Assembly: GCF_000148645.1 (NCBI RefSeq)
Contig: NC_014541.1
Span: 2,937,139 to 3,001,138 of the forward strand
Direction of reading: 5' to 3'
DNA length: 64,000 nucleotides
Origin: Ferrimonas balearica DSM 9799
Lineage (GTDB): Bacteria > Pseudomonadota > Gammaproteobacteria > Enterobacterales > Shewanellaceae
The position numbers were made by a program, and so were the translations under genes. The notes beneath the pieces were generated by a model. The model ran no database searches, was not told the origin of the DNA, and was given only the letters and a program-made list of their open reading frames with translations. Below are positions 1 through 64,000 of this stretch, piece after piece (the first letter of the stretch is position 1; the number at the start of each line of letters is the position of its first letter).

Positions 1-47
1 CTAAAAACAATTCAAATTGGATTTGTTTTTTTGACTAGGAGCCCGTC

Positions 48-1598
48 ATGTTTGCTAAAACCACTGTTTCCGCTTTTGTAGCCTCTATCCTCTTTTCTGC
101 CCAAGCTGCTGCAGGCGTGCCATGGATCGCAAAAGAAAGTCATGACCTCAAAAATATCCCCTGGACTTCAGAGCAGGTAATTAAGCGCGAAACCGACCGA
201 GGCTCCGACAAAACAAAACAGGCAACCGTTCCCTGGATTAAGCAGGTTGAAGAATTTGCGACAGTTCCCTGGATCAAACAAGTCGAAGAGCTGGCCACCG
301 TACCGTGGATTAAGCAGACCGAAGAATTAGCTACCGTACCGTGGATTAAGCAGACCGAGGAATTGGCCACCGTACCGTGGATTAAGCAGACCGAGGAATT
401 GGCCACCGTACCGTGGATTAAACAGACCGAAGAACTGGCCACCGTACCGTGGATTAAACAGACCGAAGAACTGGCCACCGTACCGTGGATTAAGCAGACC
501 GAACTGGCCACCGTGCCGTGGATTAAGCAGACCGAGCTGGCCACCGTGCCGTGGATTAAGCAGACCGAGCTGGCCACCGTACCGTGGATCAAACAGACCG
601 AGCTGGCCACCGTACCGTGGATCAAGCAGACCGAGCTGGCCACCGTACCGTGGATCAAGCAGACCGAGCTGGCCACCGTGCCGTGGATTAAGCAGACCGA
701 ACTGGCCACCGTGCCGTGGATTAAGCAGACCGAAGAGCTGGCCACCGTGCCGTGGATTAAGCAGACCGAGCTGGCCACCGTACCGTGGATTAAGCAGACC
801 GAGCTGGCCACCGTGCCGTGGATTAAGCAGACCGAACTGGCCACCGTGCCGTGGATCAAGCAGACCGAACTGGCCACCGTACCGTGGATCAAGCAGACCG
901 AACTGGCCACCGTGCCGTGGATCAAGCAGACCGAACTGGCCACTGTACCGTGGATCAAGCAGACCGAGCTGGCCACCGTGCCGTGGATTAAGCAGACCGA
1001 ACTGGCCACCGTACCGTGGATCAAGCAGACCGAGCTGGCCACCGTGCCGTGGATTAAGCAGACCGAGCTGGCCACCGTACCGTGGATTAAGCAGACCGAA
1101 CTGGCCACCGTACCGTGGATTAAGCAGACCGAACTGGCCACCGTGCCGTGGATCAAGCAGACCGAGCTGGCCACCGTACCGTGGATTAAGCAGACCGAAC
1201 TGGCCACCGTACCGTGGATTAAGCAGACCGAACTGGCCACCGTGCCGTGGATCAAGCAGACCGAGCTGGCCACCGTGCCGTGGATTAAGCAGACCGAACT
1301 GGCCACCGTGCCGTGGATTAAGCAGACCGAGCTGGCCACCGTACCGTGGATTAAGCAGACCGAGCTGGCCACCGTACCGTGGATTAAGCAGACCGAACTG
1401 GCCACCGTACCGTGGATCAAGCAGACCGAACTGGCCACCGTGCCGTGGATTAAGCAGACCGAACTGGCCACCGTGCCGTGGATTAAGCAGACCGAACTGG
1501 CCACCGTACCGTGGATTAAGCAAAGCCAGCAAAAGCCTCAGCCCAAGCCTGAGAGCACCCGCAACATTCCCTGGCTGAAGCCTTCTTCCGTAGCCTAA
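48..1598 (+). CDS. Exported tandem-repeat protein with about 39 PWIKQ motifs
   Basis: I do not recognise this 516-residue protein. Residues 1-22 form a Sec signal peptide (charged MFAK, hydrophobic core, AQAAA cleavage region). Residues 60-485 consist of 38 uninterrupted units, 30 of 11 residues (TVPWIKQTELA) and 8 of 12 residues (TVPWIKQTEELA or close variants), followed by a partial unit. Three further (V/I)PW motifs flank the array (VPWIAK near 24, IPWTSE near 37, IPWLKP near 508). Each unit has one Trp, one Pro, one Lys and one Glu and no Cys or His, so metal chelation by Cys/His is unlikely. The start is fixed by AGGAG seven bases before the ATG. The mature protein is probably periplasmic or extracellular. 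It could be a structural repeat protein or a multi-core peptide precursor; the sequence does not decide between them. No processing or modification enzyme is visible downstream, and upstream lies outside the window. Confidence 0.85.
   Translation: MFAKTTVSAFVASILFSAQAAAGVPWIAKESHDLKNIPWTSEQVIKRETDRGSDKTKQATVPWIKQVEEFATVPWIKQVEELATVPWIKQTEELATVPWIKQTEELATVPWIKQTEELATVPWIKQTEELATVPWIKQTEELATVPWIKQTELATVPWIKQTELATVPWIKQTELATVPWIKQTELATVPWIKQTELATVPWIKQTELATVPWIKQTELATVPWIKQTEELATVPWIKQTELATVPWIKQTELATVPWIKQTELATVPWIKQTELATVPWIKQTELATVPWIKQTELATVPWIKQTELATVPWIKQTELATVPWIKQTELATVPWIKQTELATVPWIKQTELATVPWIKQTELATVPWIKQTELATVPWIKQTELATVPWIKQTELATVPWIKQTELATVPWIKQTELATVPWIKQTELATVPWIKQTELATVPWIKQTELATVPWIKQTELATVPWIKQTELATVPWIKQTELATVPWIKQSQQKPQPKPESTRNIPWLKPSSVA
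225..1523 (+). repeat. 33/36-bp in-frame tandem repeat array
   Basis: About 39 head-to-tail units with period 33 bp, or 36 bp where an extra Glu codon is present. The central units differ almost only at three synonymous positions (GTA/GTG, ATT/ATC and GAA/GAG), with occasional AAA/AAG. The first two or three units are more diverged in codons and residues. This pattern suggests homogenisation of the centre by unequal exchange or slippage under protein-level selection. The array leaves long antisense reading frames open, which are by-products of the repeat. Confidence 0.97.
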
Positions 1599-1625
1599 CG
1601 ACCAGACATCAGAGAGGTAGAAACG

Positions 1626-1745
1626 ATGACTATGCTGACCAAAATCAAACAAGCTCTGGGTCTTTGTCCTCGCCGCAAGAAAGTGGCACTGCCAAGCGGC
1701 CTGCAGAACCTGGAAGTGATCACCGCAGAACGTTGGTGGCACTAA
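1626..1745 (+). CDS. 39-residue mini-protein downstream of the PWIK repeat gene
   Basis: ATG at 1626 follows AGAGAGG at a good distance and the frame runs to TAA at 1743. It encodes a 39-residue peptide beginning MTMLTKIKQALGLC, with a basic CPRRKK stretch near residues 14-19 and ending in ERWWH. It has no signal peptide. It begins 28 bases after the repeat gene stop with no terminator between, and the next strong hairpin is downstream at 1808, so the two genes are probably cotranscribed. I do not recognise it. The good ribosome site and the position inside the apparent transcript argue for a real gene, but length is little evidence at this size. Confidence 0.55.
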   Translation: MTMLTKIKQALGLCPRRKKVALPSGLQNLEVITAERWWH

Positions 1746-1807
1746 GAGAGAACACCAAACCGGTGAGAGTGGGCTCCTGATGAATTGAGGAGCCGACAGG
1801 AAAAATC

Positions 1808-1843
1808 AACGCGGTCAGCTGTCCCAGCTGGCCGCGTTTTTTT
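1808..1843. terminator. Bidirectional rho-independent terminator
   Basis: A 14-bp stem (AACGCGGTCAGCTG against CAGCTGGCCGCGTT, one G-T wobble) with a three-base loop is followed by a run of T on the plus strand and preceded by A residues. It ends the PWIK repeat/mini-gene transcript. The minus-strand gene ending at 1815 has its stop codon and last residues inside the stem. Confidence 0.85.
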
Positions 1844-2009
1844 GCACCGCACGACGATGCAGCTGGCGCTCGGCCTGGAACAGCGGCCACAGCAACGGGC
1901 CCAGCAACAGCCCCTGAATCAGCCAGCGTCGGGGCGCCATCCCCGCTTTCAACGCTTCCAAATAGAAAAACGGTGCCGACAGCACCGCCACAAACAACCA
2001 CAACAGCAT
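1815..2009 (-). CDS. Small membrane protein, 64 aa
   Basis: Starting at ATG 2009 (AGGGGG six bases upstream) this encodes 64 residues: an N-terminal transmembrane segment (MLLWLFVAVLSAPFFYLEA), a second hydrophobic segment (LIQGLLLGPLLWPLF), and a basic C-terminus. The motif GPLLWPLF and the general shape look like small conserved inner-membrane proteins of Shewanella-type genomes, but I cannot name a family. A slightly longer start at 2027 exists but lacks the ribosome site. It follows fadJ on the same strand but is separated from it by a terminator, so it probably has its own promoter. Function unknown. Confidence 0.6.
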   Translation of the reverse strand: MLLWLFVAVLSAPFFYLEALKAGMAPRRWLIQGLLLGPLLWPLFQAERQLHRRAVQKNAASWDS

Positions 2010-2065
2010 CGAACCCCCTAACATCACTGCGCGAAAATTGTACCAATTAAATTCACCAGCGAAAT

Positions 2066-2091
2066 AAAAAGGCGCCCGGGGGCGCCTTTTT
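2066..2091. terminator. Terminator after fadIJ
   Basis: AAAAAGGCGCC and GGCGCCTTTTT form a GC-rich hairpin flanked by A and T runs, 24 bases after the fadJ stop on the minus strand. Confidence 0.85.
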
Positions 2092-2114
2092 GTGATCAGG
2101 ATCTCATCCCATTA

Positions 2115-4241
2115 TCAAGGGTAGAAACGCTCGTCCTGCTCGGCCATCGCCACCAGCTTATCCGCAGGAGCGAATCGGTCGCCAAATCGCTCCTGGTAGC
2201 TTCTGAGGCGCTCTACCAGGGACTTGGCACCCAAGCGGTCGATGTAGCGGAACGGGCCGCCCAGAAACGGCGGGAAGCCGATACCAAAGATGGCACCGAT
2301 GTCGCCGTCACGGGGTGAGGCGATGATGCCCTCCTCCAGGCAGCGGACGGCCTCGTTCAGCATCTGCACCACACAGCGCTCCGCCAGCTCAGATTGGCTC
2401 AGGCGGCCTTGCGGTTGAATCCCAAGCACCTGGTAAACCGACTCATCGACCGGTTTTTTCCCCTTCGCCTTGCCACCGTACTGGTAAAAGCCCTTTCCGT
2501 TCTTCCGGCCCTTCCGGTCGTCCGCCAATAATTTGGCGAAAGCGGCGGGTGCCGCAAACCGTGATCCCAGTTCACTCTCAAGGATTGGCGAAATTTTGGC
2601 ACCGACGTCAATACCCACTTCATCCAGCAGAGTGACCGGTCCCACCGGGAAACCAAACTTCACCAACGCCTTGTCCAGCGCTTCAACCGGCTCGCCATCC
2701 AGCAGCAGGTTGGCGGCTTCGTTCATGTAGAGGGCCAGGATTCGGTTCACATAGAAGCCCGCGCCGTCCTGCACCACGATCGGGGTTTTACCCTGCTTGC
2801 GGGCAAAGGCGACGGTGGTGGCGATGGTTTCAGCGGAGGTGCCTTTGTGGGCAATCACCTCCACCAGCGGCATCTTCTCCACCGGAGAGAAGTAGTGCAG
2901 GCCGATCACTTTATCCGGACGGCTCGCCGCCTCGGCAATCTGGCCTATCGGCAAGGAGGAGGTGTTGGAGGCGAAGATGGTGTGTTCACCGCAGTTGGCT
3001 TCCACATCCTTCACCATCTGGTGCTTCAGGTTCAGATCCTCAAACACCGCTTCCACCACGATATCCACATCTTTGATGCCGTCGTAGCGGGTGGTGGTTG
3101 AGAGCAGGCTCATCGCCTTGTCCCGTTGGGCCGGGGTCATCTGGCGTTTCTTAACCCGCTTGTCCACTTGCTTGTAGCTGTAGGCCAGCGCGTTTTGCAG
3201 GCCCGGCTCAGCGATGTCCTTGATGCGGGCCGGCAGTTTCGCCTTCAGGGCGGTAACCGAGGCGATACCCCCACCCATCAGGCCGCCGCCCAGTACCATC
3301 ACCTTGTTCAGCGGTAACGGTTTCGCGTCACCCGCACCACTCTCTTTCTTCATCTCAGTGGTGGCAAAGAAGATGGAGCGCAACGCTTCGGACTCCGGCG
3401 TCATCACCAGCTCACCGAAGTGACGGGCTTCCACCTCGTAACCGGCATCCAGCCCCTTCTCAAGGCCGGTGCGCACGCAGTCGATGATCTTCAGCGGCGC
3501 TGGGTAGTTGCCCTGGGTCTTGGCCAGCACCTTCTTGCCCGCCTGGTCAAAGATCACCTTGCGGCCAAAGGCGGTGCTTTCCAGCAGCTTCTCCGCCCCT
3601 TTGAGGTTCGGCTTCACCGCTTTGCGCTTACCTTTGAGGGCGTACTCACGGGCCACGTCCACTAACACGGACAGCGGCACCGTCTCCTCCACCAGGCCAA
3701 ATTTCTTCGCCTGCTTGGCGCGCAACTGGCGACCGGACAGCATCATATCCAGTGAGCGGGCCACCCCCACCAGGCGCGGCAGGCGCTGAGTACCACCGCC
3801 GCCGGGCAACAGGCCCAGCTGCACTTCCGGCACGCCCAGTACGGTTTTGGCACTGTCGGAGCAGATGCGATAGTCACAGGCCAGGGCCAGCTCCAGGCCA
3901 CCGCCGAGGCAGGGGCCATCAATGGCTGCCACCACCGGCACCTTCAGGGCGGCCAGCTCATTAAACAGTTGCTGGGCGCCGCGGGAGATCTGATAGGCAT
4001 CATCGGTGGTTTTGCAGGCCGCCAGCATGGCGATATCGGCACCGGCAATAAAGGAGCCGGGCTTACCGGAGGTGAACACCACCCCTTTGATGCTGCTGTC
4101 CTGAACAATCTCACCCAGCAGGTCACGCACCTCAGCGGCAAAACTGTCGCGCAGGGTGTTCATGCTCTCACCGGGGACGTCCATGGTGATGATGGCGACG
4201 CCATCATTGCCCACGTCGAGGCTAAAGGTCTTATCACTCAT
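2115..4241 (-). CDS. fadJ: Fatty acid oxidation complex subunit alpha FadJ
   Basis: A 708-residue multifunctional beta-oxidation enzyme: enoyl-CoA hydratase/isomerase at the N-terminus, L-3-hydroxyacyl-CoA dehydrogenase in the middle and C-terminus. The oxyanion/catalytic region [14 protein letters not shown] carries Glu117, and [12 protein letters not shown] carries Glu139, the two hydratase glutamates. Near residue 320 the Rossmann motif GGGLMGGG binds NAD, and [15 protein letters not shown] carries the dehydrogenase histidine. Length and the fadI-fadJ gene order match the FadJ (rather than FadB) type. Its ATG overlaps the fadI stop by one base (TAATG), so translation is coupled. It forms a cytosolic complex with FadI that shortens acyl-CoAs. 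Confidence 0.96.
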
Positions 4242-5551
4242 TATTCGGCCTCCACAATCATCGCTGCACCCAGGCCACCGGCCGCACAGGCGGTGGTCAG
4301 TGCGGTACCGCCACCGCGGCGTTTCAGTTCACGGCAGACCTGAGTGATCAGGCGCGCACCGGTGGCCGCGAAGGGGTGGCCGTAGGCCAGTGAGCCGCCC
4401 ATCACGTTGAACTTGGTCATGTCGATTTCGCCGATCGCCTCGCTGCGACCCAGCTTCTCTTCGGCAAACTTGCGGCTGGCAAACATCTTCACGTTGGCCA
4501 GGGCCTGAGCGGCAAAGGCTTCGTGCATCTCGATCAGGTCAAGGTCAGCCAGGTTCATGCCGGCACGCTCCAGCGCCAGCGGGGTGGCGTAGGAGGGGCC
4601 CATCAACATGTCTTCCCAGACATCGATGGCGGCAAAGGCGTAGCTCTTGATGTAGCCGATCGGCTCATAGCCCATCGCTTTGGCTTTGCTTTCCGGCATC
4701 AGCAGCAGGGCTGAGGCGCCGTCGGTTAGCGGGGTGGAGTTGGCGGCACTGACGCTGCCATGTTTGCGGTCAAACACCGGCTTCAGCTTGGCCAGTTTGG
4801 CCAGCTGGATATCGGCACGGATGTTGTTGTCACGCTCAATGTAGTGCTTGTAGGGCGGAATGTGGCAGGTCATCACCTCGTCGGTGAGCAGGCCCTCGTC
4901 CCAGCTCTTGGCCGCCAGCTGATGTGAACGTACCGCCATCTCATCCTGGGCCTGGCGGGTGATGCCATGACTCTTGGCCATCTGTTCCGCGGTTTGCCCC
5001 ATCGACAGCCCGGTAGAGTATTCCGCCACCGCCGGCGGCACCGGCAGCAGGTCTTTCATCTTCAGCTTTTTGATGATGTTCAGGCGCTGGCCCAGCGAGC
5101 GTGCCTTATTCAGGTCCACCAGGGCGTGTGCCAGTCGGCGGCTGACCCCAATCGGCAGCACCGAGCTGGAGTCCGCACCACCGGCAATGCCCACTTCGAC
5201 GCTGCCCGCCATAATGGATTCGGCAACGTTGACGGCCGACTGGAAGGAGGTGGCGCACGCGCGGGATACGGAATAGGCGTCGGTGTGCACCGACATGCCG
5301 GTGCCCAGTACGATTTCGCGGGCAATATTGGGGGCGGCGGGCATCTGCACCACCTGGCCATAGACCACCTGGTCCACCACTTTCGGGTCCAGATCATGTC
5401 GGGCCAGCAGTTCACTGACCACCATCTTGCCCATATCCAGCGCGCTCACCCCGTGGAATTCGGTCGCCTGGCGGGCAAATGGGGTGCGCAATCCCGCCAC
5501 AATGGCGATCCGATCGCCCGTCGCGGTTTTGACCTCTTGTCGTCGACTCAT
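4241..5551 (-). CDS. fadI: Acetyl-CoA C-acyltransferase FadI (3-ketoacyl-CoA thiolase)
   Basis: A 436-residue thiolase, the usual FadI length, when started at ATG 5551 ([10 protein letters not shown]), which has GAGAGG upstream; the frame is open further upstream but those residues look non-coding. Nucleophilic Cys99 lies in SRACATS. The other thiolase signatures are [23 protein letters not shown] (catalytic His) and TACAAGG (second catalytic Cys near the C-terminus). It cleaves 3-ketoacyl-CoA to acetyl-CoA and a shortened acyl-CoA together with FadJ. A FadR-like operator and a sigma-70-like promoter lie upstream. Confidence 0.96.
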
Positions 5552-5598
5552 CGCTGTTCCTCTCGATGGGGGCCAGACTGGGTTCAAAGTGTGATCCG

Positions 5599-5615
5599 CG
5601 ATGGTCTGACCAGTA
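5599..5615. promoter_or_regulatory. FadR-like operator of fadIJ
   Basis: The core TGGTCTGACCAGT matches the gammaproteobacterial FadR consensus (TGGTCNGACCAGT) at every specified base; the outermost bases are less conserved. It lies about 50 bases upstream of fadI and just downstream of the predicted start point of the promoter at 5628-5655, a position suited to repression relieved by long-chain acyl-CoA. Confidence 0.7.
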
Positions 5616-5627
5616 AAACGTGACCTG

Positions 5628-5655
5628 ATTCTAACTTTTCGTGGCGCAGTTTCAA
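5628..5655 (-). promoter_or_regulatory. Candidate sigma-70 promoter of fadIJ
   Basis: On the minus strand TTGAAA (5655-5650), a 16-base spacer and TAGAAT (5633-5628) make a near-consensus promoter. The expected start point is near 5621, just upstream of the FadR-like operator. Confidence 0.5.
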
Positions 5656-5700
5656 ACAGTTGTGTAAATCCGCCAGCCCCGGTTCGCACGTCAGCGCCCC

Positions 5701-5729
5701 TTGAATCCGATTGCTGTCCTCGTTATAAC
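5701..5729 (+). promoter_or_regulatory. Candidate sigma-70 promoter upstream of the 5761 gene
   Basis: TTGAAT, a 17-base spacer and TATAAC. The TTG is also a possible start codon in frame with the next gene, but this promoter-like layout favours starting that gene at ATG 5761. Confidence 0.45.
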
Positions 5730-5760
5730 GGCGAGTACGTTGATTTACACACGTTTTTTT

Positions 5761-6102
5761 ATGAAGCCGGATTTTAATCAAAGTCGTCGCCCTCTCTCCG
5801 TTTGGATCGCCCTGCTCTATCTGCCGCTCGGTGTCCAGATGCTGTTCTGGATGATGGGGTTCGGCCATGTCGATTTCTCACTCCCCAACAGCCTGATGGG
5901 GATCCCGGATATGCTGCTGCGCTACTACATCGGCGTCACCGTGTTACTGTATCCGGCATTCTTTGCCTATGGCCTGTTCTACGCGCTGCACCTGAATCGC
6001 ACCGGTGCGCCGGCGTGGAAAGTGGTCCGGGCCAGTTTTATCCCCTTTTTAAGCGCCGCCCCCTACCTGCTGGTAGGCGAGATGCAAGCCACCTTCGCCT
6101 GA
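5761..6102 (+). CDS. Small three-helix membrane protein upstream of moxR
   Basis: From ATG 5761 this encodes 113 residues with three predicted transmembrane segments (IALLYLPLGVQMLFWMMGF; YYIGVTVLLYPAFFAYGLFYAL; and FIPFLSAAPYLLVG). I do not recognise a family. A longer form from TTG 5701 (133 aa) would add a short hydrophobic stretch but runs through a good -35/-10 pair and lacks a ribosome site. It precedes moxR by 24 bases on the same strand, so it may be the first gene of the Bat transcript. Confidence 0.6.
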   Translation: MKPDFNQSRRPLSVWIALLYLPLGVQMLFWMMGFGHVDFSLPNSLMGIPDMLLRYYIGVTVLLYPAFFAYGLFYALHLNRTGAPAWKVVRASFIPFLSAAPYLLVGEMQATFA

Positions 6103-6126
6103 TGGCGTACTAGCGACGAGGACCCC

Positions 6127-7083
6127 ATGCAGCTGGAACGACTCAACCAGATCCAACACTATCTGCAGCAGATGGTGCTGGGTCAGCCCGCCCTGGTAGA
6201 AGGGCTGCTTATCGCCCTGATCGCGGATGGCCACCTGCTGGTCGAGGGCCCGCCGGGGCTGGCTAAGACCCGGGCGGTCAAGGCGCTGGCCGACTGCATC
6301 CAGGGCAACTTCCACCGGGTGCAGTTCACCCCGGACCTGCTGCCCGCTGACCTCACCGGCACCGACATCTTTCGCCAGGAAACCGGCCAGTTCGAGTTTC
6401 AGCCCGGGCCGCTGTTTCACAACCTGATCCTCGCCGATGAGATCAACCGGGCACCGGCGAAAGTGCAATCCGCCCTGCTCGAAGCGATGGCGGAGGGCCA
6501 GATCACCGTGGGCAAACGCAGCTACCCGCTGCCCAAGCTGTTCCTGGTGATGGCGACCCAGAACCCGATTGAGAACGAAGGCACCTACCCGCTGCCGGAA
6601 GCCCAGCTCGACCGCTTCCTGCTGCATCTGGCGCTGGATTACCCCAACGCCGAGACCGAACGCCAGATCCTGGCCCTGTCCCGCAATGAAGCGATGAGCG
6701 CCCCGCTCAGCGCCCCGGAACCCCTGAGCGAAGCGGAGCTGTTCTCCGCCCGCCGTCAGGCGCTGGACCTCTACCTCGCTCCTCAGCTTGAGGGCTATAT
6801 GGTGGAGCTGGTGATGGCCACCCGAACTCCGGCCCGCTATGACGAAACCCTGGCCAACTGGATTCAGTGGGGCGTCAGCCCCCGTGCCACCATCGCGCTG
6901 GAGCGCTGCGCCCGGGCCCGCGCCTGGATCTGTGGCCGCGACTACGTGGCCCCGGAAGACATCCAGGCGGTGGCCCCCAATGTTCTGCGCCACCGCATCC
7001 TGCTGAGCTATCAGGCCGAAGCTGAGGGCGTTAACGCCGACCAGGTGATTCACCGCATTCTGAAACTGGTGGCCGTGCCCTGA
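6127..7083 (+). CDS. MoxR-family AAA+ ATPase
   Basis: A 318-residue MoxR ATPase. Walker A GPPGLAKT lies at residues 41-48, Walker B LILADE near 100-105, and the sensor 1 region is MATQNPIENEGTYPLPEAQLDRFL. The C-terminal part is the AAA lid. MoxR proteins act as chaperones that work with VWA-domain partners, here the DUF58, BatA and BatB proteins encoded directly after it. A GAGGA ribosome site precedes the ATG. Its TGA overlaps the next ATG (TGATG). Confidence 0.93.
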   Translation: MQLERLNQIQHYLQQMVLGQPALVEGLLIALIADGHLLVEGPPGLAKTRAVKALADCIQGNFHRVQFTPDLLPADLTGTDIFRQETGQFEFQPGPLFHNLILADEINRAPAKVQSALLEAMAEGQITVGKRSYPLPKLFLVMATQNPIENEGTYPLPEAQLDRFLLHLALDYPNAETERQILALSRNEAMSAPLSAPEPLSEAELFSARRQALDLYLAPQLEGYMVELVMATRTPARYDETLANWIQWGVSPRATIALERCARARAWICGRDYVAPEDIQAVAPNVLRHRILLSYQAEAEGVNADQVIHRILKLVAVP

Positions 7084-8003
7084 TGTCCGCCCCGTCCGAC
7101 CTGCCCCGTCACGGCGACGGGGTAACCCTGACCCTGCCGGAGCTGCTGGCCCGGGCCGAACACCGCAGCCTGGTGCAGAGCCACCACAGCGGCCAGGCCC
7201 GTGCGCTGATGGCCGGTGAGCGCCTGAGCCGCCTGAAAGGGCGCGGCATGGAGTTCTCCGAAGTGCGCGGTTACCAACCTGGTGACGACGTGCGCACCAT
7301 TGACTGGCGGGTCACCGCCCGCACCGGCAAAGCCCACACCAAGCTGTTCCGCGAAGAGCGGGAACGGCCAGTGTTGCTGTGCGTCGACCTTGGCCAGCGG
7401 ATGCATTACGGTTCCGAACTGCTGCTGCAATCGGTGCAGGCCGCCCACCTGGCGGCACTGTTGGGCTGGCACGTCAGCGCCGAAGGGGATCGGCTCGGCG
7501 GCCTGATCCTCAGCGAGCGCGGCCACCGGGAGCTCAAGCCCCGCGCCCGTCGCAGCGGGCTGCTGGCCCTGCTGGAAGCGCTGGTGGAGCTGCACCCCGG
7601 TGACGACAGCGAGGACAACGATTACTGGTCAGCGGGACTGCAGCGGCTGGAACGACTGGCCCGGCCCGGCACCACCGTGGTGGTGATCACCAATACCCTT
7701 GGCCTCGACAGCGCCAGCCTGGAGCGGCTGGCCCGCTTAAAACGTCATGCCGAGGTACGAGTGTTCAACATCACCGATCCGCTGTTTGACCGCCTCAAAG
7801 CCAGCCGCGGCCTGCTGCCGGTTCGCCAATCCCATTCCGGCCAATCCGGCTGGCTGAGCCGGGAGCGTCGTGACGCGTTGGCCAACCACTGGCACCAGGC
7901 CCAGGCCAACGCCCTCAATGGCGTCCGCCAGCGTCAGCTGATCTACAGCGAGATCAGTGCCACGCAACCACTGGAACAGCAATGGCGGAGGTTGTGGCTA
8001 TGA
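7083..8003 (+). CDS. DUF58 domain protein of the Bat operon
   Basis: A 306-residue cytosolic DUF58 protein. The family signature covers residues about 55-95: GMEFSEVRGYQPGDDVRTIDWRV, split here as GRGMEFSEVRGY and GDDVRTIDWRVTAR, followed by KLFREERERPVLLCVDLG, which resembles a degenerate VWA fold. DUF58 genes nearly always follow moxR. It overlaps moxR (TGATG) and the following DUF4381 gene (ATGA), indicating coupled translation. Its biochemical role is not established. Confidence 0.9.
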   Translation: MSAPSDLPRHGDGVTLTLPELLARAEHRSLVQSHHSGQARALMAGERLSRLKGRGMEFSEVRGYQPGDDVRTIDWRVTARTGKAHTKLFREERERPVLLCVDLGQRMHYGSELLLQSVQAAHLAALLGWHVSAEGDRLGGLILSERGHRELKPRARRSGLLALLEALVELHPGDDSEDNDYWSAGLQRLERLARPGTTVVVITNTLGLDSASLERLARLKRHAEVRVFNITDPLFDRLKASRGLLPVRQSHSGQSGWLSRERRDALANHWHQAQANALNGVRQRQLIYSEISATQPLEQQWRRLWL

Positions 8004-8458
8004 ACGCCTCCGACGCCCTGCACGACATTATCCTGCCCAGCCAACTCAACCCCTGGCCACCTCTGCTGGTCTGGCTGCTGCTGGCCATCCTGCTGGTTGC
8101 CCTGATTGCACTGGCCCTCTGGCAGTGGCGCCGTTACCGCCGCCTGGCTCCGGTGCGCGCAGCGCAGAAGCAGCTTGCTCAACTGCGCGCCGACGACCGT
8201 GAGCTGCCACGTCAGGTGCATGACCTGCTGAAACGCACCGCCATGAGTTACGTCCCCCGCGAGCGCGTGGCCGAACTCAGCGTTAAGGATTGGTATGACT
8301 GGCTTGACCAAGCACTGCCGGAATCCCAACGGGGCCAATGGCTGGACCTGATGGGCAACCCCTATCGCCGTGACAGTGGTCATGGCGGTCAGGCGCTGCT
8401 GAATCATGCCCGCCAAACCCTGCCCAAACTGGCAAACGCCCGGGAGGCCCAATGCTGA
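8000..8458 (+). CDS. DUF4381 membrane protein of the Bat operon
   Basis: Starting at ATG 8000 (GGAGG eight bases upstream; the ATG overlaps the previous stop as ATGA) gives 152 residues. An N-terminal hydrophobic segment (PPLLVWLLLAILLVALIALAL, residues about 19-39) anchors a basic cytoplasmic region with ELPRQVHDLLKRTAMSYVPRERVAELS, the pattern of DUF4381. It sits in the conserved moxR-DUF58-DUF4381-batA order and probably forms part of the membrane complex. Confidence 0.85.
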   Translation: MNASDALHDIILPSQLNPWPPLLVWLLLAILLVALIALALWQWRRYRRLAPVRAAQKQLAQLRADDRELPRQVHDLLKRTAMSYVPRERVAELSVKDWYDWLDQALPESQRGQWLDLMGNPYRRDSGHGGQALLNHARQTLPKLANAREAQC

Positions 8459-9420
8459 GTCTGGCCTTTCCCTGGATCTGGCTCGCCCTGCCACTGCCCT
8501 GGCTGTTCAAACGCCAGCGCCACGCTCAGGCCCGCGCCCTGCGTCTGCCCGATGCGCTGCTGGCCAACCAGGGGCTGACCACCGCCCCGCTGCCCCACCC
8601 GGCCTGGCGTTATCTGGCCATTTTGGCCTGGTTGCTGATTCTGTTGGCCGCCAGCCGCCCGCTGTGGATTGGGGAACCCGTCGCCATGAAACGTGAGGGG
8701 CGAGACCTGATGCTGGCGGTGGACCTGTCCGGCTCCATGCAGATTGAAGACATGGAGCTGGGCAACCGGGTGGTGGACCGCTTTACCATGGTGCGCCATG
8801 TGCTCAGTGACTTTATTGAGCGTCGCGACGGTGACCGCCTCGGTCTGATCCTCTTTGCCGACCAGGCTTACCTGCAGGCGCCGCTTACCTTCGACCGTTT
8901 TGCCGTGGCCCGTTTCCTCGATGAAGCGGTACTGGGGCTGGTGGGTCAGCAAACCGCCATTGGCGATGCCATCGCCCTCGGCGTAAAACGCTTCAATGAT
9001 CTGGAGCAGAGCTCGCGGGTGCTGGTGCTGCTGACCGACGGCGAAAACAACGCCGGCCGCTTTACCCCGGCTCAGGCAGTCAGCCTGGCGCGCCAGTCCG
9101 GTGTGAAGCTCTACACCATCGGCATCGGCTCCGCCGAGATCCGCCGCCGCGGCTTGCTCGGCACCCGCACCGTTAACCCCTCCAGCGACCTCGACCAAGC
9201 CGAGAAAAGCTTTATCCAGCTCAGCGAATCCACCGGCGGGCGTTACTTCCGGGCCCGCAGCACCGAGGAGCTGGAGTCGATCTACCAGGAGCTGGACCAG
9301 CTGGAGCCACTGGCCCGCGAACAAAGCCAATGGCGCCCCCAGACGGAACTGTTCTACTGGCCGTTAAGCGCGGCACTGGCTCTGCTGCTGATGCTGTCAC
9401 TGCGGAGGGCGTATGGCTGA
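8452..9420 (+). CDS. BatA-like VWA-domain membrane protein
   Basis: 322 residues: N-terminal BatA hydrophobic segments (residues about 1-20 and 53-70), a VWA domain with a complete MIDAS (D91-L-S93-G-S95, later LLTDGENNAG), and a C-terminal transmembrane helix (FYWPLSAALALLLML). The VWA domain should face the periplasm and bind Mg through the MIDAS. Bat proteins were first associated with aerotolerance in Bacteroides; the role in gammaproteobacteria is unresolved. It overlaps its neighbours by 7-8 bases at both ends. Confidence 0.9.
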   Translation: MLSLAFPWIWLALPLPWLFKRQRHAQARALRLPDALLANQGLTTAPLPHPAWRYLAILAWLLILLAASRPLWIGEPVAMKREGRDLMLAVDLSGSMQIEDMELGNRVVDRFTMVRHVLSDFIERRDGDRLGLILFADQAYLQAPLTFDRFAVARFLDEAVLGLVGQQTAIGDAIALGVKRFNDLEQSSRVLVLLTDGENNAGRFTPAQAVSLARQSGVKLYTIGIGSAEIRRRGLLGTRTVNPSSDLDQAEKSFIQLSESTGGRYFRARSTEELESIYQELDQLEPLAREQSQWRPQTELFYWPLSAALALLLMLSLRRAYG

Positions 9421-11239
9421 ATTCCACCTGATGCGTCCCGCCCTGCTGCTGTTGTGGCTGCTGCTGCCACTGGTGGGCTGGGCCCTACTGCGCCAGCAAA
9501 GCCAGGCCGCCCTGTGGCACAAAGTGCTGCCGGCGCACCTGCAGCCCGCCATGCTGGATGACCGGATGGAAACCGGCCAGAAAGTGCAGCCGCTGTGGCT
9601 GCTGCTGGCGCTGTTTATTGCCATCTTTGCCCTGGCCGGACCGGCGTGGGACAAGGAGGAGGTGCCCCTGTTCCAGCTGCAGAAAGGTCGGGTGCTGGTG
9701 CTGGATATGTCCGACTCCATGTGGGCCACCGACCTGCCGCCCAATCGCCTCACCCAGGCCCGCTTTAAAGCCACCGACCTGCTGCGCCAGGCCGGTGAAG
9801 GGGAGATGGCGCTGGTGGCCTATGCCGGAGACGCGTTTATTCTGGCGCCGATGACCGAAGACCGCGCCACTCTGCTGAACCTGCTGCCCGCCCTCTCCCC
9901 GGAGATCATGCCGGTGCGCGGCTCCAACCTGCCCGCCGCCCTGCAACAGGCCGACCGCCTCCTGCGGGACGCCGGATACCAGCAGGGGGACATTGTGCTG
10001 CTGACCGATGACCTGCCCGCTGAGCATATGGATGCCGCGCTGGAGCTGGCTGAATCCCAGCCCTGGCGCCTGCAAATCCTGGCCCTCGGCAGCGAAGATG
10101 GTGCACCGATGAAACGCCCCAGCGGCGAACTGGTGCGGGATTTGGATGGCAGCGTCGCCATCGTTCGTACCCACTTTGAACGCCTGCAGAAGCTGGCCAG
10201 TGCCAGCGGCGGAGAGCTGGTGCGCTACCGCCCGGACAGTGCCGACATCAATGCCCTGCTCCATGACGCCCCGGAACTGGGTGAAGAGAACGAAAAAGCG
10301 TCCGAGCAACACCACAGCCAATGGCGGGACCGAGGTGGGCAGATCCTGCTGCTGGCCCTGCTGCCACTGGCCTTTGGTATGCGCCGCCAGGGCCTGCTCA
10401 GCCTGCTGTTGTTGCTGATGCCGTTGTCATTCACGCCGCAACGGGCGGAAGCCGCCTGGTGGCAAAACGCCGATCAGGCCGCCAAAACCCAGTTCGATGC
10501 CGGCCAGTTCAGCGAGGCTGCGGAAGGGTTTACTGACCCGGCCTGGAAAGGCGCCGCCTACTACCGGGCTGGCGACTACGCCCGGGCACTGGCCGCCTTC
10601 GAACAGGTTGAGGGCGTCGACGCCCTCTACAACCAGGGCAATGCACTGGCCCAAATGGCGCAGTATCCGCAGGCCGCCGAGCGCTATCGCTCAGTGCTGG
10701 CCCAACAGCCGGACCACCAGGCCGCCCGCGATAACCTCGAGTGGGTGGAACAGCAGATGCAACAGTCGCCTGAACAGCAACAAAATGACAGCGACCAGGG
10801 CGATAAAGGGGAAGGAGAGAACCCGTCCGAGGGCGAGTCGGACCAAACCGAACCCGGCGAGGGCCAGCAGGATGACAATGGCCAACCCAGCGACTCCGAG
10901 CCCTCTGAACCGCCGGGCGAGCAACAGCCGGACGACAGCGGCAGCGCCTCCCCATCGGAGCCGGAACCGCATCAGGGTGAGCAGGAGCCTCCGTCCGAGC
11001 AGCCCGGCCAGGCCGAGCCACAACCCGAAAGCGGCGATCCCAGTGAGCGCGAGCCGGAGTCTCAGGGCGAGGCGCAAGCGGCCGAGGCCCGGGAAGGCGA
11101 CCCCAATGACGAACAACTGCAGCGGCTACTGGACCAGGTGGTGGATGACCCCGCCCGCCTGCTGCGAAACAAAATGGAACTGGAATACGAGCGTCGCCGC
11201 CAGAGTGGCGACACCAACAGGGAGCAAACCCAGTGGTAA
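9413..11239 (+). CDS. BatB/BatC fusion: VWA domain plus TPR and acidic tail
   Basis: 608 residues. N-terminal transmembrane segments (MRPALLLLWLLLPLVGWALL and LWLLLALFIAIFALAG), a VWA domain with MIDAS D98-M-S100-D-S102, a further membrane segment near 310-345, then a TPR region (roughly 345-440, with AAYYRAGDYARALAAFEQV and ALYNQGNALAQMAQYPQAAERY split as repeats), and finally about 140 residues rich in Glu, Asp, Gln, Ser and Pro. BatB and BatC are separate genes in Bacteroides; here they are one protein, as is common in Shewanella-type operons. It overlaps batA and batD. Confidence 0.9.
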   Translation: MAEFHLMRPALLLLWLLLPLVGWALLRQQSQAALWHKVLPAHLQPAMLDDRMETGQKVQPLWLLLALFIAIFALAGPAWDKEEVPLFQLQKGRVLVLDMSDSMWATDLPPNRLTQARFKATDLLRQAGEGEMALVAYAGDAFILAPMTEDRATLLNLLPALSPEIMPVRGSNLPAALQQADRLLRDAGYQQGDIVLLTDDLPAEHMDAALELAESQPWRLQILALGSEDGAPMKRPSGELVRDLDGSVAIVRTHFERLQKLASASGGELVRYRPDSADINALLHDAPELGEENEKASEQHHSQWRDRGGQILLLALLPLAFGMRRQGLLSLLLLLMPLSFTPQRAEAAWWQNADQAAKTQFDAGQFSEAAEGFTDPAWKGAAYYRAGDYARALAAFEQVEGVDALYNQGNALAQMAQYPQAAERYRSVLAQQPDHQAARDNLEWVEQQMQQSPEQQQNDSDQGDKGEGENPSEGESDQTEPGEGQQDDNGQPSDSEPSEPPGEQQPDDSGSASPSEPEPHQGEQEPPSEQPGQAEPQPESGDPSEREPESQGEAQAAEAREGDPNDEQLQRLLDQVVDDPARLLRNKMELEYERRRQSGDTNREQTQW

Positions 11240-12909
11240 GTTCACCCCTTTCCCGCCTGCTGTTCATGGCCCTGCTGTGGCTTGGACTCAGCCCCGCCAC
11301 CCTGGCGCTGACCGAGCTGCAGGCCAGCATCGACCAAAACCCGGTGGTGGCAGGCCAGTCCTTCATTCTTGAGGTGGTGGCCGACGACGACGTGGAGAGC
11401 AACGCGCTGGACACCAGCGCCCTGCTGCGGGATTTTGCCGTGGGCCAGACCCGGGTCAGCCGCTCCACCCAGATCGTCAACTTTGATGCCCGCCGGGAAA
11501 CCCGCTGGACGGTGATGCTGATTGCCCGCAATCCGGGCCAGGTGACCCTGCCGGCACTGGACATCAACGGCGTACGCAGTCAGCCCATCGCCCTGACCGT
11601 GCTGGCGCCGGGGGATGCTCAGGTACAGAACCAGACCCCACTGGTCTTTCTGGAAACTGATCTGGCCCAGGACACCCTGTGGCTGGGCCAGCCCGCGAAA
11701 GCCACGGTTCGCCTGTTTCTGGGGGCCGACCTGCAACGGGGTGCCCTGAACGCCCCCAGTGCCGATAACGCCCTGATCCGCCAGCTGGGTCAGGACCGGG
11801 AATCCAGCCAGATCATCAAGGGCCGCCGCTACCGCATCATTGAGCGCGACTACGTTATCGTGCCGCAAATCACCGGCACCGTGAGCCTGCAACCCGCCAA
11901 CTTTGAGGGCGACGTATTGGTGCCCAGTGGCCGCCGCGACCTGTTTGGCCGGGCCCAGCCCAAGCCGATGGCGATCCAGGGGGAGCCGATCGAACTGAAC
12001 GTCAAAGCGCAGCCTGCCAGCTACCAGGGCCACTGGCTGGCCGCAGACCTGGTGACGCTCAATGACAGCCTGGACCCGAGCCAAAGTTTTGAAGTGGGCC
12101 AACCCATCTCCCGCACCCTGACCCTCACTGCGGTCGGTGCGGTGGAGGAGAGCCTGGCGGAGATCCCGCTTGAGGTGCCGGAGTCGCTGCGCCTCTATAC
12201 CGATAAAAACCAGCGCCAGGGCGGCGTGCAGAATGGTCAGCTGATCGCCCGGCTTGAGCAAACCATGGCGATTGTGCCGTCTCAGCCTGGCGAATACACC
12301 CTGCCGGAGATCAAGGTGCCCTGGTGGAACGCCCGTCTCGGGCGCCAGCAGTGGGCAACCCTGCCCGCCCAGACCATCACGGTCACCGGCACCGCCGCCA
12401 GCCCGGCCACCCCGCCGCCGGTGCTCAGCGACAGCGGCCGCCCGGCGGCCGAACCCATCACCCAAACCCCAAATTCTCCGGGCTACTGGCCCTGGGCAAC
12501 GGCGCTGTTTGCCCTGCTGTGGCTGGCCACTCTGGTCTGGGGATGGCAGCGGGGCCGTGGCTATCGCACCGAGCCACAACCGGCCGCGACGCCAACCCCT
12601 TCCTCCAATACCTTGGCTGCGCTGCACAAAGCCTGTCAGCAGAACCAGGCGGAAACCGCGCTGGCGCTGCTGCCCGAGTGGGCCAGTGAGCACAGTGGCA
12701 AGACCATGAGCCTGGCGGATATTGGCCACCATTACCCCAGCCTCGCCGGACCGCTCAAAGAACTTCAGGCATCCCGCTACAGTGTTCGTAATACCCCCTG
12801 GCAAGGACAGGCCCTGGCGGCCGAGCTGACCCGCCTGCAAAAGCAGAAGGCCAACCAGCAAGCGAGTCCCTTGCCGCCACTCAATCCCGCCACCAGAATG
12901 GAAAGGTGA
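11233..12909 (+). CDS. BatD-like oxygen tolerance protein
   Basis: 558 residues from GTG 11233, which overlaps the preceding stop by seven bases. A signal peptide (SRLLFMALLWLGLSPATLALT) leads into a large periplasmic region of repeated Ig-like beta domains (ELQASIDQNPVVAGQSFIL is the typical BatD opening), then a single transmembrane helix near residue 420 (WPWATALFALLWLATLVWGW) and a cytoplasmic tail. BatD is the last member of the conserved operon and probably forms the periplasmic arm of the complex. Confidence 0.9.
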   Translation: MVSSPLSRLLFMALLWLGLSPATLALTELQASIDQNPVVAGQSFILEVVADDDVESNALDTSALLRDFAVGQTRVSRSTQIVNFDARRETRWTVMLIARNPGQVTLPALDINGVRSQPIALTVLAPGDAQVQNQTPLVFLETDLAQDTLWLGQPAKATVRLFLGADLQRGALNAPSADNALIRQLGQDRESSQIIKGRRYRIIERDYVIVPQITGTVSLQPANFEGDVLVPSGRRDLFGRAQPKPMAIQGEPIELNVKAQPASYQGHWLAADLVTLNDSLDPSQSFEVGQPISRTLTLTAVGAVEESLAEIPLEVPESLRLYTDKNQRQGGVQNGQLIARLEQTMAIVPSQPGEYTLPEIKVPWWNARLGRQQWATLPAQTITVTGTAASPATPPPVLSDSGRPAAEPITQTPNSPGYWPWATALFALLWLATLVWGWQRGRGYRTEPQPAATPTPSSNTLAALHKACQQNQAETALALLPEWASEHSGKTMSLADIGHHYPSLAGPLKELQASRYSVRNTPWQGQALAAELTRLQKQKANQQASPLPPLNPATRMER

Positions 12910-12945
12910 CGAAATCCACCAGGCTTTCGCCAGCAGGATGGAAAA

Positions 12946-13512
12946 ATGTTGAACTGGTTTGGAAAGAAAAACGCGTCGTCGACGGTCTCTACGGACATGA
13001 TCAGCAAACAACGACGCTACGAGACACTGGTGCGCGCTCTGCACGGTGATCTCTACCGCTATGCCTACTGGCTCAGCCACGACGCCTCCGTCGCAGAGGA
13101 CCTGGTTCAGGAGACCTTTCTGCGTGCCTGGAAGGCGCTGGACTCACTCAAGGATGATAAGGCCGCCAAGGCGTGGCTGATCACCATCCTGCGGCGGGAG
13201 AATGCCCGGCGCTTTGAACGCAAACAGTTTGACCTTACGGACATAGAACAGTGTCAGGTGGCGGATAACGACAGCCTCAGCCACGAGCAGATGGCCGACC
13301 ATCAGGTGTTGCGCCGACAGATGGCGATGCTCAGCCCGGAGTACCGGGAGCCGCTTATTCTGCAGGTGATGTATGGCTTCAGCGGCGACGAGATTGCCGA
13401 GATTCTGGAGCTGAACCGCAATACCGTCATGACCCGCCTGTTCCGGGCCCGTAACCAACTTCGGGACGCACTCAGTCCCAACCAGACTTCAAGGGGCCAC
13501 AGCAATGGATGA
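12946..13512 (+). CDS. ECF RNA polymerase sigma factor
   Basis: 188 residues with region 2 (LYRYAYWLSHDASVAEDLVQETFLRAWKAL, cited in parts: DLVQETFLRAW) and region 4 helix-turn-helix (LILQVMYGFSGDEIAEIL followed by NTVMTRLFRAR). The chosen ATG has AGGA eight bases upstream; a shorter start at 12997 is possible. It begins 36 bases after batD and overlaps the next gene by eight bases, the normal arrangement for a sigma factor and its regulator. Confidence 0.92.
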   Translation: MLNWFGKKNASSTVSTDMISKQRRYETLVRALHGDLYRYAYWLSHDASVAEDLVQETFLRAWKALDSLKDDKAAKAWLITILRRENARRFERKQFDLTDIEQCQVADNDSLSHEQMADHQVLRRQMAMLSPEYREPLILQVMYGFSGDEIAEILELNRNTVMTRLFRARNQLRDALSPNQTSRGHSNG

Positions 13513-14206
13513 ACTGGAATTCCGGCGTCGGGCCTACTCCGACCCTAACCAGGACGATAATGAATTTGTTGCCGCCATGGGCGATGCACCGGGCCGTGCT
13601 GAGTTTGTCAAACAGCTGCAGGGCATGGACCGGGAACTGGAACAGGCTCTCAAGGTGCCGGTGCCCGATGACCTGGCCGAGCGCCTGCTGCTGAAGCAGA
13701 ACATGACGGTACACCGCGACCAGAAGCGTCGACATCGCTGGCAGATGGCCGCTGCCGCGTCAGTGGCGTTTGCCATCGGGCTCTCTTTCGCGGTGTTCAA
13801 CCAGGGTACCGGCGATCTGGGCCAGCACGCCCTGGCGCACGTGGCCCATGAGGCGGGCTTTACCTCCTACGTGGATGAGCAGGTCGACCTGCGTGCCCTC
13901 AACACCAAACTCGCCAGCTTTGGCGGCCAGTTTGATGCGCTTCCGGGTGAGGTGTATTACGCCAACTACTGCGATTTCGAGGGGATCCGCAGTCTGCACA
14001 TCGTGATGAGTTCCGATCAGGGCCGTGTCACCCTGTTTGTGATCCCCAAGCAGAACGAGATGACGCTTCCCCCACAGTTCGCGGATAAGCGCTATCACGG
14101 CATCGGGGAAGACCGGGCCGGTGTGCACCTGGCCGTTGTCGGTGATAAGGGCCAGCCACTGGAGCCGGTACTGAAGCGGGTGGAAGCGGGCTACCAACCG
14201 CTGTAA
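13505..14206 (+). CDS. DUF3379 protein, probable anti-sigma partner
   Basis: 233 residues: a cytoplasmic N-terminal part (about 1-80), one transmembrane helix (WQMAAAASVAFAIGLSFAVF), and a periplasmic domain. The N-terminal MDELEFRRRAYSDP and overall form match the DUF3379 family found directly after ECF sigma genes in Shewanella and Vibrio relatives. The anti-sigma role is inferred from topology and the eight-base overlap with the sigma gene; it lacks a recognisable zinc-binding ZAS motif (HxxxCxxC). Confidence 0.8.
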   Translation: MDELEFRRRAYSDPNQDDNEFVAAMGDAPGRAEFVKQLQGMDRELEQALKVPVPDDLAERLLLKQNMTVHRDQKRRHRWQMAAAASVAFAIGLSFAVFNQGTGDLGQHALAHVAHEAGFTSYVDEQVDLRALNTKLASFGGQFDALPGEVYYANYCDFEGIRSLHIVMSSDQGRVTLFVIPKQNEMTLPPQFADKRYHGIGEDRAGVHLAVVGDKGQPLEPVLKRVEAGYQPL

Positions 14207-14221
14207 AGCCAACGCACCAAC

Positions 14222-14252
14222 AAAAAAGCGGGCCCTAGGCCCGCTTTTTTTT
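14222..14252. terminator. Bidirectional terminator between DUF3379 gene and elaA
   Basis: GCGGGCC CTA GGCCCGC stem flanked by A6 and T8 serves the convergent genes on both sides. Confidence 0.9.
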
Positions 14253-14718
14253 ATTCGGCAGCTTTCACCATATCCAGGTGGAGTACCCCACCGTCGTCGT
14301 AGGGCTCTGAGGTGCCGACAAAACCGAACTGACCGTAGTAGTCTTTCAGCGCCAACTGGGCCGAGATCTTCACTGGGCGGGACGGGTACTGACTGGCCGC
14401 ACGCGCCAGCCCCTCACGGATCAGAGTCGGCCCCAGGCCCGTGCCACGTGCCGCTTTGGCTAACACGATACGCCCGAGTTTCACCGGCCCGACTGCCGGT
14501 GCCAGCAGTCTCAGGTAGCCCATCAACTCACCGTCGGCGGTGGCCAACAGGTGCTCAGACTGCTGGTCAAGGTTATCCAGCTCTTCGTACAGGCTGTTCT
14601 GTTCGAGCATAAAAACCTGCTCGCGCAATCGCAGTACCGCGTAGAGCTGATGCACATCCAACGCATCAAAGCGCCACCATTTCAGGTCCGGCGCTGAACC
14701 CCATTTGTTGGTCAACAT
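14251..14718 (-). CDS. elaA: ElaA-type GNAT acetyltransferase
   Basis: 155 residues from ATG 14718, which lies four bases after GAGGAG; a GTG immediately before is less well spaced. The ElaA pattern is clear: YAVLRLREQVFMLEQ near the N-terminus, YEELDNLDQQSEHLL, the acetyl-CoA loop in LGRIVLAKAARGTGLGPTLI, and FGFVGTSEPYDDGGVLHLDM at the C-terminus. The substrate is not known. Single gene facing the Bat/sigma block. Confidence 0.88.
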   Translation of the reverse strand: MLTNKWGSAPDLKWWRFDALDVHQLYAVLRLREQVFMLEQNSLYEELDNLDQQSEHLLATADGELMGYLRLLAPAVGPVKLGRIVLAKAARGTGLGPTLIREGLARAASQYPSRPVKISAQLALKDYYGQFGFVGTSEPYDDGGVLHLDMVKAAE

Positions 14719-14772
14719 CACACTCCTCTGTTAGCATCGTTGCGATTTTTCGAAAAGCATCAGTGTATAACA

Positions 14773-16215
14773 ATGATATCAACCGCAACCATGATCACCT
14801 TCTTTGCCTATCTCATCCTCCTGTTGGTGATAGGCACCCTGGCCTGGAAGGCCACGTCCACCTCCTCCGATTACATTCTGGGTGGCCGCAAGATGGGGCC
14901 CGCGGTAACCGCCCTCAGCGTGGGCGCCTCCGACATGTCCGGCTGGCTGTTGTTGGGTCTGCCCGGTGCCATCTACCTGTCCGGATTGTCCGAAGCCTGG
15001 ATTGGCGTCGGCCTGGTACTGGGCGCCTGGCTGAACTGGAAACTGGTGTCGAAGCGCCTGCGCATCTACACCGAGTTCACCAACGACTCCCTGACCCTGC
15101 CTGACTTCCTCGAACACCGCTTTGCCGACCCGGGTCTGCTGCGCGGTATCGCCGCCACCACCACCCTGCTGTTCTTCATCTTCTACACCTCATCCGGCAT
15201 GGTCAGTGGCGCCATCCTGTTTGAGCAGGTGTTTGGCCTGGATTACACCACCGCCCTGCTGATTGGTGCGGCCATCATCGTCTCCTACACCTTTGTCGGC
15301 GGCTTCTTCGCAGTCAGCTGGACCGACTTCTTCCAGGGCATCCTGATGTTGATTGCGCTGCTGGTGGTGCCCATGGTGGTGCTCGGTGGCGGCGATGCCG
15401 AAGGGGTGCCGGAGCTCGACCCCAGCATGCTGACCATGCTGCCGGAAGGCACCACCCTGCTGGGCATCATCTCTCTGATGGCCTGGGGCCTGGGTTACTT
15501 TGGCCAGCCCCATATCCTGTCCCGCTTTATGGCGATCGGCTCGGTCAAAGACCTGCCCACCTCCCGCCGCATCTCCATCGGCTGGATGGTGCTCTCTCTG
15601 ATCGGTGCACTGGCCACCGGCCTGGCCGGCGCGGTGCACTTTGCCGGCAGCCCGCTGGCCAATCCGGAAACCGTGTTTATTGAACTCACCAAGGTGCTGT
15701 TCAACCCCTGGATCGCCGGCATGCTGATTGCCGCCATTCTGTCCGCCATCATGAGCACCATCGATTCCCAGCTGCTGGTCTGCTCCTCGGTGATGACCGA
15801 AGACTTCTACCGCAAGTGGATGCGCCCCAACGCCAGTGAGAAGGAGCTGGTTGCAGTGGGTCGGATGACCGTATTGGCGGTGGCAGTGGTGGCCACAGTG
15901 ATTGCCCTGAACCCGGAATCCACCGTGCTGGAGCTGGTGGCTTACGCCTGGTCCGGTTTTGGCGCGGCCTTTGGCCCGGTCATTCTGCTGGCCTTGTACT
16001 GGCAGGGCTACAGCCGCCAGGGCGCGGTGGCCACCATCCTGACCGGTGCCGTGGTCGTGGTGATTTGGGATCAGCTCAGCGGCGGCGTCTTTGATGTCTA
16101 CCAGCTGCTGCCCGGCTTTATTTTTGCCACCCTGGCCGGGGTTATCGTCAGTAAACTGATGCCGCCACAGGCCGAAGTGGTCAGCCAACACCAGGAGTTT
16201 GAGCAGAAGCTCTAA
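14773..16215 (+). CDS. putP: Sodium/proline symporter PutP
   Basis: 480 residues of the sodium:solute symporter family. The start at ATG 14773 (MISTATMITFFAYL) gives the usual PutP N-terminus; a longer TTG form is improbable. Family features include SSDYILGGRKMGPAVTALS, SVGASDMSGWLLLGLPGA (sodium site region), TYTFVGGFFAVSWTDFFQG and YFGQPHILSRFMA. Twelve to thirteen transmembrane segments in the inner membrane are expected; it imports proline with sodium. No putA is visible nearby. Confidence 0.93.
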   Translation: MISTATMITFFAYLILLLVIGTLAWKATSTSSDYILGGRKMGPAVTALSVGASDMSGWLLLGLPGAIYLSGLSEAWIGVGLVLGAWLNWKLVSKRLRIYTEFTNDSLTLPDFLEHRFADPGLLRGIAATTTLLFFIFYTSSGMVSGAILFEQVFGLDYTTALLIGAAIIVSYTFVGGFFAVSWTDFFQGILMLIALLVVPMVVLGGGDAEGVPELDPSMLTMLPEGTTLLGIISLMAWGLGYFGQPHILSRFMAIGSVKDLPTSRRISIGWMVLSLIGALATGLAGAVHFAGSPLANPETVFIELTKVLFNPWIAGMLIAAILSAIMSTIDSQLLVCSSVMTEDFYRKWMRPNASEKELVAVGRMTVLAVAVVATVIALNPESTVLELVAYAWSGFGAAFGPVILLALYWQGYSRQGAVATILTGAVVVVIWDQLSGGVFDVYQLLPGFIFATLAGVIVSKLMPPQAEVVSQHQEFEQKL

Positions 16216-16228
16216 ACTTTCCCCCTAC

Positions 16229-16254
16229 AAAGGGCGCCTCCGGCGCCCTTTTTT
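16229..16254 (+). terminator. Terminator after putP
   Basis: AAGGGCGCC TCC GGCGCCCTT followed by T4, 14 bases after the putP stop. Confidence 0.9.
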
Positions 16255-16342
16255 GATCACCCAAAAGTTACAATCAGCTAACACCGAATGGCATTTTCCG
16301 TGCTGTACGCCGCAAAATGACCCCGTTTTCAATGATTTTGCC

Positions 16343-16369
16343 ATCTGGTCGGATATGTCGGACCGGTGA
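16343..16369. promoter_or_regulatory. Possible FadR-like operator(s) upstream of fadL
   Basis: ATCTGGTCGGA (16343-16353) matches the left half of a FadR site and GTCGGACCGGT (16357-16367) matches the core and right half of a second, overlapping one; GGTC and GACC also form a dyad. A TAGAAT -10-like element follows at 16377. E. coli fadL is a FadR target, so the position is sensible, but neither site is complete. Confidence 0.4.
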
Positions 16370-16427
16370 CAGTCCCTAGAATCTCGCCCCACTATTACAA
16401 TTCCAACTGCCACCGACGAGATAGCAG

Positions 16428-17723
16428 ATGAAAACGATGAACAAGACTTTGCTCGCTACTGCCATTGCACTGGCCAGCACCCAATCCCTGGCTGCCGGTT
16501 TCCAGCTGAACAGCCAGTCCGCCACTGGCATCGGCCGTGCATTCGCCGGTGACGCCGTAATCGCTGACAACGCCTCCGTTCTGGCCCGTAACCCGGCCGC
16601 GATGGCGCTGTTCGATGCCCCGGCTTTCTCCGGTGGCCTGACCTACGCCGACGTTAAGATCGACATCAAAGACGTGAACTTTGCCGGTGGCCTGGTTGAT
16701 CTGGGTGGCATCGATGACGCCGGCAGCGGCAAAGTGATCCCGAACATCTTCTACATCCACCCGCTGAACGACAAAGTGGCGGTGGGTTTTGGCGCGTTCT
16801 CTAACTTCGGTACCGGTACCGACAGCGCCAGCCTGATCAAAGCGGACACTAAAGTCGCTCCGTTTGACCTGATCGGCAACACCGAAGTGACCACCATCAA
16901 CTTCAACGCCAGTGTGTCCTACCGCATCAACGAACAGCTGAGCCTGGGTGCCGGTCTGGACGTGATCTACGGGGAAGGCTCCCTGGATCGCTACGCTGGT
17001 GCCACTCCGCTGGTTGACGTCGAGGCCGACGGCATTGGCTTTGGCGGTATCGTGGGTGCCACCTACGAGATCAACGAAAACCACCGCTTTGGTCTGAGCT
17101 ACCGCTTCAGCCCGGACATGGGCGTAGAGGGCGACATCAACACCGTTACCCCGCAAAACATCCCGGGAATCGGTATCGCCAACGTGGCCACCAACTTCAA
17201 CGAGCTGGAAGTCCCCCTGGCTGACATCTTCCAGTTTGCCGGTTTCCACCAGCTGACCAACCAGTTCGCCATGCACTACACCGCCCAGTGGACCCAGTGG
17301 AGCAACTTCCACCAGATCACTGCCAAAGACGGTACCGGCATGATCGTGGGCAACCCGGATGCTCCGGCTATCCCGGTAGGCGACGTAGCACTGAAAGAGT
17401 ACAAGTGGAAAGACTCCTGGTTCCTGAGCCTGGGCGGTACCTACACCGTTAACGACAAGTGGACCCTGCGTGCCGGCTACGCCTACGACCAGGGCGTGGT
17501 TGACGAAATCAGCTCCATCTCCATTCCGGACTCTGACCGTCAGTGGTTCACCGCCGGTGTGGGTTTCAACCTGACCCCGAAATCCACCATCGACTTCGGT
17601 GTCGCCTACGTGATGGGCGAAGAGGTTGACCTGATCGAGAACAGCGCGGTTGTTGGTCCGGTTAACGCCACCACCGAATCCGGCGCCATGTACTACTCTC
17701 TGCAGTACAGCCACCAGTTCTGA
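16428..17723 (+). CDS. fadL: FadL/OmpP1-family outer membrane fatty acid transporter
   Basis: 431 residues with a signal peptide (MNKTLLATAIALASTQSLAAG) and the diagnostic FadL N-terminus of the mature protein (GFQLNSQSATGIGRAFAG, then the NPA-type hatch motif in LARNPAAMALFD). The rest is amphipathic beta strands ending in an aromatic residue (SLQYSHQF), typical of a 14-strand barrel. It lets long-chain fatty acids across the outer membrane, feeding FadIJ. ATG 16428 and ATG 16437 are both possible starts. Confidence 0.93.
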   Translation: MKTMNKTLLATAIALASTQSLAAGFQLNSQSATGIGRAFAGDAVIADNASVLARNPAAMALFDAPAFSGGLTYADVKIDIKDVNFAGGLVDLGGIDDAGSGKVIPNIFYIHPLNDKVAVGFGAFSNFGTGTDSASLIKADTKVAPFDLIGNTEVTTINFNASVSYRINEQLSLGAGLDVIYGEGSLDRYAGATPLVDVEADGIGFGGIVGATYEINENHRFGLSYRFSPDMGVEGDINTVTPQNIPGIGIANVATNFNELEVPLADIFQFAGFHQLTNQFAMHYTAQWTQWSNFHQITAKDGTGMIVGNPDAPAIPVGDVALKEYKWKDSWFLSLGGTYTVNDKWTLRAGYAYDQGVVDEISSISIPDSDRQWFTAGVGFNLTPKSTIDFGVAYVMGEEVDLIENSAVVGPVNATTESGAMYYSLQYSHQF

Positions 17724-17740
17724 TTTCAGACTGGGTAATA

Positions 17741-17765
17741 AAAGGGGCCTTATGGCCCCTTTTTT
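17741..17765 (+). terminator. Terminator after fadL
   Basis: AAAGGGGCC TTAT GGCCCCTTT followed by further T residues, 18 bases after the stop. Confidence 0.9.
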
Positions 17766-17908
17766 GTTGCCTGAGTACGCCCCTACCCCGAACTTTTTCT
17801 CCACCTTTCCCCTACTGCGGCAAAAGGTCGCACTCCCCGCTATTCTCCTTGCCTGCACTGGTAATCCGGTTTACCACTGATATTGGGCGATGCCGATCCC
17901 CCAACAGT

Positions 17909-17940
17909 AAATTAGATTTTTCTAATTCTTGTAAATTAGA
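17909..17940. promoter_or_regulatory. AATTAGA inverted-repeat cluster upstream of the exporter operon
   Basis: TCTAATT (17921-17927) and AATTAGA (17934-17940) are perfect inverted arms around six bases; another AAATTAGA lies at 17909-17916. The tract is strikingly AT-rich against its surroundings and lies 50 bases before the exporter start, as expected for an operator or UP-like element. The regulator is unknown. Confidence 0.45.
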
Positions 17941-17991
17941 ATTACCTAAAGTAGGATCTCACACACTGTTTACTTTACCGTCGGAGCGCAC

Positions 17992-20565
17992 ATGAAAGCC
18001 GGGCTGATCCGCTTTGCCACAGAACGCCCCCGCACCGTCTACGCCCTTATCTGGGCGCTGGTGCTGGCCACTGCTGCCCTTATTCCCCAGATTCAGATCG
18101 ACACCGATCCGGAAAACATGCTGCCGGAAGACGCGCCAGCACGGGTGTTCCATAACCAGGTCAAAGCGGACTTTGCGCTGTATGACAGCATCGTGGTGGG
18201 CGCAGTGGCCGAAGATGGCATCTTCAACCCCCAGTCCCTGGCCACCATGCACCAGCTCACCGACGCGATTCTGAAATTGGACCCGGTGGTCAAAGCCGAC
18301 CTGATGGCGCTCTCCACCTCCGACAACATCACCCAGGAAAGCCCCGGCACCATCCGCTTTGAATATCTGATGAAGCAGGCGCCGCAAACTCAGGCGGCCT
18401 CGGACGCCATTGCCGACGCGGTGGCGCGCCTGCCGCTACTTAATAACACCCTGGTCTCCGGTGACGGTAAAGCCGCAGCCATCTACGTGCCGCTTTATAA
18501 CAAAGACGACAGCTACCAGGTGGCGGAACAGATCCGCAGCCTCATCGCCGACCTGAACCCCAGCGACACCTACTACCTCACCGGCCTGCCGGTGGCGGAG
18601 AACCAGTTTGGCCACGAGATGTTTGTGCAGATGGCGATCTCTGCGCCGCTGGCTGGCGCCATGATCTTCGCCCTGATGTGGTTCTTCTTCCGCAGCATCC
18701 CGCTGGTGGTGGCTCCGATGCTGGTGGCGATGGCCACGGTGATTGCCACCATGGGCACCCTGATCGGCATGGGCTACACCGTGCACATCATGTCGTCGAT
18801 GATCGCCATCTTCCTGATGCCCATTGCGGTGGTGGACTCGGTTCACATCATGAGTGACTTTACCGACCGCTACCGGGCCGGTGACGACGCCAAAGCGGTG
18901 ATCCGCGAAGTAATGGGGGACCTGTTTAACCCCATGCTGTTTACCTCCGTGACCTCGGCCGTGGGTTTCTACTCCCTGATGCTGACGCCCATCCCGCCGG
19001 TGCAGATCTTCGGTGCCTTTGTTGGCAGCGGCATCCTGCTGGCCTTTATTGTCAGCGTGCTGCTGGTGCCCGCCTACGTGGTACGGATGAAGCCCGCCAC
19101 CCTGGTGGCGATGCAGGCTCGCCTGCACGGTCAGAATGAGCAGGGTGGCCTGCTGGCCCGTCTGCTGCCGCGTCTGGGTCGCTTCAGTGTACGCCAGTCC
19201 AAGCCCATCGTGGCGCTGGCGCTGGTGGTGCTGGTGTTCTCCGCCTTTGGCATCAGCAAGATCCAGATCAACGACAACCCGGTACGCTGGTTTAAGTCGG
19301 ACCATGAGATCCGCATCGCCGATAACGCGCTGAACCATCACTTTGCCGGTACCTATGACGCCTACCTGGTGCTCACCGACACCCGTCCCCTGCTCAGCGC
19401 CGCCCAACTGGCAGAACTGCAACCGCTGTTGGCCCAGGCTTTGCCCAATGATGGCGAGGCCGCCACCCTGCTGGAACAAGCCAATGGCGAGGCGCTGGCC
19501 AGCTTGATCAGCCGCCTTGATGACGCCGCCTTTGCCAGCGACAGCGACGCTCAGCTGGACGCCATCGACGCGCTGCTGCCCAAGCTGGAAACCCTCTCGG
19601 AACAGAGCCGCCGTTTCCTTGACCCGGCCCTGCTGGCCTGGATGGCCAACCTGCAGGATGATCTCAACCAGAGCGGTCTGGTGGGCAAATCCAACGCCCT
19701 GCCGGACATCGTCAAAACCGTGAACCGCGAACTGCACTCCGGTAAGGACAGTGACTTTGTGCTGCCCGACAGTGCCGCAGGCGTGGCGCAAACCCTGCTG
19801 CAGTTCCAGTCCTCACACCGGCCTCAGGACCTGTGGCACTTTGTCAGCCGCGACTACCGCCAGGGCCTGATCTGGCTGCAGCTCACCTCCGGTGACAACC
19901 AGCATATGAATGCGGTGATCGACCACGTCGACCAGTACCTCACTGCCCATCCGCTGCCCCAGGGGCTGGAGGCTGACTGGGCCGGTAAAGCCTACATCAA
20001 CGTGATCTGGCAGGACGCCATGGTCAACGGCATGCTGGAGAGCCTGCTCAGCGCCTTCGTGGTGATCTTTGTGATGATGAGCCTGCTGTTCCGCTCGCCG
20101 CTGTACGGCCTGATCGCCATGCTGCCGCTGTCCCTGACCATCGCCTTTATCTATGGCCTGGTGGGTTGGCTGGGCAAAGACTACGACATGCCGATTGCGG
20201 TGCTCTCAGCCCTGGCGCTGGGCCTGTCGGTGGACTTCGCCATCCACTTCCTTGAGCGCACCCGCTCCATCCACCGTCAAACCGGACAGTGGCGCCAGAC
20301 CCTCAGCCTGATGTTTGAGGAGCCGGCCCGCGCCATCAGCCGCAACGCCATCGTGATCGCCCTGGGCTTCACCCCGCTGTTGCTGGCCCCGCTGGTGCCC
20401 TACATCACCGTTGGCGTATTGATGGCCTCCATCATGGCCGTCTCCGCCAGCGTGACCCTGTTGCTGCTGCCCGCTGCGCTGGCCCTGCTGGCGCGCTGGA
20501 CCCTGCCGCAGGACGCCCCCCATCACAACGATGCCCAAACCGAAACCGGAGGTTCCCATGCGTAA
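17992..20565 (+). CDS. MMPL/RND-superfamily exporter (COG1033 type)
   Basis: 857 residues with two homologous halves, each with a periplasmic domain and a sterol-sensing-like membrane block. The first helix is TVYALIWALVLATAALIPQI; characteristic RND motifs are MPIAVVDSVHIMSDFTDRYR in half one and LALGLSVDFAIHFLERTR in half two. It lacks the partner adaptor of tripartite pumps; instead the following genes encode a LolA-like protein and a beta-barrel, an arrangement seen with COG1033 exporters thought to move lipids or hydrophobic compounds. Start: GGAG five bases before ATG 17992. Confidence 0.88.
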   Translation: MKAGLIRFATERPRTVYALIWALVLATAALIPQIQIDTDPENMLPEDAPARVFHNQVKADFALYDSIVVGAVAEDGIFNPQSLATMHQLTDAILKLDPVVKADLMALSTSDNITQESPGTIRFEYLMKQAPQTQAASDAIADAVARLPLLNNTLVSGDGKAAAIYVPLYNKDDSYQVAEQIRSLIADLNPSDTYYLTGLPVAENQFGHEMFVQMAISAPLAGAMIFALMWFFFRSIPLVVAPMLVAMATVIATMGTLIGMGYTVHIMSSMIAIFLMPIAVVDSVHIMSDFTDRYRAGDDAKAVIREVMGDLFNPMLFTSVTSAVGFYSLMLTPIPPVQIFGAFVGSGILLAFIVSVLLVPAYVVRMKPATLVAMQARLHGQNEQGGLLARLLPRLGRFSVRQSKPIVALALVVLVFSAFGISKIQINDNPVRWFKSDHEIRIADNALNHHFAGTYDAYLVLTDTRPLLSAAQLAELQPLLAQALPNDGEAATLLEQANGEALASLISRLDDAAFASDSDAQLDAIDALLPKLETLSEQSRRFLDPALLAWMANLQDDLNQSGLVGKSNALPDIVKTVNRELHSGKDSDFVLPDSAAGVAQTLLQFQSSHRPQDLWHFVSRDYRQGLIWLQLTSGDNQHMNAVIDHVDQYLTAHPLPQGLEADWAGKAYINVIWQDAMVNGMLESLLSAFVVIFVMMSLLFRSPLYGLIAMLPLSLTIAFIYGLVGWLGKDYDMPIAVLSALALGLSVDFAIHFLERTRSIHRQTGQWRQTLSLMFEEPARAISRNAIVIALGFTPLLLAPLVPYITVGVLMASIMAVSASVTLLLLPAALALLARWTLPQDAPHHNDAQTETGGSHA

Positions 20566-21370
20566 CCGTCGCCTGACGTCCCTGGCCACCGGCCTGCTTG
20601 GCGGCCTGGCCCTGCTCAGCCTCACGATCCTGCCCGCCCGTGCAGAGACCCTGAGCGCCGACCAGATCATCGATAAAGCCAACCTGGCCGCGTTCTATGC
20701 CGGGGAGGATGGCCGCAGCCAGGCCCGGATGCGCATCCAGGATGCCGGTGGCAGTGAACAGATCCGCCAGTTCACCATCCTGCGCCGCACCAAAGAGGCC
20801 GCGGGAGACCAGCAGATGCTGGTGTTCTTCTCCCGCCCCTCCGATGTGCGCGGCACCGTGTTCCGGGTGGAGAAGAAGGTACAGAGCGACGATGACCGGT
20901 GGCTCTACCTGCCGGGTCTGGACCTGCTGCGCCGCATCAGTGCCGGTGACAAACGCACCTCGTTTGTGGGCAGTCACTTCTTCTACGAAGACGTCTCTGG
21001 CCGCAATCCCCGTGAGGACAACTTCACTCTGGTGGAGGAAACCGCAGACCAGTACGTGATCGACGCCACGCCGAAAAACCCGTCCAGCGTTGAGTTCGCC
21101 GGTTACCGGGTGTGGATCGACAAATCCACCTGGCTGCCGATGAAAACCGAATATCAGGACGGCCAGGGTGAGGTGTACCGCCGCATCAGCGTCGCCAAGG
21201 TGGACCCCATCCAGGGCCACCCCACCGTGACCCGCTCGATTGTGGAAGACCTGCGCAGCGGCGGCCGCACCCTGATGGAGTTCCGCGGCGTCGAGTACGA
21301 CATCGGCCTGCCGGAATCGATCTTCAGCGAGCGCAGCATGCGCACGCCCCCCACCCAGTACCTGCGCTGA
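20558..21370 (+). CDS. Periplasmic LolA-like outer membrane lipoprotein-sorting protein
   Basis: 270 residues from ATG 20558 (GGAGG just upstream; overlaps the exporter stop by eight bases). A signal peptide ends at ARAE. The mature protein begins LSADQIIDKANLAAFYAG and has the repeated beta-strand pattern of the COG2834/LolA-like fold, with FSRPSDVRGTVFRVEKK and DRWLYLPGLDLLRRIS. It probably carries a hydrophobic ligand between the inner-membrane exporter and the following barrel. The ligand is not evident. Confidence 0.8.
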   Translation: MRNRRLTSLATGLLGGLALLSLTILPARAETLSADQIIDKANLAAFYAGEDGRSQARMRIQDAGGSEQIRQFTILRRTKEAAGDQQMLVFFSRPSDVRGTVFRVEKKVQSDDDRWLYLPGLDLLRRISAGDKRTSFVGSHFFYEDVSGRNPREDNFTLVEETADQYVIDATPKNPSSVEFAGYRVWIDKSTWLPMKTEYQDGQGEVYRRISVAKVDPIQGHPTVTRSIVEDLRSGGRTLMEFRGVEYDIGLPESIFSERSMRTPPTQYLR

Positions 21371-21383
21371 GCCGGAGGACACG

Positions 21384-22655
21384 ATGAGTCGTATCGCACT
21401 GCCGCTGCTGGCCCTGAGCCTGTTACCCGGTGCCTGGGCCAGTGAAGACCCCTGGGAAGATGACTGGGGCGACGACTGGGGGGAGGAGACCGTCTCCCCC
21501 TGGCTGCCCGTCTCCGGCTTTGTCGAGGGCGCCGCCGGCTACCGCCTGCAATCCGATGGTGCGGGCCTGCCCCGGCAAACCCTTGGCGAAGCCCGGGCTC
21601 GGGTGGAAACCGGCTATCGCAGTGAAACGCTGACCGGTGACCTGCGCGCCGACCTGCGCTACGACGACGTGGTGGAGGGGTGGCAGCTCGATATCCGCGA
21701 GTTGACGGTAGGTTTTGGCCTGGGCGACCACATCGACATGAAGATTGGCCGCCAGGTGCTGACCTGGGGCACCGGTGACTTCCTGTTCCTGAACGACCTC
21801 TACCCCAAAGACTGGCAGGCGTTCTTTACCGGTCAGGACGACGAGTTTCTCAAAGCGCCGGTGAATGCGGTGAAGGCCAGCTACTTCGGTAAATACGCCA
21901 ACCTCGACCTGGCCTGGATGCCCCGCTTTGAGAGCGACAACTACCTCAACGGCGAGCGTCTCAGCTTCTACGACCCCAGAGCCGGTGCCCCGGTCGCACC
22001 GGGCTTCGATGTGGACGAGCCCAGCGACGACGCCCTCGCCGCCCGCCTGTTTGGCCAACGCGGCCGGATGGAATGGGCGCTGTATGGCTACTGGGGCTAC
22101 ACCGGTTCGCCGGAAGCGATCGATGCCCAGGGCCAGCCGCAGTTTTCCCGGCTGAATGCCTATGGGGCCAGTGTCATGCTGCCGCTGGGTCCGGGCCTGT
22201 TCAACCTCGAAGGGGTGGTACAGGACATTCAGCCACAGCAGGGCGGCAGCCCCGGTCAACCCGCCGACAAGCTGATGCTGCTGGCTGGTTACCAGATGGA
22301 GCTGATCACCAACCTGACCCTCGGGCTGCAGTATCAACTGGAACACCTGCGGGATTACAGCGACTGGCTCGCCAGCCAGCCGTTACCTGAGTACGCGATG
22401 GACCAGAACCGCCACCTCACCACGGTGCGGCTGGACTACCGGGCGATGCAGGAGAAGCTGACGCTCTCCCTGTTCAGCTTCTACAGCCCCAGTGACCAGG
22501 ATTTCTACCTGCGGCCCCAGGCCAACTACCGGTTGGATGACCACTGGAGCTTTGCCGCAGGCTTCAACCTGTTGGGCGGTCAGGAGGATCACACCTTCTT
22601 TGCCCGCCTGAGTGACAACAGCAACGGCTGGGTGCGAGTGCGCTACAGCTACTGA
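21384..22655 (+). CDS. Predicted outer membrane beta-barrel protein of the exporter operon
   Basis: 423 residues with signal peptide (MSRIALPLLALSLLPGAWA) and a Trp/Asp-rich mature N-terminus (EDPWEDDWGDDWGEE). The remainder alternates amphipathic strands and ends in an aromatic residue (WVRVRYSY), as outer membrane barrels do. Motifs such as LTVGFGLGDHIDMKIGRQVLTWG resemble DUF1302-like alkane/aromatic-associated barrels, but I am not certain of the family. GGAGG precedes the ATG; it is 13 bases after the LolA-like gene. Confidence 0.75.
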   Translation: MSRIALPLLALSLLPGAWASEDPWEDDWGDDWGEETVSPWLPVSGFVEGAAGYRLQSDGAGLPRQTLGEARARVETGYRSETLTGDLRADLRYDDVVEGWQLDIRELTVGFGLGDHIDMKIGRQVLTWGTGDFLFLNDLYPKDWQAFFTGQDDEFLKAPVNAVKASYFGKYANLDLAWMPRFESDNYLNGERLSFYDPRAGAPVAPGFDVDEPSDDALAARLFGQRGRMEWALYGYWGYTGSPEAIDAQGQPQFSRLNAYGASVMLPLGPGLFNLEGVVQDIQPQQGGSPGQPADKLMLLAGYQMELITNLTLGLQYQLEHLRDYSDWLASQPLPEYAMDQNRHLTTVRLDYRAMQEKLTLSLFSFYSPSDQDFYLRPQANYRLDDHWSFAAGFNLLGGQEDHTFFARLSDNSNGWVRVRYSY

Positions 22656-22672
22656 GCAATAAGGAGGCTCCC

Positions 22673-22915
22673 ATGTCCCAATCCTCATTCTGCAGCGCGC
22701 CGCGCACCACCGAACGCGCCCTGTTCGCCTTCGCCGGCATCATGGTGCTGATTTCCGTCGCCTTGACCGTTTGGGTACATCCCGGTTTTGTGTGGCTCAC
22801 CGTATTTATCGGCGCTAATCTGTTTCAAAATGCCTTCACCGGCTTTTGCCCCGCCACCATGGTGATGCGAAAGCTGGGCATGAAGTCGGAACGGGAGTCC
22901 GTTTCCCCCAGATAA
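22673..22915 (+). CDS. DUF2892 membrane protein (YgaP-type transmembrane domain)
   Basis: 80 residues with two transmembrane helices (LFAFAGIMVLISVALTVWV and FVWLTVFIGANLFQNAFTGF) and the family ending FCPATMVMRKLG, matching the DUF2892 half of E. coli YgaP. AAGGAGG precedes the ATG. The next gene is a rhodanese, so the two halves of YgaP are encoded separately here. Confidence 0.85.
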   Translation: MSQSSFCSAPRTTERALFAFAGIMVLISVALTVWVHPGFVWLTVFIGANLFQNAFTGFCPATMVMRKLGMKSERESVSPR

Positions 22916-22927
22916 AGGAAGAGAACA

Positions 22928-23278
22928 ATGAGAAAGTGGTTGGTCAGCCTGGTGCTGGCTATGGGTGTGCAGGGCGGCGTTATCGCCTCCGAGCGGGCAG
23001 AAACCGCCTGGCACTGGGTTGAAGAGGGTGCCCTGCTGGTGGACGTCCGTACCCCTGGCGAGTTTGCCGCAGGCCACCTGCCCGGTGCCATCAACATCCC
23101 GCTGGACCAGTTACCCGGCCGCCTGGACGAGCTCGGTGACAGCAAAAGCCAGCCTATCGTGGTGTATTGCCGCAGCGGCAACCGCTCCGGCCAGGCCCTG
23201 AACTGGCTGAGCCGCCAGGGCTATCAGCAGGTGCAGAATGGCGGCGGTCTGGAAGAGATGCGCAGCAGCCAGCACTGA
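22928..23278 (+). CDS. Exported rhodanese-like sulfurtransferase
   Basis: 116 residues: signal peptide (MRKWLVSLVLAMGVQGGVIA) and a single rhodanese domain with DVRTPGEFAAGHLPGAINIPL and the active-site loop VVYCRSGNRSGQA holding the catalytic Cys. It should act in the periplasm. Start supported by AAGGAAG upstream; 12 bases after the DUF2892 gene, so cotranscribed. The physiological sulfur donor and acceptor are unknown. Confidence 0.88.
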   Translation: MRKWLVSLVLAMGVQGGVIASERAETAWHWVEEGALLVDVRTPGEFAAGHLPGAINIPLDQLPGRLDELGDSKSQPIVVYCRSGNRSGQALNWLSRQGYQQVQNGGGLEEMRSSQH

Positions 23279-23294
23279 ACCCGCACCACAAACA

Positions 23295-23326
23295 ACAACA
23301 CCGCCCAAGGGCGGTGTTGTTGTTTT
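23295..23326. terminator. Bidirectional terminator
   Basis: A 12-bp perfect stem (ACAACACCGCCC / GGGCGGTGTTGT) with AA loop followed by TGTTTT separates the convergent rhodanese and patatin genes. Confidence 0.85.
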
Positions 23327-24285
23327 CAGTGGCCGTTGCGGGCCTTATTCATGCGGTCAATTTCCGCCTCAATCTGGTTCTGCACCTTCATCACCGAGGC
23401 TTCACCGGCAGCAATCGCCTCCTCGGCGCGCTGGAACTCCATGGTGCCGATGGCGCCAACGTGAGGCAGCACCATCACCTCCGGCGGGTCCCCCATCAGC
23501 CGCGCCCGCTTGTGGCGCTGCTCCAGGATCTCCATCGATTGGTGCATCACCGCCAGCATATTGGGGTGATGCTGGTTCTGATTGGGCGCGGTCACGCTGT
23601 CCACCACCCGGTTCAACAGCTCCCGGCCGGACACCAGCAGGTCCATAAAGCCATTGCTGGCCTTCTGTCGCTCGACCTGGGCTTCGCTCACCGGCGTGGC
23701 CATGTTTACCACTTCCGCCACGTGCTGACGGCCATCACCATGCAGGTCAACGGCGATCACCAGATCCGCACCAAGGGTACGACAGGGGGAGACCGGCACC
23801 GGGTTCACCACCGCGCCATCCACCAGCCAGCGGTCACCCATCTGTTTTGGGGACATCAGGCCGGGAATGGAACAGGAGGCCCGCACCACGTCCGACAGCT
23901 TACCTTCATCCAGCCACACCTCCTGTCCGGTGTAGAGGTCGGTCGCCACCGCCAGAAAGGGGCGCTTCACCGCACTGATGTCGGACAGGTCAATCGCCTT
24001 GCTGGCCGCCTCAAAGACTTTCTCGCCCTCGATCAGGCCGCCGCGACGCCAGGAGACGTCCATCAGTCCCATCACATCCCAGGTAGAGAAGCCACGCACC
24101 CACTCCTCCAGCTCATCCAGGCGGTCCGCCGCGTAGGCGGCACCGACGAAAGCCCCGATGGAACAGCCCGCCACCACGTCGGGGTAAACCCCCATCTTGG
24201 ACAAACCGCGCAGCACACCGATGTGGGCCCAGCCTTTGGCCGCCCCACTGCCCAGCGCTACCCCAATTTTGAGCGAATGACTCAT
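23326..24285 (-). CDS. rssA: RssA-like patatin phospholipase family protein
   Basis: 319 residues. The glycine-rich oxyanion loop GVALGSGAAKGWAHIGVL, the nucleophile elbow GCSIG (Ser in GxSxG), and the catalytic Asp in LVDGAVVNP are all present, so a Ser-Asp dyad hydrolase is intact. The sequence matches RssA of E. coli in order and length. Substrate unknown, probably a lipid acyl ester; no signal peptide, so cytoplasmic or membrane-associated. Confidence 0.87.
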   Translation of the reverse strand: MSHSLKIGVALGSGAAKGWAHIGVLRGLSKMGVYPDVVAGCSIGAFVGAAYAADRLDELEEWVRGFSTWDVMGLMDVSWRRGGLIEGEKVFEAASKAIDLSDISAVKRPFLAVATDLYTGQEVWLDEGKLSDVVRASCSIPGLMSPKQMGDRWLVDGAVVNPVPVSPCRTLGADLVIAVDLHGDGRQHVAEVVNMATPVSEAQVERQKASNGFMDLLVSGRELLNRVVDSVTAPNQNQHHPNMLAVMHQSMEILEQRHKRARLMGDPPEVMVLPHVGAIGTMEFQRAEEAIAAGEASVMKVQNQIEAEIDRMNKARNGH

Positions 24286-24451
24286 CTACAGACTCCCTGA
24301 ATAAACAGCTCTTTCTATCGTAGCGCCGAGCGGCCACCCCACTCCAGCATCGGTTTCAGTTTTCCGCTGTGCGGTCGCCTCTTTATTCAGGAATGGCCGA
24401 CCTGGGCCACTCTAACTTTCTTCACGACCCAACACATTTTGGTTCCTTACC

Positions 24452-24479
24452 ACGCGGGCAGCTTTGCCCGCGTTTTTTT
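24452..24479 (+). terminator. Orphan plus-strand terminator, possible sRNA end
   Basis: ACGCGGGCA GCTT TGCCCGCGT followed by T7. There is no plus-strand gene between the previous terminator and this one, since 23326-24285 is on the minus strand; there is no A run on the other side, so it works on the plus strand only. A small RNA ending here is the simplest explanation. Confidence 0.7.
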
Positions 24480-24502
24480 CGTCATCGCTGTGCCATCCTT
24501 TT

Positions 24503-24531
24503 TTGACATCCACTGCCTCGCCTGTTAATTT
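24503..24531 (+). promoter_or_regulatory. Candidate sigma-70 promoter of the SulP gene
   Basis: Perfect -35 TTGACA (24503-24508), 17-base spacer and a weak -10 TAATTT. A second TTGACA lies at 24543 without a good -10. Confidence 0.35.
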
Positions 24532-24574
24532 TCGCGCCTTTTGACAACCTTTTCGCTACAGGGATCCCCTCCTG

Positions 24575-26131
24575 ATGTTTGAACTTCGCAGTAATCCCCA
24601 AGCCAGTGTGAAAGCCGACCTGCTGTCCGGCTTAACCGTTGCCCTGGCTCTGGTCCCCGAAGCGGTCGCCTTTGCTTTTGTTGCCGGTGTTGAGCCCATG
24701 GTGGGCCTTTACGCTGCCTTTATGGTGGGCCTGATCACCGCGTTGATCGGTGGTCGTCCCGGCATGATCTCCGGCGCCACCGGCGCCCTCGCCGTGGTTA
24801 TGGTGGCCCTGGTGGCCCAGCACGGCGTGCAGTATCTCTTTGCCACCGTGGTCCTGATGGGGATTCTGCAGATCCTGGCGGGGGCCCTGAAACTGGGTAA
24901 GTTTATCCGCCTGGTGCCGCATCCGGTGATGCTGGGCTTTGTAAACGGCCTGGCCATCGTGATCTTCCTGGCTCAGCTGGGTCAGTTTAAAGAGGCCGAC
25001 GCCTCCGGCCAGATGGTATGGATGCAGGGTGAAGCGCTGTTCACCATGCTGGGCCTGGTGGCCCTGACCATGGCCATCATCCACTTCCTGCCCAAGCTGA
25101 CCCGCGCCATCCCCTCCTCGCTGGCCGCCATCCTGGTGGTAACCGGACTGGTGCACGGCCTGGGCCTGGACACCGCCTCCGTGATCGACTTTGTGCGCAG
25201 CATGACCGGTGACGCCGAAGCCACCCTCAAAGGCACCCTGCCCAGCTTCGCCATCCCGATGGTGCCGCTGAACTGGGAAACCCTGACCATCATCTTCCCC
25301 TACGCGCTGGTGCTGGCCGCCATCGGTCTGATTGAGTCGCTGCTGACCCTGACCCTGGTGGATGAGCTGACCCAGACCCGTGGCCAGGGCAACCGCGAGT
25401 GTGTCGGCCAGGGCGTGGCCAACGTGGCCACCGGCTTCTTCGGCGGCATGGGCGGCTGCGCCATGATTGGCCAGAGCATGATCAACATTAATTCTGGTGG
25501 TCGTTCACGCCTGTCTGGTGCCTCTGCGGCGCTGTTCCTGCTGGGCTTTATCCTGTTCGGTGCCCACCTGATCGAGATGATTCCGGTGGCGGCGCTGGTG
25601 GGCGTAATGTTTATGGTGGTTCTGGGCACCTTTGAGTGGTCCAGCTTCCGCATCATGCGCAAAGTGCCCAAGGCCGATGCCCTGGTGATTGTACTGGTGT
25701 CCGGCGTTACCGTGATCACCGACCTGGCCGTCGCGGTACTGGTGGGTGTGATTGTCTCCGCCCTGCGCTTTGCCTGGGACCACGCCACCCACATGACCGC
25801 CCAGACCGAAACCGACGACAACGGCTGGAAGATCTACAAGCCTCAGGGCCCGCTGTTCTTCGCCTCCGTCACCAGCTTCCTGGACATGTTCGACGCCAAG
25901 AACGACCCGCAGGACGTGGTGGTGGACTTCGGCGACTCCCGCGTGGCCGACCACTCCGCACTGGAAGCGATCGACACCCTGGCAGAGCGCTACCTGCGTG
26001 AAGGCAAAACCCTGCACCTGCGCCACCTCAGCCCGGAATGCCGCAAGTTGCTGCACAAGGCCGGTGACCTGGTGGAGGTGAACGTACTGGAAGACCCCAC
26101 CTACAAAGTGGCCACCGACGAGCTGGGTTAA
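24575..26131 (+). CDS. SulP-family anion transporter with STAS domain
   Basis: 518 residues. The SulP core is clear from the start ([21 protein letters not shown], then [14 protein letters not shown]) and the sulphate-transporter signature region continues through [20 protein letters not shown] and [20 protein letters not shown]. The C-terminal 110 residues form a STAS domain ([20 protein letters not shown]). Ten to fourteen transmembrane helices are expected. The substrate may be sulphate, bicarbonate or another anion; sequence alone does not decide. No obvious ribosome site precedes ATG 24575. Confidence 0.9.
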
Positions 26132-26150
26132 CCCGGACTCGCCGCCAGCA

Positions 26151-26178
26151 AAAACGGGACCCCAGGGTCCCGTTTTTT
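26151..26178. terminator. Terminator after the SulP gene
   Basis: AAAACGGGACCC CA GGGTCCCGTTTT, a 12-bp perfect stem flanked by A and T runs, between convergent genes. Confidence 0.9.
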
Positions 26179-26206
26179 GTTTCTCAGAATCTGCGCAGCA
26201 CCGATT

Positions 26207-26641
26207 TCAGTGCGGCGGCTTCCCCGTGTAATCGTAGCGAATGTGGAAGTCGCCGCTTCCCCGGTTAGTGGGGTCGATGATTCGTACCTGTTGCAGGTCA
26301 TCGAAGCGCAGTACCAGCAGCTCATCCGATTGCCACTGAACCACCAGGCCCAGGTTACTTGGGCGACCTTCAAAGCCAAACACACGTCTTGACTCGGTGC
26401 CCCTCTCCACGTCTTTGATGATGACGGAACCGAAAAAATTGGTGGTAGCCCCGCCGCAATCCCCGATGGAAACTTCCGCCACGAACTTGCCGTTCGGGGA
26501 GCGCACCTCATCAACCACCTCGTGGGAACACAAAGAAGCACAGCCCTTGGCGATAAGGGCAAACACCAGCCCCAAACCCAGCAGCCACCAAAAGGCGTAC
26601 CCACCGAGGCGGAACAACAAAGCCCTGATTTTTGTTACCAC
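26207..26641 (-). CDS. Hypothetical membrane-anchored protein
   Basis: 144 residues. An N-terminal transmembrane helix (YAFWWLLGLGLVFALIA) is followed by a domain with EVRSPNGKFVAEVSIGDCGGATTNFFGSV and LVLRFDDLQQVRIID, predicted beta-rich. Cysteines occur near residues 34, 38 and 61. It resembles small DUF-type membrane proteins in which a PNGK...A..... motif begins a beta domain, but I cannot assign a family with confidence. Other frames across this region are open but less protein-like. Confidence 0.65.
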   Translation of the reverse strand: MVTKIRALLFRLGGYAFWWLLGLGLVFALIAKGCASLCSHEVVDEVRSPNGKFVAEVSIGDCGGATTNFFGSVIIKDVERGTESRRVFGFEGRPSNLGLVVQWQSDELLVLRFDDLQQVRIIDPTNRGSGDFHIRYDYTGKPPH

Positions 26642-26784
26642 ACAACATCCTTATTGCGTTATTGGTCGGGAGTGCGGACGCCATTGGGATCGCAACGTCA
26701 CGCCCGCACCGGTTCCTGCATGCTAGAGGGCCGCGCCATTGCGATCAAACCCTGCCGTCGCGTGCCGTCTGTGGCGAACGGGCC

Positions 26785-26806
26785 GTGGGCCACAGGCCCA
26801 CGCTAC
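26785..26806. repeat. Short REP-like palindrome
   Basis: CCGTGGGCC ACA GGCCCACG followed by CTAC; the same motif in opposite orientation (GTAGCGTGGGC...GCCCACGG) occurs at 44918-44939. Two copies suggest a dispersed palindromic repeat. Confidence 0.45.
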
Positions 26807-26807
26807 G

Positions 26808-27776
26808 TTATTCCCCCTTCTGCCTCTGCCCAAAGCTCTGTCGCCATGCTCTGGGTGACAGCTCAAACGCGGCTTTAAAGTGTTTTCGGAACACGCTTTC
26901 GCTGCCAAATCCGGCCTGCTCCGCCACCTGGCTGATGGCCAGGTCACTGTGCTCCAGCAGGTGCTGACTGTGGGCCAGGCGCCGGGCGGTGAGCCAGGCG
27001 ATAAAGCTCATGCCGGTGTATGCCTGGAACTGACGGGTGAAGGTTCGGCGGCTCATGGCGCAACGCTCGGCGACACTGGCGACGGTATGCGGGGCGGCCA
27101 GTTCCATCTGAATCGCTTCCATCACTCGCCCCAGCGTGCCCTCTCCGGCCCGAGGGCGCGGTACCGGCGCCGGAATATACTGCTTCTGCCCACCGTGACG
27201 GTAAGGCGGCGCCACCAGCACCCGCGCCACCTCGGACGCCCTGTCGCTGCCCAGCAGGCGCCGTAACAGATGCAGGCAACAATCCATCGCGGCGGCCATC
27301 CCCGCCGAGGTCACCACCTGTCCATGGTCGAGATACAGTGGATCCGGGTCCACCCTGACCGAGGGATACGCCTCGGCAAAAGCGTCGGCGAACGCCCAAT
27401 GGGTGGTGGCACTGAGGCCATCCAGTAACCCGCTTTGCGCCAATACCCCGGCCCCCAGGCACAACCCCACCACAATGGCGCCACGCTGGTGCGCTGTGAT
27501 AAGTGCCTCCAGCAGAGCTTTGGGGGCCGGGCTGGTGGCATCGGCCCAGCCCGGCACAATCACCACATCCGCCCGTTCCACGGCATGCAGGTCGGCGTCT
27601 ACTGAGAGAGAGAATCCCGACAAGGCGTTCAGTTCGCGGCCGTGCAGGCTGCACACCTCCAACTCAAACGGGCATTCCCGATACTGGAACGCGTCATGAA
27701 ACACCGCACAGGGGATGGAGAGATACAGCGGACTGATCCCCTCATAAGCGATCACCACAATGCGTGGTTTGGTCAT
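26808..27776 (-). CDS. GlxA-family AraC-type transcriptional regulator
   Basis: 322 residues from ATG 27776 (GGAGAG upstream). The N-terminal DJ-1/PfpI-like amidotransferase-fold domain (about 1-170; PRIVVIAYEGISPLYLSIP, VGLCLGAGVLAQSGLLDG) is fused to a C-terminal AraC DNA-binding domain with two helix-turn-helix motifs (TVASVAERCAMSRRTFTRQF and AISQVAEQAGFGSESVFRKHF). It is divergent from the metallo-beta-lactamase-fold gene, which is its likely target. Confidence 0.92.
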   Translation of the reverse strand: MTKPRIVVIAYEGISPLYLSIPCAVFHDAFQYRECPFELEVCSLHGRELNALSGFSLSVDADLHAVERADVVIVPGWADATSPAPKALLEALITAHQRGAIVVGLCLGAGVLAQSGLLDGLSATTHWAFADAFAEAYPSVRVDPDPLYLDHGQVVTSAGMAAAMDCCLHLLRRLLGSDRASEVARVLVAPPYRHGGQKQYIPAPVPRPRAGEGTLGRVMEAIQMELAAPHTVASVAERCAMSRRTFTRQFQAYTGMSFIAWLTARRLAHSQHLLEHSDLAISQVAEQAGFGSESVFRKHFKAAFELSPRAWRQSFGQRQKGE

Positions 27777-27909
27777 CTCACTCTCCCCATGTCGTGGCAG
27801 TAGCCTAAGCATCAATTTGGCCTATTTTGAGCGAAAGATGCACTTTGAGCCACTTTTGCATCAGACGCTCCCGGGCCACACTGTAGCGGTACCCACTAAG
27901 GAGCCCGTC

Positions 27910-28701
27910 ATGAAACTGCATCACCTGCGCAGCGCCACCTTTATCATCGAGTCCGGCGAGCACCACATTCTGGTGGATCCCATGTTGGGCGCTGCGGGCT
28001 CCATTCCCCCTTTCTCAGTGGCGCGCTTTAAAGCCCAGCGCAACCCCACCGTCAACCTGCCGGATAACGCCAGCGCGCTGCTGGCCAAGGTTAACCACTG
28101 CCTGATCACCCACAGCCAGACGTTTGGCATCAAGTGGCTGCAACACCTCGACCACCTCGACAGTGCCGGTCAGCAACGGTTGGTGGAGGGCAACATCGCC
28201 GTCACCGCTCCGGACAAAGACAGCGCTTACCTGGGCAAACTGGGCCTCAATGTCACCCAGGCACTGGCCCCTTGGACCCCCACGCCGTTTCTGGGCGGCA
28301 CCATCACTGCGGTGCCCTGCCAGCACGGGCACGGCTGGATCCATTCGGTGATGGCCAATGGCTACGGTTTCTTTATCGAACTGCCCGGTGAACCCAGCCT
28401 CTACATCAGTGGCGACACCGTACTGACCCAGCACGTCCGTCGCGCCCTGACCGAACTCAAACCCGACATCGCCATTCTGGCCGCGGGCCAGGCGCAGATG
28501 GATGTGGGTAAGCCGTTGCTGATGGCAGGGGAGGAGTTGCTGGAGTTTGTTCGTCTCGCTCCCGGCACCGTAGTTGCCAACCATATGGAGGCGCTGAACC
28601 ACTGCCCCGTCGACCGAGCCACCTTCGCCGCCATGACTGAACAGGCGGGGCTGAGCAGTCGGGTTCGCATACCTGCCGACGGGGAAACGCTGGCGTTTTA
28701 G
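27910..28701 (+). CDS. Metallo-beta-lactamase-fold hydrolase, atypical metal motif
   Basis: 263 residues from ATG 27910 (AAGGAGC seven bases upstream). The fold is recognisable from LRSATFIIESGEHHILVDPMLG, SGDTVLT (metal-ligand Asp) and ANHMEALNHC (final His). The canonical HxHxDH motif is altered: the segment reads THSQTFGIKWLQHLDHLD, so the last three ligands are present as HLDH but the first His is replaced by Leu unless the upstream TH takes its place. It is divergently paired with a GlxA-type regulator. Substrate unknown. Confidence 0.8.
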   Translation: MKLHHLRSATFIIESGEHHILVDPMLGAAGSIPPFSVARFKAQRNPTVNLPDNASALLAKVNHCLITHSQTFGIKWLQHLDHLDSAGQQRLVEGNIAVTAPDKDSAYLGKLGLNVTQALAPWTPTPFLGGTITAVPCQHGHGWIHSVMANGYGFFIELPGEPSLYISGDTVLTQHVRRALTELKPDIAILAAGQAQMDVGKPLLMAGEELLEFVRLAPGTVVANHMEALNHCPVDRATFAAMTEQAGLSSRVRIPADGETLAF

Positions 28702-28762
28702 TTCAGGTCGATCACTCCGGTAGTCCGGGTGCCATACTGAATCCATTGTGGAATTCACCATC

Positions 28763-30607
28763 ATGGACGCTATGTCCGAGCACCTTCTGGTCATTACCGT
28801 CGTCATCGCCATCATCCTGATGTTTCTGTTCGGCAGCCTGCGACACGATGTCGTCGCCCTGATCGGATTGTTGAGCTGTGTGCTGTTGGGATTGGTGCCC
28901 GAAACACAGGTGTTCAACGGCTTCTCCCACCCGGCGGTGATCACCGTGGCCGGCGTGCTGATCATCAGCAGCGGATTGCAATCCAGTGGTGTGCTGAACC
29001 TGTTGGCGAATCGGCTTTTGCCCAAAGAGGCCGGACTGATCGCCTCGTTGAGCATTCTTTGCCTGATTGGTGCCTTTATCTCGGCGTTTATGAATAACGT
29101 CGGCGCGATGGCGTTATTGATGCCTTTGGCGATCTCGGTGGCTAACAAGTCCGAGGTTCCGCCGGGCAAGCTGCTGATGCCGCTCTCTTTTTGCACCATT
29201 CTTGGCGGGATGATTACGCTGATCGGTACGCCGCCAAACCTGATCGTTTCCGGGTTCCGCGAAGAGGTGAATCAAGCGCCCTTCCAGCTGTTTGACTTTG
29301 CCCCGGTTGGCGGCGCCGTCGCCCTGGCTGGCATCCTCTTTGTTGTTCTTATCGGGTGGCGGCTTGTCCCCCATCGTCCGGCCAAACTGGGGCAGGATTT
29401 CGAAAGTGGCAGCTACCTGACGGAGGTTATCGTCAGTGATGAAAGCCCCGCTATTGGGCAATCTCTGACTCAGCTGGAGAAGCTGCTGGAACAAGAGGGA
29501 ATTGACGGCCAGTTGGTGGCATTGCATCGAGGCAACCTGAGGCTCCGCCCCGCCCTGCCCTGGCGCCAGGTCGCCCGGGGCGACACCGTGTTGCTTGAGG
29601 TGGAGCCTCAGAATCTCAGCAATGCCTTGTCACTGCTTGGGATGACGCTTCCCCCTGCCGAAGCGGAAGCCGATGCAGACGGTGGCGCCAGCACCAAAGG
29701 TAAGAACAAAGAGTCAGACAGCGAAGAGGCGGGTGAGAGCCACAAGGAGATCACCTTTCAGGAATACGTCGTCATGCCGAATTCGCCCCTACTGGGGCGT
29801 TCGGCTCTGGACATCGGGCTGAGCACCCGATTCGGCTTGACCCTGATGGCCATCTCCAGACAGGGGCAACACAGCATCCATCGCCTGAAAAGCACTCCGC
29901 TCAGAACCGGAGACCTCTTATTACTGCAAGGTGACAAAAGGGCGCAGAGCACGTTCGCCAGTGGCTACGGATGCCTGCCCCTGGCCCAACGGGACCTGGC
30001 GCTATACGACACCAGCAAAGCCTTACTGGCGATCCTCATTCTGGTGGGGGTATTACTGCTCAGTGGGATCGGCGTTATGTCCTCAGCCAGTGCGTTTGTT
30101 CTTGGCGTCGTGCTGTTCTTACTCACCGGCATCATCCCGACGGGGCAGGTTTATGACACCGTTGACTGGCCGGTCATCGTACTGCTTGGCGCCATGATGC
30201 CGGTCGCCGAAGCGATGTCGAGTACCGGTACCGCCAGTTGGATCGCGCAAGCGGGCCTGGGCCTGTTCAACACCCAGCAACCGGAAGTGATTCTGGTGTT
30301 GGTTATCGTGCTGACCATGACCCTGTCGGACTTTATGAATAACGCCGCCACCGCGGCCCTGATGTGTCCCATTGCCAACAGTCTGGCGGCGCAGCTGGGC
30401 GTGAATACCGACACCTTCCTGATGGCGGTCGCCGTGGGGGCCTCCTGCTCCTTCCTTACCCCCATCGGGCATCAAAACAACACCCTGATCCTGGGGCCCG
30501 GAGGCTTCCGCTTTGGTGACTACTGGCGGCTGGGACTGCCGATGGAGCTGCTGGTGGTGGCGGTTGCTCTGCCGATGTTACTGCTGATTTGGCCGCTGAC
30601 CCCCTGA
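28763..30607 (+). CDS. SLC13/DASS-type permease with two TrkA-C domains
   Basis: About 614 residues. Transmembrane blocks at both ends (VVIAIILMFLFGSLRHDVVAL; LLAILILVGVLLLSGIG) flank two cytoplasmic RCK_C/TrkA-C domains in the middle (GSYLTEVIVSDESPAIGQSL; QEYVVMPNSPLLGRSALDIGL). Family motifs are NNVGAMALLMP and NNAATAALMCP, paired Asn-containing hairpins, and LIGTPPNLIVSGFRE. It may transport dicarboxylates or sulphate with sodium. ATG 28763 was chosen over GTG 28748 because neither has a strong ribosome site and GGA is better spaced for the ATG. Confidence 0.85.
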   Translation: MDAMSEHLLVITVVIAIILMFLFGSLRHDVVALIGLLSCVLLGLVPETQVFNGFSHPAVITVAGVLIISSGLQSSGVLNLLANRLLPKEAGLIASLSILCLIGAFISAFMNNVGAMALLMPLAISVANKSEVPPGKLLMPLSFCTILGGMITLIGTPPNLIVSGFREEVNQAPFQLFDFAPVGGAVALAGILFVVLIGWRLVPHRPAKLGQDFESGSYLTEVIVSDESPAIGQSLTQLEKLLEQEGIDGQLVALHRGNLRLRPALPWRQVARGDTVLLEVEPQNLSNALSLLGMTLPPAEAEADADGGASTKGKNKESDSEEAGESHKEITFQEYVVMPNSPLLGRSALDIGLSTRFGLTLMAISRQGQHSIHRLKSTPLRTGDLLLLQGDKRAQSTFASGYGCLPLAQRDLALYDTSKALLAILILVGVLLLSGIGVMSSASAFVLGVVLFLLTGIIPTGQVYDTVDWPVIVLLGAMMPVAEAMSSTGTASWIAQAGLGLFNTQQPEVILVLVIVLTMTLSDFMNNAATAALMCPIANSLAAQLGVNTDTFLMAVAVGASCSFLTPIGHQNNTLILGPGGFRFGDYWRLGLPMELLVVAVALPMLLLIWPLTP

Positions 30608-30624
30608 CCCTGCCCGGCACCGGA

Positions 30625-30660
30625 AACCAAAACGCCCGGCTCAGGCCGGGCGTTTTGGTT
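30625..30660. terminator. Strong bidirectional terminator
   Basis: AACCAAAACGCCCGGC and GCCGGGCGTTTTGGTT form a 16-bp perfect stem with a TCAG loop, between the permease and the convergent flagellar operon end (flgL). Confidence 0.9.
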
Positions 30661-30676
30661 GTGCGTGTCTGCGACA

Positions 30677-31891
30677 TCAGATGTAGTTAAACAGGCTCAG
30701 GCCACTGACCTTACCAAAGGTCTGGGACACCGCGGTCATCGCCATCGACTGCTTCTCAAAGTCGGAGATCGCCTTGGCGTAATCCAGGTCTTCGATGGTG
30801 GACTGGGCCGAGGCCGCCACCAGTTCAAGGTTCTCATGCTGAGCCTGATAGGTGTCCAGCGACTTCAGGTAGTTACCGGTTTCCGCCCGAATCACCGACG
30901 CATGGGTCATGGTTTCCCCCATGTCCGCCAGCGCCTGAGCGTACTGAGCCTGGGCCACATTACCCACCAGTCCCGCCGGGGTTTCCAGCATGTCGATCAC
31001 GTCTTTCAGGGTGCTGAATATGTCCACTTCCGACTGGCCTGACAGCGTCACCGCATCGCCAATCTCCGGGTGACCGGACAGCTGCACCTCCATGCCGTTA
31101 AAGCTCAGGGGCACGGTGGCGTCGAAGGGCTGGGAGGGCAACAGGGTATTGGGCGGCGTCGCGTCATCCACCACCTGCACATTGACGTTGCCAGCCCCAT
31201 CATCAACAAACTGGATGCTGAAGTCCCCGGCGGTATGGGCACCGGGGTTCACCACCTCGGTATTCTCCACAAACCACTCGCCGGTCATGGTGGCGTTGGC
31301 GTAATCGGCCCGGTAATCACCGCTGGCGTTGGGAACCGACATAAAGATGCGATCCCCGGCTTCGTTCACCGGAATGCTGATGCCATCCGCCACAATCGCT
31401 TCGCGCCGACCGCTGTCGCCCTGATAACTGACCACGCCATTGGGGTCTTCGATAAAGGGCTTGGTGCCGGTCTGGTAGCCACCGAACAGGAAGTTACCGG
31501 ACTCGTCCTGATTGTTCGCCAGTGCCAGAATGGCGTCCCGGGTCTCCCGCAGGTCCTGGGCCAGTGCGCCCTTGTTCTCATCGGACAGCGCACCGTCGTT
31601 ACCCTGAACAATCAGGTCGCGGCTGTTCATGATGAGGTTTTCATACTCACCCAACCGCCCCTCCTGCTGGGACAGGCGGTTGTTGGCCAGATTGATGTTG
31701 GCCTTGTACTGGTTAATCTGCTGGCTCTGCTGCTTCAGGTTCTCCAGTACGATGGACGCCACCGGGTCATCCGCCGCAGTGTGGATCTTCTTACCGGATG
31801 ACAGGTGCTGAAGCGTGCCGTTGGTGTCCGACTGCAAGCGCAACAGATTGGTGGTGTTCAGGTTGTAGAACTGGTTAGTGGCGATGCGCAT
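30677..31891 (-). CDS. flgL: Flagellar hook-filament junction protein FlgL
   Basis: 404 residues, longer than the 317 of E. coli because of an inserted central domain. The N-terminal flagellin-like helix (MRIATNQFYNLNTTNLLRLQS, then LSSGKKIHTAADDPVASI) and the C-terminal helix (DLDYAKAISDFEKQSMAMTA) are typical. It is exported by the flagellar type III system and caps the hook below the filament. Last gene of the flgF-L transcript, nine bases after flgK. Confidence 0.95.
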   Translation of the reverse strand: MRIATNQFYNLNTTNLLRLQSDTNGTLQHLSSGKKIHTAADDPVASIVLENLKQQSQQINQYKANINLANNRLSQQEGRLGEYENLIMNSRDLIVQGNDGALSDENKGALAQDLRETRDAILALANNQDESGNFLFGGYQTGTKPFIEDPNGVVSYQGDSGRREAIVADGISIPVNEAGDRIFMSVPNASGDYRADYANATMTGEWFVENTEVVNPGAHTAGDFSIQFVDDGAGNVNVQVVDDATPPNTLLPSQPFDATVPLSFNGMEVQLSGHPEIGDAVTLSGQSEVDIFSTLKDVIDMLETPAGLVGNVAQAQYAQALADMGETMTHASVIRAETGNYLKSLDTYQAQHENLELVAASAQSTIEDLDYAKAISDFEKQSMAMTAVSQTFGKVSGLSLFNYI

Positions 31892-31900
31892 ACGCTCTCC

Positions 31901-33811
31901 TTATCGAACCGCCGCAAACAGCGTGTCGAAGGTTTCCTTGGCCACGGTCATGATCCGCGCCGACGCCTGGTAAGCCTGCTGGAACCGCATCAGGTTGGCC
32001 GCTTCCTCATCCAGGTTGACCCCGGATTCCGCCGCCACGCGCTCGGTGGCCTGCATCTTGACGGTTTCCGCTGAATCCAGCGCCACCTCGGCGGCACGGG
32101 TCTGGCCACCAACGCTGGTGGTGATCCCCTCGTACACGTCGGTCATGGTGGCGTTACCGCCGCCCATGATCTTGGCGGTCGCCAGCCCGGCCATGTTCAC
32201 CGCATTGCGGTTGTCGCCGGGGCCAAAGCTGATGTCGAGGCTGAACTGGTCGCCGGTGGCGGTATCCGGGTTCAGCGCCAGGGAGAACCCCAGCGCGTCG
32301 ATCTGGTTGCCGGTGAAGGCGCCGGTGGCCAGCGCATTGCCCTGGCTGTCGCTGATGCTGTAGGTCGGTGACGGCGTGGTGCTGTAGTCCACGTCGATGG
32401 TCATCACCTCGCCGTTGCCGGGCAGGTTGGGGTTGGTCCGGTCGACCGCCAGCAGGGTGGCTTCACCATTGCCGGTAACGGTTTCCAGGCCATAGCCCGC
32501 CGCCGCCAGGCCACGGGGATTGTCCATCACCACCTCGATGCTGGCCGCCGCGCCTGCCGAGGGCGTCAGCGTCCACTTGTCACCGGCCGCAGGCGTACCG
32601 GCGCCAACGCGCAGGGAGAAGCCATCGGGGCTAATCAGGCGGGTGGCGTCATTGGGGTCCGCGCTGAGGGTCGTGGTGGTGCCGTACTGGTCGGTGATCT
32701 GGTAGTCGGTGCCGTCAAAGCTCAGATCGTACCGGCCGCCGGTCAGGGCGCTGGTGTCGTCAATCTCCACCCCGAGGGCCTGAGTGCCGGTGTTACCGGC
32801 GTACACCGCCACACGCCCAATGGTCATATTGGGACTGTTGATGTCGCTGAACAGGTTCTGGCCGACGTTGCCGTCCAGGTCAAAGCCCGCTGCCTGAGAT
32901 TGGTTGAAGGCATCGGCCACGCCCAGAGCCATCACACCCAGCTTCTGAATGGCACCGGCCAAATCCTGGTTGCGGTAATCCATCAGGGCCTGCATCTCGC
33001 CCCCGACCGCACTGGTGCCCAGCACCACGGTCTGGTCGCCGCTGGTGCCGGTCAGGCGGGTTTCATGGGTGATGGGGTCACCGGAGGTCAATCCCAGCTG
33101 CATCGGGGTTTCCCCCGCCACCAGCATGATGGAGCCGCCCGCCATCACACTCTTCACCCCCATGTCCTGGGGGATGACGTTGACCTGCACGTACTCGGCC
33201 AGTTCGTTGATCAGGCGGTCCTGCTGGTCCAGCAGTTGCAGATCCTGGCCATTGACCTTCTGCAGCTGCAGGTTGATGTCCGCCAGTTCTGCGGTGATGG
33301 CGTTCACCCGGTCGACCACCCCATCCAGCTGCTGATTGACCTGGCGCACCTGGCCTTCCAGCTCCTGCCCCAGCGAGTTGAACGCGGCGGTCAGCTGGCC
33401 CGCGGAGGTCAGCAGGTTCTCGCGCACCCCGAGGTCGGAGGGCATGTCCACCAGGTTGTTGACGTTCTCAAACAGGGTGTTGAGGGAGTTGGGTACCGCT
33501 TTGCCCACGATGGAGAACAGCTGGTCCAGCTCCGACATCTTGCCGAAGCGGGTTTCCGCCTGGCTGTGCTGGCTGATGGAGAGCGACAGTTCACGCTGGG
33601 CGTAATCGTTGTAGATGCGCTTTACGTCGGACACATAGGTGCCGGTCCCCAGAAAATGGCCGGCAATGTGGGTGGATTCCGAGGTGCGCTGCTCCGCCAC
33701 CTGACGGTTGTAGCCCTCGGTACCAACGTTGGCGATGTTGTTACTGGTCACCCCCATCTGCTTCTGGGCGGCAAGTACTCCAGAGCGGGCAATGCTCATC
33801 AAATCGGCCAT
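31901..33811 (-). CDS. flgK: Flagellar hook-associated protein FlgK
   Basis: 636 residues. N-terminal rod/hook domain (SIARSGVLAAQKQMGVTSNNIANV, GYNRQV) and C-terminal FlgK signature (NLDEEAANLMRFQQAYQASARIM). The central region is long and low in conserved motifs as expected for the surface-exposed part. It is the first hook-filament junction protein, exported and assembled on the hook tip. Nine bases separate it from flgJ and from flgL. Confidence 0.96.
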   Translation of the reverse strand: MADLMSIARSGVLAAQKQMGVTSNNIANVGTEGYNRQVAEQRTSESTHIAGHFLGTGTYVSDVKRIYNDYAQRELSLSISQHSQAETRFGKMSELDQLFSIVGKAVPNSLNTLFENVNNLVDMPSDLGVRENLLTSAGQLTAAFNSLGQELEGQVRQVNQQLDGVVDRVNAITAELADINLQLQKVNGQDLQLLDQQDRLINELAEYVQVNVIPQDMGVKSVMAGGSIMLVAGETPMQLGLTSGDPITHETRLTGTSGDQTVVLGTSAVGGEMQALMDYRNQDLAGAIQKLGVMALGVADAFNQSQAAGFDLDGNVGQNLFSDINSPNMTIGRVAVYAGNTGTQALGVEIDDTSALTGGRYDLSFDGTDYQITDQYGTTTTLSADPNDATRLISPDGFSLRVGAGTPAAGDKWTLTPSAGAAASIEVVMDNPRGLAAAGYGLETVTGNGEATLLAVDRTNPNLPGNGEVMTIDVDYSTTPSPTYSISDSQGNALATGAFTGNQIDALGFSLALNPDTATGDQFSLDISFGPGDNRNAVNMAGLATAKIMGGGNATMTDVYEGITTSVGGQTRAAEVALDSAETVKMQATERVAAESGVNLDEEAANLMRFQQAYQASARIMTVAKETFDTLFAAVR

Positions 33812-33820
33812 GGGACGTCC

Positions 33821-34810
33821 TTACTCTGACAACCTGAAGGGGGTGTACTGTTTCATTAAGCCGTTAAACAACTGCATGATCTTATCGGCGTATTGCGGGT
33901 CGGTGGCGTAACCGGCCTGGTGCAGGGCGCGGATGTAGCCCTCGCTGTCGGACGCTTCCAGCGCATCGCGATAACGCGGCTGGCGCACAAACTCCACGTA
34001 GTCATCAAAGCTGGCCTTGAGGTCGTCGTAGACCCGGAAGCTGGAGCGGCGCATCACCGGCAGCTCGGATTCGAACTCAAGCGCATTGACGGAGGTTTTC
34101 TCCCCCTGCCAACGGTTATCGGCCTTGATGTTGAAAAGATTATGGCTACTTTGCCCTTCACCACTGCCCAGCACCTTACGACCCCAGCCGGTTTCCAGAG
34201 CAGACTGGGCAATCAGCATCATCGGCTCAACGCCCAGTGCGTCTGCCGCTTCCTGAGCATGAGGCAGCAGGCTGCGGACAAAGTGCTCCGGGCCTTCGAA
34301 GTTCACCGGCTGGCTATTGGCCGCCGCAGCCATCGGCGGATGAGCCGGCTGCGAAGCGGCGTCGGGCTTAGCCGCCACCGGCGTATCGGCTTCCTCGGGA
34401 TTGGCCGCAGCGGTAGTAACCAGCGGCGGATTGGCAGGCAGACTCAGTCCCGCCAGCCCCTGGCCATGATTCAGCGCCGACGCCGGAGTCAGGGCATCAT
34501 CGCCGCCCAGCTGGGCCACGATGAGGTCCGCCAGCCCCAGGCTGCCCTGCGCGGACAACGACTGGGCCAGCTGGCTGTCGTGCATCTGCCGGTAAAACTG
34601 GGTGGTGTTGGAATGGAACGGGCTTTCGCTGTCTTCGAACGCGGCGTTGGCATCACGCATGCTCTTAAGCAGCATGTTCATAAAGATGCCCTCAAACTGC
34701 AGCGCCACCTCCCGCAGGCTGGCGTCCGGGTCCTGCTGGGCCTGCTGACGGAGCTGGTCCAGCCCCGCCAGGTCCATGTAGTGCTGGCCCGTTTGCTTGA
34801 GGGTATCCAT
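33821..34810 (-). CDS. flgJ: Rod assembly factor / peptidoglycan hydrolase FlgJ
   Basis: 329 residues. The N-terminal rod-binding domain (about 1-110; LREVALQFEGIFMNMLLKSMRDA) is joined through a Pro/Ala-rich linker (about 130-175) to a glucosaminidase domain (EHFVRSLLPHAQEAADALGV; LIAQSALETGWGRKVL with the catalytic Glu; HNLFNIKA). It opens the peptidoglycan for the growing rod. Its start codon overlaps the flgI stop. Confidence 0.95.
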   Translation of the reverse strand: MDTLKQTGQHYMDLAGLDQLRQQAQQDPDASLREVALQFEGIFMNMLLKSMRDANAAFEDSESPFHSNTTQFYRQMHDSQLAQSLSAQGSLGLADLIVAQLGGDDALTPASALNHGQGLAGLSLPANPPLVTTAAANPEEADTPVAAKPDAASQPAHPPMAAAANSQPVNFEGPEHFVRSLLPHAQEAADALGVEPMMLIAQSALETGWGRKVLGSGEGQSSHNLFNIKADNRWQGEKTSVNALEFESELPVMRRSSFRVYDDLKASFDDYVEFVRQPRYRDALEASDSEGYIRALHQAGYATDPQYADKIMQLFNGLMKQYTPFRLSE

Positions 34811-35895
34811 CAGATGATCACCAGCTCGCCACGCAGGGCGCCCGCCTGAGACAGCGCTTCAAGAATCGCCATCAGATCTGAGGGGGCCGCGCCCACTTCG
34901 TTCACCGCCCGCACCAGTTCATCCAGGGTGGTGCCGGTGTCGAACTTGAACATGCGGCTGTCGTCCTGGGTCACGCCAATCTGGGATTCCGGCGTCACTA
35001 CGGTGTTGCCACCGCCAAAGGCGTTGGGCTGAGACACATTGATGTTTTCGCTGATGGTCACCGTCAGTCCGCCGTGCGTAATGGCGGTGGGCATCAGCCG
35101 CACATCCTTGCCCACCACGATGGTGCCGGTGCGGCTGTTGACGATCACCTTGGCGGATTCGTCCGCCGGCTGCACCTGCAGGTTCTCCAGAGTGGCAAGG
35201 TAGGAGACGCGCTGGGACGGGTCACGCGGGGCCGACACCTGCACGGAGGTGGCGTCCAGGGCGCGGGCGACGCCGGGGCCCAGCAGGCCGTTTACCGCTT
35301 CCACCACCCGCTTGGCGGTAGAGAAATCGGGACGGTGCAGGTTGAACGTCAGGAAGTCGCCGTTGGCAAAGGGGGTCGGCACGCTGCGTTCAACGGTGGC
35401 GCCACCGGGGATGCGGCCCACGGTCGGGGTGTTCTGCAACACCTTGGAGCCATCGAGCCCCTCGGCGGAGAAACCGGACACCACCAGGCTGCCCTGAGCC
35501 AGGGCGTAGACCTTACCGTCTGCCCCTTTAAGGAAGGTTTGCAGCAGGGTGCCGCCGCGCAGGCTTTTGGCGCTGCCCACGGAGGAGACGGTGATGTCGA
35601 TGCTCTGGCCCGGCTTGATAAAGGGCGGCAACTCGGCGTGCACCGCCACCGCTGCCACGTTCTTCAGCTTGGGGCGGGCGTTGGCCGGCAGGTTGATGCC
35701 GAAGTTGGAAAGCATGGTGGTAAAGCTCTGCTCGGTGTAGCGGCTCTGCTCACCGGTGCCCGGCAAGCCCACCACCAGGCCGTAGCCCACCAGTTGGTTA
35801 GAACGCACACCCTGAACGTCGGAGATGTCCTTCAGGCGCATCGCCTGGGCCGACAGGGGCAGCAGCAACAGCAACAGGGAAATGAAAGCTCTCAC
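34810..35895 (-). CDS. flgI: Flagellar P-ring protein FlgI
   Basis: 361 residues from GTG 35895 with GGAGGGAG six bases upstream; the frame is open beyond this but the upstream residues are not protein-like. The signal peptide is [18 protein letters not shown] and the mature protein begins [21 protein letters not shown], the FlgI hallmark. It forms the periplasmic ring around the rod. Length matches E. coli FlgI (365). Confidence 0.96.
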
Positions 35896-35908
35896 GATAT
35901 CTCCCTCC

Positions 35909-36595
35909 TCAGAACGGCCAGAGCGGGCCGGAGAAGAACTTGGAGAGCCAGCCGGACTTCTGGGAATCGGCAAACGTGCCGGTGCCGGAGTACTGGATGC
36001 GGGCATTGGCCACGCGGGTGCTCTCGATGGTGTTATTGGGGCTGATGTCGCGGGGGCGAACGATGCCGGTGATGCGGATAAATTCGTCACCGTCATTGAT
36101 GGTGATCCACTTCTCGCCGCGGATCACCAGGTTGCCGTTGGCCAGCACCTGCAACACGTTCACGGAGATGGAGCCCGCCAGACTGTTGGATTGGTCCGCA
36201 TCGGATTCGCGGCTCATGTCGAACTTCTCTTTGTAGGAGAGATCGATGGTCTGGCCGTTAACGGTGATCGGGCCGCCGCCGGCGCTGATCGGGTCCAGCT
36301 GCATCTTGTTGTCTTTGGTGATCTCGTTGGAGGCCGACTTCTTCGCTTTGGTCTGCTCACTCAGCATCACGGTGATGACGTCGCCGACTTTCAGCGCCTT
36401 GATGTCGGAGTACAGCTCGTTGGCGTAGCCGTCGTTAAAGATGGACCCGGTGGTCACCACCTGGCTGGGCGGCAGATCCGGGTAGACCGGCGCGTAGTAC
36501 GGGTCATCCGGGATGGGCGAGTTGGGGTGGACACAGCCGGCCAGGGCCAGCAGGGCCGCCAGCCCCAGCACAGTGCGAATCACGGTATGGGCCAT
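35909..36595 (-). CDS. flgH: Flagellar L-ring lipoprotein FlgH
   Basis: 228 residues with a lipoprotein signal (LLALAGC, lipidated Cys at residue 21). Motifs include [28 protein letters not shown] (cited in part: [11 protein letters not shown]), [19 protein letters not shown] and [18 protein letters not shown]. It forms the outer-membrane ring of the basal body with the P ring. Thirteen bases from flgI and flgG on either side. Confidence 0.96.
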
Positions 36596-36608
36596 CTTAC
36601 GCTTCCCC

Positions 36609-37397
36609 TTACAGCTGCTGGTTCAGGTTGGCCAGCATCTGGTCCACGGTGGAGATCACCTTGGAGTTCATCTCGTAGATGCGCTGACTTTCAATCATGT
36701 TCACCAGCTCTTCGGTGACGTTCACGTTGGAGGTTTCCAGCGCGCCCTGACGCAGGGTGCCCAGACCATCCAGACCGGGAACCCCCTGAATCGGCGCGCC
36801 ACTGGCGCCGGTTTCCAGGAACATGTTCTGGCCAATCGGCTCCAGGCCGGTGGGGTTCACAAAGTTGGCGATCTCAATCTGACCAATCACCTGGTTCTCG
36901 GCCGCACCGGGCACCCGCACGGACACTTCGCCTTCACCGGAGACAGTGATGCTCTGGGCATCTTCCGGCACCTGAATGCCCGGGTTCAGCAGGAAACCGG
37001 CCCCCGGCGTCACCAGCTGGCCTTCGTCATCGAGGGCAAACTGGCCATTACGGGAGTAGGCGATGGTGCCGTCCGGCAGCTGGATTTCGAAGAAGCCGGG
37101 GCCTTCGATCATCAGGTCGAGGCTGTTGTCGGTGGTGAGCATATTGCCCTGGCTGAAGATGCGCTGGGTGGCCGCCACCTTGGTGCCGGCGCCCAGCGTC
37201 AGGCCTGCGGGCAGCTCGGTGTTCTGGGAGCTGATGCCGCCCGCCTGGTTGATGGTCTGGTACAGCAGGTCTTCAAAGATCGCCCGGCTTTTCTTGTAGC
37301 CGACGGTACTGGCGTTGGCCAGGTTGTTGGAGATGGTGGCGATGTCGGTTTGCTGGGCGTCGAGCCCGGTCTTACTGATCCATAATGCCGGTTGCAT
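36609..37397 (-). CDS. flgG: Distal rod protein FlgG
   Basis: 262 residues, standard FlgG length. N-terminus [20 protein letters not shown] with [16 protein letters not shown], and C-terminus [20 protein letters not shown]. These two segments form the coiled-coil D0 domain shared with rod and hook proteins. It makes up the distal rod. Belongs to the flgF-L transcript. Confidence 0.97.
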
Positions 37398-37415
37398 GGG
37401 GGTTCTCCTTCAGGC

Positions 37416-38153
37416 TCAGCGCATCAATTGCGCGTGAGCGCGATCATTCTCTTCCGCGGTTTTCATCAGCTTGAGCTGCATATCAAACTGACGCTGGGCT
37501 TCAATCATGCCCACCAGTTCGTTCACCGGATTCACGTTGCTGCCCTCCACGGCGCCGGTCACCAGCGTGACCTCAACCGCATTGGCATAGGGTTGACCAT
37601 CCAGGCGACGGAACAGGCCGTCCTCGCCCTTAGTCAGGCTGTTCAGTGGTGGATTGACCAGGCGCAGCTGGCCCACCTCCTCCATGGCGTTGGCCGGCGC
37701 GCCTTGGGGACGCACGGTGATCATCCCATCCTGGGCGATCTCCACCTTTTCAATCGGCAGCGGCAGGAAGATGGGGCCGGCCAGACCCATGATCGGCTGG
37801 CCTTCGCTGTTCATCAGCATGCCCGCTTCGTCAAAACGCAGGCTGCCGGCGCGGGTCAGCGCCTCGTTGCCGCCGTCATCCTGCACCACGAACCAACCCT
37901 GGTCCTTGATCGCCACATCGAGGGTGCGACCGGTGGTTTTGATGGCGCCGGGGTCAAAGTTGGTGGCGGGACGCTCGGTCATGGCGAACACCCGGGTCGG
38001 CAGTCCTTCACCGAACGCCTGCATGGCGCGGGCCTGGCTCATGTCCGCCTTAAAACCGTCGCTCTTGGCATTGGCGAGGTTGTTGGCGTGACTGGCCAGT
38101 TGATGCAGATTCTGCTTGGCGCCGCTGGCGGCGATGTAGAGGTAGTTGTCCAC
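37416..38153 (-). CDS. flgF: Proximal rod protein FlgF
   Basis: 245 residues from GTG 38153 (protein beginning MDNYLYIAASGAKQNL, the usual FlgF start); upstream in-frame ATG 38201 lies inside the sigma-54 promoter and is not used. AGGGAA precedes the GTG. The C-terminus NPVNELVGMIEAQRQFDMQ is the rod-family helix. First gene of flgFGHIJKL. Confidence 0.95.
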   Translation of the reverse strand: MDNYLYIAASGAKQNLHQLASHANNLANAKSDGFKADMSQARAMQAFGEGLPTRVFAMTERPATNFDPGAIKTTGRTLDVAIKDQGWFVVQDDGGNEALTRAGSLRFDEAGMLMNSEGQPIMGLAGPIFLPLPIEKVEIAQDGMITVRPQGAPANAMEEVGQLRLVNPPLNSLTKGEDGLFRRLDGQPYANAVEVTLVTGAVEGSNVNPVNELVGMIEAQRQFDMQLKLMKTAEENDRAHAQLMR

Positions 38154-38197
38154 CGTCGTTCCCTGGGTCAAATTCCTGAAACTCTGGGCTTTACTTA

Positions 38198-38212
38198 GCA
38201 ACTATCGTGCCA
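38198..38212 (-). promoter_or_regulatory. Sigma-54 promoter of flgFGHIJKL
   Basis: Minus strand TGGCAC-GATAG-TTGC, an exact match to the -24/-12 consensus TGGCAC-N5-TTGC, 45 bases upstream of flgF. It implies RpoN and an FlrC/FlrA-type activator. Confidence 0.85.
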
Positions 38213-38295
38213 GTGAATTTTGACGCGTATGGACACGCGCAGAGGCCCAAGGGGCGGGGATCAGCGGGAAGCGGAAAGATTCAGGAGGGGAAACG

Positions 38296-38325
38296 ACTTG
38301 CCGCCCCCGAATGGAGGCGGCAAGT
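38296..38325 (-). terminator. Hairpin after flgE
   Basis: ACTTGCCGCC and GGCGGCAAGT pair across ten bases, 16 bases after the flgE stop. The T tract on the minus strand is poor (TCGTTT), so termination may be incomplete; the flgF promoter lies just downstream. Confidence 0.6.
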
Positions 38326-38341
38326 GGGAGGCAAACGCCGC

Positions 38342-39748
38342 TTAGCGGATCTGCAGGATGTTCTGGGACAGCTGGTTGGACACGTCCAGAGCACGGGAGT
38401 TGGCCTGGAAGTTGCGCTGGGCGCTGATCAGGTCCACCAGCTCGGTGGTCAGGTCAACGTTGGACTGCTCCAGTGCGGCGGAGCGGATGCTGCCGAACGC
38501 GCCCACGTTGGGTTCACCCACCAGCGGCTCACCACTGTCGTTGCTCTGCTTCCAGGAGGTGTTGCCGATCTGGGTCAGGCCCTGCTCGTTGGAGAAGCGC
38601 GCCAGTGCCACCTTGCCCAGTGCCTGCTGGGTGCCATTGGAGTACGTGGCGTTGATCAGGCCCTCAGCCGTCACTTCCACGTTGGTCAGTCGGCCCACGG
38701 TGGCACCGTCCTGGCTCAGTTCGGTCACTTCAAACGGAGCGGCATACTGAGTCGGGTTGTTGAACTTCAGGGTCAGACGCTGACTGCCGTCCGCACCCGG
38801 GCCGATCACGCCGGCGCCGTCACCGGGGGTGGTGGAGCTCGGATCATCCAGGCCCAGGGCCTGAGTCTGGATCAAAGCCGGATCGGAACCGATGTAGCCG
38901 CCGACGTCATCGAAGCTCATCACAAAGCCGGTCTGGCCGCTGGCGCCCACCGCGTTGTTGGTGACGTCCGCGACGCCATCACCGTTGGTGTCCTGGCCCC
39001 ACTGGCCGGAATCCTTGGCGCCGCCCGCCACATCCCAGATGTCTACCGGCTGGTTGTCGACGGTGGTGAAGCACACCCACTGGTTATTGTTGTTCAGTGA
39101 ACCGCCGGTGGGCTTCACAAAGTAGGTGGTCTGAATATGGGGCTCACCCAGTGAGTCGTAGATGGTCACTGACGTGGCGGTGTTGTAGGTGGTCGGGTCG
39201 GTCGGGTCGAAGTTGGCCGGGTTCATCTCAACATCGTTGGCCGGCAGGTTCATCGACATGTTGATGTCGCTGGTGGCCGCTGGCTGACCAGCGGTCTGCG
39301 GGATCTGCACCGGCTTGGTGGTGGACAGGGACACCGACTGAACGGAGCCGTCGGCATTCACCGGCAGTGCCATCAGGTAGTTGCCCTGGCTGTCGACCAT
39401 AAAGTTGCTGTCGTTCAGCTTAAACGCACCGGCACGGGTGTAGGAGAAATCCTGGCCGCCAAGCTCAGAGTTGGTGACGAAGAAACCGTTGCCGTTGATG
39501 GCCAGGTCCAGCGCGTTGTTGGTAAAGGAGAGCGCGCCCTGATGGAACTGCTGGGCAATCTGGGCGGTGGCCACACCGGCACCGACGTTGGTTTTGCTGT
39601 TGGTGAACAACGAGTTGTTGTACACGTCAGCAAACTCAGCGCGGGACTCCTTAAAGCCAATGGTGTTCACGTTGGCGATGTTGTTGGAGGTGGTGTTCAA
39701 ATCCTTCTGGGCGGCGTTCAGACCGCTGAGGGAGATATTGAATGACAT
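38342..39748 (-). CDS. flgE: Flagellar hook protein FlgE
   Basis: 468 residues. N-terminus SFNISLSGLNAAQKDLNTTS with NNIANVNTIGFKESRAEFA, C-terminus VDLTTELVDLISAQRNFQAN. It polymerises into the hook; the large middle part is the surface-exposed D1-D2 region. Thirteen bases after flgD in the flgBCDE transcript, followed by a hairpin. Confidence 0.97.
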   Translation of the reverse strand: MSFNISLSGLNAAQKDLNTTSNNIANVNTIGFKESRAEFADVYNNSLFTNSKTNVGAGVATAQIAQQFHQGALSFTNNALDLAINGNGFFVTNSELGGQDFSYTRAGAFKLNDSNFMVDSQGNYLMALPVNADGSVQSVSLSTTKPVQIPQTAGQPAATSDINMSMNLPANDVEMNPANFDPTDPTTYNTATSVTIYDSLGEPHIQTTYFVKPTGGSLNNNNQWVCFTTVDNQPVDIWDVAGGAKDSGQWGQDTNGDGVADVTNNAVGASGQTGFVMSFDDVGGYIGSDPALIQTQALGLDDPSSTTPGDGAGVIGPGADGSQRLTLKFNNPTQYAAPFEVTELSQDGATVGRLTNVEVTAEGLINATYSNGTQQALGKVALARFSNEQGLTQIGNTSWKQSNDSGEPLVGEPNVGAFGSIRSAALEQSNVDLTTELVDLISAQRNFQANSRALDVSNQLSQNILQIR

Positions 39749-39761
39749 AACTTAGCTTCCT

Positions 39762-40454
39762 TTATCCTTCCGCAACGGCCAAAACGTCACCCAGGCTGAT
39801 CCCGCCCAGGCCACGAAGATTCAATACGGTGTCATAGTCCGCGCCACCTAAGGTGACGCTGTTCACGTGTGCATAAGTGGAGACCGGCAGCTCTTCGTTC
39901 GCGCCATCGGCCAGGCCCTGGGCAAAGAAGCTGTAGTTGCCGGGCGGCAACGGGTTGCCCTCGGCATCGGTGCCGTCCCAGCTGAAATCGACGTTGCCGC
40001 CCGCGGTGGCATCCACCGGGATGGTGCGCACCACCTGTCCAGTGCTGTCTTCGACCCGAACCATCAGGTTCTGGGTGCCGGTGGGCGCACTGACCACACC
40101 GGTCACCGGTGTGCCGGCATCACCGAGGTGGCCGACATTGGACGGGATCAGCACCTTCTGGCCCACCAGGCCGGACGCCTGCAGCGCCTGGTTGGAGGTC
40201 ATTACACTGTTGAGGGTCTGAATCTCGTCGTTGAGGTTGTTGATGCCGTCCACGGTGGCAAACGAGGACATCTGGGAGATCATCTGATCGTTGTCCACCG
40301 GCTTCATCGGGTCCTGCATCGACAGCTGTTGCGACAGCAGCGAGAAGAAATCTTCCTGGGTCAGCGCCTGGTTGGCATTGGACTCCGGCACTGCCGACTC
40401 CTGCTGCCAGCGCATGCCGTCGAGGTAGTTGTTGTTAATGGTACTCACGGACAA
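39762..40454 (-). CDS. flgD: Hook capping protein FlgD
   Basis: 230 residues. The conserved N-terminal export and capping motif is LTQEDFFSLLSQQLSMQDPM followed by DNDQMISQMSSFATV; the C-terminus holds the FlgD Ig-like/FlgD_C fold (VDFSWDGTDAEGNPLPPGNY). It caps the growing hook and is needed for FlgE polymerisation. Confidence 0.96.
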   Translation of the reverse strand: MSVSTINNNYLDGMRWQQESAVPESNANQALTQEDFFSLLSQQLSMQDPMKPVDNDQMISQMSSFATVDGINNLNDEIQTLNSVMTSNQALQASGLVGQKVLIPSNVGHLGDAGTPVTGVVSAPTGTQNLMVRVEDSTGQVVRTIPVDATAGGNVDFSWDGTDAEGNPLPPGNYSFFAQGLADGANEELPVSTYAHVNSVTLGGADYDTVLNLRGLGGISLGDVLAVAEG

Positions 40455-40464
40455 TTACTCCCGG

Positions 40465-40884
40465 TTAGCCTTTGCCGAGGCGCAGGGTTTGCTGAGCCAT
40501 ATCTTTAGCGGCACTGGCCACCTGTACGTTGGCCTGGTAGCTGCGTGACGCGGAGATCATGTTGGCCATCTCCTCCACCACGTTGACGTTGGGCTTGTAG
40601 ATGTAGCCCTCCTGGTCTGCCAACGGATGGTTGGGGCTGAACTGGCGCACCAGCGGCTTATCGCTTTCCACGATGCCCGCCACCTGCACCGGCACACTCT
40701 GGTTCTGGTAACCGGACGCCTGCTGCAATGCCGCCTCAAAGATGGGCTGGCGAGCGCGATAGGTTTCCCCGGCGCTGGAGCTGACGCTGTTGGCGTTAGC
40801 GATGTTGGAGGCGGTGGTGTTGAGGCGCACGGACTGCGCGCTCATGCCGGACCCGGCGGTATCAAAGATCTTGAACAGGCTCAT
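40465..40884 (-). CDS. flgC: Proximal rod protein FlgC
   Basis: 139 residues, standard length: SLFKIFDTAGSGMSAQSVRL with NTTASNIANANS at the N-terminus and NVVEEMANMISASRSYQANV near the C-terminus. Two bases separate it from flgB. It is part of the proximal rod with FlgB and FlgF. Confidence 0.97.
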   Translation of the reverse strand: MSLFKIFDTAGSGMSAQSVRLNTTASNIANANSVSSSAGETYRARQPIFEAALQQASGYQNQSVPVQVAGIVESDKPLVRQFSPNHPLADQEGYIYKPNVNVVEEMANMISASRSYQANVQVASAAKDMAQQTLRLGKG

Positions 40885-40886
40885 GC

Positions 40887-41282
40887 TCAGTCTCCTCGGA
40901 TCGCTTTCTTCAGGCCGCTGAACTTGCCGTCCAGGAAGCCCAGGCTCATCTGATGTTCCAGGGTGTTCTGCATAAACAGATTGCGCTCGGTTTGCAGATC
41001 CACGGTGTTGCCGTCACCGGTGTCCGGGTGCAGCGGCACGCGGAACTTCAGGCCCGGCTGGGGATCGATGCTGGCGTCAAAGTGCTTTTCATGGCTGCGC
41101 GCCAGGGCAAAGGATTGCCGGCTCTTCGCCCCCGCCAGGGCCTGCTCGAAGTCGAGGTCCTGCGCTTTGTAGTTGGGGGTATCAGCGTTGGCGATGTTGC
41201 TGGACAGCACCTCGGCACGCTCCGCCCGCACCCCGAGGGTGTGCTGGTGAATGCCTAACGCCTTATCGAAAGAGATGGCCAT
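40887..41282 (-). CDS. flgB: Proximal rod protein FlgB
   Basis: 131 residues from ATG 41282, seven bases after AGGAGG; a longer frame upstream runs through the promoter and is not real. [20 protein letters not shown] and [19 protein letters not shown] are the FlgB signatures. First gene of flgBCDE, directly behind a sigma-54 promoter. Confidence 0.96.
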
Positions 41283-41316
41283 AGTTTGCCTCCTGGAACC
41301 GTATGGCCAATAAAAA

Positions 41317-41331
41317 GCAAAAGGCGTGCCA
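41317..41331 (-). promoter_or_regulatory. Sigma-54 promoter of flgBCDE
   Basis: Minus strand TGGCAC-GCCTT-TTGC is an exact -24/-12 match, 35 bases before flgB. Its bases also form the descending arm of the cheVR terminator hairpin. Confidence 0.88.
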
Positions 41332-41346
41332 TACGACACGCCTTTG
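41319..41346. terminator. cheVR terminator overlapping the flgB promoter
   Basis: AAAGGCGTG and CACGCCTTT form a nine-bp stem with an eight-base loop, followed on the minus strand by TTGCTTTTT. It ends the cheV-cheR transcript 19 bases after the cheR stop. Confidence 0.75.
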
Positions 41347-41364
41347 CTTGCAACCGGTGACCGC

Positions 41365-42198
41365 TTATCGCTTGCGATAGAGGATACCCGCGGGGTAGCG
41401 GCACATATCGAAATCTTCGCTGAGGTTGGCGATGGACTCCGACGCCCCCAGGAACAGGTAGCCGCCGGGGTTCAAAGCGGCAGCGAATTGCCGCAGGATT
41501 TTCTGCTTACTCTCGGGGGAGAAGTAGATCAGTACATTGCGGCAGAAGATGACGTCAAAGCGCCCCAGCAACAGGTAGCTGTCGAGCAGGTTTTGCTGAC
41601 GGAACATCACGCTCTGGCGGACTTCAGGCTTCACTTTCATGCGGCCACTGCCGAGGCATTCGAAAAACTGCTGTTTGCGGGTGTCACTCAGGCCGCGGGC
41701 CATCGCCAGGGCGTCATACTCGCCACGCTGAGCCTGTTCCAGCACCTTGGTGGAGAGATCCGTCGCGAGGATCTCACCGCCCTGAACCAGCCGGCCCGGG
41801 TTCTTGCGACGATACTCCAGCAGACTCATGGCCAGCGAGTAGGGTTCCTGCCCGGTGGAGCAGGCCGCCGACCAGATGCGCAACCGACGGTTGGGCTGAG
41901 CCAGCTCCGGCAACACCTCGCCTTGCAGCAGGTCGAAGGGATAACCATCGCGGAACCAGAAGGTTTCGTTGGTGGTCATCGCTTCAATCACCTGGGTTTT
42001 CAGGGCCGAGCTTTCCGGTCGCATCGCTTCCCGGATCAGGTCCGTCATGGTGGCATGATGGGCCGCCATCAGCGGGCCCAACCGGCTGCGCACCAGGTAC
42101 TGCTTGTTGTCGCCCAGGACGATGCCGCACTGCCGCTGCAGAAAGTCAGCGAAGGCCTGATAGTCTTGGATTGCCAGAGACATCGTTGGCAATGTCAT
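41365..42198 (-). CDS. cheR: Chemotaxis protein methyltransferase CheR
   Basis: 277 residues. N-terminal CheR all-alpha domain (about 1-70) and a C-terminal SAM-binding methyltransferase domain with [18 protein letters not shown] and [17 protein letters not shown]. It methylates glutamates on chemoreceptors. The ATG overlaps the cheV stop (ATGA), so the two are coupled. Placement next to flgB is the standard order in Vibrio and Shewanella. Confidence 0.95.
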
Positions 42199-43127
42199 TC
42201 CCCTTGCGTTTTAACGAGGTAGCTGTTGACGGTTCGGGCCAGCTCGTCCGGATTGAATTTGGCGATAAACTCGTTGGCCCCCACCTTCTGCACCATCGCC
42301 TGGTTAAACACCCCGGACAGGGAGGTGTGCAGAATGACGCTCAGTGATTTGAGCTTGGGGTTGGCACGAATTTCAGCGGTCAGGGTGTAGCCATCCATCT
42401 CCGGCATCTCGATGTCGGACACCACAAGAGTCAGTTTCTCAGAGATGTCCTGGCAGTCTGCGGCCAGCTCTTTGAGCTTATTGAGCGCTTCCAGGCCGTC
42501 CTTCACCACAATGATGTCCAGACCCATCGGCTCCAACGCGCGCTGAATCTGCTTGCGCGCCACCGCAGAATCGTCCGCCACCAGAATGGTCTGGCGGGTG
42601 GCCGCCGCTGGCGCCAGTTCCGCCACCAGTTCATCGCTGACTTCGGCACGGGCCGGGGAGATCTCATCGAGGATCTTCTCCACATCGAGGATCTCAACCA
42701 GCTGCTCTTCCAGCTCGGTCACCGCGGTCAGGTAGTTACTGCGGCCACTGCCCTTCGGCGGCGGCAACACCCCTTCCCAATTGAGGTTGACGATGCGCTC
42801 AACCGCGCTGACCAGGAAGCCCTGCACCGAGCGGTTGTACTCAGTGATGATGATGAACGCGGTGTCGAGGTTTTGGGTGATCGGGCCACCAATGGCGGCG
42901 GAGAGGTCGATGACGGAGATGGTTTGCCCACGGATATGAGCCACCCCGCGAATCAACCCGCTCTGATGGGGTAACGCGGTGAGACGGGGGCACTGCAGCA
43001 CCTCACGCACCTTAAACACGTTAATGCCGTAGCGCTGGCGACCTTGGAGGCGGAACAGCAGCAACTCAAGGCGGTTTTGACCCACCAGCTGAGTGCGCTG
43101 GTTTACCGAATCCAGAATACTGGCCAT
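42195..43127 (-). CDS. cheV: Chemotaxis coupling protein CheV (CheW-receiver fusion)
   Basis: 310 residues: an N-terminal CheW domain (about 20-160; YGINVFKVREVLQ, IRGVAHIRGQTISVIDLS) and a C-terminal receiver domain (about 180-305) with ILVADDSAVARKQI and the phospho-acceptor Asp in VVSDIEMPEMDGY. It couples receptors to CheA and can be phosphorylated. Upstream on the minus strand GCCGATAT resembles a sigma-28 -10 box, but the -35 is weak. Confidence 0.95.
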   Translation of the reverse strand: MASILDSVNQRTQLVGQNRLELLLFRLQGRQRYGINVFKVREVLQCPRLTALPHQSGLIRGVAHIRGQTISVIDLSAAIGGPITQNLDTAFIIITEYNRSVQGFLVSAVERIVNLNWEGVLPPPKGSGRSNYLTAVTELEEQLVEILDVEKILDEISPARAEVSDELVAELAPAAATRQTILVADDSAVARKQIQRALEPMGLDIIVVKDGLEALNKLKELAADCQDISEKLTLVVSDIEMPEMDGYTLTAEIRANPKLKSLSVILHTSLSGVFNQAMVQKVGANEFIAKFNPDELARTVNSYLVKTQGE

Positions 43128-43317
43128 AAGGGAACGTCCTTATCAAAACTGTACGAAAATCGGGGCTTTGCCGCCGTTACTGGGTTATATCGGCCGATTG
43201 TCGTTATAATGCAGCGGCGTTGTATCAATTTCCGGAACCCGGTTCAACTGATGGTGCCGGAAACGGGATGAAACGCTTCCCTCAATGGGCTCGATTATAG
43301 GATTAATGGATCGGCGA

Positions 43318-44022
43318 ATGCGAACTTTCTCAAACGCTTACTCCCGGATTTTGGGGCTGGTATTTGTACTGTTTTGTACCAATGTGGCCTACGCCACCGA
43401 AACCCCACTGGAGACCATTCGCGCCACCGCTGCCGATTACGTCCAGGCCCACATCACTGTGCCGGACGGCGCCCGCGTCAGCGTTGAAGCCAATGAACTG
43501 GATAAGCGCCTCAAGTACCCACAGTGCCACAGCCCGCTGCTGGCCAGCGCGCCGGGCAACAACGGTTTTGGCCGCTACGTCACGGTAAAAATCAGCTGCC
43601 CCGATGACGACGGCTGGTCGCTCTATGTGCCGGTACAGACTCGCTTCGAATACCCGGTGGTGGTGGCCACCACCACCCTGAACGCCGACGCCATCCTTGA
43701 ACCCCAACACCTTCGTGTTGAATACCGGGACGCTAACACTTTACGCGGCAAAACCGTCAGTGACCCGAGCCAACTGGTGGGCGCCAGACTGGTGCGCCGC
43801 ATCGGCAATGGCCAGCCGGTCAGCAGCAACAACATCTGTCTGGTGTGCAGCGGCGATCTGGTCACCATCTACGCCCGCACCGGCGGCATCGAGATTAAAA
43901 CCAGCGGCGAAGCCCGTGGCAGCGGCGCATTGGGCGACACCATCCGGGTGCAAAACAGCCGCTCACAACGTATTATTGATGCCCGAGTGGTCGGAATCGG
44001 CGAAGTCGAAGTGAGAATGTAA
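43318..44022 (+). CDS. flgA: Flagellar P-ring assembly chaperone FlgA
   Basis: 234 residues from ATG 43318; ATG 43306 and 43285 are in frame, and the ribosome sites do not decide. Signal peptide ILGLVFVLFCTNVAYA, then the FlgA pattern ETIRATAADYVQAHI and the C-terminal SAF domain with GDLVTIYARTGGIEIKTSGEA and GDTIRVQNSRSQRIIDARVVG (cited in part: IRVQNSRSQRIIDARV). It is a periplasmic chaperone of FlgI. Divergent from cheV. Confidence 0.94.
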   Translation: MRTFSNAYSRILGLVFVLFCTNVAYATETPLETIRATAADYVQAHITVPDGARVSVEANELDKRLKYPQCHSPLLASAPGNNGFGRYVTVKISCPDDDGWSLYVPVQTRFEYPVVVATTTLNADAILEPQHLRVEYRDANTLRGKTVSDPSQLVGARLVRRIGNGQPVSSNNICLVCSGDLVTIYARTGGIEIKTSGEARGSGALGDTIRVQNSRSQRIIDARVVGIGEVEVRM

Positions 44023-44029
44023 TTTTCTC

Positions 44030-44056
44030 TAAAGCTTCACCGAATGCGGACGATAA
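44030..44056 (+). promoter_or_regulatory. Sigma-28 (FliA) promoter of flgMN
   Basis: TAAAGCTT, 11-base spacer, GACGATAA: seven of eight matches in each box to the consensus TAAAGTTT-N11-GCCGATAA, 42 bases before flgM. Sigma-28 control of its own anti-sigma factor is expected. Confidence 0.85.
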
Positions 44057-44098
44057 CCTCAGTAAGCAAAGACACCTTTTTTACGGAGCCGAGTCATT

Positions 44099-44419
44099 AT
44101 GGCGATCGATCTCAGCAAATTGACCACCGGTGCAAACCGCCCCCTGCCCAGCCAGGCCCAGGCGAAACCGGCCGTCAGCAGCGACAACAGCCCGGCCCCT
44201 TCCTCACGTCCGGCTGGCGATGCCGTGGTGCTGACTGAGCAAGCCCAGCAGTTGACCCGTGCCGAAAGCAACCTGGCCAATGCCACCGGCATCGACCAGG
44301 GCAAGGTAGACAGCATCAAGCAAGCGATTGCGGAAGGCCGTTACCATGTGGACCCGGAGCGCCTGGCCCAGAACATCACCAAGTTCGAAAACGAACTGAA
44401 CGGACTGCTGGATGACTGA
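44099..44419 (+). CDS. flgM: Anti-sigma-28 factor FlgM
   Basis: 106 residues, a usual FlgM length. The N-terminal half is Pro/Ala/Ser-rich and probably disordered, and the C-terminal FliA-binding part is VDSIKQAIAEGRYHVDPERLAQNI. It binds FliA until exported through the completed hook. Overlaps flgN by eight bases. Confidence 0.95.
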   Translation: MAIDLSKLTTGANRPLPSQAQAKPAVSSDNSPAPSSRPAGDAVVLTEQAQQLTRAESNLANATGIDQGKVDSIKQAIAEGRYHVDPERLAQNITKFENELNGLLDD

Positions 44420-44843
44420 ATCCACCCTGTCTGAACTGCTTTCCCAACAGCTGGTCCGTCTGGACCAGCTGTTGGCGCTTCTGGAGCGGGAAACCGACGC
44501 GCTGGTGCAACGCGACGTTGACCAGATTGAAGCCCTGCTGAAAGAGAAGCTGGGCCTGCTGGACAGCATCGGCCAGGCCGACCTCCAGCTCAGCCGTCAC
44601 CCCCATATCCAGCAAGCCAGTGAAGACCCCACCTGTGCCGCCACCCTGGCCCAGGCCCGCGAGCGTCTGGCCCAATGCCAGAGCCGCAACCAGCACAATC
44701 AGGAGCAGGCTGAACTGGTGGGCGCCAGCCTGACCCGCCTGCAACAGCTGCTGCAGCGCACCCGCCACGCCAGCGCCATGACCTACACCGGCGAAGGCCA
44801 GACCCACGTCGGCCAGCGCTTGGGCAAACGCATTCAGGTGTAA
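44412..44843 (+). CDS. flgN: Flagellar export chaperone FlgN
   Basis: 143 residues, predicted almost entirely helical, with the FlgN motif LLALLERETDALVQRDVDQI near residues 17-37. It is the cytoplasmic chaperone of FlgK and FlgL, encoded elsewhere in this window. Translationally coupled to flgM. Confidence 0.93.
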   Translation: MTESTLSELLSQQLVRLDQLLALLERETDALVQRDVDQIEALLKEKLGLLDSIGQADLQLSRHPHIQQASEDPTCAATLAQARERLAQCQSRNQHNQEQAELVGASLTRLQQLLQRTRHASAMTYTGEGQTHVGQRLGKRIQV

Positions 44844-44876
44844 TGCGTCGACAATCGCCCTGTGCGTTGAAATCCG

Positions 44877-44897
44877 CCCGGCCCTGCCGGGTTTTTT
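44877..44897 (+). terminator. Terminator after flgMN
   Basis: CCCGGC CCT GCCGGG followed by T6, 34 bases after the flgN stop. Confidence 0.88.
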
Positions 44898-44917
44898 ATG
44901 CCCGCCAACCCGCTTGG

Positions 44918-44939
44918 TAGCGTGGGCTTCAGCCCACGG
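44918..44939. repeat. REP-like palindrome between flgN and flgP
   Basis: TAGCGTGGGC TTCA GCCCACGG; the reverse-orientation relative lies at 26785. The sequence continues with a second short dyad (TCTGGAGCGACTCCGG), as dispersed intergenic repeats often do. Confidence 0.45.
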
Positions 44940-44985
44940 TCTGGAGCGACTCCGGGCCTTACTCCCCTTGGGCTCGACGCCCACA

Positions 44986-45013
44986 AAAAAACCGGCTCAT
45001 TGGCCGGTTTTTT
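44986..45013. terminator. Terminator of flgOP (convergent with flgMN)
   Basis: AAAAAACCGGC TCATTG GCCGGTTTTTT, symmetrical and flanked by A and T runs, 18 bases beyond the flgP stop. Confidence 0.88.
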
Positions 45014-45030
45014 GATGAGCATATCGGGGC

Positions 45031-45477
45031 TTAGTAATAGCTGACCGAACGCACCCGCTGGCGCGGCTGCTGCTGATACAGCTCCCACACCACTTTGTAG
45101 TCCAGCTCCAGCTCGGTAATGTAGCTGTCACCCACCGGGTAACTGCGCACCACCCGGGCACCGCGGATCACCCCATCCACCTGAGCCCGAAACTCATCAC
45201 GGCGCAGCACCATCTCATCCATCTCGCTGACACCCTGGATGCGCTGGCCGTACACCTGCTCCGCCAGTTCACGGTAGGCGTCCAGCTTGGCCGCCCGCAT
45301 CGCCCGGCGCATCTTCTCCTGCTCCGACTCGCCCAACTGGGCGGAGAGCGGCGCAATGCCGGTGGCGGTCAGTACCGGGAAAGACTCCGGCGCCACGGTT
45401 TCATACTCAACGTAGCGGTCATAGCCGGCGCAACCGGACAGCGCCGTCAGCAACAGCGCACAAGACAGAATTCTCAT
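45031..45477 (-). CDS. flgP: Flagellar outer membrane lipoprotein FlgP
   Basis: 148 residues. Lipoprotein signal MRILSCALLLTALSGC, with Cys16 lipidated. The LPP20-type domain has KMRRAMRAAKLDAYRELAEQ and VDGVIRGARVVRSYPVGD. In Vibrio, FlgP forms outer rings associated with the basal body of the sheathed polar flagellum. Its ATG overlaps the flgO stop (ATGA). Confidence 0.88.
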   Translation of the reverse strand: MRILSCALLLTALSGCAGYDRYVEYETVAPESFPVLTATGIAPLSAQLGESEQEKMRRAMRAAKLDAYRELAEQVYGQRIQGVSEMDEMVLRRDEFRAQVDGVIRGARVVRSYPVGDSYITELELDYKVVWELYQQQPRQRVRSVSYY

Positions 45478-46112
45478 CGTTCCTCCAGCTCAACCACACC
45501 GCCGCGACCCGGCGCTGAGTGTCGATACAGGCCGCCCTGCTCCAGGCTGACCTGGCGGGCCGGGCCAAAATACTGCGGCAGCTGCTGCCACGGCACGCTG
45601 CTCTGTGAGGTGGACAGAATGCGCTTATTGGACACCGAGATAATGCGGCTTTGGATCTCCACCGCTTCCCGGTTGGTGGCGATGGTGGCCACCACCACCT
45701 GCTCCACCGGCAACTGGCTGGCCAGCTTCTCAAAATCGCGGCTGAGCAGCAGGTTGCCCCTTTCCGTCACCCGCACCGTATCGCTGCCGTTGAGATCCAC
45801 CAGGTTCAGGCCCTGCTGGTGCAGCGCCGACGTTAAGGCTTCGCCCAACTGGCGGGCGAACTGGCTGGTCTGGTCAAACTGCTCCAGCATCACCGGGGTG
45901 GTCACCGCCGTCAGGGAGGTGGTGTCCAGATTGTCGTGATGACGCACCAGGTCACGGGCGATGGCTTCCGCCAGGACGTTCAATCCCCCCTGTGGCGGCA
46001 ACGCCTTGCCGTCTTCCGCCACAACGTAGCCGTCGGGGGCGTCCGTTGGGCTGGCGCATCCGCTTAAGGCCAACAACACGGAAGCCGCCAGAAAGGGCGT
46101 CATTACTCGCAT
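45474..46112 (-). CDS. flgO: Flagellar outer membrane lipoprotein FlgO
   Basis: 212 residues from ATG 46112, seven bases after AGGAGA; an ATG eight codons upstream lacks that spacing. Lipoprotein signal LLALSGC. The FlgO domain begins GGLNVLAEAIARDLVRHHDN and includes QFARQLGEALTSALHQQGL and VVVATIATNREAVEIQSRII. It cooperates with FlgP and FlgT in outer-membrane flagellar structures of Vibrio and relatives. Confidence 0.88.
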   Translation of the reverse strand: MRVMTPFLAASVLLALSGCASPTDAPDGYVVAEDGKALPPQGGLNVLAEAIARDLVRHHDNLDTTSLTAVTTPVMLEQFDQTSQFARQLGEALTSALHQQGLNLVDLNGSDTVRVTERGNLLLSRDFEKLASQLPVEQVVVATIATNREAVEIQSRIISVSNKRILSTSQSSVPWQQLPQYFGPARQVSLEQGGLYRHSAPGRGGVVELEER

Positions 46113-46142
46113 TAAACCATCTCCTGTCACTCGCATACCTTA

Positions 46143-46169
46143 CTATCGACCCCCGCGCCGTAAGCTTTA
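46143..46169 (-). promoter_or_regulatory. Sigma-28-like promoter of flgOP
   Basis: On the minus strand TAAAGCTT, an 11-base spacer and GTCGATAG (7/8 and 6/8 to consensus), about 31 bases before flgO. Confidence 0.6.
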
Positions 46170-46184
46170 GGCACAAGCTTTGCT
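46169..46184 (+). promoter_or_regulatory. Sigma-54-like promoter of flgT
   Basis: AGGCAC-AAGCT-TTGCT, one mismatch from TGGCAC-N5-TTGC, about 42 bases before flgT. A TATAAT overlaps its end at 46185-46190, so a sigma-70 start is an alternative. It abuts the divergent flgO promoter. Confidence 0.5.
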
Positions 46185-46225
46185 TATAATCGGGCCACCC
46201 TCAATGCCAAGGTCAGTTGTTATCC

Positions 46226-47344
46226 ATGAATCGGTTTTGCCTCGCCCTTTTTGCCCTGTTGCTGCTCACCCCTGCCACCGAGGCGGGTTACGTCGAGCTG
46301 AACGGCCAGGCCCAGATCATCAATGACGACATTGAGGATGCCCGTCGCCGCGCCATCGACCGCGCCCTCAGTCAGGCGGTAATGAATGCCGGTGCCCAGC
46401 TGGACTATCAACAGCACAGCCGCAACGGCGTACTGATGGATGAACAGCTGAGCATGGAGAGTCAGGCCACGGTGGAATCGATGGAGATCCTGTCTGAGCG
46501 CCGCAGCGGCAGCCAATACCACGTCGCCCTGCGGGTGCGTTTGGCCAGTGACACCCTCGGCGAGTGTCGCGGCCCGGCCGGGCGAGTATCGATTTCCGTG
46601 CCCCGCGCTCAGGTACGCTACCGCGAACAACTGGTGCCCGGCGGTTTGTATGAACTGGATGGCGCCTTCAGCCGGCTGGTCAGCAACACCCTCAATGGCG
46701 AAGGGCGCTACGCCTTCGGCAACGCCCGGGAAGACCTGCGCATCGACATGACCACCCATGACCGCCAGTGGGTGCACTCACTGGGCCAGCAGGACAGCAG
46801 CCAGTACGTGCTGGCGTTGGTGTTTGATGACCTGAGCGTCGAACGCCCCGACCGGGTGCTGGGCTACTGGGAGCGCGACGCCACCCGCCAACTGGCGCTG
46901 GAAGCGGTGCTGTACGACGCCTTCACCACCGAACGAGTATGGAGCCAGCGCTACCGCAGCCAGGGCGGCTGGCCCTACGAACGACAGGAGATGGCGGACA
47001 CCGCCACCGAACGGTTCTGGAACAGCGACTTTGGCCAGGAGCTTCGCCGCATCGGCAACGACGTGGTGCAGGACCTCAACGCCACCCTCGCCTGCCAGCC
47101 ACTCAAGGGCCGAATTGTTGAACTGCGCGGCAATGCCGCGGTGGTCGACCTTGGCCTGCGCCACGGCCTGCGCCCCGGCGACAAGCTGCAGATCCTGCCG
47201 CAGCAGGACAGCTGGGCCCAGCCCGGAAATCTGGTGCTGACTCTGGAACAGGTGGAACCGGAGCGGGCCCGCGCCCGGATGGATGGCGCCACCGCCCTGA
47301 TGGGGGTACAGGTGGGCGACTGGGTTCAGCGCGCACCGCGATAG
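46226..47344 (+). CDS. flgT: Flagellar H-ring protein FlgT
   Basis: 372 residues from ATG 46226; a TTG at 46217 has an AAGG nearby and cannot be excluded. Signal peptide LALFALLLLTPATEAG, then the FlgT N-terminal domain GYVELNGQAQIINDDIEDAR with RAIDRALSQAVMNAGAQLDY, and a C-terminal domain LRHGLRPGDKLQILP. FlgT forms the H ring of sheathed polar flagella and assists assembly of the T ring. Divergent from flgOP. Confidence 0.9.
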   Translation: MNRFCLALFALLLLTPATEAGYVELNGQAQIINDDIEDARRRAIDRALSQAVMNAGAQLDYQQHSRNGVLMDEQLSMESQATVESMEILSERRSGSQYHVALRVRLASDTLGECRGPAGRVSISVPRAQVRYREQLVPGGLYELDGAFSRLVSNTLNGEGRYAFGNAREDLRIDMTTHDRQWVHSLGQQDSSQYVLALVFDDLSVERPDRVLGYWERDATRQLALEAVLYDAFTTERVWSQRYRSQGGWPYERQEMADTATERFWNSDFGQELRRIGNDVVQDLNATLACQPLKGRIVELRGNAAVVDLGLRHGLRPGDKLQILPQQDSWAQPGNLVLTLEQVEPERARARMDGATALMGVQVGDWVQRAPR

Positions 47345-47420
47345 CACAAACTTTAGACAACTGATTTACGGGCCTTTTCAATCCCGCATCGAGCTGGATA
47401 GAATGGGCCTGCCTACCGCC

Positions 47421-47496
47421 TCCCCATAGCTCAACAGGATAGAGCAGCCGCCTCCTAAGCGGCCGATAGAGGTTCGAGTCCTCTTGGGGAGGCCAG
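47421..47496 (+). tRNA. tRNA-Arg (anticodon CCT)
   Basis: A 76-base cloverleaf: acceptor CTCCCCA/TGGGGAG, D stem GCTC/GAGC, anticodon stem GCCGC/GCGGC around loop CTCCTAA (anticodon CCT), T stem AGAGG/CCTCT around TTCGAGT, and encoded G-CCA. A TAGAAT -10-like box lies 16 bases upstream. An inverted repeat (ATCAGCTT at 47531, AAGCTGAT at 47562) follows. Confidence 0.95.
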
Positions 47497-47715
47497 CTTC
47501 CACTCGCGATATAAAAACGTCTTTCTCCCTATCAGCTTCGCCTAGTCTTTTTAGATGTGAAAAGCTGATGAGCCGGTCAGAGCCGACTACGAAACTGCTT
47601 GTATCGTTATTTGCACCCAAGGCACCCGCCTAAGCCCTCACTCTCATCGGAGTTTCTGCTTTGGCGCAGGATATAAGGTGGATTGAAGGCTCAAGTCCGA
47701 GCGGGGAAAGGAAAA

Positions 47716-47829
47716 GGGATGTGGCACCCCAGCCGCATCCCGGCACATGCGTCCACCGCCTTGGCTGCTCCCTTCCGGGCCTGACCAGGTCAACGATTTA
47801 GCATTGCGAGAGGACCGGAGGTCACACCG
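47716..47829 (-). ncRNA. ffs: Signal recognition particle RNA (4.5S type)
   Basis: The minus strand carries the conserved apical SRP core GGTCAGGCCCGGAAGGGAGC followed by AGCCAAGGC and GTGCCGGGATG, closely matching E. coli 4.5S RNA. The 5' and 3' ends pair imperfectly (GTGTGACC with GGTGCCACAT), so the ends are approximate. A T-rich tract (CCCTTTTCCTTT) follows. Confidence 0.92.
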
Positions 47830-48213
47830 ACCGACATGTTGCCGTGGAGACCTGATTAGTCCGAATTGTCGCTGCGAGTGTATCACCCTGAAGATCGACA
47901 AGGGAAGTCGTTAGCCTAGACCCCCAGCTAACGACTGCCTACCATTCACGATTACCTAAGGTAGGCACAATGTAAGTCTTTTAGTTTGTCCTCTTTCGCC
48001 CCAAAGCGGTCACCCGCGGCTTTGGTGAGGAAGACCGCGTTGTGCTCATGGCAGACAGTTGGCCCCTAGCGGTGAATGGCCGCTTTCGAGCACTTAACGA
48101 CCGTTGGTAGGGGGCCTGGACTATTGGGAACGTGAACGTCGGCTATGTGCTATGAGCCGATCCATTCGGCAGAATAGACTACTATTTTACCATTATCTGG
48201 TGGTGAGGTTGCC
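47830..48213. other. Intergenic region with ffs upstream sequence and a degenerate repeat
   Basis: 384 bases with no supportable gene. The first part is upstream of ffs. At 48070-48105 AGCGGTGAATGGCCGCTTTCGAGC begins a degenerate repeat (cited in part: GAATGGCCGCTTTCGAGC) whose relatives occur at 49641 and 49731. Confidence 0.5.
48070..48105. repeat. GAATGRCCGCTT-type degenerate repeat, copy 1
   Basis: GTGAATGGCCGCTTTCGAGC with CTTAACGACCGTT following. Similar to copies at 49641 and 49731, one on each side of the three-gene unknown cassette. Confidence 0.4.
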
Positions 48214-48786
48214 ATGGAAACTGAGATTTACCGATTAGAATCAGTCACTGTTCCTAATTCTCTGGAACATCGCCTAGTACATTGTACTCTCGGTGGGCAG
48301 ACATTGCTTTCTTTGAGTGCCCCTCCAAGCAACAATGGCGGTGTTTTTTTAGCATGGCCAGTTAAAAACGCTCATGAGAGCGTGCGTTGCTATGTGTCAA
48401 ACGTAATTCGTTTTCCGTTCCAAAGTGAGGATCAGGAGAATTGGTACAGAGTTTGGTACCAAGATGGCAAATATCTGGAAAAGCGTTACCGAAAATTTCA
48501 TGAATGTATTGCGTGCTTGTTGAAAGAATCGATAAAAGCAGAAACCCGCTTGATACAAGCCTGCATTCGAGGTCGTTTTTTTGAGTATGCTTGGCGTACT
48601 GAGCAGCTAGGTAAGGGAACCTTGTTTCTGCCCGAGGCACAGCAAGCAGACAAATATTTTTATGACCACATGATAACGGGAACTCATGCATTCGCTATTC
48701 ACAAGCATTTTTCGGTTGTAAATGCTGTTTGCAGCATGTACGCGCAAATCATGACCCCTACTACTCTCCAAGAAGGATACCTATGA
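48214..48786 (+). CDS. Unknown protein, first gene of low-GC cassette
   Basis: 190 residues with no signal peptide and no transmembrane helix. Sequence features include RLVHCTLGGQTLLSLSAPP near the N-terminus, WYRVWYQDGKYLEKRYRKFHECIACLL (cited in part: YLEKRYRKFHECIACLL) in the middle, and an aromatic-rich C-terminal half. I recognise no family. It has AT-rich codon use unlike the flagellar genes, and its stop overlaps the next ATG (ATGA). It lies after tRNA-Arg and ffs, which fits an accessory cassette. Confidence 0.65.
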   Translation: METEIYRLESVTVPNSLEHRLVHCTLGGQTLLSLSAPPSNNGGVFLAWPVKNAHESVRCYVSNVIRFPFQSEDQENWYRVWYQDGKYLEKRYRKFHECIACLLKESIKAETRLIQACIRGRFFEYAWRTEQLGKGTLFLPEAQQADKYFYDHMITGTHAFAIHKHFSVVNAVCSMYAQIMTPTTLQEGYL

Positions 48787-49172
48787 GGTTTCAAAACAAC
48801 TGCGGTACCCATCACCTCGAGTTGCAATCTCATCCAGACGCGTTGTGCGTTGGTGGAAAGGGTAAAATGACTCTAAGCTACTCGCACAGAGAATGGGATA
48901 TGGTGATCTGCAAGCTCGACTCACCAGGGACCAACAATCCCAGTGTAGTAGAAAGCACCCTGACACAGTCAGAGATTTCGATTCCAGGAACCGGTATACC
49001 TACGGGGCATCCAAAGCTTGAGAGGAAAACATTGGACGTTGGGCAATGGCATGCCAAGGCAACTGGCAACGCTGTTTTACGAGTAAACGCGGCTATTGTG
49101 GATTCAATGTCAACATTGATTGATAGTGCTACGCTAGCTTCAAATTTGGTTACCGTCAATGAATCTAACTAA
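48783..49172 (+). CDS. Unknown protein, second gene of low-GC cassette
   Basis: 129 residues from ATG 48783 (AAGGA upstream, ATGA overlap with the previous stop). Predicted mostly beta: LELQSHPDALCVGGKGKMTL, then many Thr, Ser and Gly, ending in a hydrophobic helix-like segment (VNAAIVDSMSTLIDSATLAS). The N-terminal part resembles an immunoglobulin-like sandwich by eye only. No signal peptide. It overlaps the third gene by 14 bases. Confidence 0.6.
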   Translation: MRFQNNCGTHHLELQSHPDALCVGGKGKMTLSYSHREWDMVICKLDSPGTNNPSVVESTLTQSEISIPGTGIPTGHPKLERKTLDVGQWHAKATGNAVLRVNAAIVDSMSTLIDSATLASNLVTVNESN

Positions 49173-49599
49173 CTCCCAGCTGGATGTCGCTTGGTTGTTT
49201 GTCATCTATGCAGTGCGGCTATATTTTTTGCTCGGTGTGTTCAGGCCACCAGAAGTTAATGACCTAATCCCTCGAGGCAGTATATTGCAGCATGCTAGGG
49301 ACTACCATCGAGTTTTGGTAATGCGTGGGTATTTAGGATCAATTCCTGTTATCTACATGATGGAATTTCTTAGAACATTATCTAAGACCGCTTGCCCAAC
49401 AGGAAAAGGCGTATTTATCGTGCTGGTTGGATTGTCCGTCATTACTTATCTTTGGTATAAGGCGTTAGAAAAAGTTAAATCTCGGCATCTCTCACAAGGG
49501 CCTGTAGCCCTAATTTCGATCCTTGTGGTACTTATAGTTGACCTCTCTTTATTCTGTAAGGGTGAGTTGATAGTAGAATACCTTTGCAATCCGCATTAG
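49159..49599 (+). CDS. Unknown membrane protein, third gene of low-GC cassette
   Basis: 146 residues with about four hydrophobic segments (AWLFVIYAVRLYFLLGVF; LGSIPVIYMMEFL; GVFIVLVGLSVITYLWY; PVALISILVVLIVDLSLF). It overlaps the preceding gene by 14 bases. No family recognised. A cytosolic protein, a beta-rich protein and a membrane protein translated together suggest a single functional unit. Confidence 0.6.
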   Translation: MNLTNSQLDVAWLFVIYAVRLYFLLGVFRPPEVNDLIPRGSILQHARDYHRVLVMRGYLGSIPVIYMMEFLRTLSKTACPTGKGVFIVLVGLSVITYLWYKALEKVKSRHLSQGPVALISILVVLIVDLSLFCKGELIVEYLCNPH

Positions 49600-49953
49600 A
49601 ATTAAATCCTAAAGTGTTTAGCCCCGTATTTGACAGACATCGAACGACCGCTTCAGCCCTTGAAACGGTCATAGAATGTTAGGGCGTGAGTGACTGGTAT
49701 TGGCCGATAGCGCCCTCGTATATCTGGCTGATGAATGACCGCTTCTGGCTTCCAAAGGGACGTTGTTCTGGCCACACAATGACGTACACATCCCAAACGA
49801 AAAATGGCGCAAAAATCTGTGTGGACATTTAATCAACCGAGTTACGGAATTTCCCCCCCCTCCCTCCCCAAGGGCAGATTGCTACGTCTCACTTAGCAAA
49901 AAGGTTGCATATGGGGAAACTGCACAAAGGAGCTTTACGCAGTTTCACATCTC
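49600..49953. other. Intergenic region with two further degenerate repeats
   Basis: 354 bases without a supportable gene. Contains GAACGACCGCTTCAGCCC at 49641 and GAATGACCGCTTCTGGC at 49731, related to copy 1 at 48073. Codon-like periodicity is absent; small open frames have no ribosome site. Confidence 0.5.
49641..49758. repeat. GAATGRCCGCTT-type degenerate repeat, copies 2 and 3
   Basis: Copy 2: CGAACGACCGCTTCAGCCC (49641) with AAACGGTCATAGAATGTTAG. Copy 3: TGAATGACCGCTTCTGGC (49731) with TTCCAAAGGGACG. The shared core is GAAYGRCCGCTT followed by a short A/C-rich spacer and a partly complementary segment. Confidence 0.4.
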
Positions 49954-50865
49954 TTAGCGAAGCAGAGCCTCATATCGCTCAGGCAAAAGCGCGAACTCCC
50001 CCCAACCAGGGTTACGAATGCATAAACCGATACCATTTACTTCTACTACGCCATACACCAAAACTATTCGCTCTACAGAGCCATCGTCAATACCATGCTC
50101 GCGTGAACTCTGCGTTGTTGTCTTTATACAAAAATCAACATACTCACCGCTGTTGTTGCGAGGGTACTGAAACATTGTCTCGCCGTTTTGGTGTCTCGGG
50201 GGAAAAGTATAGGACCGCGCGACAGTTCCAAAATACAGGCGTGGCACAGCGCACGTTTCCCTTACTGTAGCGATATCAATAAGCAGATCTTTCAACTGTA
50301 CCGCACTGTTCATGCCCGGCATGACATAGTACTTGTAGTAGTTACGGTCGAAGTTCCGGCATATTCCGCGTACCGTGGTAATTCGACTTGGTAAACGAAA
50401 AGACTCACCGTTGTGCCGCCCTATCGCAACCTCTGTCGTTTCCCCATGCTGGTCTTCAACATGAGGCCCATCATATACACGCTGCTCACCGGCTACTACC
50501 ACAGGCCGGTCTGACAAAAACGAGCTGACGACCACTAACTCATCATCTTCAATTGCCTGCCTAGCCTGCTCTTCATTTAAGAACCTACGTCCCTCGGCCC
50601 TACGCACTCTCAGGCTGCATTCGGGTTGGTGTGCTCGACCATGTACATAGAATGCCCTTCGCCCACTAGCGTCGTACTCTCTATCGTGCGGGGAGCGGTA
50701 CAGAGGAGCACAACATTCAGGGCAAAAAATATGCCCACGCATGTTCTGTGTATATTCTGTTGTGGCTACATGTTCAGCGGTCCTGCGCAGCAAGGCTTTA
50801 CTGCCTGTTTCGTAATTCCACCCCATTAGAAATAGTGCCAACTTTGTGTCGTTATTATCGCTCAC
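49954..50865 (-). CDS. Unknown protein with putative zinc cluster
   Basis: 303 residues from GTG 50865 (AGGGAG eight bases upstream); GTG 50874 is the alternative. Near residues 45-85 a CxxC (FCPECCAPLY) is followed by FYVHGRAHQPEC, giving C-x2-C plus H and C ligands, reminiscent of the N-terminal zinc site of CoiA-like proteins but without other proof. The remainder has no motif I recognise; INGICRNFDR-type sequence is VRGICRNFDRNYYKYYV. No signal peptide or membrane segment. It is on the opposite strand from the three-gene cassette in the same low-GC region. Confidence 0.7.
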   Translation of the reverse strand: MSDNNDTKLALFLMGWNYETGSKALLRRTAEHVATTEYTQNMRGHIFCPECCAPLYRSPHDREYDASGRRAFYVHGRAHQPECSLRVRRAEGRRFLNEEQARQAIEDDELVVVSSFLSDRPVVVAGEQRVYDGPHVEDQHGETTEVAIGRHNGESFRLPSRITTVRGICRNFDRNYYKYYVMPGMNSAVQLKDLLIDIATVRETCAVPRLYFGTVARSYTFPPRHQNGETMFQYPRNNSGEYVDFCIKTTTQSSREHGIDDGSVERIVLVYGVVEVNGIGLCIRNPGWGEFALLPERYEALLR

Positions 50866-51453
50866 CAACTTCACTCCCTTCCAGTTAGAAAATCAGTTAC
50901 AACTGGACACCATATGCCACTTCGCAAGGTATAAAGTCCAGCATTTCAGGCTTGTCTATGCCTCCACAACGATCCTTTCTCACGTCACTCCCAATGGCTG
51001 TCGCCTATATAATGGGTTAGTTACCAAAGCTCTATGGCTTGATTATCGTATGGCCCAAGTCGACTTGAGCAAGAATTCCGACAGCACCTGTAATCCATCG
51101 ATTTAGGCGACAAATGAAAGATGACTGCTTTCCTTGGCTACACCCGTGTATCTACCAGGTCCTTAAATGGACATTCTTCTGATGCCCCCCAACCCCGCCC
51201 TAACACAGTTCCTCCGCCAAAACGGGTAAATTTCTTCACACCCAGAACACGAAGTAAGCAAACGGTATCCCATTTGTAAAAAGTTGGATTGTTTCCTTGC
51301 TCACTCCCGATACAGTGTACAGGCGGGTGGCCAGAGCGGTTCAGGCCACTTGCATGCGAATCACCATGGAAGCTGGGGCTGCGCTGGGTCCTGATGGCAT
51401 TCACCGCTTCCGATTAGCCCGCTCGTTCACTGCAGTCAGGACATGGATAGGTT
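50866..51453. other. Long intergenic region before the chemoreceptor
   Basis: 588 bases. It holds the upstream region of the minus-strand gene ending at 49954 and of the chemoreceptor. A minus-strand frame of 88 codons (51138-51404) has no ribosome site and I do not support it. No terminator, RNA gene or clear promoter seen. Confidence 0.4.
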
Positions 51454-53595
51454 ATGGGCTTCAAACAAACGTCACTCAAAGCAAAGATTCTGTTCGCTTT
51501 TCTGCTCTCCGGCCTGCTGCTGATTGCGGCGTTCAGTGTACGCCTCTACTTCGGCCTGAACACCCTGCAAGGCACCCTGGTGGAGCAAACTCAACGCACC
51601 TCCGAGCAGGAGGTACTGGCCCGCCTAAAGAGTGAAACCAACACCCTCAGTGAGCAGATTGGCCAAACCTTTGTTGGCCTGAAACGCCTGCCCCTGTCGC
51701 TGGCTTCCATCCTCTCCGGCAGCCTCAATGACGGCACCGCCCTCACTCGGGACCAGGTCAATGAGATGGTGGCCAGTGTGTTCGCCGGTAATACCGAGCT
51801 GAGCACCATCTACGTGCAGTTTGAGGCCAACGGCTTTGATGGCGCAGACCACAACTATGTCGGCGGTGAGTTCATCCACAGCGTGCCGGAGAACGGCGGG
51901 CTGGAGATCTACTACTTCCGCGAAGACGACGGCAGCATCGTGCAGGAGCAGGTGGAAGACCCCAGCGAAAAGTACGACAGCAGCCTCAACGACTCCGGCC
52001 AGCGTGAAGCGGAGTGGTACCTGTGCCCGCGGGACAGCGGCAAACTGTGTCTGCTTGAGCCCTACGCTTACGAGGTGGTCACCGGCAGCGGTGAGTATGA
52101 GTTGATGACCAGCCTGGTCACCCCGGTGATGGCCGGTGGCACCTTCCGTGGCGTGGTCGGCATTGACGTCAGCCTGCCCCAGTTGCAAAAAACCGTCTCC
52201 AACCTCAGCGCGTCCCTCTACGACGGCCAAAGCCGCATCAGCGTGCTGAGCAGCCAGGGCCTGCTGGTGGCCTCCACCCACTACGCTGACAAGCTGGCCA
52301 GCCCGCTGCAGGCGGCGCTGCCAGCGCTCGGAGACAAACTGCTGTCCCTGCACACCAGCGCTGAGCGGGTGTGGCTGCAAGATGGCATCTACTACCTCGG
52401 CTTCCCCATTGAGATTGCCGGCACCGACAGCCAATGGTCGGTGCTGGTGGAACTGCCGCAGTCGGTGGCACTGGCCAGCGCTGAATCACTGGCCAGCCAC
52501 ATCGATGAGAGTGTGCTGGACATCATGACTTCGATGCAGCTCACCGCGCTGGTGCTGGTGCTGCTGCTCTCCGCCAGCGTGGTACTGCTGGTGCGCTCCA
52601 TCACCGCACCGCTTAAGCGCCTGCAGGACAATATCGACGAACTGGCCAGCAGCGAGGGCGACCTCACCCGCGAGGTGCACCTGGACACCCACGCTGAGCT
52701 GATCGCCCTCAGTGACGGGATGACCCGCTTCATCACCAAGCTGAAAAACCTGGTGATCGAAGCGAAGGGGATCGGCAACGCCGCCAGTGATAACGCCGCC
52801 AAGAGCAGTGACCTCAACAACCGCGCCCGCCAGGCCACGGAGCAACAGCAGCACGAGATTGAAGCGATCGTCACCGCCAGCCACCAGATGTCCACCACCG
52901 CCTCGGAGGTAGCGCAGCGTGCCGCCGCCGTGGCCGATCACATCCACGCGGCCAATGTGGAGGTCAACACCTCGCAGGGCTACCTGACCGAATCACTGGA
53001 GGTGGTTGAGGGGCTGACCCGGGACATGACCCAGGCCAGCGACTCCATCTCCGAGGTGGTGGCCCACACCAGCGACATCAACCGCATTCTGGATGTGATT
53101 CGCGCCATCGCTGAGCAAACCAACCTGCTGGCACTCAACGCCGCCATTGAAGCCGCCCGCGCCGGTGAGCAGGGCCGCGGCTTTGCCGTGGTGGCGGATG
53201 AGGTGCGCTCACTGGCGTCGAAAACCCAGGTCAGTACCGAGGAGATCCACGCCATGATCGAGGGGCTGACCTCCGTGGTCGACAAGGCGGTGACCGTGAT
53301 TGAAGCGGGCAGCGGCAAAGCGAAGCAGGCCCAGACCCACACCCAGAGCAGCCACCAGGCGCTGACCTCGGTATCCGAAGGGTTCAGCTCCATCACTGAC
53401 CACATCGCCCAGGTGGCCACCGCCGCCGAGGAACAGAACGTGGTGACCGATGAGATCAGCCAAAACCTCACCGCCATCAGCGATGCCGCTCAGTCCCTGG
53501 CGGAGCTGACCGCGCAGAACCACCACTTCAGTGACGAGCTCCAGACTCAGATGGATCTGCTTATCCATAAGCTCAGCAGCCTCAAAACCGGCTGA
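51454..53595 (+). CDS. Methyl-accepting chemotaxis protein with dCache sensor domain
   Basis: 713 residues. Transmembrane helix near 12-32, a periplasmic dCache-like domain (about 40-350; [13 protein letters not shown]), a second helix near 365-385 ([20 protein letters not shown]), a HAMP domain ([21 protein letters not shown]), and a cytoplasmic signalling domain with the hairpin tip [21 protein letters not shown]. It senses a small molecule in the periplasm and signals through CheW/CheA; the ligand is unknown. Its ribosome site is weak (AGG). Confidence 0.93.
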
Positions 53596-53621
53596 GCTTG
53601 CTGAGTCCCCCTCAAGAAAAG

Positions 53622-53650
53622 CGACCCGCCCTCACCGGCGGGTCGTTTTT
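53622..53650 (+). terminator. Terminator after the chemoreceptor gene
   Basis: CGACCCGCC CTCACC GGCGGGTCG followed by T5. Confidence 0.9.
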
Positions 53651-53943
53651 ATGTTCGGCATGGCGATGTTGTCCCGGATTCGTTTTCCCGGGATCAAGCA
53701 CCAGATACCCCAAACGCCATTCTTGCCCGGGATATCAATCCTGACTCAAAAATAACGGCCTGCCGTCTCAGCAGAAACTCAACAAATTAATACCGACCCA
53801 AAATCAATAATTTTAAATAAGGATTCAGTTGAGAACTTAAAAACAAAACGTCTCTATAGTTGACGTTGAGCATCGGTCCAGTACGGAATAACACACCGGA
53901 CTTTAAATTAAATAATGCTCAATTACATAAATAGGAGATGATT
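53651..53943. other. AT-rich intergenic region
   Basis: 293 bases of markedly AT-rich sequence upstream of the secreted chitin-binding-like protein. TTGAGA (53829) and TATAGT (53855) are promoter-like but spaced 20 bases apart, so not convincing. Confidence 0.35.
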
Positions 53944-54771
53944 ATGTTAAGAGTTCCCATATTACTCATCACCCTGTCGATGTCGTTACCCTCTGCGGCA
54001 CTGGACTTTGAGGAGTATCAAGCCTATGAGCCGGAACAGCGATATTATCGGGGCCAGGTGGTCAGCCAGCACAGTCACCTTTGGGTTTCCCGATTTCCTT
54101 CTCGCAGTAAAGAACCCAAAAATTATCCGTTCCGTTGGGGCAAGGTTAAAATAGAGGACACTCAGGATTGGCGGCGCAATCGGTTTTACCCCATCGGTTC
54201 GGTCGTCCAGTTTGACGGGCTCTACTACTTCGCAAAAACCCTCACGCTGTTCCGTCCCAACTCCTATTTCGGCCGTCGGCATTGGGAAAAATTCACTCAC
54301 CCGGCAATCGGCTACGACCTTCCGGTCATCGACAGAGAAGAGGCCCGCCAGGACCTTGAGGGTATAGACCGCAACCGGAACGGGTTGAGGGATGACTATG
54401 AAGTCTATGTGATCATGAACCACCCAAGTCAGGAGATGAAAGACCTTGGTTTTGAAGCAGGAAGACTTTATACGGAGGTAATGTCACTGATTGACAAGGA
54501 GTTATATGAAATCAGTTATGCCAGCGCCGAAAGCATGATGAACAGAATGTTGGATATGGATGCTTGTATCAGGTTGAAAGTCCGCGCAGGACAATCTAAG
54601 CATGGATTTCATTCCGCGTTCTACAACACGAAAGACAGAATTCTATCCGACTTCCGATCCCAATATAAACTTCACGATATTCTTGGTGATAACTTCTGGG
54701 CTACCGTCTCCGACACGCCTTGTGAGGAGTTCAGCTATGCCGTGAGGAAGTCATCATCAGAGCGTCCGTGA
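53944..54771 (+). CDS. Secreted protein with two chitin-binding-like modules and EF-hand-like loop
   Basis: 275 residues from ATG 53944, six bases after TAGGAG (an ATG at 53938 is too close). Signal peptide VPILLITLSMSLPSAALD. Two tandem modules (about 25-70 and 75-118) follow the CBM5/12 pattern Y..G..V......W/Y........P......W: YRGQVVSQHSHLWVSRF and YPIGSVVQFDGLYYFAK with W at the ends. Near residues 135-150 DRNRNGLRDDYE matches an EF-hand/dockerin calcium loop. The C-terminal 120 residues have a helical appearance and two Cys. Family and substrate not known; lower GC than neighbours. Confidence 0.7.
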   Translation: MLRVPILLITLSMSLPSAALDFEEYQAYEPEQRYYRGQVVSQHSHLWVSRFPSRSKEPKNYPFRWGKVKIEDTQDWRRNRFYPIGSVVQFDGLYYFAKTLTLFRPNSYFGRRHWEKFTHPAIGYDLPVIDREEARQDLEGIDRNRNGLRDDYEVYVIMNHPSQEMKDLGFEAGRLYTEVMSLIDKELYEISYASAESMMNRMLDMDACIRLKVRAGQSKHGFHSAFYNTKDRILSDFRSQYKLHDILGDNFWATVSDTPCEEFSYAVRKSSSERP

Positions 54772-55042
54772 TCAACGGATTTACCGAAGCCGAATCTCAT
54801 GGTCGCTTCTTCAACAGCGAGATTCGGGACGTCTATCCCTTCGAACGCATAGAGTAACTCCCCCCACACGGCGGAAGGGCCTCACCTCAGCGCCCTGCCA
54901 TTTGTTACGCCGTCACTCCACATTTATTACATTTGGCATACACATCAGGCATCCTATTCCTTATATTCGAATCCGATAATAAATCCCTAATGCCAGTTTG
55001 TGCTGTTGCCAGCCCAGCTAACCAGTCTCGGAGTCACCTGCT

Positions 55043-55540
55043 TTGAATGTCCGCCTGCCCCTGCTTTTTCTGCCCTGTGTTTTTGTCTGCCTGCTGGCAG
55101 GCTGCCAGCTCATCCCCAGTGCGTCCGGGGACGATGAGCCGATCTGGATGGCGATGGCCCGGGCCGGGCATGTGACTTCTGTGCGCCATTACGCTGATCG
55201 GGTGAATCAGCCCCTGCCCGGCGGTCAGTACCCTTTGGCCGTCGCCTATCAGGAGCGCCACCGGCTGGCCTTTGCCACCCTGCTCAAAGCCGGGGCAACC
55301 CCGGACACCATTGAAATTGACGGCCAGTCCCTGTTCTGCGCGGCCGCCGCCGACTTTGACCCCTTCTATCTGAACGCGCTGCTGACTCACCAGCCCGACC
55401 CCGCATGGCCTGAACCCTACATGGGGTATCCCGAAAGCACCGTGGGGTGTGCTGAGCAGGCGGGGCGCACGCAAAATGCGCTGCAGCTGATAAATGCACA
55501 GCATCGATACCAGCGGCTTCATCCCGTTGCCGTGAACTGA
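55043..55540 (+). CDS. Putative lipoprotein
   Basis: 165 residues from TTG 55043 (GGAG nine bases upstream). Signal peptide VRLPLLFLPCVFVCLLAGC with lipobox LAGC and lipidated Cys near residue 21. The next residues are not Asp+2, so outer-membrane sorting is likely. The body resembles a short ankyrin-like segment (RLAFATLLKAGATPDTIEID) but no family is certain. Stands alone. Confidence 0.65.
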   Translation: MNVRLPLLFLPCVFVCLLAGCQLIPSASGDDEPIWMAMARAGHVTSVRHYADRVNQPLPGGQYPLAVAYQERHRLAFATLLKAGATPDTIEIDGQSLFCAAAADFDPFYLNALLTHQPDPAWPEPYMGYPESTVGCAEQAGRTQNALQLINAQHRYQRLHPVAVN

Positions 55541-55685
55541 CGCTTCTCGTCCGCGCACCGGTTTTCTCCAGCGAATTAACAGATTATCTACGCACGTTCG
55601 CCACTGGTCGGCGCTGTTTCGCCTTGTGAGGGGGTGGGGCCCATGCTATCAATACGCCACTTTTTTCCGGCATGTTGTAGCGCTA

Positions 55686-56246
55686 ATGAAACACCTGATC
55701 GCCCTGCTGGCACTGACCCTGTCCGTGCTCACTCCCGCCCACGCCACCGAAGTCGCTGGCGTCAAACTGGACCCCAGCCTGACCATCCAGGGTGAGTCCC
55801 TGAACTACTACGGCGCGGGCATCCGCTCCAAGTACTTTATGAAACTGTACGTGGGCTCTCTCTATGCCCAGCAGGCGGGCCTGGACGCTGACGGCATTCT
55901 GGCCAGCGACAAGATCACCGCAGTCCGTCTGAACATCCTCTCCGGCATGATCACCTCTGAGCGCATGATCGACACCATCGAAGAGGGCTTCGACACCGCC
56001 ACTGACGGCAACGTGGCCCCGCTGCGTGAGCGTCTGGATCGCTTTATGGCGGTATTCGATGCACCGGTAGAGGTGGGCGACCAGTTCACCATGGTTTCCA
56101 TCCCCGGTGTGGGCCTGGAAGCCTACAAGAATGGTCAGTTGCTGACTCTGGTGGAAGGCGATGACTTCCGCCACGCCCTGTTTGCCATCTGGCTGGGCAA
56201 CAAGCCGGCGGACAAGAAACTGAAAGCGGCCATGCTGGGCGAGTAA
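55686..56246 (+). CDS. Chalcone isomerase-like periplasmic protein
   Basis: 186 residues from ATG 55686. Signal peptide HLIALLALTLSVLTPAHATE. The mature protein (VAGVKLDPSLTIQGESLNYY; GAGIRSKYFMKLYVGSLYAQ) matches the bacterial chalcone-isomerase-like family, which lacks flavonoid activity and has an unclear role, perhaps fatty acid binding. The frame is open for 20 codons upstream but those are not convincing. Followed by a terminator. Confidence 0.85.
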   Translation: MKHLIALLALTLSVLTPAHATEVAGVKLDPSLTIQGESLNYYGAGIRSKYFMKLYVGSLYAQQAGLDADGILASDKITAVRLNILSGMITSERMIDTIEEGFDTATDGNVAPLRERLDRFMAVFDAPVEVGDQFTMVSIPGVGLEAYKNGQLLTLVEGDDFRHALFAIWLGNKPADKKLKAAMLGE

Positions 56247-56263
56247 GCCCCACACGGCAACAC

Positions 56264-56289
56264 AAAACGGCGCCCTTGGGCGCCGTTTT
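56264..56289. terminator. Bidirectional terminator
   Basis: AAAACGGCGCCC TT GGGCGCCGTTTT, a 12-bp stem between convergent genes. Confidence 0.9.
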
Positions 56290-56306
56290 CGATGGTAGGG
56301 TCTGCG

Positions 56307-57185
56307 TCAGAACTTCCAGCTGACGTTGACGCCAAAGCCCATCCTGCCATCCAGGTCCTGACTCTGCTCACGCAGGCCATCCCCCTCCCACTTCATCTCC
56401 CCTTCGGCGCGGTAACCCAGCGCGGCGGTGACGTTCCAGGTATCGCTGGGGAAGTAGCTCAGACGGCCGAAGAACAGCGGCTCCTCAAACTCCACCGCCC
56501 CCTGCTCCGCCGCAAAACGGTCACTGCGGTAGGCGCCACCGACCCCCAGTTCAAAGTGGGGATTCCAGCGGTAGCTCAGCTCCAAGCCGGCGCGCCCGGC
56601 GAAGCCGGGGTCAAAGGGGTTATCCAGTTTGAGCTTGTCGGTGATCTGCCACTTCACCAGCAGAATGGGGAAGCTTTTGGTCTCTTTCACGTCATTCAGG
56701 TAGGAGAGGCCCAAACCCAGTTGCAGGTCCTCGTTAACCCGGTACATCCCGCCCGCCAGCACACCGTAGCTGAAACCGTCGGAGAGGCTGGCGTCCTCGG
56801 CTGCAGCCCACTGGAAACGGGGCGCCACAATCACCTGCCACTCTTTATTGAGCAGGTAGATGCCATTAAAACCCAGCCCGATTCTGTCGCGGTGATCAAA
56901 ACGTGCCAGCGTGCCATCAAACAAAGTGCGGGCATCAAAGTCGGTGTAACGGCGGTTCACACTGGCACTGGCACCCACAATCCACTTTGGACCAAGACGG
57001 GTGCTGTAACCCAGCTCTGCGCCAAAGGCCGAGTCCTTAAAGCCGCCATCTTCAGCCAGGTCGGTGTCCGTCATCTGGATGCCGTACAGGTTCAATTTCC
57101 AGGGCGAGGGTGCCCCTTGTGGACGGGCCAAAGCCGGGGTAGCGGCCAGCGCCAGCAGAGACAGGGAGATAAGGGGTAACTTCAT
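56307..57185 (-). CDS. Predicted outer membrane beta-barrel protein
   Basis: 292 residues from ATG 57185 (AAGGA seven bases upstream). Signal peptide LPLISLSLLALAATPALA. Alternating amphipathic strands continue to the C-terminal VNVSWKF, with the aromatic terminal residue of outer membrane barrels; resembles the DUF6268-type group. It lies 58 bases after the tetR stop on the same strand, so cotranscription with the regulator is possible. Confidence 0.75.
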   Translation of the reverse strand: MKLPLISLSLLALAATPALARPQGAPSPWKLNLYGIQMTDTDLAEDGGFKDSAFGAELGYSTRLGPKWIVGASASVNRRYTDFDARTLFDGTLARFDHRDRIGLGFNGIYLLNKEWQVIVAPRFQWAAAEDASLSDGFSYGVLAGGMYRVNEDLQLGLGLSYLNDVKETKSFPILLVKWQITDKLKLDNPFDPGFAGRAGLELSYRWNPHFELGVGGAYRSDRFAAEQGAVEFEEPLFFGRLSYFPSDTWNVTAALGYRAEGEMKWEGDGLREQSQDLDGRMGFGVNVSWKF

Positions 57186-57243
57186 GGATTCGTCCTTGAA
57201 CATCAAAGGTTTGCTTTGATACGAGTCAGTCTTCGGTTTGCGA

Positions 57244-57858
57244 TCACTGTTGCCAGCCGTAACCGCGCAGAAAATGTTCCACAGTTTGTATGACGCGCTG
57301 ATGTCGCTGGGCGGCGCTCTCCTCAATGGTGAGCCCGAGGGACTTGCGCATGTTCACCATGCCACGGCTCATCAGCAGCAGGTGTTCCGCCGCCAGCACA
57401 GGGTCATCAATCTTGAGCAAACCGTTGTCAGACAGCGTGGCAAGGTACTCCGCCACCGCCCCAATCACCTTGGCCGGGCCCGCTTCGAAGTAGCGCTCTG
57501 ACAGCTCCGGGTGGGTCTCCGCCTGACTGATACAAAGACGATAAACATACACCGCTTCATCGCTGTTGATCATCTCAACAAAGCGCGCCGTAAAGTCCAG
57601 CAGCACCTGGCGCGGGTCATCCCCGGACAGGGCAGTCGGCAGCAGTTCGTTGGTGATGCACTTCTGCTCAACGCAGTGGGTAAACAACTCATCCTTACTG
57701 CCAAAGTGGGCGTAAACGGTTTGCTTGGACACCCCAGCCTGTTGCGCCACTTCGTCCATGCTGGTGGTGATAAACCCCTGTTGGACAAAGAGTTGCCCAG
57801 CAGCCTCAAGGATTTGCCGGCGCTTCTTCTCGCTTCGTGCTGTTAAATTTTGGGTCAT
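57244..57858 (-). CDS. TetR-family transcriptional regulator
   Basis: 204 residues. The N-terminal helix-turn-helix is clear (RRQILEAAGQLFVQQGFITT, MDEVAQQAGVSKQTVYAHFG) and the C-terminal ligand-binding domain is helical with no recognisable ligand motif. It diverges from the efflux genes, with two operator-like palindromes between them, so it is the likely repressor of the pump. Confidence 0.92.
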   Translation of the reverse strand: MTQNLTARSEKKRRQILEAAGQLFVQQGFITTSMDEVAQQAGVSKQTVYAHFGSKDELFTHCVEQKCITNELLPTALSGDDPRQVLLDFTARFVEMINSDEAVYVYRLCISQAETHPELSERYFEAGPAKVIGAVAEYLATLSDNGLLKIDDPVLAAEHLLLMSRGMVNMRKSLGLTIEESAAQRHQRVIQTVEHFLRGYGWQQ

Positions 57859-57891
57859 TCCCCACCCATCTTGTTAATGGATTTATCAATC

Positions 57892-57938
57892 AAACTGGAC
57901 AGTCTAGTTTGGCGTAACTAGACTGGACAGTGCAGTTT
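57892..57938. promoter_or_regulatory. Paired TetR-type operators
   Basis: AAACTGGACAGTCTAGTTT (57892-57910) is an imperfect palindrome; AACTAGACTGGACAGTGCAG with TTT (57916-57938) is a second. Both contain ACTGGACAGT, repeated 28 bases apart (57894 and 57922). They fill the gap between the divergent tetR and efflux genes. Confidence 0.7.
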
Positions 57939-57962
57939 AATTATGGACCGATTGTTACCGTC

Positions 57963-59036
57963 ATGGCCAGATCCCTCACTGTTTTGATGTTGTTGGTGTT
58001 AACCGGCTGCCAGCCAGCCGAAACCGCCAGCAGCCCCGACAAAGCCCCCTACCCCGTCGTCACCGAAGCGTTGCACACGCAGCCGGACTACCCCATCAGC
58101 CACCGCTTTGTCGGTCGCCTTTACTCCTCCACCACCAGCCAGGTGGGATTCGAGTTAGCCGGTGTAGTCGACGCCATTTCCGTGGACACCGGTGAACTGG
58201 TCAAACAGGGGCAGGAGCTGGCCAGACTGGACGATGCCCTGCTGCGCTCCGAAGCGGAGCAGCTGACCGCCAACCTGGCGCAGATTGAAGCGCAACAGTC
58301 GCTGGTGGACACCACACTGCAACGCCAACGCACGCTGGAGTCCCAGGGCTACCAGTCGCAGCAGCAGATTGATGAGCTGCTCAGCCAACAGAATGAACTG
58401 GCGGCGCTGGCCCAGCAGCTGCAGGCCAGCCTCAGTGCCAACACCATCCGCCGCCAGAAGAGCAAACTGACCGCGCCGTTTGACGGCATCGTCTCCCAAC
58501 GCCAACTGGCACCCGGCCAGGTGGTTTCCCCCGGCCAACCGGTGCTGACTCTGGTGCCCGATGCGCAGGGCGAAGCCCGAATCGGCGTGCCGGTGCGGCT
58601 GCTGTCGCGGCTTGAGGGTCAACCGCAATTCACCATCGAGGTGCAGGGCCAGCCGCAACAGGCCACTTTGGTGGGCCGCAGCGCGGAGGTGAACCCGGTC
58701 ACCCGCACGGTGGAGCTGCGCTTTGCCCTGCCGCCGATGGACAATCTGGTGAACGGCGATCTGGTCTACCTGCAGGTTGAGGAGCGGGTGGCCCAGCCTG
58801 CCGCCAAGGTGCCGGTCAGCGCCCTGACCAGCGGCCTGCGCGGGCGCTGGAACCTGATGGTGGCGGCCCCGGCCGACGGCGGTTACGTGCTGGAACGCCG
58901 CGACGTCACCATTCTCCACAGCGACGACCAATACGCCTTTGTCAGCGGCGCCATCGCCGATAACGAGCAGGTGGTGGTGATGGGTCTGCAGTCGCTGGTT
59001 TCCGGGCAGGCGGTTACGCCCGGCGCCAAGGAGTAA
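57963..59036 (+). CDS. RND efflux membrane fusion protein (lipoprotein)
   Basis: 357 residues from ATG 57963 (a longer frame has no ribosome site). Lipoprotein signal LMLLVLTGC. HlyD/AcrA-type architecture: N-terminal beta strand YPISHRFVGRLYS, lipoyl half VDTGELVKQGQELARLDDA, a helical hairpin (about 90-160), and the returning lipoyl half LTAPFDGIVSQRQLAPGQVV. It links the RND pump to an outer membrane channel not encoded here. Directly followed by the pump gene. Confidence 0.92.
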   Translation: MARSLTVLMLLVLTGCQPAETASSPDKAPYPVVTEALHTQPDYPISHRFVGRLYSSTTSQVGFELAGVVDAISVDTGELVKQGQELARLDDALLRSEAEQLTANLAQIEAQQSLVDTTLQRQRTLESQGYQSQQQIDELLSQQNELAALAQQLQASLSANTIRRQKSKLTAPFDGIVSQRQLAPGQVVSPGQPVLTLVPDAQGEARIGVPVRLLSRLEGQPQFTIEVQGQPQQATLVGRSAEVNPVTRTVELRFALPPMDNLVNGDLVYLQVEERVAQPAAKVPVSALTSGLRGRWNLMVAAPADGGYVLERRDVTILHSDDQYAFVSGAIADNEQVVVMGLQSLVSGQAVTPGAKE

Positions 59037-59039
59037 GCC

Positions 59040-62000
59040 ATGGTTCACGCACTGGTACGCAATCCGCGCCTTATCCTGCTGTTGATTGCGCTGATTCTGG
59101 TGGTGGGTTTTGGTGCCCTCAGCCAACTGGCGCGCACCGAAGATCCCCACATCACCAACCGCTTTGCCGCGGTGATCACCGCCTATCCCGGCGCCTCGGC
59201 AGAACGGGTGGAGCTGCTGGTGACGGAGGTGCTGGAATCGCGCCTGCGTCAGCTCGATGAGCTGGCACTGATCACCTCCAACTCCCGGCCGGGCATCTCC
59301 GCCATCACCCTCGAACTGAAAGACAACGTATTTGAAACTGACCCGGTCTGGTCCCGCGCCCGTGACCTGCTGGCCGACGCCGTGACCGACCTGCCCGCCG
59401 GCACCGGTCGCCCGGCGCTGGATGACCAGCTGGGCTACGCCTTTACCCGCATCTTCTCGCTGCGCTGGCAGGGTCCGGGGCAGCCGGATCTCACCGCTCT
59501 GGGCCGCTACGGCGAAGCGCTGGCCAACCGCCTGAGGGTGTTGCCGGGCACTGACTTTGTGAAGGTGCAGGGCCGCCCCCAGGAGGAGATCCTGGTGCGG
59601 GTGGACGACAACCAGATGCAGGCCCTGGGGCTGACCACCGACCGCCTGGCCCAGCGCATCGCCGCCGCCGACGCCAAGGGCTCCGCCGGAACACTGGAAA
59701 GCCCCACGGTGCGGGCTCAGGTGGAGGTGGCCGGTGAGCTGGACTCGCTCAACCGCATCCGCCAGATCCCACTGAGACTGGGGGATGATCTGGCCGGTGT
59801 GCGGGTTGGTGACATCGCCACGGTCGAGCGCAGCCAGCTTGAGCCGGGGGAGGACCGCGCCATCGTGCAGGGGGAACCTGCGGTACTGGTGGCGGTACGG
59901 ATGCTGCCGGATGTGCGGGTTGACCGCTGGGACGATCAGGTGGAACGCCAACTGGCCGCGCTGCAGACCCAACTGCCCAGTAATATCCGCCTCGAAACCC
60001 TGTTCTCGCAACGGGACTACACTGAAACCCGACTGTCGGAACTGCTGGTCAATTTGGGCCAGGGCTTTGCCCTGATCCTGCTGGTGCTGCTGGTGACCCT
60101 GGGGCTGCGCTCCGCCCTGCTGGTGGCCACCGCGCTGCCGCTGACCGCGCTGATCACCCTCGCTTGCATGCAGTTTTACGGCCTGCCCATCCACCAGATG
60201 TCGGTCACCGGATTGGTGGTGGCGCTCGGCATCATGGTGGATAACGCCATCGTGATTGTGGACGCGATTGCCCAGCGCCGGGGCCAGGGCCTCGGCCCGG
60301 TGGAGGCGGTACGACAAACCCTGCGTCACTTCTGGCTGCCACTGCTGGCCTCCACCCTCACCACCGTGCTGGCGTTTGCCCCCATCTGGCTGATGCCCGG
60401 CCCCGCCGGTGAGTTTGTCGGTGGCATCGCGCTGTCAGTCAGCTTTGCGCTGCTTACCTCCTACGTGCTGTCCCACACCCTGATTGCCGGCCTTGGTGGC
60501 CGCTTTATTCCGCCCCGCCATGACGGCAGCTGGTGGCAGCAGGGGCTGACCATCGCGCCGCTGGCCAAAGCGCTGGAGCGTTCACTGGCGATTGCGCTGA
60601 AACGTCCGCTGCTGGCCGTGGTGGCGATGACCGTGCTGCCGCTGACCGGCTTCTTCGCCGCCGGCCTGATGACCGAACAGTTCTTCCCGCCCTCTGACCG
60701 AGACATGTTCCAGATCGAGGTGCGCCTGGGTGAAGCCGCCAGCCTGCCCGCCACCCGGGCCCGGGTGGCGGAGCTGGACGCCTATCTGCGCCAGCAGCCG
60801 GGCATCACCCAAACCGCCTGGAGCATCGGCCGCAATGCGCCGTCGTTCTACTACAACCTGCTGCAACGGGAGCAGGGGGTACCCCAGTACGCCCAGGGGA
60901 TGATCACCACCGACAGCTTCCAGCGCGCCAACCGCCTGATTGAGTCGCTGCAGGGGGACCTGGATCGACGCTACCCGGACCTGCAGATCCTGGTGCGCAA
61001 ACTGGAGCAGGGCCCGCCCTTCAACGCGCCGGTGGAGTTTCGGGTGTTCGGCCCCGACCTCGCAGAGCTGGACCGCATCGGCGAACGGCTTCGCGGCATC
61101 CTTCAGCAGCAGCCCGAAGTCACCCACACCCGCGCCGCGCTCTCCAGTGGCCTGCCCCGGGTGAAGCTGGTGCTGGATGAACCCGCGGTCAGCGCCGCCG
61201 GGCTGACCCTGGCGGACGTCACCGCTCAGATCCGGGGCAGCCTTGATGGCAGCCTTGGCGGCACCATTCAGGAGGGGCCGGAAACCCTGCCGGTTCGGGT
61301 CCGCCTCAACTCCAATGTGCGCCAGCAAAGCGGGGATCTCGGTAACCTCCAGCTCACCACCGCCGATGGCCAGATCCTGCCCCTGTCGGCACTGGGCGAG
61401 CGCACTGTAGTCGCCAGCCGCAGCCAGATCCCCCACCGCAATGGCGAGCGCATCAACACCATCGAGGCGTTCCTGATTGCTGGCGTGCTGCCCGCTCAGG
61501 TGCTGGAACAAACCCTGCAGCAGATTGAGGCTGAGGGGCTGGCCCTGCCCCAGGGCTACCGCATCGAAGTGGGGGGCGAAAGCGCTGAGCGCAACGAGGC
61601 GGTGGGCCAGCTGATGTCCAACGTCGCCATCATCACCGTGGTGCTGGTGGCCATCGTGGTGCTCTCCTTTAACTCCTTCCGCCTGACCGCCGTGATCCTG
61701 GCCAGCGCCTTCCAGTCTGTGGGGCTGGGGCTGCTGTCGGTCTACCTGGCCGGTTACGCCTTTGGCTTTAACGTCATCATCGCCCTGATGGGGCTGATGG
61801 GGCTGGCGATCAACGCCGCCATTGTGATTCTGGCTGAGCTGGAAGACTCCCCCGCCGCCAAGGGCGGGGATGTGGGTGCGATGATTCAGGCCGTCACCAG
61901 CTGTGGCCGCCATATCGGCTCCACCACCATCACCACCATCGGGGGCTTTATGCCGCTGATCCTGGCCGGTGGCGGATTCTGGCCCCCCTTTGCCATCGCC

Positions 62001-62123
62001 ATCGCCGGGGGCACCGCACTGACCACCCTGCTCTCCTTTATCTTCGTACCGGCCGCCTACCGGCTGGTGCGGCAGTGGCGCAATCCGGTCAGCCGACCGG
62101 AACCGGTCGCCATCGCTGCCTGA
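59040..62123 (+). CDS. RND multidrug efflux permease (AcrB/MdtB-type)
   Basis: 1027 residues, the usual length of HAE1-type pumps. The proton relay region is present: VVALGIMVDNAIVIVDAI (Asp pair in TM4) and TM10 Lys region. The N-terminal helix PRLILLLIALILVVGFG and twelve-helix arrangement with two large periplasmic loops are typical. Starts three bases after the fusion protein stop with GGAG six bases upstream. Substrate range unknown. Confidence 0.94.
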   Translation: MVHALVRNPRLILLLIALILVVGFGALSQLARTEDPHITNRFAAVITAYPGASAERVELLVTEVLESRLRQLDELALITSNSRPGISAITLELKDNVFETDPVWSRARDLLADAVTDLPAGTGRPALDDQLGYAFTRIFSLRWQGPGQPDLTALGRYGEALANRLRVLPGTDFVKVQGRPQEEILVRVDDNQMQALGLTTDRLAQRIAAADAKGSAGTLESPTVRAQVEVAGELDSLNRIRQIPLRLGDDLAGVRVGDIATVERSQLEPGEDRAIVQGEPAVLVAVRMLPDVRVDRWDDQVERQLAALQTQLPSNIRLETLFSQRDYTETRLSELLVNLGQGFALILLVLLVTLGLRSALLVATALPLTALITLACMQFYGLPIHQMSVTGLVVALGIMVDNAIVIVDAIAQRRGQGLGPVEAVRQTLRHFWLPLLASTLTTVLAFAPIWLMPGPAGEFVGGIALSVSFALLTSYVLSHTLIAGLGGRFIPPRHDGSWWQQGLTIAPLAKALERSLAIALKRPLLAVVAMTVLPLTGFFAAGLMTEQFFPPSDRDMFQIEVRLGEAASLPATRARVAELDAYLRQQPGITQTAWSIGRNAPSFYYNLLQREQGVPQYAQGMITTDSFQRANRLIESLQGDLDRRYPDLQILVRKLEQGPPFNAPVEFRVFGPDLAELDRIGERLRGILQQQPEVTHTRAALSSGLPRVKLVLDEPAVSAAGLTLADVTAQIRGSLDGSLGGTIQEGPETLPVRVRLNSNVRQQSGDLGNLQLTTADGQILPLSALGERTVVASRSQIPHRNGERINTIEAFLIAGVLPAQVLEQTLQQIEAEGLALPQGYRIEVGGESAERNEAVGQLMSNVAIITVVLVAIVVLSFNSFRLTAVILASAFQSVGLGLLSVYLAGYAFGFNVIIALMGLMGLAINAAIVILAELEDSPAAKGGDVGAMIQAVTSCGRHIGSTTITTIGGFMPLILAGGGFWPPFAIAIAGGTALTTLLSFIFVPAAYRLVRQWRNPVSRPEPVAIAA

Positions 62124-62130
62124 GCACAAA

Positions 62131-62154
62131 AAAACGGGCCATTCGGCCCGTTTT
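62131..62154. terminator. Terminator after the efflux operon
   Basis: AAAACGGGCC ATTC GGCCCGTTTT between convergent genes. Confidence 0.9.
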
Positions 62155-62170
62155 CTTTGCTTGCCCTGAT

Positions 62171-62419
62171 TCAGCCACCGTGGCCGTTCAACAAGCGCTT
62201 GTGCAGCTCATCCTTTAACGCCACCCGACGCGACTTCAGCGCCACAAAGTTCTCATCAGTGGTGGGCACCGCATTGACCTCCAGACCGCGGATTTTATGG
62301 TCAAGCTCATGGTACTCCTTGGCCAGCTGAGCAAACGCTTCATCGGTCTCTTTCAGGTGATGAATGACATCCCGGTACTCCGGAAAGTCGAAGATCAGAG
62401 CATGGTTCTCCCCAAGCAT
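62171..62419 (-). CDS. DUF465 family protein (YdcH-like)
   Basis: 82 residues from ATG 62419, seven bases after GAGGAG; a longer frame starts earlier but lacks that site. FPEYRDVIHHLKETDEAFAQ and LAKEYHELDHKIRGLE match the helical DUF465 pattern. Function unknown. Lies alone after the efflux operon. Confidence 0.82.
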   Translation of the reverse strand: MLGENHALIFDFPEYRDVIHHLKETDEAFAQLAKEYHELDHKIRGLEVNAVPTTDENFVALKSRRVALKDELHKRLLNGHGG

Positions 62420-62500
62420 GGCACGGCTCCTCAAGCTATTGTCATTCTGCTAAACATAGCCAAGACGGTCTCAGCGCGCCTTGTTGTTGAGCCAACCGTC

Positions 62501-63076
62501 TTACTTCACCGGGCTTTTCGCGGCCAGCGCCGCTTCAATGGCCGCCAGTTCGTCCGCGCTGAATTCGCCGTGCTCAATCATCGACGTGATGGCCTTGGCC
62601 GTGGCGGCGCGTTGCTCAATGAAGATTTTGGGCAGCACCACCTCCGCCATGTGCTTTTCCATCCGCGCGGCTTCCTCCTGCAGGCGAACCCCTTGTTCGG
62701 CCAGGCGCTGATGCATCTCGGCGATCTCCAGCTCCATCTCGCCATCCTCTAATATCAGCTCGATATTGGGCACCCGAATCACCTTAACCCCGGCTTCATT
62801 GTGCAGGGCCAGGGTCAGCGGCCCCTCACCGTTCAGTACCGACTCAATCATCGAGCGCCAACGCTCGGCATTCGGGTCATCACCCAGTGCCGCATCCAGC
62901 GCATCCCAGTCCGGGTTGGCGGGATCCAGCTCCAGCGTGACGCGCTCCTCATCGCGCTCCACCTCCACCGATACCGGCCCCTCGGCAGCGCGTTCAATCC
63001 GGATGCTGTTGGCCAGCACCCCGGTAGACACCAGGCCCAGTAATGCCACTACCATCCAGCGAGTCAGTCGTTTCAT
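62501..63076 (-). CDS. Secreted acidic protein divergent from a sensor kinase
   Basis: 191 residues from ATG 63076 (AAGGAGC seven bases upstream). Signal peptide WMVVALLGLVSTGVLA. Mature protein is Glu/Asp-rich with helical stretches (MELEIAEMHQRLAEQGVRLQ; MEKHMAEVVLPKIFIEQRAA) suggesting a coiled coil. I recognise no family. Divergent from the sensor kinase, so a periplasmic modulator or target of that two-component system is a reasonable guess. Confidence 0.7.
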   Translation of the reverse strand: MKRLTRWMVVALLGLVSTGVLANSIRIERAAEGPVSVEVERDEERVTLELDPANPDWDALDAALGDDPNAERWRSMIESVLNGEGPLTLALHNEAGVKVIRVPNIELILEDGEMELEIAEMHQRLAEQGVRLQEEAARMEKHMAEVVLPKIFIEQRAATAKAITSMIEHGEFSADELAAIEAALAAKSPVK

Positions 63077-63344
63077 TGGTCTTGCTCCTTTTTTGCGGTC
63101 AATGGGGACAACGGCCCCGCTCACACAAACCATTGAAAAAACCGTACCAACCCGACAAACCCCGCCAGAACCGGCATTATCAACGCCACCACGCAGTCAA
63201 TCTGCCCATATCGGCATGCCCCACCTGCCGTTATCGGGAACCCCTTGCCCCTTGCACCCCCGCTAACGCCCTGACAAGCTGGGAAACTGGCTTGGCACGA
63301 AAGCTGTATTGCCTGTTCCACCTTGTGTTGGAGTTCGCTATCCC

Positions 63345-64000
63345 ATGTCTTTGAAGCGCTACCTGTTCCTCGCCTTTGGCTCTCTGATGTTGCTGTTCAC
63401 TGTGATGCAGTGGTTCCTGCTCAGCACCCTGACCGATGACTTCCACCAAACCCTGGGCGACCAGTCCGGCCAGGTGGCCCGGCGGGTGGCTGAGGTGACG
63501 GTGGAAAACCTGTTTGATGGTGAGCAGTTCCTGATCCAGCTGCCCGAGGCACCCCACTGGCCCAACCCGGAAGCCGCCCACGAATTCGCTGAGCAGCAAC
63601 GTGAGGTGGTGATTCAGCAACTGGAAGCGGAGCGGCAACGGCAGGAGTCGATCCACCAGGAGTTGGAAGCGCTGAGCGAACAGGGCCGCGCCGTGACCGA
63701 GCACATCCTCACCCTGAATGAACCTTCCGCCCTCAGCGAAGCGGAGCAGGCCCAGCTCAAAGCCGAACTGGAAGCGGTGCGCGAACAGGCGCTGGCCCAG
63801 GCCCGCCGCATCAAGGTGGAGTTTGAACAGAACAGTGATCGGGTGTGGATCCAGGGTCTGGCGGCCCCGGTGGAGATGCACCTGATGCAGGCGCCGGAGC
63901 AACGGCTGCTGGAGGAGTTTCGCCAGACCCTGTTGATATTCCTGGCCGGTTCCGGCCTGGTGGGGCTGGGGCTGGTGTACTGGCTGGCGCAACGACTGGC
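63345..64000 (+). CDS. Sensor histidine kinase, 5' part (truncated by window end)
   Basis: The frame from ATG 63345 stays open to the end, giving at least 218 residues. Transmembrane helix near 5-27 (YLFLAFGSLMLLFTVMQWFL), a periplasmic region that is Glu/Gln-rich and coiled-coil-like (roughly 75-150), and a second transmembrane helix near 190-212 (TLLIFLAGSGLVGLGLVYWL), after which HAMP and kinase domains should follow. The kinase assignment is inference from topology and the divergent gene; no kinase motif is within the window. Confidence 0.6.
   Translation, partial: MSLKRYLFLAFGSLMLLFTVMQWFLLSTLTDDFHQTLGDQSGQVARRVAEVTVENLFDGEQFLIQLPEAPHWPNPEAAHEFAEQQREVVIQQLEAERQRQESIHQELEALSEQGRAVTEHILTLNEPSALSEAEQAQLKAELEAVREQALAQARRIKVEFEQNSDRVWIQGLAAPVEMHLMQAPEQRLLEEFRQTLLIFLAGSGLVGLGLVYWLAQRL

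Follow-up and report, generated by a model that had tools for sequence, protein, structure and literature searches.

The repeat protein of 516 amino acids encoded near the start of this stretch of Ferrimonas DNA is probably the ligand half of a co-diversifying ligand–receptor pair. We put at roughly two in three the probability of this reading as a whole, that is, expression from a sigma-54 promoter, Sec export, binding of the repeat unit to the sensor encoded next door and a resulting change in c-di-GMP. Exported many-copy peptides of Shewanella and Ferrimonas form a previously undescribed family, and the unit seen in the window (the whole 64-kb stretch analysed) represents one allele of a ligand-like array that occurs family-wide and is species-specific. 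This last aspect lay beyond what a first-pass annotation of the same DNA could see; its proposals of export, an unknown family and strong constraint are supported. No literature on the locus, its units or a Shewanella peptide signal was found in open-access publications.

The repeat gene (48..1598; this and the following features are on the forward strand unless stated otherwise) starts with an ATG, 6 nt downstream of the ribosome-binding site AGGAG (37..41), and is present in a single copy in its 4.28-Mb genome. Its product, the proposed multi-copy peptide ligand or a precursor thereof, has the N-terminus MFAKTTVSAFVASILFSAQAAA|GVPW. Read by eye, this looks like a Sec signal peptide (residues 1-22, 48..113) with AxA ahead of Gly23; the leaders of relatives are of the same type, and the protein is thus predicted to be exported, as had been proposed. 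A non-repeat segment follows (114..224) with two degenerate units, VPWIAKE and IPWTSEQ, likewise found in F. balearica relatives. The array (225..1523) consists of 39 units with the core TVPWIKQ and the linker TELA or TEELA. The C-terminal tail (1524..1595), SQQKPQPKPESTRNIPWLKPSSVA, contains one degenerate unit and is kept in near Ferrimonas relatives; it ends in -VA, and nearly all relatives end in Ala too. The annotated figure of 39 PWIKQ copies is exact, and the array, said to fill more than four fifths of the mature protein, makes up ~87% of it. Successive copies are spaced by 11 residues (30 times) or 12 residues (eight times), the longer spacing occurring where EE replaces E ahead of the linker Leu/Phe. 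With a TRF score of 1952 (33-nt unit, 36.8 copies, 94% match), and as the only tandem array that TRF reports in the window, the array is far beyond chance. The long ORFs in the array's other frames simply follow from a period that is divisible by three.

Both the profile searches and the structure prediction suggested by the first-pass annotation were carried out. No characterised repeat family was matched confidently, and searches of Pfam, NCBIfam, PHROGs, PADLOC and PDB gave no reliable match. Known repeat and domain families were rejected as candidates because their low E-values are sums of many weak repeat matches, for which mostly no stretch passes alone. AlphaFold gave no confident fold for either version modelled: the window protein yields a beta-rich model of low confidence (pLDDT 50), and a Shewanella version reaches a pLDDT of 31.

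The second gene of the operon is a conserved small ORF (1626..1745) of 39 amino acids with the pattern RKKxxLPxGLxxLEVxxAxxWW, and a strong intrinsic terminator (14-bp stem and T run, 1808..1838) closes the two-gene unit. Across the GTDB family, the small ORF (37-39 amino acids) is present in 132 of 152 genomes and has 13 invariant positions among 18 species, with LP, G-L, L-E and WW invariant. Its product is probably cytoplasmic and may, as a guess, act on the receptor or on the export step. In some Shewanella, two tandem diverged copies of this WW-ending ORF occur (L028, L051, L052, L058, L065, L067, L071, L089, L090 and others). Upstream, just outside the window, CTGGCACAGGGCTTGC is a near-consensus sigma-54 promoter 66 nt 5' of the ATG. 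Of 111 loci, nearly all have a -24/-12 element of the form TGGCAC-N5-TTGC at a plausible distance from the gene (56-109 nt 5' of its start), and the element also precedes the single-copy and outside-family forms described below; the common score of 12.5 is reached in 0.5% of shuffled sequences. Judged by this motif, the operon would be sigma-54-dependent.

In those loci of the family that were read over their full length, and also in other families of the same order, the genes run M16 peptidase, propeller GGDEF-EAL sensor, repeat gene, small ORF, then fadJ in convergent orientation. The M16 (insulinase/PqqF-like) peptidase (L159:1289-4093, contig C1 of genome G000, upstream of the window), directly 5' of the sensor, apparently lacks a signal peptide. 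Such an enzyme could degrade peptides, and the wider neighbourhood is conserved as well. It was rejected as a processing enzyme since adjacency is weak evidence where aroC- and prmB-like genes (named by eye) are also conserved. A conserved membrane protein of ~60-70 amino acids, APFFYLEALKAGMAPRRWLIQGLLLGPLLWPLFQAERQLHRR (1815-2027, reverse strand), is encoded between fadJ and the operon, with its gene facing the operon; Shewanella has ORFs resembling it at the same position, as do other families when judged by eye.

Searches with the repeat protein as query found only near relatives with related units. The small ORF as query revealed the family, with an exported tandem-repeat protein encoded immediately 5' of the small ORF. 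Weak whole-protein matches (L006, L007 and L010-L013) were left out of the relatives, and L008 is an unrelated lipoprotein-like repeat. The same locus occurs in most Shewanellaceae genomes with a unit that differs from species to species, such that 113 arrays contain 96 distinct units. The period is 13 residues in 104 arrays and otherwise 9, 11, 14, 15 or 17, the median copy number is 11.5, and the units have the common core A-x-x-P-x-[IVL]-[KR] (also written x-x-P-x-[IV]-[KR]-x). Eight Ferrimonas genomes without a recognisable small ORF were examined. In six of these the sensor is still followed by an array, e.g. AGSIPWIKLSEQQT; one of the six arrays is truncated by the end of its contig. One of the remaining two has a single IAGTPWLGG copy and the other no copy. 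Outside the family, the slot of the array is taken by proteins of 65-138 amino acids with RIPVRF-type cores (4-5 copies), by exported peptides of 40-48 amino acids without arrays (one has IEDQVGL twice) or by a 145-amino acid array ending in GMIRI. In addition, four Shewanella genomes have a single-copy form of 59 amino acids ending in -PIVIF or -PIVVF. Short peptides and long arrays therefore share one position. In a Paraferrimonas-type genome (G017), a very short array of six LPWIENQ units at L044 has Glu instead of the otherwise near-invariant Lys/Arg (the array is also found at L009:1441-1731). In genome G011, from the window's genus, the divergent array IAALPWWGDEKPNQ (L145/L164) has a period of 14, no basic residue after the core and a diverged small ORF.

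Differences between the copies of an array are mostly synonymous (pN 0.026 vs pS 0.313), with pN below pS in all 103 arrays out of 103. Arrays are thus translated in this frame, and their copies are held identical by selection. In the window array, pN is 0 and pS is 0.21 over 30 units. The description of its unit as 'almost invariant' is true of the protein, in which all 30 11-mers are the same, but not of the DNA, which comprises 10 distinct 33-mers with mixed ATT/ATC, GAA/GAG and GTG/GTA codons. Since this variation is almost entirely in three codons, some DNA homogenisation has occurred there too. Constraint or fresh homogenisation had been offered as alternatives: constraint is borne out across the family, and homogenisation contributes in the window array without being the whole story. 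Fresh homogenisation by itself, like a gene that is not translated, is contradicted by pN far below pS, despite the limited codon diversity of the window array. Among 13-residue units, positions 2-8 combine high diversity between species with very low diversity within arrays. Specifically, the exact core of its own array (positions 2-7) is found in 1200 of 1231 units (97%), and the linker positions 9-13 are more variable within arrays than the core. Such low within-array diversity at the core would fit a recognition motif, whereas in a load-bearing repeat one would expect copies to be free to differ there.

The gene directly 5' of the array encodes a protein of ~1400 amino acids with Reg_prop and Y_Y_Y domains, a transmembrane segment, PAS domains, GGDEF and EAL. 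Across 57 genomes, the mean difference is 0.66 for its periplasmic half and 0.22 for its cytoplasmic half. In close pairs, the periplasmic halves mostly differ by 0.37-0.66 of their amino acids and the cytoplasmic halves by 0.3-5%. Between G102 and G130, for example, 57% of the periplasmic half differs against 0.3% of the cytoplasmic one, and the preceding M16 gene is 97% identical. Close pairs were chosen by low cytoplasmic distance, a choice addressed by a paralogous propeller GGDEF-EAL sensor, which in the same pairs differs by 0.09 (periplasmic) and 0.05 (cytoplasmic) vs 0.43 and 0.019 for the neighbour sensor. The hypervariable stretch covers about residues 110-650; distances in it are alignment-dependent, and pairwise profiles give the same picture. 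Its sharp edges suggest allele replacement, and no receptor alleles common to distant species were seen in the 57 genomes. The comparison is between species, with one genome for each.

Changes in the unit go along with changes in this outer domain. In pairs with a cytoplasmic distance below 0.05, the periplasmic difference is 0.12, 0.26, 0.40 and ~0.5 at zero, one, two and at least three unit changes, respectively. The two closest pairs with identical units differ by 0.08 and 0.16 in the periplasmic half; L275 and L276 have identical units, yet differ by 0.39 in that half. Over 25 disjoint pairs, the unit correlates with the periplasmic half given the cytoplasmic half (partial Spearman 0.57, p=0.004), and the correlation with the cytoplasmic half given the periplasmic half is 0.15 (not significant). 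A partial Mantel test gives r=0.26 (p=0.0005), a modest effect, for species pairs that share history and are not fully independent. Choosing nearest neighbours by the periplasmic domain gave no significant improvement over choosing them by the cytoplasmic domain (p=0.08). In agreement with the association, the window lineage differs from two near relatives with another unit by 0.60-0.62 (periplasmic) and 0.11-0.12 (cytoplasmic), and these two, which have their unit in common, differ from each other by 0.31 and 0.09. Simple hitchhiking of the array with the sensor seems unlikely because the conserved cytoplasmic half sits between the two variable parts. As in a pherotype locus, the gene of an exported peptide adjoins that of a membrane receptor, the outer domain of the receptor is hypervariable next to a conserved cytoplasmic domain and conserved flanks, and the peptide changes track the outer domain. 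On sequence grounds, such co-variation is what one would expect of a peptide signal and its receptor in bacteria.

In the preferred reading, the array gene would be read from the sigma-54-type promoter and its product exported by Sec as a chain of many identical 7-residue recognition cores (TVPWIKQ here) joined through linkers that are short and tolerant. Either the whole array or individual units cleaved from it would bind the periplasmic Reg_prop/Y_Y_Y domain of the upstream GGDEF-EAL protein, and binding to this propeller would alter c-di-GMP output. From species to species, the core and the periplasmic domain would change in step and so form specificity groups (pherotypes) that are private. 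Processing, release, binding and the direction of the c-di-GMP response are inferred steps. No conserved protease site is obvious between units, and so the intact array may be the ligand. Polymorphic peptide–receptor pairs are known from Gram-positives, where they act through kinases or RRNPP proteins. A wider proposal, which we hold with about as much doubt as conviction, is that Shewanella, Ferrimonas and their relatives have a class of peptide pheromone new to Gram-negatives, in which a sigma-54-controlled polyprotein made up of identical short peptides is read by a polymorphic propeller receptor that itself makes or breaks c-di-GMP, so that the motile–sessile switch is under species-private control. 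If confirmed, a large group of environmental Gram-negatives would have a self-specific peptide signal that is genetically encoded and feeds directly into c-di-GMP, and a ligand would be supplied for a Reg_prop GGDEF-EAL receptor, a class with mostly unknown inputs. Moreover, dozens of natural ligand–receptor allele pairs could be read from genomes, making specificity directly testable.

The co-diversification data would also fit an uncut array that never leaves the periplasm and serves its own cell's sensor as a multivalent accessory ligand or co-subunit, reporting for example on secretion, proteolysis or envelope state, with no cell–cell signal. A signal of the Sec type only, no known outer-membrane exit route, the lack of an obvious cleavage site and the many copies per chain, which suit receptor clustering, all speak for this arrangement. 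Yet it is not clear why a ligand that is purely private should diversify between close species, and the single-copy and short versions mean that multivalency is not essential; we regard this arrangement as unlikely. Less probable still is a structural surface or matrix protein (beta-solenoid, fibre or adhesin) in which repeats give length and the adjacent c-di-GMP enzyme merely regulates biofilm. The low-confidence beta-rich model of the window protein may reflect such a structural repeat, and hydrophobic residues do alternate in xPx[IV][KR]x. However, the unit length varies across the family (9, 11, 12, 13, 14 or 15), non-repeat and single-copy forms exist, and the pLDDT of the Shewanella version is 31. 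Furthermore, the positions that vary least within arrays rank with those that vary most between species, and the unit tracks the periplasmic domain of the sensor.

Units that are species-specific, fast-changing and exported could also belong to a competition system, acting as a toxin or inhibitor against relatives while the sensor detects competitors or self. We consider this very improbable: an immunity-like gene varying with the unit was not seen, the adjacent small ORF is highly conserved (13 invariant positions in 18 species), and PADLOC gave no reliable match. Hardly any weight can be given to a neutral slippage array, a functionless unit shaped by copy-number turnover and drift. Tandem arrays of this kind do expand and contract, and codon diversity in the window array is limited, but the codon data contradict neutrality in all arrays, promoter, operon and locus are conserved across the family, and the unit is associated with the sensor.

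The co-diversifying ligand–receptor reading is best compared with ComX-ComP of Bacillus, in which the gene of a secreted peptide adjoins that of a membrane receptor and specificity groups exist (PMC4008528). There, the N-terminal ligand-binding half of ComP is highly variable and its cytoplasmic half conserved, and the C-terminal signal part of ComX is the most variable (PMC4008528). The array locus resembles this ComQXPA system in its variable peptide, variable outer receptor half and conserved inner half. ComX, however, carries an isoprenyl group added by ComQ, and its receptor is a histidine kinase, whereas the array locus is Gram-negative and has a many-copy ligand and a Reg_prop GGDEF-EAL receptor; neither a ComQ isoprenyl transferase nor a ComP-type kinase is found among the array's neighbours (M16 peptidase, sensor and fadJ). 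By analogy, the array–sensor system would work like the pherotypes of ComX-ComP or AgrD-AgrC without being a member, the ligand and receptor families being different.

AgrD-AgrC of Staphylococcus is another polymorphic peptide–receptor pair with a conserved cytoplasmic part. Its product is a cyclic thiolactone made by AgrB, whereas no Agr-type genes, and no AgrB-type processing enzyme in particular, are present among the same three neighbours. In the yeast alpha-factor precursor, too, a secretory leader precedes a tandem series of identical short peptides, and the unit is species-specific; the copies are split at Kex2/Ste13 sites, of which none are evident in the array, and are read by a GPCR. 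The single-copy forms of the family resemble the Phr/PapR pro-peptides of Bacillus, which are short, exported and active in their C-terminal segment. Phr/PapR peptides are re-imported and read by cytoplasmic RRNPP proteins, whereas the sensor next to the array is periplasmic. NspS-MbaA and other periplasm-sensing c-di-GMP enzymes pass periplasmic ligand information to a membrane GGDEF-EAL protein, but the NspS-MbaA ligand is a polyamine, sensed via a binding protein and without a co-diversifying peptide. Lastly, Reg_prop/Y_Y_Y hybrid two-component sensors have the same periplasmic propeller domains as the array's neighbour. These typically sense glycans and signal by phosphotransfer, whereas the neighbour has a GGDEF-EAL output and a linked variable peptide gene.

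Elsewhere in the window (6127-12909, forward strand) is an uninterrupted series of genes that, named by inspection, are of the MoxR-type AAA ATPase, DUF58, von Willebrand A and BatD-like kinds. Next, at 12946-14206, come a sigma-factor-like ORF and a possible anti-sigma ORF.
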